NCBI GenBank assembly: GCA_021804965.1
Contig: JAJZGG010000021.1
Location: 1 to 37,612 of the forward strand
Direction of reading: 5' to 3'
DNA from: Acidobacteriota bacterium
GTDB lineage: Bacteria; Acidobacteriota; Terriglobia; Terriglobales; Acidobacteriaceae
DNA: 37,612 nt
A program made the translations under genes and the position numbers. This document shows, piece after piece, positions 1 through 37,612 of the stretch. How positions within the stretch are numbered: the stretch's first letter is position 1; every line of letters begins with the position of its first letter. The notes under the pieces are model-generated. The model had not been told where the DNA came from and made no database searches. It saw only the letters and a program-made list of their open reading frames with translations.

Positions 1-523
1 ACGGCCGCTGCTCTTCCGCAACCTGCACGACGGCAGGTTTGCCCTGGCTCCCGCGGTGGAGGGCACAGGCCTGGCGGATGTGATTCCCGGCCGCGGCGCA
101 GCCTTTGGCGACCTCTTCAACGATGGCAAGATCGACGTGGTTATCAATCCTATCGACGGCCCGGCGGTGCTGCTGCGCAATGTGAATCCGGATCACCACC
201 ACTGGGTGGAGCTGAAGCTGGTGGGCGGCGCAAAGAGCCCGAAGGATGCCATCGGCGCACGGGTCTTTCTGCGTGCCAACGGGATGCGGCAGCGCGAGGA
301 CGTCATGAGCGGCGGCAGCTATCTCTCCTCCAATGACCAGCGTCTGCACTTCGGCCTGGGGGATGCCACCCATGCCGGTGTGGCCCAGATTCGCTGGCCA
401 TCCGGCAGGCTGGAGACGGTCCGGCTTCCGGCCGTGGATCGCATCTATACGATTACGGAAGGCAGGGGAATCAGCAGACAAATCTGCAGCGGCGGCAGGC
501 CCTGCAGGGAGACGAAGCGATGA
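1..523 (+). CDS. CRTAC1-family ASPIC/UnbV repeat protein, C-terminal fragment
   Basis: The reading frame is open from the window edge (first full codon at base 2) to TGA at 521-523, so only the C-terminal ~173 residues are seen. They hold the end of the FG-GAP/VCBS beta-propeller (GRGAAFGDLFNDGKIDVV, a calcium-binding D-x-D-x-G type loop) and a full ASPIC/UnbV domain ending in WPSGRLETVRLPAVDRIYTITEG. The downstream gene starts inside its stop codon (ATGA), so the two are translationally coupled. The two C-termini are nearly superimposable, showing a tandem duplication. Members of this family are exported proteins thought to bind calcium and often glycans; the exact role is unknown. The N-terminus and any signal peptide lie outside the window. 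Confidence 0.9.
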   Translation, partial: RPLLFRNLHDGRFALAPAVEGTGLADVIPGRGAAFGDLFNDGKIDVVINPIDGPAVLLRNVNPDHHHWVELKLVGGAKSPKDAIGARVFLRANGMRQREDVMSGGSYLSSNDQRLHFGLGDATHAGVAQIRWPSGRLETVRLPAVDRIYTITEGRGISRQICSGGRPCRETKR

Positions 524-2418
524 GAAAGCTGGCAACATGGCTGCAGCTGGCTGCATCTGGTCTGGGCGTGGCCAGCCTCGGCGTGGCCAGTCTGGGTTTA
601 TTAAGTCTCGGCGTTGCCAGTCTCGGCGTGGCTAGTCTGGGCGTGGCCAGGGCGCAGAACTCCGGGATGGGTGGCGCATCCACGGGAGCGCCGGCCAAGC
701 CGGTCTACGATGCGCAGCATCGGCCGATCACCGCAGGCGGCATTGTGGACTCCGGTCCGCTGGTCTTTGCCGACATCTCGAAGCAGTCCGGACTGGCGGG
801 CTGGAAGCACGTGATGGGCACACCGGCCAAGCAGTACATTCTGGAGACGGACGGCTCCGGTGTGGGGCTGATCGATTACGACAATGACGGCTGGCTGGAT
901 ATCTATCTGGTGAACGGCTCCACCTATGACGCGCTGGACGGCAAAACCACTCCGCCGCACGCTGCGCTCTTCCACAACAACCACGACGGCACCTTCACCA
1001 ATGTGGCCGCCAGGGCCGGCGTGACCAACGACCGCTGGGGTTTTGGCGTGGCCATTGCCGACTATGACAACGATGGCTGGCCGGATATCTTTGTGGCCAA
1101 CTACGGCAAGAACCGGCTCTACCACAACAACCACAATGGCACCTTCACCGACGTGGGGGAAAAGGCCGGAATCACGCTGGGCAACTGGTCGGACGGGGTG
1201 GCCTGGGGCGACTATGACGGCGATGGGAAGCTGGATGTCTTCGTCACCGGCTATCTGCACTACGATGCGCACCATCAGCCGTCCTTTGGCGACCCCACCG
1301 TTCCCGATGCCTTCTGCCAGTTGCGTGGCATGGCCGTGATGTGCGGTCCGCGCGGGCTGAAGGGCGAGCCGGATCATCTCTTCCACAACAACGGCGATGG
1401 CACCTTCACCGATGTCAGCGTGAAGGCCGGCGTCAGCGATCCGGGCGGCTACTACGGCTTCACCCCGATCTTTGCCGATATGGAAAACAATGGCCGGCAG
1501 GATCTGCTGGTGGCCAATGACTCCACGCCCAACTACCTCTATCACAACAAGGGGGATGGCACCTTTGAAGACGACAGCTACGTCTCCGGCTTTGCCGTGA
1601 ACAAGGATGGCCGCGAGATTGCCTCGATGGGGCTGGCCGTGGGCGACTATCGCAACAACGGGCTGCTGGACATTCTGGTCACGGACTTTTCCGACGACTA
1701 CAAGGTGCTCTATCGCAATGACGGCGATCTGAACTTTACCGATGTCAGCGACGAGGTGGGGATTGCCAGCCTGCCGATTCCATTCCTGGGGTGGGGCGCC
1801 GGTCTGTTCGACTACGACAACGATGGCTGGAAGGATATCTACATGGTCAACGGCCATGTTTATCCGCAGGTGGACCAGCACGACTGGGGCACCAGCTATG
1901 CCGAACGCACACTGCTGTTCCGCAATCTGCAGGGGCAGAAGTTCCAGTACATTCCACCGGTGAAGGGCAGCGGTCTGGCCGTGGTCACGCCCGGGCGCGG
2001 CGCTGCCTTTGGCGACCTCTTCAACGATGGCCGGATCGATGTGGTCATCAATCCCGTGGATGGTCCGGCCGTGCTGCTGCGCAACGTCAATCCGGACCAT
2101 CATCACTGGGTGGAGCTGAAGCTGGTGGGCGGTGCGAAGAGTCCCCGCGATGCGGTGGGAGCCACGGTCTATCTGACCGCCAACGGCATGCGGCAGCGCG
2201 AGGATATTCTGAGCGGAGGCAGCTTTATCTCCTCCAACGACCAGCGCGCGCACTTTGGGTTGGGGGATGCGAAGGACGCCGGCACGGCGGAGATTCACTG
2301 GCCATCGGGAGCCAAAGAGAATGTGCGCCTGCCCGCGGTGGATCGCATTTATACGATCACCGAGGGCCACGGCATCACGGCATCGCTGTGCGGCGGCAGG
2401 CCGTGCGCACAGCGATGA
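520..2418 (+). CDS. CRTAC1-family secreted FG-GAP/ASPIC-UnbV protein
   Basis: 632 residues. The start ATG overlaps the stop of the upstream paralogue (ATGA). Residues 1-46 form an export signal with an odd hydrophobic core made of six 5-residue units (LGVAS, LGVAS, LGLLS, LGVAS, LGVAS, LGVAR), then ARAQ as a probable cleavage site. Residues ~75-490 hold repeated FG-GAP/VCBS blades with calcium-loop motifs such as DYDNDGWLDIY and DYDNDGWPDIF. The last ~100 residues are the ASPIC/UnbV domain. The protein is probably periplasmic or outer-surface. Family knowledge places such proteins among calcium-dependent, adhesion- or glycan-associated factors in Acidobacteriota; no enzymatic residue set can be named. 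It converges with the universal stress gene 22 bp downstream. Confidence 0.93.
   Translation: MRKLATWLQLAASGLGVASLGVASLGLLSLGVASLGVASLGVARAQNSGMGGASTGAPAKPVYDAQHRPITAGGIVDSGPLVFADISKQSGLAGWKHVMGTPAKQYILETDGSGVGLIDYDNDGWLDIYLVNGSTYDALDGKTTPPHAALFHNNHDGTFTNVAARAGVTNDRWGFGVAIADYDNDGWPDIFVANYGKNRLYHNNHNGTFTDVGEKAGITLGNWSDGVAWGDYDGDGKLDVFVTGYLHYDAHHQPSFGDPTVPDAFCQLRGMAVMCGPRGLKGEPDHLFHNNGDGTFTDVSVKAGVSDPGGYYGFTPIFADMENNGRQDLLVANDSTPNYLYHNKGDGTFEDDSYVSGFAVNKDGREIASMGLAVGDYRNNGLLDILVTDFSDDYKVLYRNDGDLNFTDVSDEVGIASLPIPFLGWGAGLFDYDNDGWKDIYMVNGHVYPQVDQHDWGTSYAERTLLFRNLQGQKFQYIPPVKGSGLAVVTPGRGAAFGDLFNDGRIDVVINPVDGPAVLLRNVNPDHHHWVELKLVGGAKSPRDAVGATVYLTANGMRQREDILSGGSFISSNDQRAHFGLGDAKDAGTAEIHWPSGAKENVRLPAVDRIYTITEGHGITASLCGGRPCAQR
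562..651 (+). repeat. Six tandem 15-bp units inside the signal peptide of the CRTAC1 gene
   Basis: Six consecutive 15-bp units encode LGVAS-type pentapeptides and together form the hydrophobic core of the export signal. Units differ by a few synonymous or conservative changes; the third encodes LGLLS. Because the unit is a multiple of three, gain or loss of a copy would lengthen or shorten the signal-peptide core without breaking the frame. Confidence 0.9.
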
Positions 2419-2440
2419 GCCGATGGCAAGGTCGGCAGTG

Positions 2441-3418
2441 CTAGAAGATTCCGGCCAGCCAATTGGATTCCGCCAGGTAATCGAAGCTGGGCGAAATCTC
2501 CTTCTGCGCGACCGCATGCTTCAGGGTCATGACCGGGCACAGGGATTTGCTGAGCACCTGGTTGACCATGCCCTGGCGCGTGATGGTGGCCAGCAGCGAA
2601 GCCGGATGCGCTCCCAGGACGATCAGGTCGCTCTGCCGCTGCTGTGCCTGATACAGAATCTCATCGGCAATCAGCGAGTCGGCCGGCAGGGAGCGGACCA
2701 GGATCCTGCTGTGCACGCTGGCCGGCAGCTGGGAGCGTAGCTCGGCTTCCAGCGTGGCCGTCGAGCAGCCGGGATCAAGATCCGGATCCTGGCGCGGTGG
2801 CACCAGATGCAGCACCGTAAGCTCGGCGCCGTGCATCGCAGCCAGCTGGCCGGCCAGCAGTGCCGGCTGCAGATCGCAGTTCAGGTGGGAGATGGTGCAA
2901 AGCACCCGATGCGGCGTGTGGGAATGCACCTTGGGGTCAAGGGCGTTGGGTCCCAGCGTGACCACCGGCACGGCGGCCGAACGCAGCACCTCTTCGGCAA
3001 CGGAGCCGACGAAAAATTTGCCCACGCGACTGGGTGCCCGCGTGCCCAGGATGATCCGGTCGATGGATCGTTCGTGGACGCAGGCCAGAATCTGCGAGGC
3101 CGCAATGCCGGCGCGGACCACGATCTCGGCCTGCACGCCAGCCGCAGCGGCACGCTTCTTCAGCGGCTCCATCTTTTCTGCTGCCCGCTGCAGGGCGTTT
3201 TCATAATGAATGGCGCGCACGCCGGCTGCGTCTTCCGTCGCCGTGGCCAGCACGTCGAAGACATGCAGCAGGACGAGCTTGGCACCAAACTCCCGGGCCG
3301 TGGCCAGTGCATAGGTAAAGGCACGTTCATCGGGCCGGGCCTCGCTGGCAAAGAGGATCGTGGAGGGGCGGATCCAGCGGGATTCTACCGAAGGCAGGTT
3401 GGGTTTGCGGGGTTTCAT
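2441..3418 (-). CDS. Universal stress protein, two UspA domains
   Basis: 325 residues with two tandem UspA folds. Domain 1 (about residues 15-155) begins with STILFASEARPDERAFTYAL and ends with DRIILGTRAP...GSVAEEVLRSAAVPVVTLGP, close to the Usp nucleotide-binding G-x2-G-x9-G(S/T) signature. Domain 2 (about 170-305) ends with DLIVLGAHPASLL...NQVLSKSLCPVMTL, with the glycine signature degenerate, so ATP binding is more likely in domain 1. The start is supported by a strong ribosome-binding site (AAGGAGG, complement of 3423-3429) six bases before the ATG. It is cytoplasmic and expected to act in stress or energy-limitation survival. The 3' end faces the CRTAC1 gene. In the uninterrupted chromosome this gene would lie just downstream of cydAB on the same strand, beyond the terminator at 3523-3561. 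Confidence 0.92.
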   Translation of the reverse strand: MKPRKPNLPSVESRWIRPSTILFASEARPDERAFTYALATAREFGAKLVLLHVFDVLATATEDAAGVRAIHYENALQRAAEKMEPLKKRAAAAGVQAEIVVRAGIAASQILACVHERSIDRIILGTRAPSRVGKFFVGSVAEEVLRSAAVPVVTLGPNALDPKVHSHTPHRVLCTISHLNCDLQPALLAGQLAAMHGAELTVLHLVPPRQDPDLDPGCSTATLEAELRSQLPASVHSRILVRSLPADSLIADEILYQAQQRQSDLIVLGAHPASLLATITRQGMVNQVLSKSLCPVMTLKHAVAQKEISPSFDYLAESNWLAGIF

Positions 3419-3501
3419 AATGCCTCCTTATCGCAGGACAGCAAGCGAGCGCGTTCTGTAGCTGCCCCTATCATGCACCCATTTTGTCCCCAGTGGTGTG
3501 A

Positions 3502-3516
3502 TTCCAGTCACTGGAA
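3502..3516. promoter_or_regulatory. 15-bp perfect palindrome upstream of the universal stress gene
   Basis: TTCCAGTCACTGGAA is a perfect inverted repeat with a one-base centre, 84-98 bp upstream of the stress-gene start codon and just past the cyd terminator. Its size and place fit an operator for a dimeric regulator. No family can be named and no clear -35/-10 pair was identified. Confidence 0.35.
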
Positions 3517-3522
3517 ACAAGG

Positions 3523-3561
3523 AAAAAGCAGATGCGTCCATCCTGCGATGGACGCATCTGC
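3523..3561 (-). terminator. Intrinsic terminator, native end of the cydAB transcript
   Basis: On the minus strand a perfect 15-bp stem (bases 3547-3561 pairing with 3528-3542, four-base loop) is followed directly by a run of five T (complement of 3523-3527). It lies about 54 bp past the stop codon left over from the original cydB end (3615-3617), so it is the natural cydAB terminator. The integrated element now separates it from the working cydB stop codon by about 3.4 kb. Confidence 0.88.
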
Positions 3562-3569
3562 CCTATTTT

Positions 3570-3595
3570 GGGTGCACTCGTTTTGGGGTGCACTC
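3570..3595. repeat. Two GGGTGCACTC direct repeats, 16 bp apart
   Basis: GGGTGCACTC occurs at 3570-3579 and again at 3586-3595. Each contains the palindrome GTGCAC. They lie between the displaced cydB stop codon and the terminator, on the host side of the left attachment site. No role is evident. Confidence 0.4.
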
Positions 3596-3614
3596 ATTGG
3601 AACCCGATTCGGAC

Positions 3615-3665
3615 TCAGCCCAGCCGGGAGTGGCTGCCCACCTTGCCGCAGAACATCGTGTAGGA
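3615..3665 (-). pseudogene. cydB: Displaced native 3' end of cydB
   Basis: Read on the minus strand in the cydB frame, this piece encodes SYTMFCGKVGSHSRLG and a TGA stop. The first ten residues repeat those at the end of the present cydB (frame at 6966-8009), after which the two sequences diverge (SHSRLG here, RVSRHP there). It is the original gene terminus, cut off by insertion of the element. It has no start of its own. Confidence 0.9.
3637..3665. repeat. Left attachment site, 29-bp direct repeat
   Basis: 29 bases starting CCCACCTTGCC and ending CGTGTAGGA are identical to 6988-7016. The match breaks at both ends (G versus A before, C versus G after). The left side continues into native cydB 3' sequence and the cyd terminator, so this is the host-element junction distal to the cydB body. 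Confidence 0.93.
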
Positions 3666-3688
3666 CAAGTGGAAAGGAGTGTTGAGGC

Positions 3689-3838
3689 ATGATAAAGCAG
3701 CGTGGCACATCGTATCAGGTGGATGTGATTCAGGACGGGAAACGCATCCGCAGGCAGTTCAAGAAACGGAAGGACGCGGTCGAGTTTGAGCGGTCTTTCA
3801 GGCATGCGTCGAAGCTGCGGCGGCGCAACCGGGATTAG
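3689..3838 (+). CDS. Integrase arm-type DNA-binding domain as a separate 49-residue frame
   Basis: 49 residues, MIKQRGTSYQVDVIQ... to RRRNRD, start supported by AAAGGAG nine bases upstream. The pattern G-x-SYQVDV-x-x-GKRIRRQFKKRKDAVEFE is that of the N-terminal arm-type DNA-binding domain of phage-like tyrosine recombinases (a three-strand sheet plus helix that binds arm sites). It normally forms residues 1-60 of the integrase itself. Here it ends at TAG (3836-3838). The recombinase frame is open from 3790, so the two frames overlap by ~49 bp, and a -1 shift between 3790 and 3838 would join them. Either the integrase is frameshifted (mutation or sequencing error), or the arm domain acts as a separate protein, perhaps excisionase-like. 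I cannot decide which from sequence alone. Confidence 0.75.
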   Translation: MIKQRGTSYQVDVIQDGKRIRRQFKKRKDAVEFERSFRHASKLRRRNRD

Positions 3839-3903
3839 CAGCAGGAATCCGCAAAGTCCGCGATTGGCGCGGCTTTGCGGCTCGTTCAAGGTACACACCG
3901 TTG

Positions 3904-4827
3904 ATGATGGAACGAGTGGTCAAAGAGTGGGCAGACAGGTACCCGGCAACACTGACAGCGGATGAGATTGCGGACTGGTGGAGGCGTGAATTCGCAGTCG
4001 CATCTGAGAGAAACCCGAACGGCTTCGCACAGATAACCCGGCAGCAGTACGCTGCTGCTCTGAAGGTGATTTTCCGGGCGATGGGCGTATCTGAGGAAGC
4101 TGTACAGGCTTTGCCAAGATCACGTCACATCATCCCGCGCAGTGTGACAGTCGATGATGCAGGCTTTGAGGCAGTCTTTGAGAAAGCAGACGATGCAACT
4201 CGCTTGTTTCTGCTGCTTTGCAGGGATGCTGCACTGCGGTCTGGGACAGCTTGCCGCGTGACAGCAGAGAACATCTACATCGACCGTGGCGAGTGGTATA
4301 TACGCATGCCGACAAAGCGCGGACACTGGACCTCGGTTCCGTTAACGCGGCGGCTGCGCGGTCTGGTGGAGATTGCTGCTGCGAGATCACGGGAAGGGAT
4401 GACGCTGCTAACCGCGCTCAACAATGGTGTGCCGTTGGCTGCGAATACGTTCCGAGAGCGTGTGATGCGGCTTCGCAAGTGGGCAGCAGAAGTGCATGGA
4501 CTGAATCCGAATTGGTACATGCACGACCTGCGGCGGACAGCTGCAAAGCGGCTGTATGAAGCCACCCGGGACATTGGCAAAGTGCAGCGGCTACTGTCAC
4601 ATAAGCAAGCTGGAATCACCTTGGCATATCTCACCGGTGAGCAGTCGGCGCTGAGCGGTGCTGAGTTGGAACAGGCTCTTGAAGCCAGAAGGGATAATCA
4701 TGTTCGACACGATGAAACAGGAACAAGTGACGGCGCGGGAGAAGCTGAAGTCCCCGGAGCAGTGGATACAATACGCGGAGTCAGTCGCCATGCAGGCGGC
4801 TTCTCAGGCAGGGGCGTCGGGTACTGA
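3904..4827 (+). CDS. Tyrosine recombinase (integrase), core-binding and catalytic domains
   Basis: 307 residues from ATG 3904 (TTG 3901 and ATG 3907 are alternatives; an AAGGT lies ~11 bases upstream). Residues 1-75 form a helical core-binding domain. The catalytic domain has the full tyrosine-recombinase set: R112 (in ALRSG), K138 (in TKRGHW), H207 and R210 (in MHDLRRT), H233 (in LLSHK) and nucleophile Y242 (in AYLTG). It should catalyse integration and excision between the 29-bp repeats. It lacks its own arm-binding domain, which is found in another frame just upstream. The same frame is open from 3790, so translation may start earlier or by frameshift. The 3' end overlaps the next ORF by 128 bp. 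The long low-complexity tail after residue ~255 may be an effect of that overlap. Confidence 0.88.
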   Translation: MMERVVKEWADRYPATLTADEIADWWRREFAVASERNPNGFAQITRQQYAAALKVIFRAMGVSEEAVQALPRSRHIIPRSVTVDDAGFEAVFEKADDATRLFLLLCRDAALRSGTACRVTAENIYIDRGEWYIRMPTKRGHWTSVPLTRRLRGLVEIAAARSREGMTLLTALNNGVPLAANTFRERVMRLRKWAAEVHGLNPNWYMHDLRRTAAKRLYEATRDIGKVQRLLSHKQAGITLAYLTGEQSALSGAELEQALEARRDNHVRHDETGTSDGAGEAEVPGAVDTIRGVSRHAGGFSGRGVGY

Positions 4828-5041
4828 CGGACCGACCACAGCAATGGTGATGCGCTCGGTTTACATGGACTGCCTGCCGCCGTGCGCTGGCAGAACGGTA
4901 AAACACTTTATCGCATGCGTAGCGCACGGTCGGCTGGTCGGGCTAATCAGCAACGAGGATGTGAAGTCGATGCTCTACGCGGCGCAGGTGGCAATCCAAG
5001 CCGCGAAGCTCGGGAGCAGGAGCAAAGACCATGCACGTTGA
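4700..5041 (+). CDS. Element-borne hypothetical protein, 113 residues
   Basis: Start at ATG 4700 (MFDTMKQEQVTAREK...), preceded by AGAAGGGAT with suitable spacing. It overlaps the integrase 3' end by 128 bp in a different frame. The sequence is soluble-looking: a helical, charged N-terminus (residues 1-30), an alanine-rich middle, a CLPPC pair with a later Cys, and a C-terminal helix (NEDVKSMLYAAQVAIQAAKLG). I recognise no family. Its place directly after the recombinase suggests an accessory recombination, replication or maintenance role for the element, which is inference. Confidence 0.6.
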   Translation: MFDTMKQEQVTAREKLKSPEQWIQYAESVAMQAASQAGASGTDGPTTAMVMRSVYMDCLPPCAGRTVKHFIACVAHGRLVGLISNEDVKSMLYAAQVAIQAAKLGSRSKDHAR

Positions 5042-5237
5042 AGATCCCCACAACCTGAACAGAAGCCAGTCTACCATCCGGCTGGTACTCATCCTGGAAG
5101 CCGCGGCAATGGAGTTGTGGGAAGTCTCCACGCTCACGGACGCTGCAGAAATGTGGGAGCAGGCGCGAGCAGCTGCGAGTCGTGTGCTTGCGGCCTGCGA
5201 ACGTAGCGAACCCACCAGCCCACGCGCTGACCTGTAG
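5031..5237 (+). CDS. Element-borne small hypothetical protein, 68 residues
   Basis: ATG at 5031 overlaps the last 11 bases of the preceding ORF, and GGAGCAGGAG lies just upstream, so coupled translation is plausible. The product begins MHVEDPHNLN and is mainly helical (IRLVLILEAAAMELWEVS, then AAEMWEQARAAASRVLAACE). No family is recognised. Its stop codon abuts the first copy of a 15-bp direct repeat (5236-5250). Real-gene status rests on the start overlap and ribosome-binding site only. Confidence 0.5.
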   Translation: MHVEDPHNLNRSQSTIRLVLILEAAAMELWEVSTLTDAAEMWEQARAAASRVLAACERSEPTSPRADL

Positions 5238-5291
5238 TTAGGCCGGAGCAAAAGAAAGAGCCGCTGAGGACGCCGGAGTTAGGCCGGTGCA
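5236..5291 (+). repeat. 15-bp imperfect direct repeat, 41 bp apart
   Basis: AGTTAGGCCGGAGCA (5236-5250) recurs as AGTTAGGCCGGTGCA (5277-5291) with one change. The second copy sits in the loop of the 12-bp hairpin at 5256-5303. Function unknown; it could be a protein-binding iteron at the edge of the non-coding tract. Confidence 0.55.
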
Positions 5292-6124
5292 TCAGCGGCT
5301 CTTGCTGTTGCTCGCTGTGGTCGACGACGGGGCTGCGCTCGAGCGCGTGGCGTGGTTCGAACGGTGCAAAAGACAGAGCCGTGCGAAGGCGAACGATTCG
5401 TGCTAGGACGCGGATGGGCGGCCAGCACGTCCGGCGGCCGCTTCGCGTCACGCCTCCCTTTGCTGTCCGGTGCCGTGCCCGGCACCTGCGTCTCTCCGCT
5501 CCCGCTGGTCGCTACGTTCCTTGCCCGGCAGGTTTCCCAGGTGCTGCGCCGGCGAGCAGATGTGACGCTGCGATGCATGGTGACGGCTCCGCACCCCAAT
5601 CGCGGAGACGGCAGCGCCCTCCGCTGCGCTACGCTTCGCTCTCCCCGCTGCCGCCTCGGCGTTGCGCGTGGCCGCGCCGCCTCGAAGTACGGATGCGATC
5701 CTGAGCTCTGGATTCCACGGCGACCAGTTCCCGCCACGCGCACCCCTCGGTTGCTGCGCTAAGGCGCAGCAATCCCGCGACTTCGCGCTCACGCGCTCCG
5801 TTGTGGTGGCGCTGACGCGCCACGGCTTTGCGGCTCAGGGCTGCTTGCATCCTCGCCGCTTCGCGTCTCGCATGCCCGGCGCTGACGCGCTTGCAGCGCC
5901 CTGCAGCGCTGCTGGCCGGTGCTGACGCACCGGCAGCGGAGCCGGTCGCTACGCTCCCACAGGCGCTACTCTACGCGCCTGAGGACGGGCGACCATCCGT
6001 GAGCGTCGTCGTCTTTCTTCATGATCCTGCGCCCATTGTCAAGGCCGAGCCGCTGCGCGGTGCCATTCGCAGCGCATGACGCGCTGCGCCCGGCAGCCTT
6101 GACAAAGGGACGCCGAGACGGACC
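5238..6124. other. Hairpin-rich, apparently non-coding tract in the element
   Basis: About 890 bp with no credible gene: open frames here are Arg/Ala/Pro/Ser-rich in every frame, as expected of unselected GC-rich DNA. It is packed with short inverted repeats, several sharing a TGAC loop: GGCGC-TGAC-GCGCC near 5808-5821, GCCGGTGC-TGAC-GCACCGGC near 5914-5933, CGCAGCGC-ATGAC-GCGCTGCG at 6068-6088. Others are TTGCTGCGC-TAAG-GCGCAGCAA (5751-5772) and GGTGCC-N6-GGCACC near 5469-5486. A 13-mer GCCGCTTCGCGTC occurs at 5437-5449 and 5855-5867, and GGTCGCTACG occurs twice. It may be a structured RNA, a replication or transfer origin, or a recombination regulatory region; I cannot choose. Confidence 0.55.
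5256..5303. terminator. 12-bp hairpin after the 68-residue ORF, possible terminator
   Basis: AAGAGCCGCTGA (5256-5267) pairs perfectly with TCAGCGGCTCTT (5292-5303) around a 24-base loop, starting 19 bases after the upstream stop codon. There is no T-run after the stem, so it is not a textbook intrinsic terminator. It could stabilise the transcript end or mark the start of the structured tract. Confidence 0.4.
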
Positions 6125-6140
6125 ATGAAGACGACGACGC
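6003..6140. promoter_or_regulatory. Nested long inverted repeat enclosing the start of the 59-residue gene
   Basis: GCGTCGTCGTCTT (6003-6015) pairs perfectly with AAGACGACGACGC (6128-6140); CATG pairs with CATG (6020-6023 / 6124-6127); TTGTCAAGGC (6036-6045) pairs with GCCTTGACAA (6096-6105), extended by CCC/GGG after one mismatch. Inside is an 8-bp hairpin (6068-6075 / 6081-6088), which competes with CGCTGCG (6051-6057) for the same strand. The start codon of the next ORF (6125-6127) lies within the paired arm. This fits a leader that hides the start codon, or a DNA cruciform. Confidence 0.6.
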
Positions 6141-6304
6141 AACATCAGTGCTCAACGTGCGGCGCGACCGGAAACGGCAAGCCGCTTGCCTTCACTCTCA
6201 CCATTGCATCCTCGGTGCCCATCGGTCGGCGGCCAGTGGTGCTGCGCCGGTGGTTCTGCAGCGTGGCCTGTCTGGTGCGGTCGTTCGGTGGCTTGGCTCC
6301 GTGA
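6125..6304 (+). CDS. Small Cys-pair (zinc-ribbon-like) protein, 59 residues
   Basis: ATG 6125 to TGA 6302-6304. It begins MKTTTQHQCSTCGATGNGKP and ends VLRRWFCSVACLVRSFGGLAP. C9-x2-C12 and C45-x3-C49 are spaced like the two halves of a small zinc ribbon; the FCSVACL ending resembles treble-clef or zinc-finger microproteins common on phages and integrative elements. No good ribosome-binding site is visible, and the start codon lies in the arm of a long inverted repeat, suggesting translational control. DNA or protein binding is inferred only. Confidence 0.55.
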   Translation: MKTTTQHQCSTCGATGNGKPLAFTLTIASSVPIGRRPVVLRRWFCSVACLVRSFGGLAP

Positions 6305-6318
6305 GCCGGTGCCCCGCG

Positions 6319-6335
6319 CTTGCCGGGCTTCGCCC
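6319..6335. other. GC hairpin after the 59-residue gene
   Basis: GCCGGGC and GCCCGGC form a 7-bp stem with a 3-base TTC loop, about 15 bases after the stop codon of the small Cys-pair gene. No T-run follows. It may be a weak terminator or transcript-end stabiliser. Confidence 0.35.
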
Positions 6336-6358
6336 GGCGCGCGCCGGAGCCGCAGTTA

Positions 6359-6376
6359 TGCACCACATCTGGTGCA
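6359..6376. promoter_or_regulatory. 18-bp palindrome, copy 1 (TGCACCA-N4-TGGTGCA)
   Basis: TGCACCA CATC TGGTGCA, a perfect 7-bp inverted repeat with a 4-base centre, ~110 bp upstream of the 119-residue ORF. The same arms recur at 6851-6868 with a different centre, and a half-site TGGTGCA is at 6903-6909. Conservation of arms but not centre is typical of an operator for a dimeric regulator. Confidence 0.55.
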
Positions 6377-6487
6377 GATAGCGGCCAGCCATACAGCCGG
6401 ATGTGGTTGTTGGCGAGTAAGTTAGTAGCATGGTTGACAACGCTCCCCCGGTTCAAGTTTTGATCGGAGCGATGGAGGGACCGGCAA

Positions 6488-6847
6488 ATGGTCGTTTTGG
6501 ACACGTCAGAGAAGGTGCAGGCAGTGTGTCGCCTGCGCGAGCACATCAGGTGGCAGCGGCTCCGGGCGGACGGCAAGGTGATGCCGCTGCAGGCGAAGCG
6601 CGGAAGGCCGGGCACAAACGGGCATAACCAATACGATGCGCGGATCATCAGGTTTGTGGACATGGATCGTGTGCTGCGAGTATTCGGAGCGCCGGAATAC
6701 GGATGGCTGGTGCGCCACGTTGTCGACGGCGACAGTGTGCCGGTCATCGCGCAGGATGCGGACATGCCTCAAAGGCTGGTGGAGGATTCCATCCGCGCAT
6801 CGATCACGATCCTAACCGACCGGATGCGTGACCGGAACATGCTCTGA
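6488..6847 (+). CDS. Element-borne hypothetical protein, 119 residues
   Basis: Start ATG 6488 has GGAGGGA about seven bases upstream, the best ribosome-binding site in the right part of the element. The N-terminal half is basic (REHIRWQRLRADGKV, KRGRPGTNGHNQYDARIIRF). The C-terminal half looks helical (YGWLVRHVVDGDSVPVIAQDADMPQRLVEDSIRASITILTDRM). A basic front and helical back are compatible with DNA binding, but I recognise no family. A TTGACA at 6434-6439 may be a -35 box, although the matching -10 is poor. The gene lies between two copies of the 18-bp palindrome and ends two bases before an intrinsic terminator, so it is a good candidate for the regulator of the element. Confidence 0.65.
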   Translation: MVVLDTSEKVQAVCRLREHIRWQRLRADGKVMPLQAKRGRPGTNGHNQYDARIIRFVDMDRVLRVFGAPEYGWLVRHVVDGDSVPVIAQDADMPQRLVEDSIRASITILTDRMRDRNML

Positions 6848-6848
6848 G

Positions 6849-6885
6849 ATTGCACCAGCCATGGTGCAATGTCACATGTTTTTTT
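6849..6885 (+). terminator. Intrinsic terminator of the 119-residue gene; includes palindrome copy 2
   Basis: ATTGCACCA-GCCA-TGGTGCAAT (6849-6870) is a perfect 9-bp stem, and seven T follow at 6879-6885, eight bases after the stem. The stem contains the second TGCACCA-N4-TGGTGCA palindrome (6851-6868), so it may act both as terminator and as protein-binding site. The gap between stem and T-run is longer than usual. Confidence 0.6.
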
Positions 6886-6982
6886 CGCACCTGTCACACG
6901 GCTGGTGCAGAACCCGTCACACAGACACTCTGATTCGGTGCATAATTACTGGAGATATTCGCGGTCTAAGGATGACGTGACA
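6871..6982. repeat. Phased GTCACA boxes beside the right attachment site
   Basis: GTCACA occurs at 6871, 6893 and 6916, spaced 22 and 23 bp (about two helical turns), plus an inverted copy (GTGACA) at 6977-6982 next to the 29-bp repeat. Spacing and position fit arm-type recombinase or accessory-protein binding sites of an attachment region. Confidence 0.45.
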
Positions 6983-8009
6983 CACGACCCACCTTGCCGC
7001 AGAACATCGTGTAGGAGATGGTGAAGTAGAGGATTGCCAGCAGCATGCCAAAGATCCACCACAGCAGTCCGACGTGGAGCGTGTAGGGACTGGAGATGGC
7101 GGCGCTCAGCGTGATGCTCCGATCCGCGCCAGTGGTGGCCGGCAGCAGCGTGGGGAACAGTCCCCAGCAGGCACCCACCAGCATGCATGCCAGATAGGCG
7201 CACGAGCCCAGGAAGGCGCGAAAGGCCTGCCCGCGGCGGTGCAGCAGCAGTGTGGCCACCAGCGAGCCAAGCACGGCCAGCGGCAGCAGATACGTCACCG
7301 GATAGCGGTTGTAGTTGACCAGCGTGGCCGGCTGCACGGCCATGGTGGCCGGTACGCTGAGCAGCGTCAGCACCAGCACCACGGTCCACAGGACAGGCAC
7401 CAGCCGTGCGGCGCGCCGTTCCACCTCGCCGGTCGTCTTCAGGCTCAGCCACAGCGCTCCGTGCAGCGTGAGTGCTGTGCAGGCCAGCAGTCCTCCCAGC
7501 ACGGTGTACCAGTCCAGCACGCCGGGATGAACGCCAGGACGCCAGTCGGTCCACAGCGGCAGGAAGAAGTAGCCATCGGCCTGCAGCGGCACGCCGCGGA
7601 TCACGTTGGCCAGGGCCGCGCCGAGAAAGATCGTGAGCAGCAGGCTGGCCACCGCGAAGAGTCCGTCCAGCAGCGCCCGCCAGACGCCAACGTCGATATG
7701 GTTGCGCAGCTCAAGCGTGACGCCGCGAACAACCAGCAGCCAGAGTACGATCATCAGCGGCAGATAGAAGCCGCTGAAGGCCGAGGCATACAGCCAGGGA
7801 AAGGCAAAGTACAGCGTGCCGCCGCCGGCCAGCAGCCATACCTCGTTGCCATCCCACACCGGACCAATGGACTGCACCACCATGCGGCGCTCATCCTCGC
7901 GATGGGCCACAAACAGATGCAGGACTCCGGTGCCCAGATCGAAGCCGTCCAGCACCACATAGGCCACGATCATGCAGCCAACCAGCCAGAACCAGAGAAC
8001 TCCCATCAT
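6966..8009 (-). CDS. cydB: Cytochrome bd quinol oxidase subunit II, C-terminus remodelled by element
   Basis: 347 residues, about nine membrane helices, starting MMGVLWFWLVGCMIVAYVVLDGFD. GPVWDGNEVWLLAGGGTLYFAFP is the family signature. With CydA it forms the membrane terminal oxidase that reduces oxygen with quinol at high affinity. Start chosen from AGGAGG (complement of 8016-8021), six bases before the ATG. It lies 39 bp after cydA on the same strand, so one operon. The last six residues (RVSRHP) and the TAG come from the integrated element; the native end was SHSRLG (see 3615-3665). The change falls after the last membrane segment in a short tail, so function is probably kept. The transcript now runs antisense into the element. 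Confidence 0.95.
   Translation of the reverse strand: MMGVLWFWLVGCMIVAYVVLDGFDLGTGVLHLFVAHREDERRMVVQSIGPVWDGNEVWLLAGGGTLYFAFPWLYASAFSGFYLPLMIVLWLLVVRGVTLELRNHIDVGVWRALLDGLFAVASLLLTIFLGAALANVIRGVPLQADGYFFLPLWTDWRPGVHPGVLDWYTVLGGLLACTALTLHGALWLSLKTTGEVERRAARLVPVLWTVVLVLTLLSVPATMAVQPATLVNYNRYPVTYLLPLAVLGSLVATLLLHRRGQAFRAFLGSCAYLACMLVGACWGLFPTLLPATTGADRSITLSAAISSPYTLHVGLLWWIFGMLLAILYFTISYTMFCGKVGRVSRHP
6988..7016. repeat. Right attachment site, 29-bp direct repeat inside cydB
   Basis: Identical to 3637-3665. In the cydB frame it encodes the conserved end (YTMFCGKV, minus strand). Sequence to its right is continuous cydB; sequence to its left belongs to the element and supplies the new last codons and stop. 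Confidence 0.93.
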
Positions 8010-8048
8010 TTGATTCCTCCTGAAGACGCCGCGAGCGTCCCTGCAACC

Positions 8049-9389
<1,341 letters not shown>

Positions 9390-9531
9390 GGAAGACTCCC
9401 TGCTGATGAAGCGCCGTTGCCTGGGCAGTCCGCCGGGAAATGCGGACCGCGAATCCTACATGCATTCTGGACTTCCCGGAATCGAATGTCCATCGCCGGA
9501 TTCAGAATCGCCGCCCAGCCGGACGGTCAGC

Positions 9532-9547
9532 AGTGATGAACGTCACA
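9532..9547. promoter_or_regulatory. Crp/Fnr-family-like operator in the cydA / radical SAM divergent region
   Basis: AGTGA-TGAACG-TCACA matches the Crp-type consensus TGTGA-N6-TCACA at nine of ten defined positions. It is ~50 bp upstream of the radical SAM start and ~140 bp from the cydA start, so it could serve either promoter. The regulator cannot be named; Crp/Fnr-superfamily members often tie oxidase and heme genes to oxygen or energy state. Confidence 0.5.
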
Positions 9548-9596
9548 GCGAAGGCCCATCGCGGGGAGTACACCGGGAGTGTGGAGGTCAAACACA

Positions 9597-10901
9597 ATGC
9601 AACCCATGGTGGAACTGCCCGCACGTGGCGGGCTGGATTATGACGAAACGCCGTTCCTTGCAATCTGGGAGGTCACCCAGTCCTGCGATCTGGCCTGCAA
9701 ACACTGCCGCGCAGCCGCCCAGCCGGAGGCGCATCCGGAGCAGTTGACGACGCGGCAGGGCAAGGCCCTCATCGATCAGATTGCCGAGATGCACGTACCG
9801 GTCTTTGTGCTCACGGGCGGGGATCCGCTCAAGCGTGCCGATATCTTTGAGCTGGTCGAGCATGCCGCTGCGCGCGGCGTCCGCGTCGCGCTTACGCCCA
9901 GTGCCACGCCGCTGCTCACGCGGGAGGCCATCTTCCGCCTGCGGGATGCCGGTCTGGTTCGGCTGGGCATCTCCCTGGACGGCTCCAGCCCGGAGATTCA
10001 CGATATCTTTCGCGGGCTGCCCGGAGCCTGGCAGCGCACGGTGGAGGCGGTGGGTTGGGCTGCCGAGGCCGGAATTCCCATTCAGGTTCACACCACGCTG
10101 AGCCGCCACAATGCGCACGATCTGGAGGCCATGACGGCCCTGCTGCAGCGGCTGGAAGTCGTGATGTGGAATCTCTTTTTCCTGGTTCCGGTTGGCCGCG
10201 GACAGCAGGCGGACATGCTCACCGGCGAGGAGTTCGAGGCCATCTTCGGCCACCTGTATGAGCTTTCCCGGCGCGCTCCATTCCAGATCAAGACCACCGA
10301 GGCCATGCACTACCGGCGCTATCTGATCCAGCACAATCTGCAGGAGCGACAGGCCGGCCACGCAGCCGGGCATCCCCACGGCGCGGGCGCTTCCCAAGGC
10401 GTGACCGGGGGAATGCCGGAAAGCGCTATCACCTCGGCGGCAGAAACCGGCCGTGCCGCCTCTGCGGATATCGACCACTATTCCGCCGGAGCGCCCAGAA
10501 CCTCGGCTGCGGAACGCAATCGCGTGTGGGCCACGCGGCGCGTGAATGATGGCCGTGGATTCGTCTTCATCTCGCATCGCGGCGAGGTCTTTCCCAGCGG
10601 ATTTCTGCCCATGCGTGCGGGCAGCATTCTGGAAAAGCCGCTGGCGGAGATCTATCGCGAGGCGCCCATCTTTCAGGCATTGCGCAATACGGACATGCTG
10701 CGCGGCAAGTGCGGCGTCTGCGAGTACCGGCAAATCTGCGGCGGTTCGCGGGCGCGTGCCTATGCCATGACCGGGGATCCGCTGGCGGCCGAGCCCTGCT
10801 GCACCTATCAGCCGCGGGGATGGAAGCCGGAGCACGCTTCGGTCGCATTGCAACGGTTGGAGGAGATGTCGCCATCGCAGGCGCTGGTACAGCTTCGGTA
10901 A
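9597..10901 (+). CDS. Radical SAM/SPASM protein, TIGR04053-type
   Basis: 434 residues. Start at ATG 9597, with GGAGG nine bases upstream; an in-frame GTG at 9579 is less likely. Residues ~30-40 carry CDLACKHC (CxxxCxxC, the SAM-binding [4Fe-4S] site), followed by FVLTGGDPLKR (the GGE-like SAM-binding motif) and VRLGISLDG. The C-terminus has a SPASM-type cysteine set (CGVCEYRQICGG ... AEPCC) for an auxiliary cluster. Segments such as LTPSATPLLTREAI and FQIKTTEAMHYRR match the TIGR04053 subfamily, a relative of the heme-d1/AhbD-type enzymes whose reaction is unproven. A ~55-residue Gly/Ala/Ser-rich insert (about 265-320) is low-complexity. It precedes a porphyrinogen oxidase gene by 41 bp, which supports a tetrapyrrole-related role. 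Confidence 0.88.
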   Translation: MQPMVELPARGGLDYDETPFLAIWEVTQSCDLACKHCRAAAQPEAHPEQLTTRQGKALIDQIAEMHVPVFVLTGGDPLKRADIFELVEHAAARGVRVALTPSATPLLTREAIFRLRDAGLVRLGISLDGSSPEIHDIFRGLPGAWQRTVEAVGWAAEAGIPIQVHTTLSRHNAHDLEAMTALLQRLEVVMWNLFFLVPVGRGQQADMLTGEEFEAIFGHLYELSRRAPFQIKTTEAMHYRRYLIQHNLQERQAGHAAGHPHGAGASQGVTGGMPESAITSAAETGRAASADIDHYSAGAPRTSAAERNRVWATRRVNDGRGFVFISHRGEVFPSGFLPMRAGSILEKPLAEIYREAPIFQALRNTDMLRGKCGVCEYRQICGGSRARAYAMTGDPLAAEPCCTYQPRGWKPEHASVALQRLEEMSPSQALVQLR

Positions 10902-10942
10902 TCGCGAGCGCATACACTGGTCAGTGTGGGGTGCGACGCAGA

Positions 10943-12361
10943 ATGCGAATCGCGATAGTTGGAGCCGGGGTCGCTGGACTGGCAGCGGCCTATGAACTGG
11001 AGCTGGCACGGCAGCAGGGCGCTGCGATCGACTATGACGTCTATGAGTCGTCTGCGCGCGTCGGTGGCGTCCTCTCCTCCCGGATGGAAGACGGCACGGT
11101 CCTGGAGCATGGGCCGGACTCCTTTCTGACGGAAAAACCCGCTGCCGTGGCGCTGTGTCGCGAGCTGGGTCTGGAGGACCAGCTGCTTGGCTCCGATGAT
11201 GCGCAGCGACGGACCTTCATCCTGGTGGGCCGGAAGCTGGTACCGCTGCCGGACGGACTCATGTTCCTGGTTCCCACGCGACTGCTGCCCACCATCACCA
11301 CGCCGCTCTTCGATCCGCTGACCAAGCTGCGCATGGGGCTGGAGTGGTTCCAGCGCGCGCGGCCCGGCGGCCAGGATGAGTCTGTGGCAAGTCTGGTGCG
11401 CCGCCACTACGGGCAGGTGGCCGTGGACCGGCTGGCGGACCCACTTCTCTCCGGCATTTATGGCGGCGATGCCGAGCAGCTCAGTGCGCAGTCGGTGCTG
11501 CCGGCAATGGTGCGGCTGGAGCGCGATTACGGCTCGCTGACGCGCGGCATGCTGGCGGCGCGCCGCAAGCAGCAGGCAGCAGCCCGGCAGTCGGCCGGCA
11601 AGCCCCGGCACACGCTTTTTACCACGCTTCGCGGCGGCCTGCAGCAGCTTGTGAATGCACTGGAAGCCCGTCTTGATCCGCAGCGGCTGCATCTGGGCGC
11701 GCGCGCCGACCTGCTCTCGCTCGATGCCAGCGGTTGGCGGCTGCGTTTTCAGGATCATCCGACTGAGCGCATGGATGCCGTGATTCTGGCCACACCGGCC
11801 TGGGCTGCGGCGCGCCTGTTACGCGAGGTGCATGGCCCCATGAGCCAGGAGCTGGCAGGCATTCCCTACAGCTCCTCAATCACCGTCAACCTGCTCTTTG
11901 ACGAGCAGCAGATTCCGCCTCTGCCGCCGGGCTTCGGCTTTCTGGTGCCGGCCGTCGAGGGGCGTGCCATGCTGGCCTGCACCTTTGTGCATCGCAAGTT
12001 TCCCGGCCGCACCGCCGCCGGCCGCGCCGTGCTTCGCTGCTTTGCCGGGGGCATGCGCGGAGAGTCCATGATGGAGGAAAGCGACGACGCCATCGTGCAG
12101 CGGATGCGCGCCGATCTGCAGGAGATCCTCGGCATCACGCACGCGCCGCTGCTGGCGGAGGTGCGTCGCTGGCCGCGCTCCATGGCCCAGTACAGCGTGG
12201 GGCACGCGGAGCGCATCGAACGCATCCGCCGCTACACGGCTGCGCTGCCGCGGCTGCATCTGGCCGGCAATGCCTACGATGGCATTGGAATCTCCGACTG
12301 CATCCGGCTGGGCCGGGGCGCTGCGGAAGCGCTGCTGCAGGCAGGGGTGCGCAGCGAGTAA
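10943..12361 (+). CDS. hemY: FAD-dependent protoporphyrinogen/coproporphyrinogen III oxidase (HemY type)
   Basis: 472 residues from ATG 10943. MRIAIVGAGVAGLAAAYELE is the FAD dinucleotide-binding motif (G7, G9, G12). HGPDSFLTEKPAAVALCRELGLEDQLL, ADPLLSGIYGGDAEQLSAQS and the C-terminal LAGNAYDGIGISDCIRLG are hallmark segments of the oxygen-dependent HemY/CgoX family. It oxidises protoporphyrinogen IX or coproporphyrinogen III to the porphyrin in late heme synthesis, at the membrane face. Whether the substrate is proto- or coproporphyrinogen cannot be told from sequence alone. It lies 41 bp after the radical SAM gene, likely in one transcript, and not far from cydAB, whose product needs three hemes. 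Confidence 0.93.
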   Translation: MRIAIVGAGVAGLAAAYELELARQQGAAIDYDVYESSARVGGVLSSRMEDGTVLEHGPDSFLTEKPAAVALCRELGLEDQLLGSDDAQRRTFILVGRKLVPLPDGLMFLVPTRLLPTITTPLFDPLTKLRMGLEWFQRARPGGQDESVASLVRRHYGQVAVDRLADPLLSGIYGGDAEQLSAQSVLPAMVRLERDYGSLTRGMLAARRKQQAAARQSAGKPRHTLFTTLRGGLQQLVNALEARLDPQRLHLGARADLLSLDASGWRLRFQDHPTERMDAVILATPAWAAARLLREVHGPMSQELAGIPYSSSITVNLLFDEQQIPPLPPGFGFLVPAVEGRAMLACTFVHRKFPGRTAAGRAVLRCFAGGMRGESMMEESDDAIVQRMRADLQEILGITHAPLLAEVRRWPRSMAQYSVGHAERIERIRRYTAALPRLHLAGNAYDGIGISDCIRLGRGAAEALLQAGVRSE

Positions 12362-12415
12362 ACAATCGCTTTGTATTGGTCGATGCCAGCCCTGCGGGGG
12401 TAGAATGGCAGCGCC

Positions 12416-14785
12416 ATGACAAAGACCCTGCAACGAACCCTGACCACTCTGACGCTGGCAGCCATGACCGCACTTCCGGCCATCCCCACAACTGCGCGCG
12501 CACAGGCCACCCCGTCCAATCCCCAGCTTGCCAGCCGCGACATCAATGATCGCGTGGACGCGCTGATGAAGAAGATGTCGCTGGAGCAGAAGATTGGCCA
12601 GCTGGTGCAGTACTCCTACGGCTCGGCGACCGGTCCGAATGCCTCGCATCTGAGCTACGAGGACCTGATTGCGCGCGGGGAGATCGGCTCGCTGCTCAAC
12701 ATTCACGGATCGGCAGAGGGCAACCGGCTGCAGCACATCGCCGTGGAGAAGTCGCCGCTGCACATTCCGCTTCTCTATGGTCTGGATGTGATTCACGGCA
12801 TGCATACGACCTTTCCCGTGCCCATTGCGCTGGCCTGCTCCTGGGATCCCGCGCTGATTCGCAGCGTGGCCCATACGGCGGCGGCGGAGTCGCGTGCCGA
12901 GGGCGTGCCGTGGGTCTTTTCCCCGATGGTCGATATTGCGCGGGATGCCCGATGGGGGCGCATCGTCGAGTCTGCCGGCGAAGATCCCTATCTCGGTTCC
13001 GCTCTGGCTCGGGCCTATGTGGAGGGCTATCAGCAGGGGGATCTCAGCAAGCCGGATTCGGTTGCCGTCAGCGTGAAGCACTTCGCCGCCTACGGGGCGG
13101 CCATCGCCGGGCGCGATTACAACGCAACGGATATGTCCGACGTCATGCTGCGCCAGGTCTATCTGCCGCCCTATCACGCGGCGGTCGCAGCCGGAGCGGC
13201 AACCGTCATGAGCTCCTTCAACTCGATCAATGGCGTCCCGGCCAGCGCCAATCCCTACACGCTCACGCAGATTCTGCGCCGGGAGTGGGGCTTTGACGGC
13301 TTTGTCGTCTCCGACTGGGGCGCGGTCTCCGAGCTGCTGAATCACTCGATCGGAGCCAATGGCAGCACCGTGGCGCGCAAGGCCATCACCGCCGGCGTGG
13401 ACATGGACATGGAGGGCGGACTCTACGCCACCACACTGGCCGCGCAGGTGCGCTCCGGCGTCATTCCGGAGTCGGTCATCGACGAGGCCACGCGACGCAT
13501 CCTGCGCGTGAAATTCGCGCTGGGGCTCTTCGACCATCCCTACACGGCAACCACTCCGGCCTATGTGGCAACCCCGGAAAAGCGTGCCGAAGCACGCAGG
13601 GCCGCCGACGAAACCATCGTCCTGCTGAAGAACGAACCGGTGGAGGGACTGGGCAACATTCTGCCGCTGGGCAAGCACTTCCGCACGGTTGCGCTCATCG
13701 GTCCGCTGGCCGATTCCAAGCAGGACATGCTGGGTTCGTGGGCTGCGCTCGGCAACCCCAACGATGCCGTCACGCTGCGCCAGGCGTTGAGTGAAAAACT
13801 GGGCAACCAGCTGCTCTATGCCAAAGGCGTCAGCATCCTGAAGGGCGAGAATGAAGCCGACCTGCGAAAGTTTCTGGGCAAACCGGCCACTCCCGTCTGG
13901 GATAACGAGAATGGAATTGCCGCAGCCGTGGCCATTGCAAAGAAGGCTGACGTTGCCGTGCTTGCGCTGGGCGAGAGTGCAAACGGCATGACGGGCGAAG
14001 CCTCCAGCCGCGCGCATCTGAGCCTGCCCGGCGACCAGGAAAAACTGCTGGAGGCCGTTGCCGCCACCGGCAAGCCGGTCGTGCTGGTGCTCTTCACCGG
14101 CCGCCCCAGCGAAATTCCCTGGGCAGCCGGGCATCTTCCGGCCATTGTGCAGGCCTGGTTTCCCGGCATTGAGGCTGGTCACGCCGTTGCCGATGTGCTC
14201 TTCGGCACCGTCAATCCCAGTGCCAAGCTGACCTCAAGCTTCCCCCGCGCCGTCGGGCAGGAGCCGCTCTACTATGCGCAGCTTCCCACCGGCCGCCCGG
14301 CACACGGCGACCTGAACCACTTCCCCACCGACAGTGCGCAGAAGTACTTGTCGCGGTATCTGGACGTGAACAACTCGGCCCAGTTTCCCTTCGGCTGGGG
14401 ACTGAGCTACACCAGCTTCCGCTTCAGCCAGCCGACGCTCAGCCAGGCGGAGATCGCAGCCTCCAGCCTGAAGCCGGGCGATGCCGCCAAGGTTCAGGTC
14501 AGCTTCACGGTGACCAACACCGGAAGCCGCGCCGGCACGGAGGTAGCGCAGCTCTACATCCGCAACACGGCAGCCTCGGTGGAGCAGCCCGTGCGGCAGT
14601 TGGAGGGCTTTGCGCGCGTCACGCTGCAGCCGGGCGAAAGCAAAACCGTCACGCTGCCGCTGGGCTTCGATGAGCTGAACTTCTGGAATGCGCAGAGTCA
14701 CCAGGTGGTGGAGCCAACCACCTATCAGGTCTTCGTCGGCGACAGCTCGCTGGCCGATCTGTCCACCAGCCTGACGGTTCGCTGA
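12416..14785 (+). CDS. bglX: Secreted glycoside hydrolase family 3 beta-glucosidase
   Basis: 789 residues with a signal peptide (about 1-31, ending TTARAQA). The GH3 N-terminal barrel (about 45-350) has KIGQLVQ, GLDVIHGMHTTFPVPIALACSWDP, SPMVDIARDARWGRIVESAGEDPYLG, KHFAAYGA and the nucleophile motif FVVSDWGA (D300). The GH3 C-terminal domain spans ~400-620 and a fibronectin-III-like domain closes the protein (FTVTNTGSRAGTEVAQLYI). Length and domain order equal those of periplasmic BglX. It should release glucose (or xylose) from non-reducing ends of beta-linked oligosaccharides. It starts 54 bp after hemY; a TAGAAT at 12401-12406 with TTGGTC 19 bp upstream could be its own weak promoter. Confidence 0.95.
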   Translation: MTKTLQRTLTTLTLAAMTALPAIPTTARAQATPSNPQLASRDINDRVDALMKKMSLEQKIGQLVQYSYGSATGPNASHLSYEDLIARGEIGSLLNIHGSAEGNRLQHIAVEKSPLHIPLLYGLDVIHGMHTTFPVPIALACSWDPALIRSVAHTAAAESRAEGVPWVFSPMVDIARDARWGRIVESAGEDPYLGSALARAYVEGYQQGDLSKPDSVAVSVKHFAAYGAAIAGRDYNATDMSDVMLRQVYLPPYHAAVAAGAATVMSSFNSINGVPASANPYTLTQILRREWGFDGFVVSDWGAVSELLNHSIGANGSTVARKAITAGVDMDMEGGLYATTLAAQVRSGVIPESVIDEATRRILRVKFALGLFDHPYTATTPAYVATPEKRAEARRAADETIVLLKNEPVEGLGNILPLGKHFRTVALIGPLADSKQDMLGSWAALGNPNDAVTLRQALSEKLGNQLLYAKGVSILKGENEADLRKFLGKPATPVWDNENGIAAAVAIAKKADVAVLALGESANGMTGEASSRAHLSLPGDQEKLLEAVAATGKPVVLVLFTGRPSEIPWAAGHLPAIVQAWFPGIEAGHAVADVLFGTVNPSAKLTSSFPRAVGQEPLYYAQLPTGRPAHGDLNHFPTDSAQKYLSRYLDVNNSAQFPFGWGLSYTSFRFSQPTLSQAEIAASSLKPGDAAKVQVSFTVTNTGSRAGTEVAQLYIRNTAASVEQPVRQLEGFARVTLQPGESKTVTLPLGFDELNFWNAQSHQVVEPTTYQVFVGDSSLADLSTSLTVR

Positions 14786-14791
14786 ACGCCT

Positions 14792-14828
14792 GCCAGCCGG
14801 TCCTGCCCCGCAGGCAGAGCCGGCTGGC
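14792..14828. terminator. Hairpin between convergent GH3 and CRTAC1 genes
   Basis: GCCAGCCGG (14792-14800) pairs with CCGGCTGGC (14820-14828), with a nested CCTGC-CCC-GCAGG inside. It lies between two convergent stop codons, so it can serve both directions. No T-run is present on either side; a role in bidirectional termination is inferred. Confidence 0.5.
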
Positions 14829-14856
14829 TGCCGCTTCAGGCGGACGGCTCCAGACC

Positions 14857-16614
14857 TCAGGCGGACGGTTCTTCGATGCGCACCTCGCGGTCGCCGGCCA
14901 CGTTGTGCAGCGTCTGCCGGATGCCGCTGGGCCAGCGAATCTCGATGCTTGTGGCCTCCGTCGCCGAACCGAGTCCGAAGTGCGCGCGCTTGTCGCTGGA
15001 CGAGCAGTAGCTGCCGCCCGTGCTCACGGTCCACCACTGCGCCCCGGCCGGAGTCGTCAGCTTGATCACGGCACCAATGCCATCGCGATTGCTTGTATGG
15101 CCCACCAGGTAGAGCCGGATCCAGTGGTTCCGGGTGGATGTCTCGTTGCGCAGCAGATAGGCTGGTCCGTCGTTGGTGGTCACCACAACGTCCAGTCGCC
15201 CGTCATTGTCGAAGTCGCCGCAGGCCAGTCCGCGCCCCGCCCAACGCTGCTGAAAGACCTCACCGGAGCTTGCCGACACATCCTCAAATTTGCCATTCCC
15301 CAGGTTGCGCAGCAGCATCATCGATTCCCGATAACGCAGTTGGGGAAAGGTCAGCTCGATGTTGTCGATGACGTGCCCCTGGGCGACAAGAATGTCCTTC
15401 CAGCCATCGTTGTCGTAGTCCAGAAAACGCACGCCCCAGCCGGAGTGCAGCAGCGTGGCCCCGCCCACGCCGGACAGATAGCTGGCATAGCTGAAGCTGC
15501 CATCCCCGTTGTTCTGGTAGAGCGCATACTTCTGGTTCGCCAGGTTGGTTACGATCAGGTCCGGACGCCCGTCGTTGTCGTAGTCCTGAAAATCCGTGCC
15601 CATGCCGGCGTAGGTGTTGCCCATGCCATCCACGGCAATCTCGGCCAGCAGACCGGCATCCTCAAAGCTGCCATTGCCCTTGTTGTGATAGAGAAACTCG
15701 GTCATCGAGTCGTTCGCCACAAAGAGATCCACGTGCCCATCCCCGTCGTAATCGGCAGCAGAGATTCCCAGGCCCTTGCCAGGCAGCGCGATGCCGATCT
15801 TCTGCGAGACCTCGGTGAAGCGTCCGTTGCCCTCATTGTGAAAGACCAGCGGCGCAGCATTGGGAAACAGATCAGGATGGCAGTAGCTGCGATATCCGTC
15901 GCGATGTTCGCCGCACCAGATGTCAGGAAAATCCCACTGCATGTAGCGCAGCACCACCAGATCCAGCCGACCATCGTTGTCCAGATCCACCCAGAGTGCG
16001 CTGGTGCTCCAGCCGCTGCCGCCGGTTCCGCTGGCCTCCGTCACGTCGGTGAAGGTGCCGTCGCCGTTGTTGTGGTAGAGCCGGTTGCCGCCGAAGCCGG
16101 TCACGTAAATGTCGGCAAAGCCGTCGTTGTCGTAGTCGCCGATGGCCACGCCCATGTCATAGCCCACACCCTGCAGGCCGGCCTTTTCGGTCACGTCTTC
16201 AAACGTTCCATCCGGTTTCTGATGAAAGAGCCGGTTCCAGTACTCCGGGCCTGTCTTGCGCGGGATGGTCCCGGGAGCAGTGGGATCGGCCAGCGGCGCG
16301 CCGTTTACAAAGAAGATGTCGAGTCGGCCATCGTTGTCGTAGTCGAAGAGGGCAACGCCGGAGCCCATCGTCTCCGGCAGATATTTCTGCGAGGTGTGCG
16401 AGGCCCGGCCGCGAAAGGAGACGCCGCGCGCCGCTGTCACATCCGCGAACTGCCCCGGCACAGAGGCCGCATGGACTGGGGAAGGTTGTGCCGGGGCAGC
16501 TTGCGGCAATGCGTTCTGCACGGCCAGTGCCTCTGCAAAGGCTTTCATTCCAGCCGACGATTGGCTCACTGCGCCCAGCGCGGCGACAGACTTCAGAAAC
16601 TCTCGGCGATGCAT
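14857..16614 (-). CDS. Tat-exported CRTAC1-family FG-GAP/ASPIC-UnbV protein
   Basis: 585 residues. Start at ATG 16614 (MHRREFLKSVAALGAVSQ), preceded by AAGGAG (complement of 16624-16629); the frame is open further upstream without support. The RREFLK motif and following hydrophobic stretch indicate a twin-arginine signal, unlike the Sec-type signal of the CRTAC1 gene at 520. Residues ~70-480 carry FG-GAP/VCBS blades with loops DYDNDGRLDIFF, DYDNDGFADIYV, DLDNDGRLDLVV, DYDGDGHVDLFV. The ASPIC/UnbV domain is at the end (WPSGIRQTLHNVAGDREVRI). Tat export implies folding in the cytoplasm before transport. It is 91 bp downstream of the isomerase-like gene on the same strand and likely co-transcribed. 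Confidence 0.92.
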   Translation of the reverse strand: MHRREFLKSVAALGAVSQSSAGMKAFAEALAVQNALPQAAPAQPSPVHAASVPGQFADVTAARGVSFRGRASHTSQKYLPETMGSGVALFDYDNDGRLDIFFVNGAPLADPTAPGTIPRKTGPEYWNRLFHQKPDGTFEDVTEKAGLQGVGYDMGVAIGDYDNDGFADIYVTGFGGNRLYHNNGDGTFTDVTEASGTGGSGWSTSALWVDLDNDGRLDLVVLRYMQWDFPDIWCGEHRDGYRSYCHPDLFPNAAPLVFHNEGNGRFTEVSQKIGIALPGKGLGISAADYDGDGHVDLFVANDSMTEFLYHNKGNGSFEDAGLLAEIAVDGMGNTYAGMGTDFQDYDNDGRPDLIVTNLANQKYALYQNNGDGSFSYASYLSGVGGATLLHSGWGVRFLDYDNDGWKDILVAQGHVIDNIELTFPQLRYRESMMLLRNLGNGKFEDVSASSGEVFQQRWAGRGLACGDFDNDGRLDVVVTTNDGPAYLLRNETSTRNHWIRLYLVGHTSNRDGIGAVIKLTTPAGAQWWTVSTGGSYCSSSDKRAHFGLGSATEATSIEIRWPSGIRQTLHNVAGDREVRIEEPSA

Positions 16615-16705
16615 GGATGGGGAACTCCTTCGGGAAACCTCGCTGTCCAAGCTGCGATGCGAAGATTCAGGGCACGGCTCGATGGTCTGAATTGCAATGG
16701 ACCGA

Positions 16706-17686
16706 TCATACAGCGCAAAGCGTGACGGCCTGCTGCAGACTGGCAAGCGGATCTCCCAGGGGAATGAATTCATGGGCAACGTAGCCGGAGAAGGAAGTGG
16801 CGGCAATCGCGCGCATCACGCCGTCCCATTGCACCTCCTGCTGGTTGTTCAGTTCGTGGCGTCCCGGCACGCCGCCGGTGTGGAAGTGGCCGATGCAGTC
16901 GATGTTCTGGCGAATGGTCGTGATCAGGTCACCCTCCATGATCTGCATGTGATAGATGTCGTAGAGCAGGCGGATCTGCGGAGAATCCACCTCGCGAACC
17001 ACCGCAACCCCCCAGGCCGTGTGGTCGGCCATGTAGCCCGGATGGTCCACTTTGCTGTTCAGCAGCTCGAGACAGAGCTGGATGCCATGGTCTTCCATCA
17101 GCGGCTTCATGCGTTTCAGCCCGATGATCGTGTTCCGCATGCCTTCCGCGTCGGAGATGCCATCGCGCAGCCCGGCAAAGGTGATCACGCGCTGGACTCC
17201 GGCACGCTGCGCCAGCGGCAGATTTCGGCGCAGCCCGGCTTCAATCGCCGAGTGATGCTCCACCCGATTCAGCCCGCGCTGTATCTCTCCGGCATCGGCA
17301 TAGCCCATCGTGCAGACCAGTCCATAACGGCGGGGAACTGCGTACTCGGCAGGCTGCAGCAGATCGATGCCCGCCAGTCCCATGGCGGCTCCGGCAGCGC
17401 ACAACTGCTCCAGGCTCAGGCCGGAGTAGCACCAGCGGCAGGCCGACTGACGGATGCGGTGCGCAGCGACCGGCGCCTGTGGAGATGCGTTTGGGAGCGA
17501 TGGATTCTCCGGATCAGTCACGCCCTTCTTCTCCTGCAAAGAGGCCGCCGAGAGTTGCGCACCCGTCATCGCACCCGCCAGCGTGGCAGCGCCGGCCTGC
17601 AGCAGGTGGCGACGCGTGATGGCCGGCGCCGCAAGCTCGGCATCTGCAGACTCATTCCGCTTCCGATCTGTTCCTGTGGTCTTCAT
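16706..17686 (-). CDS. Tat-exported hydroxypyruvate isomerase-like TIM-barrel protein
   Basis: 326 residues. The N-terminus has ITRRHLLQAGAATLAGAMTGAQLSA, a twin-arginine signal after a longer hydrophilic lead. The rest is an AP-endonuclease-2-like TIM barrel of the hydroxypyruvate isomerase group: CLELLNSKVDHPGYM, LLYDIYHMQIMEGDL, GHFHTGGVPGRHEL and YVAHEFIP give the metal-binding Glu, Asp, His and Glu. The natural substrate is unknown; secreted Acidobacteriota members are usually annotated only as sugar isomerase/epimerase-like. It is first in a likely pair with the CRTAC1 gene. No good ribosome-binding site is seen before the ATG, so the exact start is less certain. Confidence 0.88.
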   Translation of the reverse strand: MKTTGTDRKRNESADAELAAPAITRRHLLQAGAATLAGAMTGAQLSAASLQEKKGVTDPENPSLPNASPQAPVAAHRIRQSACRWCYSGLSLEQLCAAGAAMGLAGIDLLQPAEYAVPRRYGLVCTMGYADAGEIQRGLNRVEHHSAIEAGLRRNLPLAQRAGVQRVITFAGLRDGISDAEGMRNTIIGLKRMKPLMEDHGIQLCLELLNSKVDHPGYMADHTAWGVAVVREVDSPQIRLLYDIYHMQIMEGDLITTIRQNIDCIGHFHTGGVPGRHELNNQQEVQWDGVMRAIAATSFSGYVAHEFIPLGDPLASLQQAVTLCAV

Positions 17687-17885
17687 CGGTCAGCCAACAG
17701 AGTGAAGAATCCCAGCCCGGGAAGTCAAACCGAGCCAACAGGGCGGCTGTTCGCCCAAGAGGACGTCCGGCAGGGAGGAATTCGGTAAATCGATTCCGGC
17801 GGGAAGTTGCCGTCAAAGGCTTTCTCTGCCAGCCTGCGGGCTGGAATTCCCCGGAAAATATTTTCAGAAATCCACCGAAATACTC

Positions 17886-17915
17886 TTGACATGTGCGATT
17901 TGGCTCCCGTAAACA
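17886..17915 (+). promoter_or_regulatory. Possible promoter of the TonB receptor operon
   Basis: TTGACA (17886-17891) is a perfect -35 consensus. An 18-bp spacer leads to TAAACA (17910-17915), a poor -10. It is followed ~50 bp downstream by the first LacI-type site, in a position where a bound repressor could block elongation or initiation. The start point is unproven. Confidence 0.35.
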
Positions 17916-17965
17916 TGTTCAACACGTTGGTTGGGTGCTTTCTGCGTAGCGAATAGGGGAAGCAC

Positions 17966-17979
17966 TGTAAACGGTTTCA
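17966..17979. promoter_or_regulatory. LacI-family operator-like site 1, TonB receptor leader
   Basis: TGTAAACGGTTTCA, an imperfect palindrome with central CG and the TGTAAACG arm typical of LacI-family and cre-like operators. It is ~90 bp upstream of the receptor start codon. A related site lies upstream of the GH35-type gene (27262-27275). Confidence 0.5.
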
Positions 17980-18043
17980 CTTAAATTGCAGGTACAGGCT
18001 CTCGGTGAATTCGCCAAACAACCCAATGTTGGCAGTTAAGAAA

Positions 18044-18056
18044 GAAAACGTTTTAC
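18044..18056. promoter_or_regulatory. LacI-family operator-like site 2, next to the ribosome-binding site
   Basis: GAAAACGTTTTAC holds the perfect palindrome AAAACGTTTT (18045-18054) with a central CG, as in LacI-type operators. It ends two bases before the GGAGG of the receptor gene, so a bound protein would block the leader directly. Confidence 0.42.
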
Positions 18057-18067
18057 TGGAGGCATCC

Positions 18068-21000
18068 ATGAGACTCTCCCGGCTGGGTTTCCGCATTCTG
18101 GTTTTGATCGGATTTCTCATCCTTCCCCTCGGTGCGTGGGCCCAATTGGATACGGGCGCTGTCACCGGTGTAGTCACCGACACTTCCGGAGCGATTGTGC
18201 CCGGCGCCACCGTCACCATCACCAACACGGAAACCGGCTTTGCCAGCACCACCAAGAGTGATTCGGCTGGCATCTACACCTTTTCGCCGATTCGCATCGG
18301 CTCCTACTCCATCACGGCCAGCGCACCCAGCTTTCAGACCACGAAGCAGGAGAATGTGGTCGTCCAGGTGCAGGAGCGGCTCAGCGTGAATCTGGCGCTG
18401 AAGCCCGGCGAGGTGACCGAAACGGTCACCGTCACCACAGCTCCGGCGCTGTTGCAGACGCAGAGCGGCTCGGTTGGCCAGGTCATGACGGCACAGACCA
18501 TCAACCATGTTCCGCTGAACGGGCGAAACTGGGTCTACATCGCGCAGCTGTCCACTGGAACGGCTCCAGCCGAGGGTTCGCGCGGCGGCGGCAAGGGAGA
18601 CTTTGAAGCCAACGGCCAGCGCGCCGAGCAGAATAACTTCATCCTGGACGGCGTGGACAACAACGTGAACGTGGTGGACTTTGCCAACGGTGCCAGTTAC
18701 GTGGTGCAGCCTCCGCCCGACGCGCTCTCCGAGTTCAAGGTGCAGACCGGCGACTATAGCGCAGAGTTCGGCCATTCGGCCGGTGCCGTGGTGAACGCAA
18801 CCATCAAGTCCGGAACCAACCAGATCCACGGCGATCTCTGGGAGTATTTCCGCAACACCGTCTTGGACTCAAAGAACTTCAACGCGCTGACGGTTCCGAA
18901 TTATCACGAGAACCAGTTCGGCGCGACTCTGGGCTTCCCGATCCTGAAGAACAAGCTCTTCTTCTTCGGCGATGTGCAGGCCAACCGCATCGTCTTCGGC
19001 AACACGCAGACGCTCACCGTGCCCACGGCGCTGATGCGGCAGGGCAACTTCAGTGAGCTGCTCAGCACCTCGCTCACCGGTTCCGCCCAGCCGATCTATC
19101 TCTACCAGCCCAACCAGCAGAATGGGGCACTGCTGCAGTGCAACGGACAGCAGAACGTCTTCTGCGCGAACCAGATGAGCAAGGTGGCGCAGAACATTCT
19201 CAACCTCTATCCCATGCCGAATGCCAACGCGGGCAAGACGTACAACAACTACATCGTCAACGCCAACGATACGGACAACACCTTCCAGTGGGATACCCGC
19301 ATGGACTATAACGCGACGAACAACGATCAGATGTTTGCGCGTTTCAGCTACTACCATGAACCGGGCAACTATCTTCCGCCGCTCGGCCCCATTCTGGACG
19401 GTGGCAGCTTCGGCAACGACGGCAACATCATCAATCTGGGCGAGAACTTCGTCCTGAGCGAGACGCACGTCTTCACGCCCACGCTCTCCAACGAATTCCG
19501 CTTCGGCTACAACTATCTGCACGACGGCTATGTGCAGCCCAATGCCAACACGGACATCGCAAAGACGCTGGGTCTGGGTGGCATTCCGTATGGTCCGGAT
19601 TTCCCGCAGAACGGCGGCCTTCCCAATGTCTCCATCGGTGGCATCTCCAACTTCGGCAGCACCACGTTCTATGTCACCGACGAGCATGAGAACGTCTTCC
19701 AGATTCTGGACAACGTGACCAAGGTGGTCGGCAACCACACGCTTCGCATGGGTGTGGACTTCCAGAGCGTACGATTCTCCACGCTGCAGCCGCCCTATCC
19801 CCGCGGCACGTACAGCTTTACCGGAACCTATACCAGCAACCTGAATGCCAACTTCACCGGCTATGGTGTGGCCGATTTTCTGGCCGACCAGAACAACAGC
19901 GCGCAGATCTCGAACGAGTTCAAGAACGGCGATGCGCACTGGTATCGCGCCGGCTACTTTGAGGATGACTGGCGCGTCAATGACAAACTGACGCTGAATC
20001 TGGGTCTGCGCTACGACTACTACCAGCCCTACAAGGATGTGGGCGGCTATCAGGCCAGCTACTATGTCAACGGTCCTGTGGGTCCGGGCTTTGGACAGGG
20101 TGTCTTTGAGATTCCCTCTCAGCAGCGGAAATATCCCATCAACTCCCTGTTTACGGATCTGCTGGCCAAGGACCACATCTCGCTTCAGTATGTGGACAAT
20201 CCAGCCCTGATCAATGCGCAGAAGACCAACTTTGCGCCGCGTTTCGGCTTCTCCTACGCGCTGGATGACAACGATGTTGTGCGCGGTGGCTTCGGCATCT
20301 TCTACGGAGGCCTGGAGAGTACCGGATACTATCCGAACCTGGGTGAAAACTATCCCTTCCAGTTCACGGATACCTTCCCGGCACCGAACTGCGTCGCCAA
20401 CAACTGCCCAAGCATCAGTGATCCGGCCTATGGCGGCATCTCGCTGGAGAATGGATTCACGACGCAGCTGGCAAACGGCCTGGCGAACTTCATCTCCACG
20501 CCGGCACTGCGCGGATCGGACCAGAACACCAAGACGCCGTACACGGAAGACTACAACCTGTCCTATCAGCATCAGTTCAATACCGATCTGGCCATGACCC
20601 TGTCCTACGTGGGCGATGTTTCCCGCCATCTGCAGGTCTTCCCGGATCCCAACAATCCCTTTGCGCTGACCAATCCTTCGGTCAATTCGCAGATTTACCG
20701 TCCATTCCCGGACTTTGGCGGAACCGCTTATACCAACTACGCCGGCGAGAGCAATTACAACTCCCTGCAGGCCAAGCTGGAGAAGCGCATGTCGCACGGG
20801 ATCAACTTCCTGGCCAGCTACACCTGGGCGCATTCGCTGGACGACGCTCCCACGCCGCTGGGCAGCACCGGGGATGGCGGATACAGGAACAACAACCTGC
20901 TGCCCATCCGCAGCGACTACAGCAACTCGCCCTTCGACGTGCGGCAGCGCTTTACCTTCAACGGATACTACGATCTTCCGTTTGGCAAAGGGCGTGCCTT

Positions 21001-21628
21001 CCTGAATCACAACGGCGTGCTGAATGCCATTGTCGGCGACTGGTCCACCAACCTGACCTTCTTCGCCCAGACCGGCAATCCCTTCACCGTCTACCCCAAC
21101 AACACCGGCCCGTCCGGCGGTGGAACCCGTGCCATCCTGATCGGCGACCCCTACAAGGGTGGTGGCAGTCCCAATTCCACCAATCCCAACGTCAGTTGCC
21201 CGGCCAAGGTGAAGACGCTGCAGAACTGGTACAACCCATGCGCCTTTGCCAACCCGGTCTCCGGGACGGAGATCAGCCCGGGGCCAAACAACGGCAGCTA
21301 CACCACGCCGCAGCCTGGCTACAAGTATCCGGCCCAGGTTACGGCTGGCTCTGAGGTGCTGCAGCTGCTGGGCGGCAAGCGCAATGAGCTCTACGGGCCT
21401 GGCTATGAGCGGATCAACATGTCCGTCTTCAAGCAGTTCCCCACCTTCCGCACGCAGTATCTGGAGTTCCGCGCCGATATCTTCAACGTGCTGAACACAC
21501 CGGCATACGGCATTCCCAGCGTCACCAACATCAACTCGAACGGCGGCGAAATCTCCTCGCCTCGTTTCTTCCAGAACTTTACTCCGGATGCGCGCTTCTT
21601 CCAGTTCGCAATGAAGTATCAGTTCTGA
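18068..21628 (+). CDS. TonB-dependent receptor with carboxypeptidase regulatory-like domain
   Basis: 1186 residues from ATG 18068, chosen because GGAGG lies five bases upstream and a signal peptide follows (MRLSRLGFRILVLIGF...GAWAQ); an in-frame GTG at 18005 adds 21 unlikely residues. Residues ~28-115 form a CarboxypepD_reg/Cna-B-like fold (GAVTGVVTDTSGAIVPGATVTI). A plug domain follows (~120-240: VPLNGRNWVYIAQLSTG, NNFILDGVDNN), then a large beta barrel ending in a terminal aromatic (FAMKYQF). This is the Oar-like receptor class expanded in Acidobacteriota; with no SusD, the ligand is unknown but probably a carbohydrate or complex organic polymer. First gene of a four-gene cluster on the same strand. 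Confidence 0.94.
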   Translation: MRLSRLGFRILVLIGFLILPLGAWAQLDTGAVTGVVTDTSGAIVPGATVTITNTETGFASTTKSDSAGIYTFSPIRIGSYSITASAPSFQTTKQENVVVQVQERLSVNLALKPGEVTETVTVTTAPALLQTQSGSVGQVMTAQTINHVPLNGRNWVYIAQLSTGTAPAEGSRGGGKGDFEANGQRAEQNNFILDGVDNNVNVVDFANGASYVVQPPPDALSEFKVQTGDYSAEFGHSAGAVVNATIKSGTNQIHGDLWEYFRNTVLDSKNFNALTVPNYHENQFGATLGFPILKNKLFFFGDVQANRIVFGNTQTLTVPTALMRQGNFSELLSTSLTGSAQPIYLYQPNQQNGALLQCNGQQNVFCANQMSKVAQNILNLYPMPNANAGKTYNNYIVNANDTDNTFQWDTRMDYNATNNDQMFARFSYYHEPGNYLPPLGPILDGGSFGNDGNIINLGENFVLSETHVFTPTLSNEFRFGYNYLHDGYVQPNANTDIAKTLGLGGIPYGPDFPQNGGLPNVSIGGISNFGSTTFYVTDEHENVFQILDNVTKVVGNHTLRMGVDFQSVRFSTLQPPYPRGTYSFTGTYTSNLNANFTGYGVADFLADQNNSAQISNEFKNGDAHWYRAGYFEDDWRVNDKLTLNLGLRYDYYQPYKDVGGYQASYYVNGPVGPGFGQGVFEIPSQQRKYPINSLFTDLLAKDHISLQYVDNPALINAQKTNFAPRFGFSYALDDNDVVRGGFGIFYGGLESTGYYPNLGENYPFQFTDTFPAPNCVANNCPSISDPAYGGISLENGFTTQLANGLANFISTPALRGSDQNTKTPYTEDYNLSYQHQFNTDLAMTLSYVGDVSRHLQVFPDPNNPFALTNPSVNSQIYRPFPDFGGTAYTNYAGESNYNSLQAKLEKRMSHGINFLASYTWAHSLDDAPTPLGSTGDGGYRNNNLLPIRSDYSNSPFDVRQRFTFNGYYDLPFGKGRAFLNHNGVLNAIVGDWSTNLTFFAQTGNPFTVYPNNTGPSGGGTRAILIGDPYKGGGSPNSTNPNVSCPAKVKTLQNWYNPCAFANPVSGTEISPGPNNGSYTTPQPGYKYPAQVTAGSEVLQLLGGKRNELYGPGYERINMSVFKQFPTFRTQYLEFRADIFNVLNTPAYGIPSVTNINSNGGEISSPRFFQNFTPDARFFQFAMKYQF

Positions 21629-21643
21629 TTTAGACTTCACGGT

Positions 21644-21665
21644 GTGGGGCGGCTTGCCGCCCCAC
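21644..21665 (+). terminator. Strong GC hairpin between receptor and TPR genes
   Basis: GTGGGGCGGC (21644-21653) and GCCGCCCCAC (21656-21665) are perfect complements separated by TT. The stem is very stable, has no T-run, and ends 19 bases before the TPR start codon. It could stabilise the receptor mRNA, attenuate transcription into the downstream genes, or slow their translation, giving high receptor and low downstream expression. Confidence 0.55.
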
Positions 21666-21684
21666 ATTGGGAGCACTCCCCGGT

Positions 21685-23112
21685 ATGGTTCTCCAAATCA
21701 CTTCGCTCGTGCGCTCAGCCGTTCTCGTGCTGGGTGCCTTGGTCTGCGGTGCCGCCGGCCTTGGCGCGCAGAGCCCGACCCGCGCCACTGGCCCAGCCGC
21801 AAACAACGCCACAGCCAGTGACGATCAACGCTTCCAACAGGCGATGGCAGCCATGCAATCCGGGCAACTGGCCCAGGCGCGCCGCCTGCTGCAACAGCTC
21901 CACGTGCGTCATCCGCACACATTTTCCGTCGATGAGTCCCTTGGGCTGGTCTGTGCCCGCATGGGAGATCTGCAGGCCGCGCGGACGTATCTTCAGGCTG
22001 CCACCCAGGACGATGCCAGCTCTGCCGTTGCCCAGGCCAATCTCGGCACCGCCTATCTCAAGCTGAAGCAGTACGACGCTGCGGTCAAGGCCTTTCAGCT
22101 CAGCGCGCAACTGGATCCGCAGAACGCCTCCACGCAGGCCGCGCTGGGCCAGGCGCTCATGCTCGTGCACCAGCCCAAGGCTGCGGTTGTGGCATTTCGC
22201 GCAGCCCTGGCCGGCAATGCCGACGATCCCACCCTGCTCTACAACACGGCACTGGCGGAGTTCCAGGCCGGCAACGCTGCGGCTGCGCAGCCGCTGCTGG
22301 CACGCATGCCGGGCGTGGATGCCTCCGCGGAAGCACAGTCGCTGCTGGGGGATATCGATGAGTCCATGGCGCAATACAAGGACGCAGCCGTGCACTATGC
22401 GGCAGCCGCACAGCTCGATCCCAGTGAGCCGAATCTCTTTCTGCTGGGAATCGAGTTTCTGCGGCACTGGACATTTGATCCTGCGATCAAAGAGTTTGAG
22501 GCCGGCGTCAAGCGGTATCCCACCAGCACACGGATGCAGGTCGGCCTGGGCGTGGCCTACTACGGCGGCAGTTATTACGACAAGGCGATTCCCATCTTCG
22601 CCAGCCTGCTGCAGCAGTCGCCGGACAATGCACTCTACGCCGAGCTGCTGGGGCGCGACTGCACCGTGCTCACGGAAGGCATTCGTCCCGAGTGCGCAAC
22701 GCTGGTGCAGTTTGCGATGCGCCATCCTGGCAATGCCATCATCGCCACCTATGCGGCCACCAGCATCCTGCATCAGCCCCAGGGGCAGCAGCAGCTGGAC
22801 ACGGTTCACACCCTGCTGACCCAGGCGCTGCATGCCGATCCGCAGATGGCGGAGGCGCACTTTGCCATGGGACTGCTGCTCCAGCAGCAGCGCCAGTGGC
22901 AGCAAAGTATCGCTCCGCTGCAGGCGGCCATTGCGTTGAAGCCGGACTACGCCACGGCCCACTATCGACTGGCACTGGCCTACAACCATGCCGGCAACCG
23001 CCAGCAGGCGCAGCAGGAGATTGCGCTCGAACTCAAATACAGCAAAGCGGAGCACGCCGAGGTGGAGAATCGTCTGCGCTCGGTGACCACGTTCCTGGTG
23101 AAGATGCAATGA
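21685..23112 (+). CDS. Exported tetratricopeptide-repeat protein
   Basis: 475 residues from ATG 21685 (MVLQITSLVRSAVLVLGALVCGAAGLGAQS, a Sec signal peptide); TTG 21667 in frame is less likely. From residue ~50 to the end come ~10 TPR-like units, for example VAQANLGTAYLKLKQYDAAVKAFQLSAQLDPQN and MAEAHFAMGLLLQQQRQWQQSIAPLQAAIALKPDYATAHYRLALAYNHAG. It is probably a periplasmic scaffold. It starts 57 bp after the receptor, and its stop overlaps the next start (ATGA), so it is part of the same cluster and likely works with the phosphatase-fold protein. Confidence 0.9.
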   Translation: MVLQITSLVRSAVLVLGALVCGAAGLGAQSPTRATGPAANNATASDDQRFQQAMAAMQSGQLAQARRLLQQLHVRHPHTFSVDESLGLVCARMGDLQAARTYLQAATQDDASSAVAQANLGTAYLKLKQYDAAVKAFQLSAQLDPQNASTQAALGQALMLVHQPKAAVVAFRAALAGNADDPTLLYNTALAEFQAGNAAAAQPLLARMPGVDASAEAQSLLGDIDESMAQYKDAAVHYAAAAQLDPSEPNLFLLGIEFLRHWTFDPAIKEFEAGVKRYPTSTRMQVGLGVAYYGGSYYDKAIPIFASLLQQSPDNALYAELLGRDCTVLTEGIRPECATLVQFAMRHPGNAIIATYAATSILHQPQGQQQLDTVHTLLTQALHADPQMAEAHFAMGLLLQQQRQWQQSIAPLQAAIALKPDYATAHYRLALAYNHAGNRQQAQQEIALELKYSKAEHAEVENRLRSVTTFLVKMQ

Positions 23113-24275
23113 GCAACCGACCATCCCCGGCGCAGTTTCGTCAGGCCTCGCAGCAGGTTGCGATGGATCGCAGGGAGTTTCTGCGCGCAGCCGGACTGAT
23201 GGGCGCGGCGGCACCGCTGCTGGGCATGACGCCGCTTCGCGCAGCCGCCAAACCTCGCGAACAGAAGGTTGTCGTTGTCACCTTCGGCGGGGGAGCACGC
23301 GATGAGGAGACCTTTGCCCCGGACGGGCAGGAGAATATTCCGCACCTCATCGGCACGCTGCTTCCGCAGGCAACGTTTTTCACGCAGGTGGTCAACCGGG
23401 GCATTCTTGGCCATTACGTGGCCACAGCCAGCCTGGCAACCGGTGCCTATGAGACCTTCAATAACTTTGCCGACACTTCACCGGCCAACCCCACCGTCTT
23501 CGAGTACTACCGCAAGGCGCTGCATCGCCCCCCCACCGATGCCTGGGTGGTTGCGCCCAGCAATGGGTTCAACCGCATTGGAGAAAGCGACGCGCGCGGC
23601 TACGGTGCCGGTCTGGGTGCGGGTGTCATCCTGCCCAAACATCTGCTGGCCGCCGCGATGCCACAGCACCAGCACGGCGCTTACACGCATCTGCTGCGCG
23701 ACAACTATGAGGATCCCTACTACACCCCGGATCTGCAGGGCGGCGAGTTCGAGCTGAACCAGCTGGATTCCATGCTCAAGCTCTCCGTGGAAGAGTTCAC
23801 GCACCACGCGCGCAGTCTGAGCAGTGCCGATGAGCTTTCGGTTTATGTCGCGCGTCAGCTCATGCGTCAGCACGCACCCAGCCTGCTCTGGATCACCCTG
23901 CATGACATGGATGTGGCGCACTCCGGTGCATACTCGCTCTATGTGGAGGGCATTCGCCGCTCGGATCGCCTGTGCGCGGAGATCTGGCAGACGATTCAAA
24001 GCGATCCCGAGTATGCCGGTCGCACGACCATGCTGGTTCTGCCGGACTTTGGCCGCGACTCCGATTTTGACTCCGGCGGAAATGGATTCCAGCATCACCG
24101 CACCGGCGATGCCCTGTCCCGCACAACGTGGATGATGGCGCTCGGTCCGGGTATCCGCGCCGGTGCCGTGGTGGATCGTCCTGTGCAGTCGACCGATCTG
24201 GTGCCGACCATCGGCGCGCGGATGGGCTTTGCCACGCCCCGTGCGCAGGGCCGTGTGCTCAGCGAGGTGCTCTGA
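23109..24275 (+). CDS. Tat-exported alkaline-phosphatase/sulfatase-fold protein
   Basis: 388 residues. ATG overlaps the TPR stop. MDRREFLRAAGLMGAAAPLLGMTPLRAAA (about residues 18-48) is a twin-arginine signal. The body fits the alkaline phosphatase-like superfamily: KVVVVTFGGGARDEETF near the start, PDFGRDSDFDSGGNGFQHHRTGD with likely metal-binding Asp and His residues, and the characteristic end STDLVPTIGARMGF. It also resembles DUF1501-type sulfatase relatives. The nucleophile Ser/Thr/Cys of sulfatases or phosphatases cannot be placed with certainty, so the hydrolysed bond is unknown. Probably periplasmic, where it could process the ligand taken up by the neighbouring receptor. Confidence 0.8.
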   Translation: MSNRPSPAQFRQASQQVAMDRREFLRAAGLMGAAAPLLGMTPLRAAAKPREQKVVVVTFGGGARDEETFAPDGQENIPHLIGTLLPQATFFTQVVNRGILGHYVATASLATGAYETFNNFADTSPANPTVFEYYRKALHRPPTDAWVVAPSNGFNRIGESDARGYGAGLGAGVILPKHLLAAAMPQHQHGAYTHLLRDNYEDPYYTPDLQGGEFELNQLDSMLKLSVEEFTHHARSLSSADELSVYVARQLMRQHAPSLLWITLHDMDVAHSGAYSLYVEGIRRSDRLCAEIWQTIQSDPEYAGRTTMLVLPDFGRDSDFDSGGNGFQHHRTGDALSRTTWMMALGPGIRAGAVVDRPVQSTDLVPTIGARMGFATPRAQGRVLSEVL

Positions 24276-25489
24276 TGCAGCCAGCGCAGCTCACGCCTGC
24301 CAGTTTCGCCGCGTATCCGCCGCAGGCCCGCGCGCTGGTTGTCGGGCAGCTTGCCGTCCTTCGCACACTGCCGCTGGTCTTTGCTGCACTGCTGCTGCGG
24401 GAGTCCCGCGCATATGACTGGCGGTTTCCCGCCGAGCAGCAGGCAATCCGGGATCAGTTTTCGTTTCTGGCCTCGCTGGACGAGGCCGCACGCCGACAAC
24501 TGCTCGCAGGCTTTGCTGCGGTCAAGTTGCCGGACTCCACCCGCGAGAGCAACTGGGTGGACCAGCCGCAGCAGTTTCTGGATGCACTCACGGCCTCGCT
24601 CTGGTCCACGCACCAGATTGACGACTTTCGCCAGAGCGCGAAGAGCTATGCCCTGGCCTGGCGCAAGGCCAAGCCGGAGCAGCCACCCATCCTCCCGCGG
24701 CTTACGCTCGTGGTCTTCGATGCCGCGCTCGAGCAGCAGGGATATGAGCTCTTCCGCAAGCTGCGTCCGCACGGCGTCTTTGTGCCCCAGGTGCAGGATG
24801 CAAATGGATGGGCCACGCTGGTTGCCCATCTGCAGCGCCGTGCCCAGCTGCACCCGCTTCCATCCGGCCACATCTATATTGACGGAGCCGATGCCGATCC
24901 AACGCTGGCGGCGCACCTGGACACGACCTCCTACGGCGGACTGCAGCCCGTCCGCGAGCAGCTCCTGCAGCGCATACAGCAGATTCTGGGCAGTGCCAAC
25001 AGCGGGCCGGAACAGTTGCGGACCACGCTGGCCGGCATCACGCCCCAGTCGCTGCACTGGCCGGCGGAAAGCACCGGAGAAGCCTTCCAGCGCTTTCAGC
25101 TGGACGTGCTCACGGAAGGCTCCGGCACGCAGATCTTCAGCACCACGTTTGTGCAGTGGGCTGCGCGGGAGGCGCTGCGCCGCGCCCAGCCGGTCACGCT
25201 GGTCCTTCGCTACGCACCACGCCAGCGCAGCCTGAACATGAACGAGATGCTCTCCGGCCAGACCCGGAACAATCTCCCCGATCCCGCCGGCTCCCTGGTC
25301 GATGCGGATATGGGAGCCTTCTATGCCTGGATCGACCAGCAGCGGCTTTCCGGTGCCGGGCAAAGTTCGCTGCTGGCCTGGAGCCAGGCCCGGCAGCAGG
25401 CCATGCTGGTTGGTCCTGCCATGCCGCGCAATACGGTGGCGGCTGCGCCGTTGTCGATGGCCCAGATGCTGGCGCAGCTGGTCGGGTGA
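24275..25489 (+). CDS. Conserved-looking protein of unknown function, 404 residues
   Basis: The ATG at 24275 overlaps the preceding stop by one base (TGATG), so it is translationally coupled to the phosphatase-fold gene. There is no signal peptide. Residues 15-45 are moderately hydrophobic (ALVVGQLAVLRTLPLVFAALLLRE). The rest is soluble with alternating helix and strand, including LPRLTLVVFDAAL, GHIYIDGADADPTL and PVTLVLRYAPRQRSLNMNEML. I recognise no domain. Its tight coupling implies a function tied to the TPR and phosphatase-fold proteins. It converges on the GH35-type gene with only nine bases between the stop codons. Confidence 0.82.
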   Translation: MQPAQLTPASFAAYPPQARALVVGQLAVLRTLPLVFAALLLRESRAYDWRFPAEQQAIRDQFSFLASLDEAARRQLLAGFAAVKLPDSTRESNWVDQPQQFLDALTASLWSTHQIDDFRQSAKSYALAWRKAKPEQPPILPRLTLVVFDAALEQQGYELFRKLRPHGVFVPQVQDANGWATLVAHLQRRAQLHPLPSGHIYIDGADADPTLAAHLDTTSYGGLQPVREQLLQRIQQILGSANSGPEQLRTTLAGITPQSLHWPAESTGEAFQRFQLDVLTEGSGTQIFSTTFVQWAAREALRRAQPVTLVLRYAPRQRSLNMNEMLSGQTRNNLPDPAGSLVDADMGAFYAWIDQQRLSGAGQSSLLAWSQARQQAMLVGPAMPRNTVAAAPLSMAQMLAQLVG

Positions 25490-25498
25490 TCCCGCAGC

Positions 25499-27199
25499 TC
25501 AGTATGTGCCCAGGTGCACCTGCACGTACTGGATTCCTGTGCCGAAGTTGATGCCCCGATCCGTCTGGTCGCCGTTCAGGATGCGCTGCGGCTTCCAGTT
25601 CGTTCCGTCATAGCTGCCCTGCTCCGCGCTCAGGATCTGCAGATGGCCTGCCTGTCCCGGAGCCAGCAGAAACGTCACGCGACAGTTGGTTCCGGTCACC
25701 AGAAAATCATCCGGCCCGATCTGGGCCACCAGCGCATGGCCATCGTGATGCGCTGTGCCCGGAGCATGCGCCTCGCCGTCCGGCTGGTGCGTACCAAATC
25801 CGACAAATGCATCCCACTTGCCGAAGTGCAGCGTCTCTTCCGCAGTGCCCAGTTCCTCCACGGCAGTTTGCACCCGGCCCTCCAGATTGAGCTGTGCCAC
25901 CTCCTGATCGATGGGGGCAATCAGCGCGTAATTCGCTGCCAGCGCGTGGGGAAAATCCCCCGGCTGGAAGGTCCACCCGGTCTGGTCGGTTCCAAAGGGT
26001 GAGAAGCCGATGGCACCGCGACCCAGCGCCTCCCAGAACTCCCCGCTGAAGGCATCGCCCGTGCCGGTCTCCGGAATCCACAGCGGATTGTCCGCGCGAT
26101 GATAGGTATCCATCACCGTGCGCTCAAAGCCGCGATCCGAGCTGTAGAGATCCGGTCCAAGCATGTCAATCGACGGCGCCACGGCCTTCCAGATTGCGAT
26201 GTTTGACTGCACCGGGCCGCCGCTTGGATAGTCGAAGCCCGGCAGCAGGTAGCCGCGAATCTGGTAGCCGCGCGGATACTGGAGCCACACATTGCAGTAC
26301 ATCGGAATGTTGAATTCCTTTTTGCCCGCAGCGGCAATCGTGTTGATGTAGCGGGCCACCGAGTAGGCCTGGAAGTACTCATCCGCAGCGAATCCAAAGA
26401 CCTGCCGCCAGCTGCCCGGCGACTTGTGCATGGCCGCGAGCACCGCCTGCGGAACCGGGCCGTCGAACTCCTGGTTGGCCTGCGGCGAGTGGTCCCGCAC
26501 GGCCCCGATGGAGCCGGATTCATTCTCCACCTGCACCAGAATCACGGTATGGGTATCGCGATCGATCTGCGCCAGGTGATGCATCAGCGCCACGAAGGCA
26601 GTGCGATCGGCATCGAGGTTGGCTTCGGAGTTGGCCGTCAGCACCTGGATCGGTTCGCCGCGCTCGTCGATCACGCGGGGATACTTTGCCGGATTCCGCT
26701 TCACCCACTCCGGCACATAGTGGTCCTCGCCGTTCTTCCATGTGCCGAACCAGAGCAGAACCAGATGCATCTGATGCGCACGCGCCTGATGCACCAGCAT
26801 GTCCACGTTGCTGAAGTCGAAGACACCCGGCTTCGGCTCCATCTGCTCCCAGTACACCGGCGCCTCCACGGTATTGGCATGGATGGATGCCATCAGCGGC
26901 CACACATCCGGCATCGTCGCGGGCCAGGCGCTGGAGTTGTTGATCTGCCCTCCGAGCACGAGGAACGGCTTGCCCTCCACCAGCAGCGCGTAGTGCCCGT
27001 TCTGCTGGATCAGCCGTGGCGCAGGCACGGTGCCGGTGCTTTGCGCCGAAGCGGCACTGGCAGGGAACAGCACAGGAAGCAGCGCGGCGACCAGCGCGGC
27101 AAGCAGCACCGGAAGCAGTCGTGCGGCACGAGCGCGAAGGCCTTGCGAAGCTGCGGATTGGCGCGGCATGGATGTGGACATGAGCATGGATGGGAACAT
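25499..27199 (-). CDS. Secreted GH35-type beta-galactosidase-like glycosidase with DUF5597-like C-terminus
   Basis: 566 residues from ATG 27199 (in-frame ATGs at 27214, 27187, 27181 and 27169 are alternatives; GAGGT precedes 27199). The signal peptide is long and Ala/Leu-rich, ending PASAASAQS. The barrel follows: GHYALLVEGKPFLVLGGQINNSSAW, NTVEAPVYWEQMEPKPGVFDFSNVD, ILVQVENESGSIG (the NE acid/base pair) and LWIPETGTGD (candidate nucleophile Glu). The C-terminal third matches the beta-sandwich extension of DUF5597-type GH35 members. It should cleave beta-galactosyl (or related) ends of plant-type glycans in the periplasm or outside. A LacI-type operator-like site lies ~63 bp upstream. Confidence 0.9.
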   Translation of the reverse strand: MFPSMLMSTSMPRQSAASQGLRARAARLLPVLLAALVAALLPVLFPASAASAQSTGTVPAPRLIQQNGHYALLVEGKPFLVLGGQINNSSAWPATMPDVWPLMASIHANTVEAPVYWEQMEPKPGVFDFSNVDMLVHQARAHQMHLVLLWFGTWKNGEDHYVPEWVKRNPAKYPRVIDERGEPIQVLTANSEANLDADRTAFVALMHHLAQIDRDTHTVILVQVENESGSIGAVRDHSPQANQEFDGPVPQAVLAAMHKSPGSWRQVFGFAADEYFQAYSVARYINTIAAAGKKEFNIPMYCNVWLQYPRGYQIRGYLLPGFDYPSGGPVQSNIAIWKAVAPSIDMLGPDLYSSDRGFERTVMDTYHRADNPLWIPETGTGDAFSGEFWEALGRGAIGFSPFGTDQTGWTFQPGDFPHALAANYALIAPIDQEVAQLNLEGRVQTAVEELGTAEETLHFGKWDAFVGFGTHQPDGEAHAPGTAHHDGHALVAQIGPDDFLVTGTNCRVTFLLAPGQAGHLQILSAEQGSYDGTNWKPQRILNGDQTDRGINFGTGIQYVQVHLGTY

Positions 27200-27261
27200 G
27201 GATGGGGACCTCATCTTCCGGCTGGCAACCGTACCGGTTGCCGCCTGACGTGCGCGCCTAT

Positions 27262-27275
27262 TGTAAGCGTTTTCC
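27262..27275. promoter_or_regulatory. LacI-family operator-like site upstream of the GH35-type gene
   Basis: TGTAAGCGTTTTCC keeps the TGTAARCG arm and central CG of LacI/cre-like operators and resembles the site at 17966-17979. It lies 63-76 bp upstream of the glycosidase start on the minus strand and ~100 bp upstream of larE on the plus strand. The glycosidase is the more likely target. Confidence 0.48.
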
Positions 27276-27372
27276 AGAAGGAATGACCAGCATTTTCTCC
27301 GGGCTTTCTGCGCCCGGCCACCGCGTGCATCCCGGCCTTGGCGCAGGTCTGGAAACGGGCATCTGGGATAAC

Positions 27373-28224
27373 ATGAGGGACGTGGAGCTTGAAGCCAAAG
27401 ATGCCGCACTTCGCCATATCCTTGCCGATCTGGACGGCCTTCTTGTGGCCTACTCCGGAGGCACGGATTCGGCCTTTCTGGCCTGGGCGGCGCACGGTGT
27501 GCTGGGCGACCGCATGCTGGCCGTGCTGGCGGATTCACCCTCCCTGCCGCGTGCCGAGCTGGCCGCCGCACTTGCCTTTGCCCACGATCACCAGATTCCC
27601 GTCCGCGTGCTGAACACCGCCGAGCTGGGCAATCCCGACTATGTCCGCAACGATGCGCAGCGCTGCTTCCACTGCAAGCAGGAGCTCTTCAGCCAGATGG
27701 AGGCGCTGCGGCAGCAGTTGGGCTTTGCGCATCTTGCCTTCGGCATGAACCTCGATGATCGCGGCGACTTTCGTCCCGGGCAGCAGGCGGCAGCACTGCA
27801 CCAGGCGCGAGCGCCGCTGGCAGAGGCGGGCCTGTTCAAGGCAGAGATTCGGACCCTGGCCCGGCAGGCCGGGCTGCGCATCTGGGATAAACCTGCCGCA
27901 GCCTGCCTGGCCTCGCGCGTGGAGTACGGTCGTCCGGTTACGGCCGAAGCGCTCGCCCAGATTGAGCGCGCCGAAGAGGCAATGCACAGCCTGGGCTTTG
28001 CGCGTGTTCGGGTGCGCCACCACGGCTCGCTGGCGCGGATTGAGATTGCCCGCGAGGAAATGCCCCGCGCTCTAGCCCTGCCGGTCTTCGATGCCATCAG
28101 CCGCGCCGTCCGCGCCTGCGGCTTTCTCTACGTCACGCTCGATACCGAGGGATACCGCTCGGGATCGATGAATGCGATTCTGCCGGTGGACACCCTGGGC
28201 GCAGCGCAGACGGAGACCCACTGA
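27373..28224 (+). CDS. larE: ATP-dependent sacrificial sulfur transferase LarE
   Basis: 283 residues from ATG 27373; the frame is open upstream (ATG 27283) but the LarE-like alignment begins here. LLVAYSGGTDSAFLA (residues 23-37) is the PP-loop that adenylates the substrate carboxylate. NDAQRCFHCKQELF is the conserved central motif and PAAACLASRVEYGRP holds Cys178, equivalent to the sacrificial cysteine of Lactiplantibacillus LarE. LarE gives up its cysteine sulfur to turn pyridinium-3,5-biscarboxylic acid mononucleotide into the bisthiocarboxylic form of the nickel-pincer cofactor. It is first in the larE-larC-larB operon, divergent from the GH35-type gene. Confidence 0.94.
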   Translation: MRDVELEAKDAALRHILADLDGLLVAYSGGTDSAFLAWAAHGVLGDRMLAVLADSPSLPRAELAAALAFAHDHQIPVRVLNTAELGNPDYVRNDAQRCFHCKQELFSQMEALRQQLGFAHLAFGMNLDDRGDFRPGQQAAALHQARAPLAEAGLFKAEIRTLARQAGLRIWDKPAAACLASRVEYGRPVTAEALAQIERAEEAMHSLGFARVRVRHHGSLARIEIAREEMPRALALPVFDAISRAVRACGFLYVTLDTEGYRSGSMNAILPVDTLGAAQTETH

Positions 28225-28226
28225 CC

Positions 28227-29612
28227 ATGCGGATTGCCCTGCTCGAGTGCTTTGCCGGGATTGCCGGCGATATGTTTGTGGCTGCGGCCATCGATGCAGG
28301 CGTACCCTGGGCGGAGATCGAGCAGGCAGTGGCTGCGCTCCAGCTCGGCACCACGCTGCGCGCCTCCACGGTGGACCGCAGCGGCATTGCCGCCACGCGT
28401 TTCGAGGTGCTGGTGGATGGCCAGGCAGCCGAGGCAGCCGAACAGGCATCCAGCCATACGCATGCGCACCCGCATGAACATGCCCATGACCACCCGCATT
28501 CCCATCCTCACGACCATCCCCATTCGCATCCGCACGATGCTGAGCCTGCCCGCGCGCCGCAGCCGGGCCGCACGCCGCAGCCGGGCCATACCCATGGCCG
28601 ATCGCTGGCCGGGATTCGTCGGCTCATAGCCGCCGCACCGCTTGCTCCCGGTGTTGCGCGGCGCGCACTGCAGATCTTCGCGCTGCTCGGCGCGGCAGAG
28701 GCCAGCATCCACAACGTTCCCGAAGACACGATCCACTTCCACGAAGTGGGCTCCGTCGATGCCATTGCCGATATCGTTGCCGCCAGTGCCGCCATCGAGT
28801 TTCTGGAGCGCGAGGGTCCGCTGCTCTGGCAGGTTTCACCCATCAACGTGGGGGGCGGCATGGTCCACTGTGCCCATGGAACCTTCCCCGTGCCGGCTCC
28901 GGCAACAGCCAGCCTGCTGCGCGGCCTGCCCACCTACTCCGCGCATCTGCAGAAGGAGCTGACCACGCCGACCGGCGCGGCCATTCTGCGCTCGCTTCAG
29001 CCGCAGCCGCCGTCCGGTCCGGTCGCCTTCCATGCCATTGGCTATGGGGCCGGCACCCGCAATCCAAGCGGGTTTCCCAATGTTCTGCGTCTCTCGCTGG
29101 GCCACGCCACCGGGCAGCCCGACACCGTTGTGGTGATGGAGGCAGCGCTGGATGACCTGAATCCACAGCTGCTGGCCCATGCCGCGCAGCAGCTCCTTGC
29201 TGCCGGAGCGCTGGATGCGATGCTGACGCCGGTGCTGATGAAGAAGGGTCGCGCTGGCACGCTGCTCACCGTGCTGGCCCAGCCGCAGGATGCGGCGCGA
29301 CTCGAGGCCATGATCTTCCGCGAGACCAGCACGCTGGGGCTGCGCACGCGGCAGGAGCAGCGGCGCGTGCTTGCCCGGCACCACCAGACCGTGACGACCG
29401 CCTACGGTCCCATTCGCATCAAGCTCGGTCTGCTCGGGGCCGACGTGGTGAATGCCGCGCCGGAGTTCGAGGACTGCCGCGCCGCCGCCGAGGCCCATGG
29501 CGTACCGCTCAAGATCGTGCATCAGGCAGCCGTTGCGGCCTGGGCCGCCGCTTCGCCATCCGCACAGAGCCCGCGCGACGACAGCGGCCCATCCCCGGAG
29601 GTTGCCTCATGA
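28227..29612 (+). CDS. larC: Nickel-insertion protein LarC (nickel-pincer cofactor cyclometallase)
   Basis: 461 residues starting two bases after larE. MRIALLECFAGIAGDMFVAAAIDAGV is the conserved start of the LarC/DUF111 family. Residues ~74-105 are a His-rich run (alternating His-Pro, His-Ala, His-Asp), a likely nickel store, followed by two PQPGRT/PQPGHT units. The middle (EDTIHFHEVGSVDAIADIVAA, CAHGTFPVPAPAT) and the C-terminal part (EAALDDLNPQLLAHAAQQLL, LRTRQEQRRVLAR) are both in one uninterrupted frame, unlike the lactobacillar gene made by programmed frameshift. LarC inserts Ni(II) with CTP hydrolysis to finish the cofactor. Confidence 0.95.
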   Translation: MRIALLECFAGIAGDMFVAAAIDAGVPWAEIEQAVAALQLGTTLRASTVDRSGIAATRFEVLVDGQAAEAAEQASSHTHAHPHEHAHDHPHSHPHDHPHSHPHDAEPARAPQPGRTPQPGHTHGRSLAGIRRLIAAAPLAPGVARRALQIFALLGAAEASIHNVPEDTIHFHEVGSVDAIADIVAASAAIEFLEREGPLLWQVSPINVGGGMVHCAHGTFPVPAPATASLLRGLPTYSAHLQKELTTPTGAAILRSLQPQPPSGPVAFHAIGYGAGTRNPSGFPNVLRLSLGHATGQPDTVVVMEAALDDLNPQLLAHAAQQLLAAGALDAMLTPVLMKKGRAGTLLTVLAQPQDAARLEAMIFRETSTLGLRTRQEQRRVLARHHQTVTTAYGPIRIKLGLLGADVVNAAPEFEDCRAAAEAHGVPLKIVHQAAVAAWAAASPSAQSPRDDSGPSPEVAS

Positions 29613-30379
29613 ATCGCTCCGCCCTGCTGGCTTTGCTTTCCGCCGTGGAAACGGGTGCCACCACCGCTGAGGCTGCAGCCGGCGAGCTTGCGGAGGCGCT
29701 CGTTCGCATGCCCTTCGAGGATATCGGCCATGCCCGCATTGATCACCATCGTGCCCTGCGCCACGGCCTGCCGGAAGTGATCTTTGCCGCCGGCAAAACG
29801 CCCCGGCAGACAACGGAAATCTTCGCGCGCATGGCCGCCTCCGGTGCCGACGTGCTGGCCACCCGCGCCGATGCCGAGACCGTCGCCAGCGTGCTGAATG
29901 CCGTTCCCGCAGCGCAGCACCACGCAACGGCGCGCGCGCTCACGCTCCGCCAGTCCCCACCGGCGGAGCCGCGCGGTCACATTGCTATTCTCTGTGCCGG
30001 AACCAGCGACCTGCCTGCTGCCGAAGAGGCAGCCGTCACCGCGGAGCTGTTTGGCGCGGCCGTCACCCGGCTCTACGATGTGGGCGTCGCCGGAGTGCAT
30101 CGGCTGCTGGCCGTGCGCGAGCAGCTGGCCGCCGCGCATGTGGTCATCGTCTGCGCAGGCATGGAAGGCGCACTGCCCTCCGTGGTGGGTGGACTGGTCG
30201 GAGTGCCCGTGATTGCCGTGCCCACTTCGGTCGGCTACGGAGCCAGTTTTGGCGGCGCCACGGCGCTGCTGGGCATGCTGAACTCCTGCTCGCCCAACGT
30301 CACGGTCGTCAACATTGACAACGGCTTCGGTGCAGCCTACTCCGCCACGCTGATTGCGCGCGCTGCGCATCGCGACTGA
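29609..30379 (+). CDS. larB: LarB, nicotinic acid adenine dinucleotide carboxylase/hydrolase
   Basis: 256 residues. ATG overlaps the larC stop (ATGA), so the genes are coupled. The C-terminal ~140 residues show the PurE-like fold: HIAILCAGTSDLPAAEEAAVTAELFG, YDVGVAGVHRLL, VVIVCAGMEGALPSVVGGLVGVPVIAVPTSVGYGASFGG and ALLGMLNSCSPNVTVVNIDNGFGA. LarB carboxylates NaAD at C5 and cleaves it to start nickel-pincer cofactor synthesis. The order larE-larC-larB gives a complete cofactor pathway with no larA racemase within the window; the enzyme served must be encoded elsewhere. Confidence 0.95.
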   Translation: MNRSALLALLSAVETGATTAEAAAGELAEALVRMPFEDIGHARIDHHRALRHGLPEVIFAAGKTPRQTTEIFARMAASGADVLATRADAETVASVLNAVPAAQHHATARALTLRQSPPAEPRGHIAILCAGTSDLPAAEEAAVTAELFGAAVTRLYDVGVAGVHRLLAVREQLAAAHVVIVCAGMEGALPSVVGGLVGVPVIAVPTSVGYGASFGGATALLGMLNSCSPNVTVVNIDNGFGAAYSATLIARAAHRD

Positions 30380-30411
30380 CCCGCCCGCACAACGCTGTCC
30401 CGCGCAGCAGG

Positions 30412-32010
30412 CTATCGCTTCAGCAGGTCAATCGGCTCGGTAAAGTCCGTCACGCGCCAGTGCCTGGCCAGCGACGGATGCTGCCGTGCGAAGGTCTGAT
30501 ACATCTCCCAGGCCACGCGCCGGTAGCTGAAGTGTCCCGCCGCGCCGCTGCGCAATTCGCTGATGTACTGTGCCTCGGCAAAGTCCATCTTGAAGAGCGA
30601 GCGGATGCGGGTGCCCAGTGGCAGCAGATAGAGCGCGCTCTGCGCCGCCTCCGGCACGCCGCTGGCTGCCAGCTGTGCACTCGCGGCAAAGGCTTCGCGG
30701 CAGGCAGCGTCATAGTCTGCCAGGGCGCCGGATTCGCTCAGCAGCAGCACATCGGCTCCCAGGTCGCCGGCATCCGGCGTCTCCCAGCCGTGCAGCGCTG
30801 TGAACTCCTGCACAATCTGCGTGCAGCGCCGGTGGCGATGCATATCGCGAAATCCGCCGATATCCATCAGAATGTCGAAGCGCAGGGCCTGTCCGGCATG
30901 GAAGCTGCGGACCGGTTCATCGTGGCGTCCGCGATGGCGCAGACCGATCCCGAGGATCTCTTCCACACGCGCCTGCGGCAGCTCCGCCACAGAATCGCGA
31001 ATCTGCCGGTAGCTGTGATGGCTGACGGAGTAGAGCAGCGTTGCCGCCAGCTCCACTTCCAGGGACTCGGTGCGCTCCACCAGATCCACCACCGGCGCAG
31101 CGGCAATGGCCACCTTGCCCAGCAGCTCCGCTGCGGCCTGCCGCAGCTCGGTGCGCGTCGCCGCCTCATACGGATTGGGCTGGGCATACTTCACCAGCGT
31201 GGGCGCGGCATGCACCGGCCGGGTCAGCAACTGTCCGGCCTCGTCCACCAGCGCCGCATCCAGCGCTGCGGGGGCAGCCTGAAGCCTGGCATGCAGCGCC
31301 GCACCGGCTTCGCCCTGGACATTCCAGGCCGGCCCGGTTGCTGCTTCGCGCAGCCGCTCGCCCAGTTGGCGAATCTCGGCAAACTCGCTGGTCAGCAGCC
31401 GGGAGACCTGCGTCTCCAGTGTGCGCGCATTCACAATCTGGCCCAGGGATGTATTCGTGGCCAGTGGCAGCAGGTAGCGGGCCACGTCAAAGGCCCGTGC
31501 CTTCAGCGTGCGCGTGTAGGCCTCCGGAGCCATCGACTCCGGCCGGCTGACGCGCTGCTCCAGCGCCTGCAGCACCTTGGCAGAGACCGTCTGGTAGCTG
31601 GCAAAAAGCTGCTTCACCGTTGCCTGATACAGCTCCTGCATGGACTCCGCACCGGGCCCGAACTCCGGCTGATGCCAGCCCGATTTCTGGAAGTTCTGGT
31701 AGCGCGTCGAGCGCTCCTGCCCATCCCAGCGCTGCTCGTCCACCAGCACAATCGCCGCCAGCAGGGAAAGCCGCTCCACGGCAAAGGCAATATGCGCCAG
31801 GTCGGCAATCGAACGGTGCCCATACTGGAAGTAAAAGGTGTTCAAAAACTGCTCGGCGCGCTGCGAGCTGATCTCGGCCAGCGACTGGCGCATCGAAAGT
31901 GCCGAGCGCGAGTACTTGGCCATCGCATAGGCCAGCACCTCAGGATCGGCGCCATGCACGGCGAAGACTTCGGTCTGGGAGGCTGTTGCCGGGTTTGTCG
32001 GTTCAGTCAT
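30412..32010 (-). CDS. ThyX-like protein, two tandem domains
   Basis: 532 residues, about twice the size of a ThyX subunit. Half 1 has QYGHRSIADLAHIAFAVERLSLLAAIVLVDEQRWDGQERSTRYQNF, recalling the ThyX segment around its substrate and FAD sites. Half 2 has SVSHHSYRQIRDSV and FRDMHRHRRCTQIVQEFTALHGW, recalling the RHR signature. In canonical ThyX the signature is RHR-x7-S; here the position after seven residues is Glu, so methylation of dUMP is not assured. The start is supported by AGGA ~7 bases upstream. Databases commonly label such fused proteins as FAD-dependent thymidylate synthase; whether this one makes dTMP is open. It is cytoplasmic and convergent with larB, 32 bp between stop codons. 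Confidence 0.82.
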   Translation of the reverse strand: MTEPTNPATASQTEVFAVHGADPEVLAYAMAKYSRSALSMRQSLAEISSQRAEQFLNTFYFQYGHRSIADLAHIAFAVERLSLLAAIVLVDEQRWDGQERSTRYQNFQKSGWHQPEFGPGAESMQELYQATVKQLFASYQTVSAKVLQALEQRVSRPESMAPEAYTRTLKARAFDVARYLLPLATNTSLGQIVNARTLETQVSRLLTSEFAEIRQLGERLREAATGPAWNVQGEAGAALHARLQAAPAALDAALVDEAGQLLTRPVHAAPTLVKYAQPNPYEAATRTELRQAAAELLGKVAIAAAPVVDLVERTESLEVELAATLLYSVSHHSYRQIRDSVAELPQARVEEILGIGLRHRGRHDEPVRSFHAGQALRFDILMDIGGFRDMHRHRRCTQIVQEFTALHGWETPDAGDLGADVLLLSESGALADYDAACREAFAASAQLAASGVPEAAQSALYLLPLGTRIRSLFKMDFAEAQYISELRSGAAGHFSYRRVAWEMYQTFARQHPSLARHWRVTDFTEPIDLLKR

Positions 32011-32144
32011 CGGATGTCCTGCCGTTCAGGATACGGCATCCTGCCGCACCTTACCTGTTGGTCGCATCGATTCCCTGTGGATTCCGCTCGGTTCCATTTC
32101 CCGCAAAGCCTCCGGCTTGGACTAGCATGAAGTGGGGGAGTCGC

Positions 32145-32936
32145 ATGACGAAGCTGGGTGCTCCACAAGCCGAGGCGTCGTCGCAGGGTCGCAACTGGGT
32201 CATGACCCAGCACTGGGATGACCTTCTGTTTGCCCACTGGCCCATCGATCCCATGGCGCTGGCTGCCGTGCTGCCCGACGGTCTCGATGTGGATCTCTGC
32301 CAGGGCTCGGCCTGGCTGGGCGTGGTTCCCTTTCGCATGGATCGCATCCAGTTGCGTGGCCTGCCCACGGTTCCCGGCTTCCGCCGCTTCCCGGAGCTGA
32401 ACCTGCGCACCTACGTCCGCGATGCACTCACCGGAACTCCCGGCGTCTACTTCTTCTCGCTCGACGCTGCCAATCCGGTCGCCGTGCTCATTGCCCGGGG
32501 CTTTTTCCAGCTGCCCTACCACTGGGCACGCATGCAGATGCAGCCGGTCGGGGAGCGCGAATTCCGCTTCACCAGCAGCCGGCTTCTGAGCCGGCGTCCG
32601 GTGCAGTTTTCCGCACGCTATCGTGGATTGGGGCCATCCCGGAAGCTGGCCGAGAGCCGCCCCGGCTCCCTCGAATACTTCCTCACCGAGCGCTACTGCC
32701 TCTTCACGCAGGACCCGCTTGGCCGCCTGCTGCGCGCCACCATCCGCCACATTCCCTGGACCCTGGAAGAGGCCGACGCCGAGATTGTCTGCAACGATCT
32801 GGCCGCCGCCGCCGGGCTTCAGCTTCCGGCAGAGAAGCCCCTGCTCTACTACTCGCGGCATCTGGCCGTTTACGTCTGGCAGGCGGAGTTTGTGGCCGCT
32901 GCCATTCCGGGCGCAGCTGTTCCTGCCGCCGGATAG
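32145..32936 (+). CDS. DUF2071 (YqjF-like) family protein
   Basis: 263 residues from ATG 32145, chosen for GGGGGAG five bases upstream; ATG 32127 in frame would add six residues. The hallmarks of DUF2071 are present: WDDLLFAHWPIDPMALAAVLPDGLDVDLCQGSAWLGVVPFRMD, FPELNLRTYVRD, GVYFFSLDAANPVAVLIARGFFQLPYHWA and LTERYCLFTQD. The fold is acetoacetate-decarboxylase-like, but the catalytic lysine of that enzyme cannot be placed with confidence, and the family has no proven reaction. It is cytoplasmic, divergent from the ThyX-like gene across 134 bp. Confidence 0.92.
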   Translation: MTKLGAPQAEASSQGRNWVMTQHWDDLLFAHWPIDPMALAAVLPDGLDVDLCQGSAWLGVVPFRMDRIQLRGLPTVPGFRRFPELNLRTYVRDALTGTPGVYFFSLDAANPVAVLIARGFFQLPYHWARMQMQPVGEREFRFTSSRLLSRRPVQFSARYRGLGPSRKLAESRPGSLEYFLTERYCLFTQDPLGRLLRATIRHIPWTLEEADAEIVCNDLAAAAGLQLPAEKPLLYYSRHLAVYVWQAEFVAAAIPGAAVPAAG

Positions 32937-33100
32937 TCTCCGCACCTGGTCAAAATCTGCCCCGCAGACATGGCCCCATCACCCGCAGATATGCCCTGAT
33001 CCGTGGTGCGGTACAAACGGATACAGTCGTGCGGATACGGTCAGCAGCCATTGTGCCTGTCAGGGGGTGGTCAGTGTTGCAAAGGTGGGTGGGGATTGGC

Positions 33101-33118
33101 TGCAGCCCGGGCTGCGAT
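33101..33118. other. GCAGCCCGGGCTGC palindrome in the convergent gap
   Basis: A 14-base perfect palindrome lies in the 186-bp gap between the convergent DUF2071 and DUF5715-like genes. It may help end transcription; there is no T-run. Nothing else is recognised in the gap. Confidence 0.3.
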
Positions 33119-33122
33119 GCCG

Positions 33123-34109
33123 TCAGTGTCCCGGAGCGTTCATCAGGTCGTCGCCTGCGGCCATCGTGGTTGCCGGCTCGGGATTGCCCGGGGCCTCGCC
33201 GTCGAAGCTCTTGTAGACCGAGATATGGAAGCAGGCCTGACGAAACTCCTCTTCCACATCGATCTTGCCGGCCTGCTGCAGCGGCAGCAGCCAGTTGCGC
33301 ATCCAGGCAATCTCCCGTCGGCTCATCCCCTTTTTGCCCAGGTCAATCGTGCCCCCGGTCAAATGCGGCGATGCCAGATCACCATCGGCTGCCGCAGCGT
33401 TGCCGTTGATGTGGCGCAGCCTGCGCTGGTAGGCCACCGTGCGCACAGCCGAAGTCACCTCCAGCGGCGATCCGGGAAATGCCTCCGCGTGGGCCTGTGC
33501 CAGCGTGCGCAGAAAGTCAGCCGTCCAGGGGCGGCAGTAGCGCCGGTTCTGCGGCAGGTCTTCGTTGATGCGCAGGACCTGCGTGACCGGCACCGGCACC
33601 AGGGAACCGGCGGCAATCCGGTTGTCCAGATCGGCATCGTCCTGAATCCGTTCCAGACCTTCGGCCTCAGCCATCTCGTTCTGGTGCATCAGGGACTCCC
33701 GCGACCCGGCCAGCGGCGAGGCCCAGCGGAAGGAGACCGTGCGCAGGGACGCCCGGCGGCGCATGCGCGGATAGCGGCGGCTCATGCGGACAGTCTGCAG
33801 CTGGGCACGACGCTGCCGTGTCGCAGCCTTGCCGCGGATCACGTGTGGCGCAGCCGCAGTACCGGATGTGGTCCCGGCCGCGGCCCGATGCAGGCTGGCC
33901 TTGGCGTGACTGCTGCGCGCGGCCCGGCTTGTGGGTGTGGTGCCGGCGGTTGTATGCGCCGATGCGTGTCGCCGAGCCGCAGAGTGATGGGCGGAGCGTG
34001 CATGCCGGTGATAATGGTGCACGGCAACCGTATTCGCAAGCGCCGCAGAGGCGGTGGCAAATACCAGCAACCATCCGAAAAATAATCCCATCCGGGCAGA
34101 ACGTCGCAT
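33123..34109 (-). CDS. DUF5715-like exported protein with M15-peptidase metal motifs
   Basis: 328 residues from ATG 34109. Residues 1-26 are a signal peptide (ARMGLFFGWLLVFATASAALA). Residues ~30-120 are a low-complexity His/Ala/Arg/Thr-rich region. The C-terminal domain has S247-x-H249-x2-G252-x3-D256 (SPHLTGGTIDL) and H295 (CFHISVY), spaced like the zinc ligands of M15 D,D-carboxypeptidases (SxHxxGxAxD plus a later His). A peptidoglycan or peptide cleavage role in the periplasm is therefore plausible but unproven; the catalytic Glu before the last His is not clear. No strong ribosome-binding site is seen, so the start could be the ATG at 34091. Confidence 0.8.
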   Translation of the reverse strand: MRRSARMGLFFGWLLVFATASAALANTVAVHHYHRHARSAHHSAARRHASAHTTAGTTPTSRAARSSHAKASLHRAAAGTTSGTAAAPHVIRGKAATRQRRAQLQTVRMSRRYPRMRRRASLRTVSFRWASPLAGSRESLMHQNEMAEAEGLERIQDDADLDNRIAAGSLVPVPVTQVLRINEDLPQNRRYCRPWTADFLRTLAQAHAEAFPGSPLEVTSAVRTVAYQRRLRHINGNAAAADGDLASPHLTGGTIDLGKKGMSRREIAWMRNWLLPLQQAGKIDVEEEFRQACFHISVYKSFDGEAPGNPEPATTMAAGDDLMNAPGH

Positions 34110-34300
34110 AGGCACGCAGGTGAGGTTCGTGAAGAATCCGAGCCTCTTCAGTGTATCGCGCCCTTGCCCGCAGGGGATTAGCATTCCAGGTGCCAAAGTG
34201 TCCGATAATTTCCTGTTTTAGGTCCCGGAAGTGGTCTTCGGTCCCAGGTTTCCCATTCCCGATGGCAGCGGATGCTCGGATGCCATCGGCCTCCGGAAAG

Positions 34301-34350
34301 ACAAAAGCGCCGGAAGCCAGGGTCGATTCGCTGACCCGGCTTCCGGCGCT
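34301..34350 (-). terminator. Intrinsic terminator of gyrA
   Basis: On the minus strand, 34338-34350 pairs perfectly with 34306-34318 (13 bp), with an inner GGGTC/GACCC stem. The stem is followed by TTTTGTCTTT. It sits 14 bases after the gyrA stop codon. Confidence 0.88.
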
Positions 34351-34364
34351 GCCTGCCTGCCGAG

Positions 34365-36929
34365 CTACTCCCCGGCTTCGTCCTTGGCATCTTCCGGTGC
34401 AATCACCACGGCTGCCGCCACCTTGTCTTCCGGTTCCAGATTCAGCAGCTTCACGCCCTGGGTCGAGCGTCCGGCGGCCCGGATGGTCTTGGTGTCGATG
34501 CGGATCATCTTGCCGGCCCGGCTGATGATCATCAGCTCCCAGTTTTCCTCCACCAGCTGAATGCAGTTGACGCGACCATTCTTGGCCGTCGTCTTCACGT
34601 TGATCACGCCCTTGCCGCCGCGTGTCTGCAGCCGATACTCGCCCACCGCTGTGCGCTTGCCAAAGCCGTTCTCTGTCACGGACAGGATCAGGCAGGCACC
34701 CGGCTCGTGCTCCTTCGGCGTTACCGCTGAGCCGACGACATAATCGTTGCGGCCCAGTTCGATGCCGCGCACTCCGGCTGCCGGTCGTCCCATCGACCGC
34801 ACATCGGCCTCGTCGAAGCGGATGGCCATGCCCAGATGCGTGGCCAGGAAGACGATCTGGTTGCCGTCGGTGATCCGTGCCGCCACCAGCTCATCGTCCT
34901 TCTCAATGCCGATGGCGATGATGCCGCGCGCCATCACATTGCTGAAGTCCTTGAGCGGCGTCTTCTTCACCTTGCCGCGCTGGGTGCAGAAGAAGATGAA
35001 CTTGCCATCCTCCTCCAGATTGCGCACCGGCAGAATCGTCCGCACCGTTTCGCCCGGCTGCAGATTCAGCAGGCTCTGCATGGACTTGCCCTTGCCGGCT
35101 GCGCCCACATCCGGCACCTCATACACCTTCAGCCAGTAGACCCGGCCCGTATTGGTGAAGCAGAGCAGGTAGGCATGCGTCGAGTCCACGATCAGCTGCG
35201 CGACAATGTCCTCCTCGCGCGTCTTCATGCCCATGCGTCCGGTGCCGCCGCGCCGCTGCTGGCGATAGGTGGAGATCGGCGTGCGCTTCAGATATCCCTG
35301 ATGGCTCACCGTCACGGCCACCTGCTCGTCGGCGATCAGGTCCTCCATCTGCAGCTCGGCCGTCTCGTCCACAATCATCGTCCGGCGCGCATCGCCATAC
35401 TTGTCGCGGACCTCTTCCAGCTCCTTCACAATCACGGCCCGCAGCTTGGCCTCCGAGGCCAGAATGCTCTCGTACTCGGCAATCCGCAGCCGCACCTCGG
35501 CCAGCTCCTTCATCAGCTCGTCGATCGACAGCTGGGTGAGCCGGTAAAGCTGCAACTCCAGAATCGCGTCGATCTGCCGCAGCGTCAGCCCGGTCTCCTC
35601 GCCCGGCAGCCGATCCCGATCCAGCCGGATCACGATCTCCGATCCCTTGCCCCAGGCGTAGAGGTTTTCCCGCGCCTCGGCCCGCGAGCCGGAGCCGCGG
35701 ATGATCCGGATCACCGTATCCAGGTTGTCCAGCGCAATCTTGTAGCCTTCCAACACATGCTCGCGTTCGCGTGCCTTGCGCAGCAGATACACCGTGCGGC
35801 GGCGCACCACCTCGATCCGGTGGTCAATGAAGCAGCGAATCGCGTCCACGATCCCCAGTTCGCGCGGCTGCCCGTTGACCACGGCAAGAAAGATCATCGA
35901 GAAGCTTTCCTGCATCTGCGTGTGCTTGAAGAGCTGGTTGAGCACAATCTCCGGCTGCGAGCCACGCTTCAGCTCCACCACGATCCGCATGCCGTCGCGG
36001 TCGCTCTCGTCGCGCACGTCGGAGATCTCGTCGATCACCTTCTCGTTCACCAGCTCGGCAATCCGCTCGATCAGCTTGGCCTTGTTCACCTGGTAGGGGA
36101 TCTCGGTGACGATAATGGCCGTCTTTTCCTTGGTCACCTGCTCAATTTCGGTGCGGGCGCGCATCAGGAAGCGGCCGCGGCCATGGGTGTAGGCCTGGGC
36201 AATCCCGCTCTTGCCGAAGATGAAGCCGCCGGTCGGAAAATCCGGCCCCTGCACATACCGCAGCACATCCAGCAGCCCGGCCTGGGGATTGTTCACCAGC
36301 TCGATGGTCGCGTTGACCACCTCGGTCAGGTTGTGCGGCGGAATGTTCGTCGCCATGCCCACGGCAATGCCGTTCGAGCCGTTCACAATCAGATTCGGAA
36401 TCCGCGTCGGCAGCACCGCCGGCTCCGAGGTGGACTCATCGTAGTTGGGGACGAAATCGACCGTCTCCATCTCGATATCGGCCAGCATCTCGCCGGCAAT
36501 CCGCATCAGGCGGCATTCCGTGTAGCGCATTGCCGCCGGCGGGTCGCCGTCCACCGAGCCAAAGTTTCCCTGCCCGTCGATCATCGGGTAACGCAGGGAA
36601 AACGGCTGCGCCAGGCGCACCAGCGTGTCATAGATCGCCGAGTCGCCGTGCGGATGGTAGACGCCCATCGTCTGGCCCACCACCTTGGCGCACTTGGTGT
36701 ACTTCTTGTTGTGCTCCAGCCCCATCTCGCTCATGGTGTAGAGCACGCGGCGATGCACCGGCTTCAGGCCATCCCGCACATCCGGCAGCGCACGCCCGAT
36801 AATCACCGACATCGAATAGTCGAGATACGAGCGGCGCATCTCCTCTTCGATGTTGATGGGCTGAATATTCGGATTCTGCGGCGCAGTGCCGCCGTCAGCG
36901 GGGAGATTGGGGTTCTGTTCGTCTGCCAT
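34365..36929 (-). CDS. gyrA: DNA gyrase subunit A
   Basis: 854 residues from ATG 36929 ([17 protein letters not shown] 36956 in frame would add nine). [34 protein letters not shown] is the invariant start of type IIA topoisomerase A subunits. The quinolone-determining region reads [11 protein letters not shown], with S97 and D101 at the positions of Escherichia coli S83 and D87, so the common resistance changes are absent. Y136 (AAMRYTE) is the DNA-cleaving tyrosine. [10 protein letters not shown] is the GyrA box, which marks gyrase rather than topoisomerase IV. The C-terminal half is the six-blade DNA-wrapping propeller and the acidic tail is present. Its partner gyrB is not in the window. 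A promoter (37005-37034) and terminator (34301-34350) suggest a single-gene transcript. Confidence 0.97.
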
Positions 36930-37004
36930 AGGGATCTCTGCCGCAGAAGGGGCCATCCCTGATGGGAAAACTGCTGAGCCTGGGCCTCTGCGGCGTACCC
37001 TTCT

Positions 37005-37034
37005 ATTTTAGGCTGCGGAAGAGGGTTCGGGCAA
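37005..37034 (-). promoter_or_regulatory. Probable gyrA promoter
   Basis: On the minus strand TTGCCC (complement of 37029-37034) and TAAAAT (complement of 37005-37010) are separated by 18 bp, ~75 bp upstream of the chosen gyrA start. TAAAAT matches five of six -10 positions. Further upstream, 37041-37095 is AT-rich, unusual for this window, and could act as an UP-like or supercoiling-responsive element. Confidence 0.5.
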
Positions 37035-37095
37035 GCAGAAAACGTACAAATAAAGTCATGTTTTTCAGCAATTTATCGCATATTTTATGCGCGGC

Positions 37096-37612
37096 CTACA
37101 GCAGCCCCGGCAGGCTCAGCAGGCAGCAGATCGCCTGCACCCCGCAAAGTGCCGCCGCCGCCACCTGCACCACCCGTCCGCGCGGCATCTCAAACGCATC
37201 CGCAAAGACGCCGCCGATAAACGCAAAGACGAACGGCAGGGCCCAGATCTGCGGCGCGCCGGCCACCCCGACCGTCACCAGCAGGCTCAGCACTGCGGCC
37301 ACCAGCAGCGGCGCCGAGTTGCCGAAATAGATCGTCCGCTTCAGCGCCAGATAGAGCCACAGCGCCGCCGCCAGGGCCACCGTCAGGCCGCCATTGCTCA
37401 GCGAGCCATAGAGCCGCCGCGCAGGATCGACGGCCACTCCAAGCTGTCCGGCATCCGAGCGGAAGATGTAGCTGAAGGCGTCCGGAGAAAAGTTGTAGCA
37501 GGCAAACAGCAGCACCATCGCTCCTGCCCCGGCCAGCAGCAGCACCGGCAGCACCAGGCTGCGGCGGCCATCGGCAATCCACAGCATCAGCACCAGGCAC
37601 AGACCCAGCAGC
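37096..37612 (-). CDS. Multi-spanning membrane protein, C-terminal part
   Basis: The frame is open from the window edge on the minus strand to the stop at 37096, giving at least 170 residues. At least four or five hydrophobic segments are seen: VLPVLLLAGAGAMVLLFACY, GLTVALAAALWLYLAL, APLLVAAVLSLLVTVGVAG, IWALPFVFAFIGGVFADA and VVQVAAAALCGVQAICCLL. No family motif is recognised, and the N-terminus is missing, so the role is unknown. Confidence 0.8.
   Translation of the reverse strand, partial: LLGLCLVLMLWIADGRRSLVLPVLLLAGAGAMVLLFACYNFSPDAFSYIFRSDAGQLGVAVDPARRLYGSLSNGGLTVALAAALWLYLALKRTIYFGNSAPLLVAAVLSLLVTVGVAGAPQIWALPFVFAFIGGVFADAFEMPRGRVVQVAAAALCGVQAICCLLSLPGLL

What the first reader, a model, noticed from the sequence alone, without database searches (positions are those of the whole stretch)
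3637..7016. Small integrative element that targets the 3' end of a respiratory oxidase gene
Seen: perfect 29-bp repeats 3351 bp apart, both in cydB sequence, with a tyrosine recombinase inside. Known: most such recombinases use tRNA or tmRNA genes; a few use protein-gene 3' ends. Inferred: a very compact integrative element family specialised on cydB, with small genes of unknown function only. It is the best candidate here for an undescribed system.
Basis: partly seen in the sequence, partly recalled or inferred. Interest (0 to 1): 0.85.

Follow-up and report, generated by a model that had tools for sequence, protein, structure and literature searches.

The report
Tiny integrating element with frameshifted integrase
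A 3.35-kb piece of foreign DNA has slotted itself into the very end of a respiratory gene in a bacterium of the Acidobacteriaceae, and it belongs to a family of tiny elements whose inserting enzyme is spread over two overlapping reading frames that ribosomes probably bridge by slipping back one letter.

Summary
A perfect 29-bp direct repeat (3637-3665, 6988-7016) bounds a 3,351-bp element with a tyrosine recombinase. G004, the relative with the most similar CydB, has the empty site: its alignments to the two flanks overlap by exactly 29 bp and its cydB ends SHSRLG. The element supplies a substitute 3' end of equal length (347 aa).

"A family specialised on cydB" is wrong. I found 17 arm-plus-integrase loci; 15 also carry p112, 11 of those p68 and 11 a p119-type gene. 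Where mapped, each sits at its own site: gyrB 3' end, mnmG 5' end, tRNA-Arg, a peptidase S9 3' end and others. Nine bounded p112-bearing elements are 3.03-3.59 kb.

The surprise is the integrase. Its arm-binding domain is a separate upstream ORF and the core lies in the -1 frame in 17 of 17. A motif known to be shift-prone in E. coli sits at the transition in 17 of 17, against 228 of 856 control windows. Several members have no start codon before the core-binding domain. I infer programmed -1 frameshifting: strongly for the family, less for this copy, where internal starts exist. Transfer is probably helper-dependent; untested.

The parts
3615..3665 (-). Displaced original 3' end of cydB (codons ending ...GSHSRLG-stop), containing the left att copy
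   Evidence: Sequence; joined flanks give a 347-aa CydB ending GSHSRLG; G004 cydB ends the same way
3637..3665 (.). attL: left copy of the 29-bp repeat
   Evidence: overlap of exactly 29 bp against the empty site of G004
3689..3838 (+). Arm ORF, 49 aa: arm DNA-binding domain of the integrase
   Evidence: phrog_11531 integrase E 7.3e-6; Pfam Arm-DNA-bind_4 E 0.015, below its cut-off; homologous arm ORF in all 17 loci counted
3796..3799 (+). Candidate -1 slip site T_TTC (codon 37 of the arm ORF, followed by AGG)
   Evidence: same place in G008 (T_TTC) and G116 (T_TTT)
3790..4827 (+). Tyrosine recombinase: open frame from 3790, -1 relative to the arm ORF; first start codons TTG 3901, ATG 3904, ATG 3907
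   Evidence: Phage_integrase E 2.6e-17; phrog_1 E 2e-20; frame relation
4700..5041 (+). p112: five-helical protein of unknown function with the conserved stretch LYAAQVA
   Evidence: Homologs in 13-sequence alignment A11; AlphaFold mean pLDDT 83.5; no Foldseek match at E <= 0.001
5031..5237 (+). p68: small conserved protein of unknown function
   Evidence: Alignment A13 of 12 sequences
5246..5313 (.). Strong hairpin behind p68 (22-nt arms, 91 % complementary)
   Evidence: I2; DNA folding z -6.06 for 5240-5320
6003..6140 (.). Two-tier palindrome; inner arms GTCAAGG...CCTTGAC at 6038-6103; right outer arm overlaps the start of p59
   Evidence: DNA folding z -8.65; similar hairpins in six other members; but similar patterns also occur outside the elements
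6125..6304 (+). p59: small Cys-rich protein (CxxC ... CxxxC), possible zinc finger
   Evidence: 65 % identical homolog in G008 (by MAFFT; by tblastn); no Pfam, PHROG, PADLOC or NCBIfam match
6488..6847 (+). p119: sigma-region-4-type HTH protein
   Evidence: AlphaFold model mean pLDDT 82.4 best matches sigma region 4 of the PDB (3hug, TM 0.83 by target, Foldseek E 0.046); this copy itself has no Pfam or NCBIfam match
6988..7016 (.). attR: right copy of the 29-bp repeat, inside the present cydB ORF
6966..8009 (-). cydB, whose last 22 bases (6966-6987, with the stop) come from the element: ends GRVSRHP instead of GSHSRLG, same length

Best explanation
This is a 3,351-bp integrative element that entered the chromosome by tyrosine-recombinase recombination between a 29-bp site at the 3' end of cydB and the same 29 bp on the element; it keeps CydB whole by supplying a substitute end of equal length. 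It belongs to a family of about 3.3-kb elements of Acidobacteriaceae with the layout att, arm ORF, integrase, p112, p68 (not always), then p119 and a long hairpin with p59 in either order, att. The members with mapped ends use different sites: 3' or 5' ends of protein genes and tRNA genes. The integrase is most likely made by programmed -1 ribosomal frameshifting. Ribosomes that do not slip make a small arm-binding protein; those that slip on a homopolymer run at the end of the arm domain make the full arm-core-catalytic integrase. That would keep the integrase scarce and leave a free arm-binding protein that could compete for arm sites or steer excision. I recognised no capsid, relaxase or replication gene, so the element probably moves with a helper (phage or conjugative element). 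Shown: boundaries, empty site, family, frame relation, shift motifs. Inferred: frameshifting (strong for the family, moderate for this copy), excision, the role of the free arm protein. Speculative: the helper and the hairpin's function.
For: Empty site with exact 29-bp overlap in G004. Seventeen arm-plus-integrase loci, 15 with p112. Integrase in the -1 frame in 17 of 17, and a motif of the E. coli-efficient set in the transition in 17 of 17 against 228 of 856 control windows. First ATG/GTG/TTG in the integrase frame lies 344-644 nt past the arm start in eight loci by the lists (SZAS3b 347, G035 389, G153 392, Occallatibacter 407, G732 416, DBS1 455, G627 500, SZAS3a 644), while phrog_1 matches begin before it (Occallatibacter residue 46, first start residue 103; G627 residue 65, first start residue 157). 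SZAS3a against G627: changes by -1-frame codon position 17/8/37 over 124 overlapping codons, identity 85 % in the -1 frame and 66 % in frame 0. Five members share an SD-like AAGGA/AAAGAG sequence, C_CCA_AAA and a hairpin 5-6 nt downstream, 35 of 35 cells paired. Published E. coli ranking of these motifs (PMC4066793, passages).
Against: No expression data. In the window copy TTG/ATG starts at 3901-3907 could give a core protein on their own. Of ten sequence pairs tested, only one has a clear and two a slight excess of changes at -1-frame third positions; identity is higher in the -1 frame in 7 of 10 pairs, equal in 1 and lower in 2. Folding downstream of the slip sites is not significant in general (24 values, lowest z -2.05). 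The motif set and the transition window were fixed after I had seen the first sites, and relatedness is not corrected for. No excised circle or transfer has been seen. The GTCAAGG hairpin pattern occurs at 6 places outside the elements and 5 inside them (10 genomes).
Confidence: 0.78

Rival explanations
1. Same element, but the arm ORF and the integrase core are two separately translated proteins (internal start or translational coupling) that work together in trans; no frameshift.
For: The window copy has TTG/ATG starts at 3901-3907 and its phrog_1 match begins about there (residue 40 of the open frame). G116 and G610 also have starts fairly early (188 and 152 nt after the arm start).
Against: In several members the core-binding domain lies upstream of every ATG/GTG/TTG of its frame; the frame relation is -1 in 17 of 17 and a shift-prone motif is there in 17 of 17.
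Confidence: 0.18
2. Refinement on transfer: a phage satellite that excises and is packaged by a helper phage, with p119 sensing or steering phage transcription and the hairpin as replication or packaging signal.
For: Narrow size range, 3027-3589 bp in nine bounded elements; a p119 homolog lies in a prophage head/connector cluster of G639 (E 6.6e-21; major head protein, head maturation protease, head-tail adaptors); int-p112 overlap resembles the integrase-overlapping gene of PICMIs (PMC10803314, passages).
Against: No capsid, terminase, primase or AlpA match. No relative of the integrase, p59, p119, p112 or p68 in viral contigs. Catalogued satellites are 6-18 kb (PMC11389934, passage). No credible arm, integrase, p112 or p68 match in the first 35 kb of the G639 contig with the prophage.
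Confidence: 0.35
3. Refinement on transfer: a hitchhiker of conjugative elements, the long hairpin acting as a transfer origin for a relaxase supplied in trans.
For: Long conserved two-tier hairpin; small size; no transfer genes recognised.
Against: No relaxase family match; no plasmid match for integrase or p59; the hairpin is only a candidate, and similar patterns occur outside the elements.
Confidence: 0.2
4. The split integrase is a decayed pseudogene or an assembly error.
For: G008's copy is broken by an insertion-sequence-like stretch (by eye).
Against: The same -1 arrangement in 17 of 17 loci from many assemblies, including a named isolate (Occallatibacter savannae AB23) and single-contig genomes (G153, G610, G627); catalytic R, H, R and Y positions are present in the window copy (by eye, motif recalled).
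Confidence: 0.04
5. A family specialised on cydB.
For: This copy is at cydB.
Against: Other members sit at gyrB, mnmG, peptidase S9, hexapeptide-repeat and tRNA-Arg genes. Of 15 genomes of the genus, 9 have a CydB-like match; the ends read in G004, G007, G013 and G014 are intact.
Confidence: 0.03

Closest known systems
[quoted passage not shown] abstract opening and passages seen)
   Same: Very small integrative element, integrase followed by an overlapping small gene, large non-coding stretches, no capsid genes.
   Different: PICMI115 has alpA and primase genes, is about 6 kb (8 copies = about 49 kbp), and PICMIs are sought beside fis. None of these features was found here; here the elements are about 3.3 kb, sites vary, and the integrase is in two frames.
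IS1/IS3-family insertion sequences with -1 programmed frameshifting (PMC4066793, passages)
   Same: Small mobile element whose recombination enzyme needs a -1 shift at Z_ZZN or X_XXZ_ZZN motifs, with SD-like and hairpin stimulators in part of the members.
   Different: Those enzymes are DDE transposases (recalled); here it is a site-specific tyrosine integrase and the N-terminal product is an arm-binding domain.
Frameshift control of ICE-MlSymR7A excision (FseA, recalled; PMC5009743 passage on this ICE; PMC11963761 and PMC5882170 seen in the listing only)
   Same: Ribosomal frameshifting used in the control of an integrative element.
   Different: There an activator of excision is the frameshift product (recalled), not the integrase.
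Lambda/Tn916-type tyrosine integrases with a fused arm-binding domain (recalled)
   Same: Order arm, core-binding, catalytic domain; the element restores the end of its target gene.
   Different: There the arm domain is fused in one reading frame; here it is a separate 0-frame ORF.

Membership tests
Site-specific integrative element with tyrosine integrase | Direct repeat at both ends matching one copy in the empty site | tested here: met
   29-bp repeat; G004 empty site overlaps by exactly 29 bp
Site-specific integrative element with tyrosine integrase | Tyrosine recombinase gene next to one end | tested here: met
   Phage_integrase E 2.6e-17; arm ORF starts 52 bp from the start of attL
Site-specific integrative element with tyrosine integrase | Excision as a circle | not testable with these tools
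   No reads at hand
Gene using programmed -1 frameshifting | Overlapping ORFs with the downstream one in the -1 frame, conserved among relatives | tested here: met
   17 of 17 loci
Gene using programmed -1 frameshifting | Slippery motif at the transition | tested here: met
   17 of 17 against 228 of 856 control windows; motif ranking from PMC4066793
Gene using programmed -1 frameshifting | Stimulatory RNA signals | tested here: inconclusive
   SD-like sequence and hairpin in five members; no significant folding in general, the window copy included
Gene using programmed -1 frameshifting | Fusion protein made in cells | not testable with these tools
   Needs a reporter or mass spectrometry
Phage satellite (PICI, PICMI, P4-like) | Known satellite genes (AlpA, primase, terminase, capsid-remodelling) | tested here: not met
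   No such match in Pfam, PHROGs or NCBIfam for the window's proteins
Phage satellite (PICI, PICMI, P4-like) | Packaging by a helper phage | not testable with these tools
   No particle data
Integrative mobilizable element | Relaxase gene or proven oriT | tested here: inconclusive
   No relaxase match; a long hairpin is only a candidate

The most novel reading that the evidence does not exclude
A family of about 3.3-kb integrase-bearing elements, about half the size of the smallest catalogued phage satellites, has turned its tyrosine integrase into a frameshift-controlled two-product gene. Unslipped ribosomes make a free arm-binding protein that acts as the directionality or inhibitor factor, slipped ribosomes make the integrase, so one slip site sets the balance between staying, integrating and excising; a sigma-like protein and a conserved cruciform link this switch to a helper.
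Probability: 0.3. Interest if true: 0.88.

Novelty: new variant of a known kind. Interest (0 to 1): 0.72.

Why it matters
Programmed frameshifting is well known for transposases of small insertion sequences, but none of the titles and abstract openings listed by my searches describes it for a tyrosine integrase (one search listed none), and the word integrase does not occur in two long papers on frameshifting as held. If real, it is a new way to ration a site-specific recombinase and perhaps a built-in source of a free arm-binding domain. Gene callers would label such integrases broken or miss the arm domain, so this family, and perhaps others, would be under-annotated. The small, even size and the unknown core genes (p112, p68, p59) give a compact system for asking what a mobile hitchhiker needs at least. 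Homologous integrases using tRNA genes and 5' or 3' ends of protein genes offer material on how integrases change site.

Tried and rejected
Rfam: nothing above a family's gathering score at the element (one hit at E 0.53). Defence: no PADLOC match for the window's six proteins. The integrase alone found no relative in genome contigs, viral contigs or plasmids, and only a 31 %-identical Gordonia phage integrase in phages. Further searches of viral contigs with p59, p119, p112 and p68 alignments, of plasmids with p59 and of phages with p119 found nothing.

Weak p59-profile hits in 4 of 200 genomes (G097, G176, G075, G171) were inspected and dropped because no element genes surround them. The p119 profile matched 124 of 398 genomes; most hits are in ORFs of about 170-230 aa that I take for ECF sigma factors (not tested), so p119 was not used to count members. 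The p112 profile matched 68 of 398 genomes; of 20 loci inspected, 4 (L153, which is DBS1 again, L155, L156, L157) had arm plus integrase and 16 did not, two of these being cut by contig ends, so p112 prevalence is not element prevalence.

Left out of the size statistics: Occallatibacter (13-bp repeat, spacing 4751), G610 (26 bp, 4775), G627 and the two SZAS-3 copies (no repeat found, the latter cut by contig ends); G008 (19 bp, on two contigs); G002 (contig begins inside int); G035 (33 bp, 2746) and G055 (18 bp, 4643), which lack p112. Automatic consensus folding of the long hairpin failed (4 pairs only); the claim rests on single-sequence folding. The hairpin pattern is not element-specific: of 11 places in 10 genomes, 5 are in elements and 6 outside; the backward control pattern gave 5 hits against 13. 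Foldseek gave no relative of p112 at E <= 0.001. A first DNA alignment had wrong coordinates for G627 and was replaced.
Full report
OBSERVATION. The exact direct repeat is 29 bp (3637-3665 and 6988-7016; spacing 3351), with about 2e-10 expected by chance. The window genome (G000: 2.97 Mb, 141 contigs, 87.5 % complete) has one copy of the recombinase and of the element. G004, whose CydB is 96 % identical, aligns to window 68-3665 and 6988-9621 with an overlap of exactly 29 bp on its side (3566-3594 of L047) and nothing in between. Uninterrupted cydB ends were also read in G007, G013 and G014. Joining the window flanks gives a 347-aa CydB ending GSHSRLG; today's ORF is also 347 aa but ends GRVSRHP. 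So the element supplies a replacement end of equal length. Both 29-bp copies carry TGC (Cys) where the cydB of G004 and G007 has CGC (Arg); attB and attP shared that base or were made alike later.

ANATOMY. Plus strand: arm ORF 3689-3838, integrase, p112, p68, hairpin, long palindrome overlapping the start of p59, p119. GC is 61.7 % in the element and 63.6 % in the rest of the window. The AlphaFold model of p119 (mean pLDDT 82.4) best matches sigma region 4 domains (3hug, TM 0.83 by target, probability 1.00, but E 0.046). The window's own p119 has no Pfam or NCBIfam match; the Occallatibacter homolog matches sigma70-ECF at 5e-6, below the curated cut-off. p112 is five-helical with no fold match at E <= 0.001. 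No PADLOC family matched.

FAMILY. G008 has homologs of all six parts, split by contig ends and an insertion-sequence-like stretch in int (by eye), flanked by a different 19-bp repeat. Profiles then found members in G160, G002, Occallatibacter savannae AB23, SZAS-3 (two copies), DBS1-1.bin82, G116, G732, G627, G610 and G210, in G166, G073 and G153 and, as arm plus integrase without the other genes, in G035 and in G055 of another family of the class. Seventeen loci hold arm and integrase; 15 of them have p112, and of these 15, p68 was detected in 11 and a p119-type gene in 11 (some loci are cut by contig ends). Occallatibacter is Acidobacteriaceae and lies in the window's family group f1. p112 matched 68 of 398 genomes of the family and 6 of 396 drawn across the phylum, all 6 in the same family, but 16 of 20 p112 loci inspected lacked arm and integrase.

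TARGETS AND SIZE. Bounded members with p112: window cydB 3' end, 29 bp; DBS1 gyrB 3' end, 81-bp stretch with interruptions; G160 mnmG start, 15 bp; G732 hexapeptide-repeat gene 3' end, 17 bp; G210 peptidase S9 gene 3' end, 17 bp; G166 tRNA-Arg 3' part, 55 bp; G153 tRNA-Arg 5' end, 29 bp; G073, 46 bp, and G116, 18 bp, target not identified. Spacings in that order: 3351, 3589, 3291, 3378, 3340, 3035, 3244, 3351, 3027; mean 3290, SD 174. Outside this set: G610, 26 bp at the start of a nucleoside hydrolase gene, spacing 4775; Occallatibacter, 13 bp, 4751; G035, 33 bp, 2746; G055, 18 bp, 4643. The integrases have thus diverged in site; the family is no cydB specialist.

THE SPLIT INTEGRASE. In 17 of 17 loci the integrase frame is -1 relative to the arm ORF. 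Distance from arm start to the first ATG/GTG/TTG of the integrase frame after the frame opens: G610 152, G116 188, G166 209, window 212, G055 212, G210 215, G073 269, G008 275, G160 305, SZAS3b 347, G035 389, G153 392, Occallatibacter 407, G732 416, DBS1 455, G627 500, SZAS3a 644 (G210, G166 and G153 counted from the start of the profile match). phrog_1 matches begin at residue 46 in Occallatibacter (first start at residue 103) and residue 65 in G627 (first start at residue 157), so part of the conserved core-binding domain has no start codon of its own. In the window copy starts exist at 3901-3907 and the match begins about there, so the case there rests on homology. Motifs in the transition: T_TTC (window, G008), T_TTT (G116), C_CCT (G160, G210, DBS1, G732, G153), C_CCA_AAA (Occallatibacter, SZAS3a, SZAS3b, G627, G610, G166), A_AAA_AAA (G073, G035, G055). 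A motif of the efficient set occurs in 17 of 17 transitions and in 228 of 856 same-size control windows of the same genes (nominal binomial 1.7e-10; relatedness not corrected, and motif set and window were fixed after seeing the first sites). The E. coli study (PMC4066793; abstract and passages) ranks tetramers A_AA.G >> U_UU.C > U_UU.U > C_CC.U = C_CC.C > A_AA.A, gives C_CC.A_AA.G as the strongest heptamer (54 % with the IS3 stimulator) and lists C_CC.A_AA.A and A_AA.A_AA.A among motifs above 0.10 % without stimulators.

CODING AND STRUCTURE TESTS. SZAS3a against G627: over 124 overlapping codons changes fall 17/8/37 on -1-frame positions 1/2/3, identity 85 % in the -1 frame and 66 % in frame 0; upstream of the site they fall 2/3/11 on frame-0 positions. 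Of nine other pairs, Occallatibacter/G610 (10/10/18) and G160/G210 (18/18/25) lean the same way and the rest show little or no bias; identity is higher in the -1 frame in 7 of 10 pairs, equal in 1, lower in 2. Five members (Occallatibacter, SZAS3a, SZAS3b, G627, G610) share an AAGGA- or AAAGAG-type sequence upstream of C_CCA_AAA and a hairpin that starts 5-6 nt downstream: 35 of 35 cells paired, 2 of 7 pairs with changes on both sides; 5 of 500 shuffles reach the covariation score and 60 of 500 the number of such pairs; the structure was drawn from these same sequences. Folding of 50 and 80 nt downstream in 12 members is not significant (lowest z -2.05). Of 13 other integrase-family loci of relatives, 2 (L003 in G035, L005 in G055) proved to be the split type, 1 (L007) has a weak arm-like match upstream, 10 have no arm ORF by this profile.

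HAIRPIN. A two-tier palindrome with inner arms GTCAAGG...CCTTGAC precedes or overlaps the p59-type gene in the window, G008, G732, G210 and, in variant form, G160; in DBS1 it precedes an ATGAAAA start; G153 also has it. DNA folding z in that order: -8.65, -6.1, -6.5, -4.2, -3.8, -5.7, -1.4. The outer arms differ in sequence but stay complementary. Against specificity: the pattern was found at 11 places in 8 of 10 genomes, 5 in elements and 6 elsewhere with another loop; the backward control gave 5 hits against 13.

HOW IT LIKELY WORKS. Shown: element, boundaries, empty site, family, frame relation, motifs. Inferred: -1 frameshifting makes the arm-integrase fusion and leaves a free arm-binding protein. 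Speculative: that this protein influences direction, and that a helper moves the element. For a phage helper there is one circumstantial point, a p119 homolog inside a prophage head/connector cluster of G639; no credible arm, integrase, p112 or p68 match was found in the first 35 kb of that contig.

LITERATURE. Listings (titles and abstract openings; one search listed none) show no description of frameshifting in tyrosine integrases or of this family. The word integrase does not occur in PMC3711429 nor in the held first 300,000 of 475,107 characters of PMC5009743. PICMIs (PMC10803314, passages) are the closest small satellites; a review gives 6-18 kb for satellites (PMC11389934, passage). Most subscription papers and preprints are not in this library.

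VERDICT. Observation confirmed; integration at the cydB 3' end supported; cydB-specialised family rejected; a compact element family with a probably frameshift-expressed integrase. Interest 0.72.

Noticed in passing
L139-L148 (G610, ten places): p112-like genes stand alone at ten places of one single-contig genome, in two groups of dispersed repeats of roughly 0.3-1.3 kb that are about 70-97 % identical to one another, without arm or integrase; possibly a separate small repeat family carrying this gene.
   Followed up: partly
L090 (G639) 5263-5730: A p119 homolog lies inside a prophage cluster with major head protein, head maturation protease and head-tail adaptor genes.
   Followed up: partly
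L091 (G125) 5184-6275: p68-like and p119-like genes next to each other without arm or integrase; a remnant or a different element.
   Followed up: partly
window 3528-3561: Perfect 15-bp inverted repeat with a 4-nt loop just beyond the displaced cydB end: perhaps the old cydB terminator, now 3.4 kb away from the gene.
   Followed up: no
window 3637-3665 and 6988-7016: Both att copies encode Cys (TGC) at a place where the CydB of G004, G007, G013 and G014 has Arg (MFCGK against MFRGK).
   Followed up: partly
G000:C7:2471-2524 and G008:C37, G160:C37 (two), G004:C146, G610:C1: GTCAAGG...CCTTGAC hairpin patterns outside the elements, several with a similar loop of their own; origin unknown.
   Followed up: no
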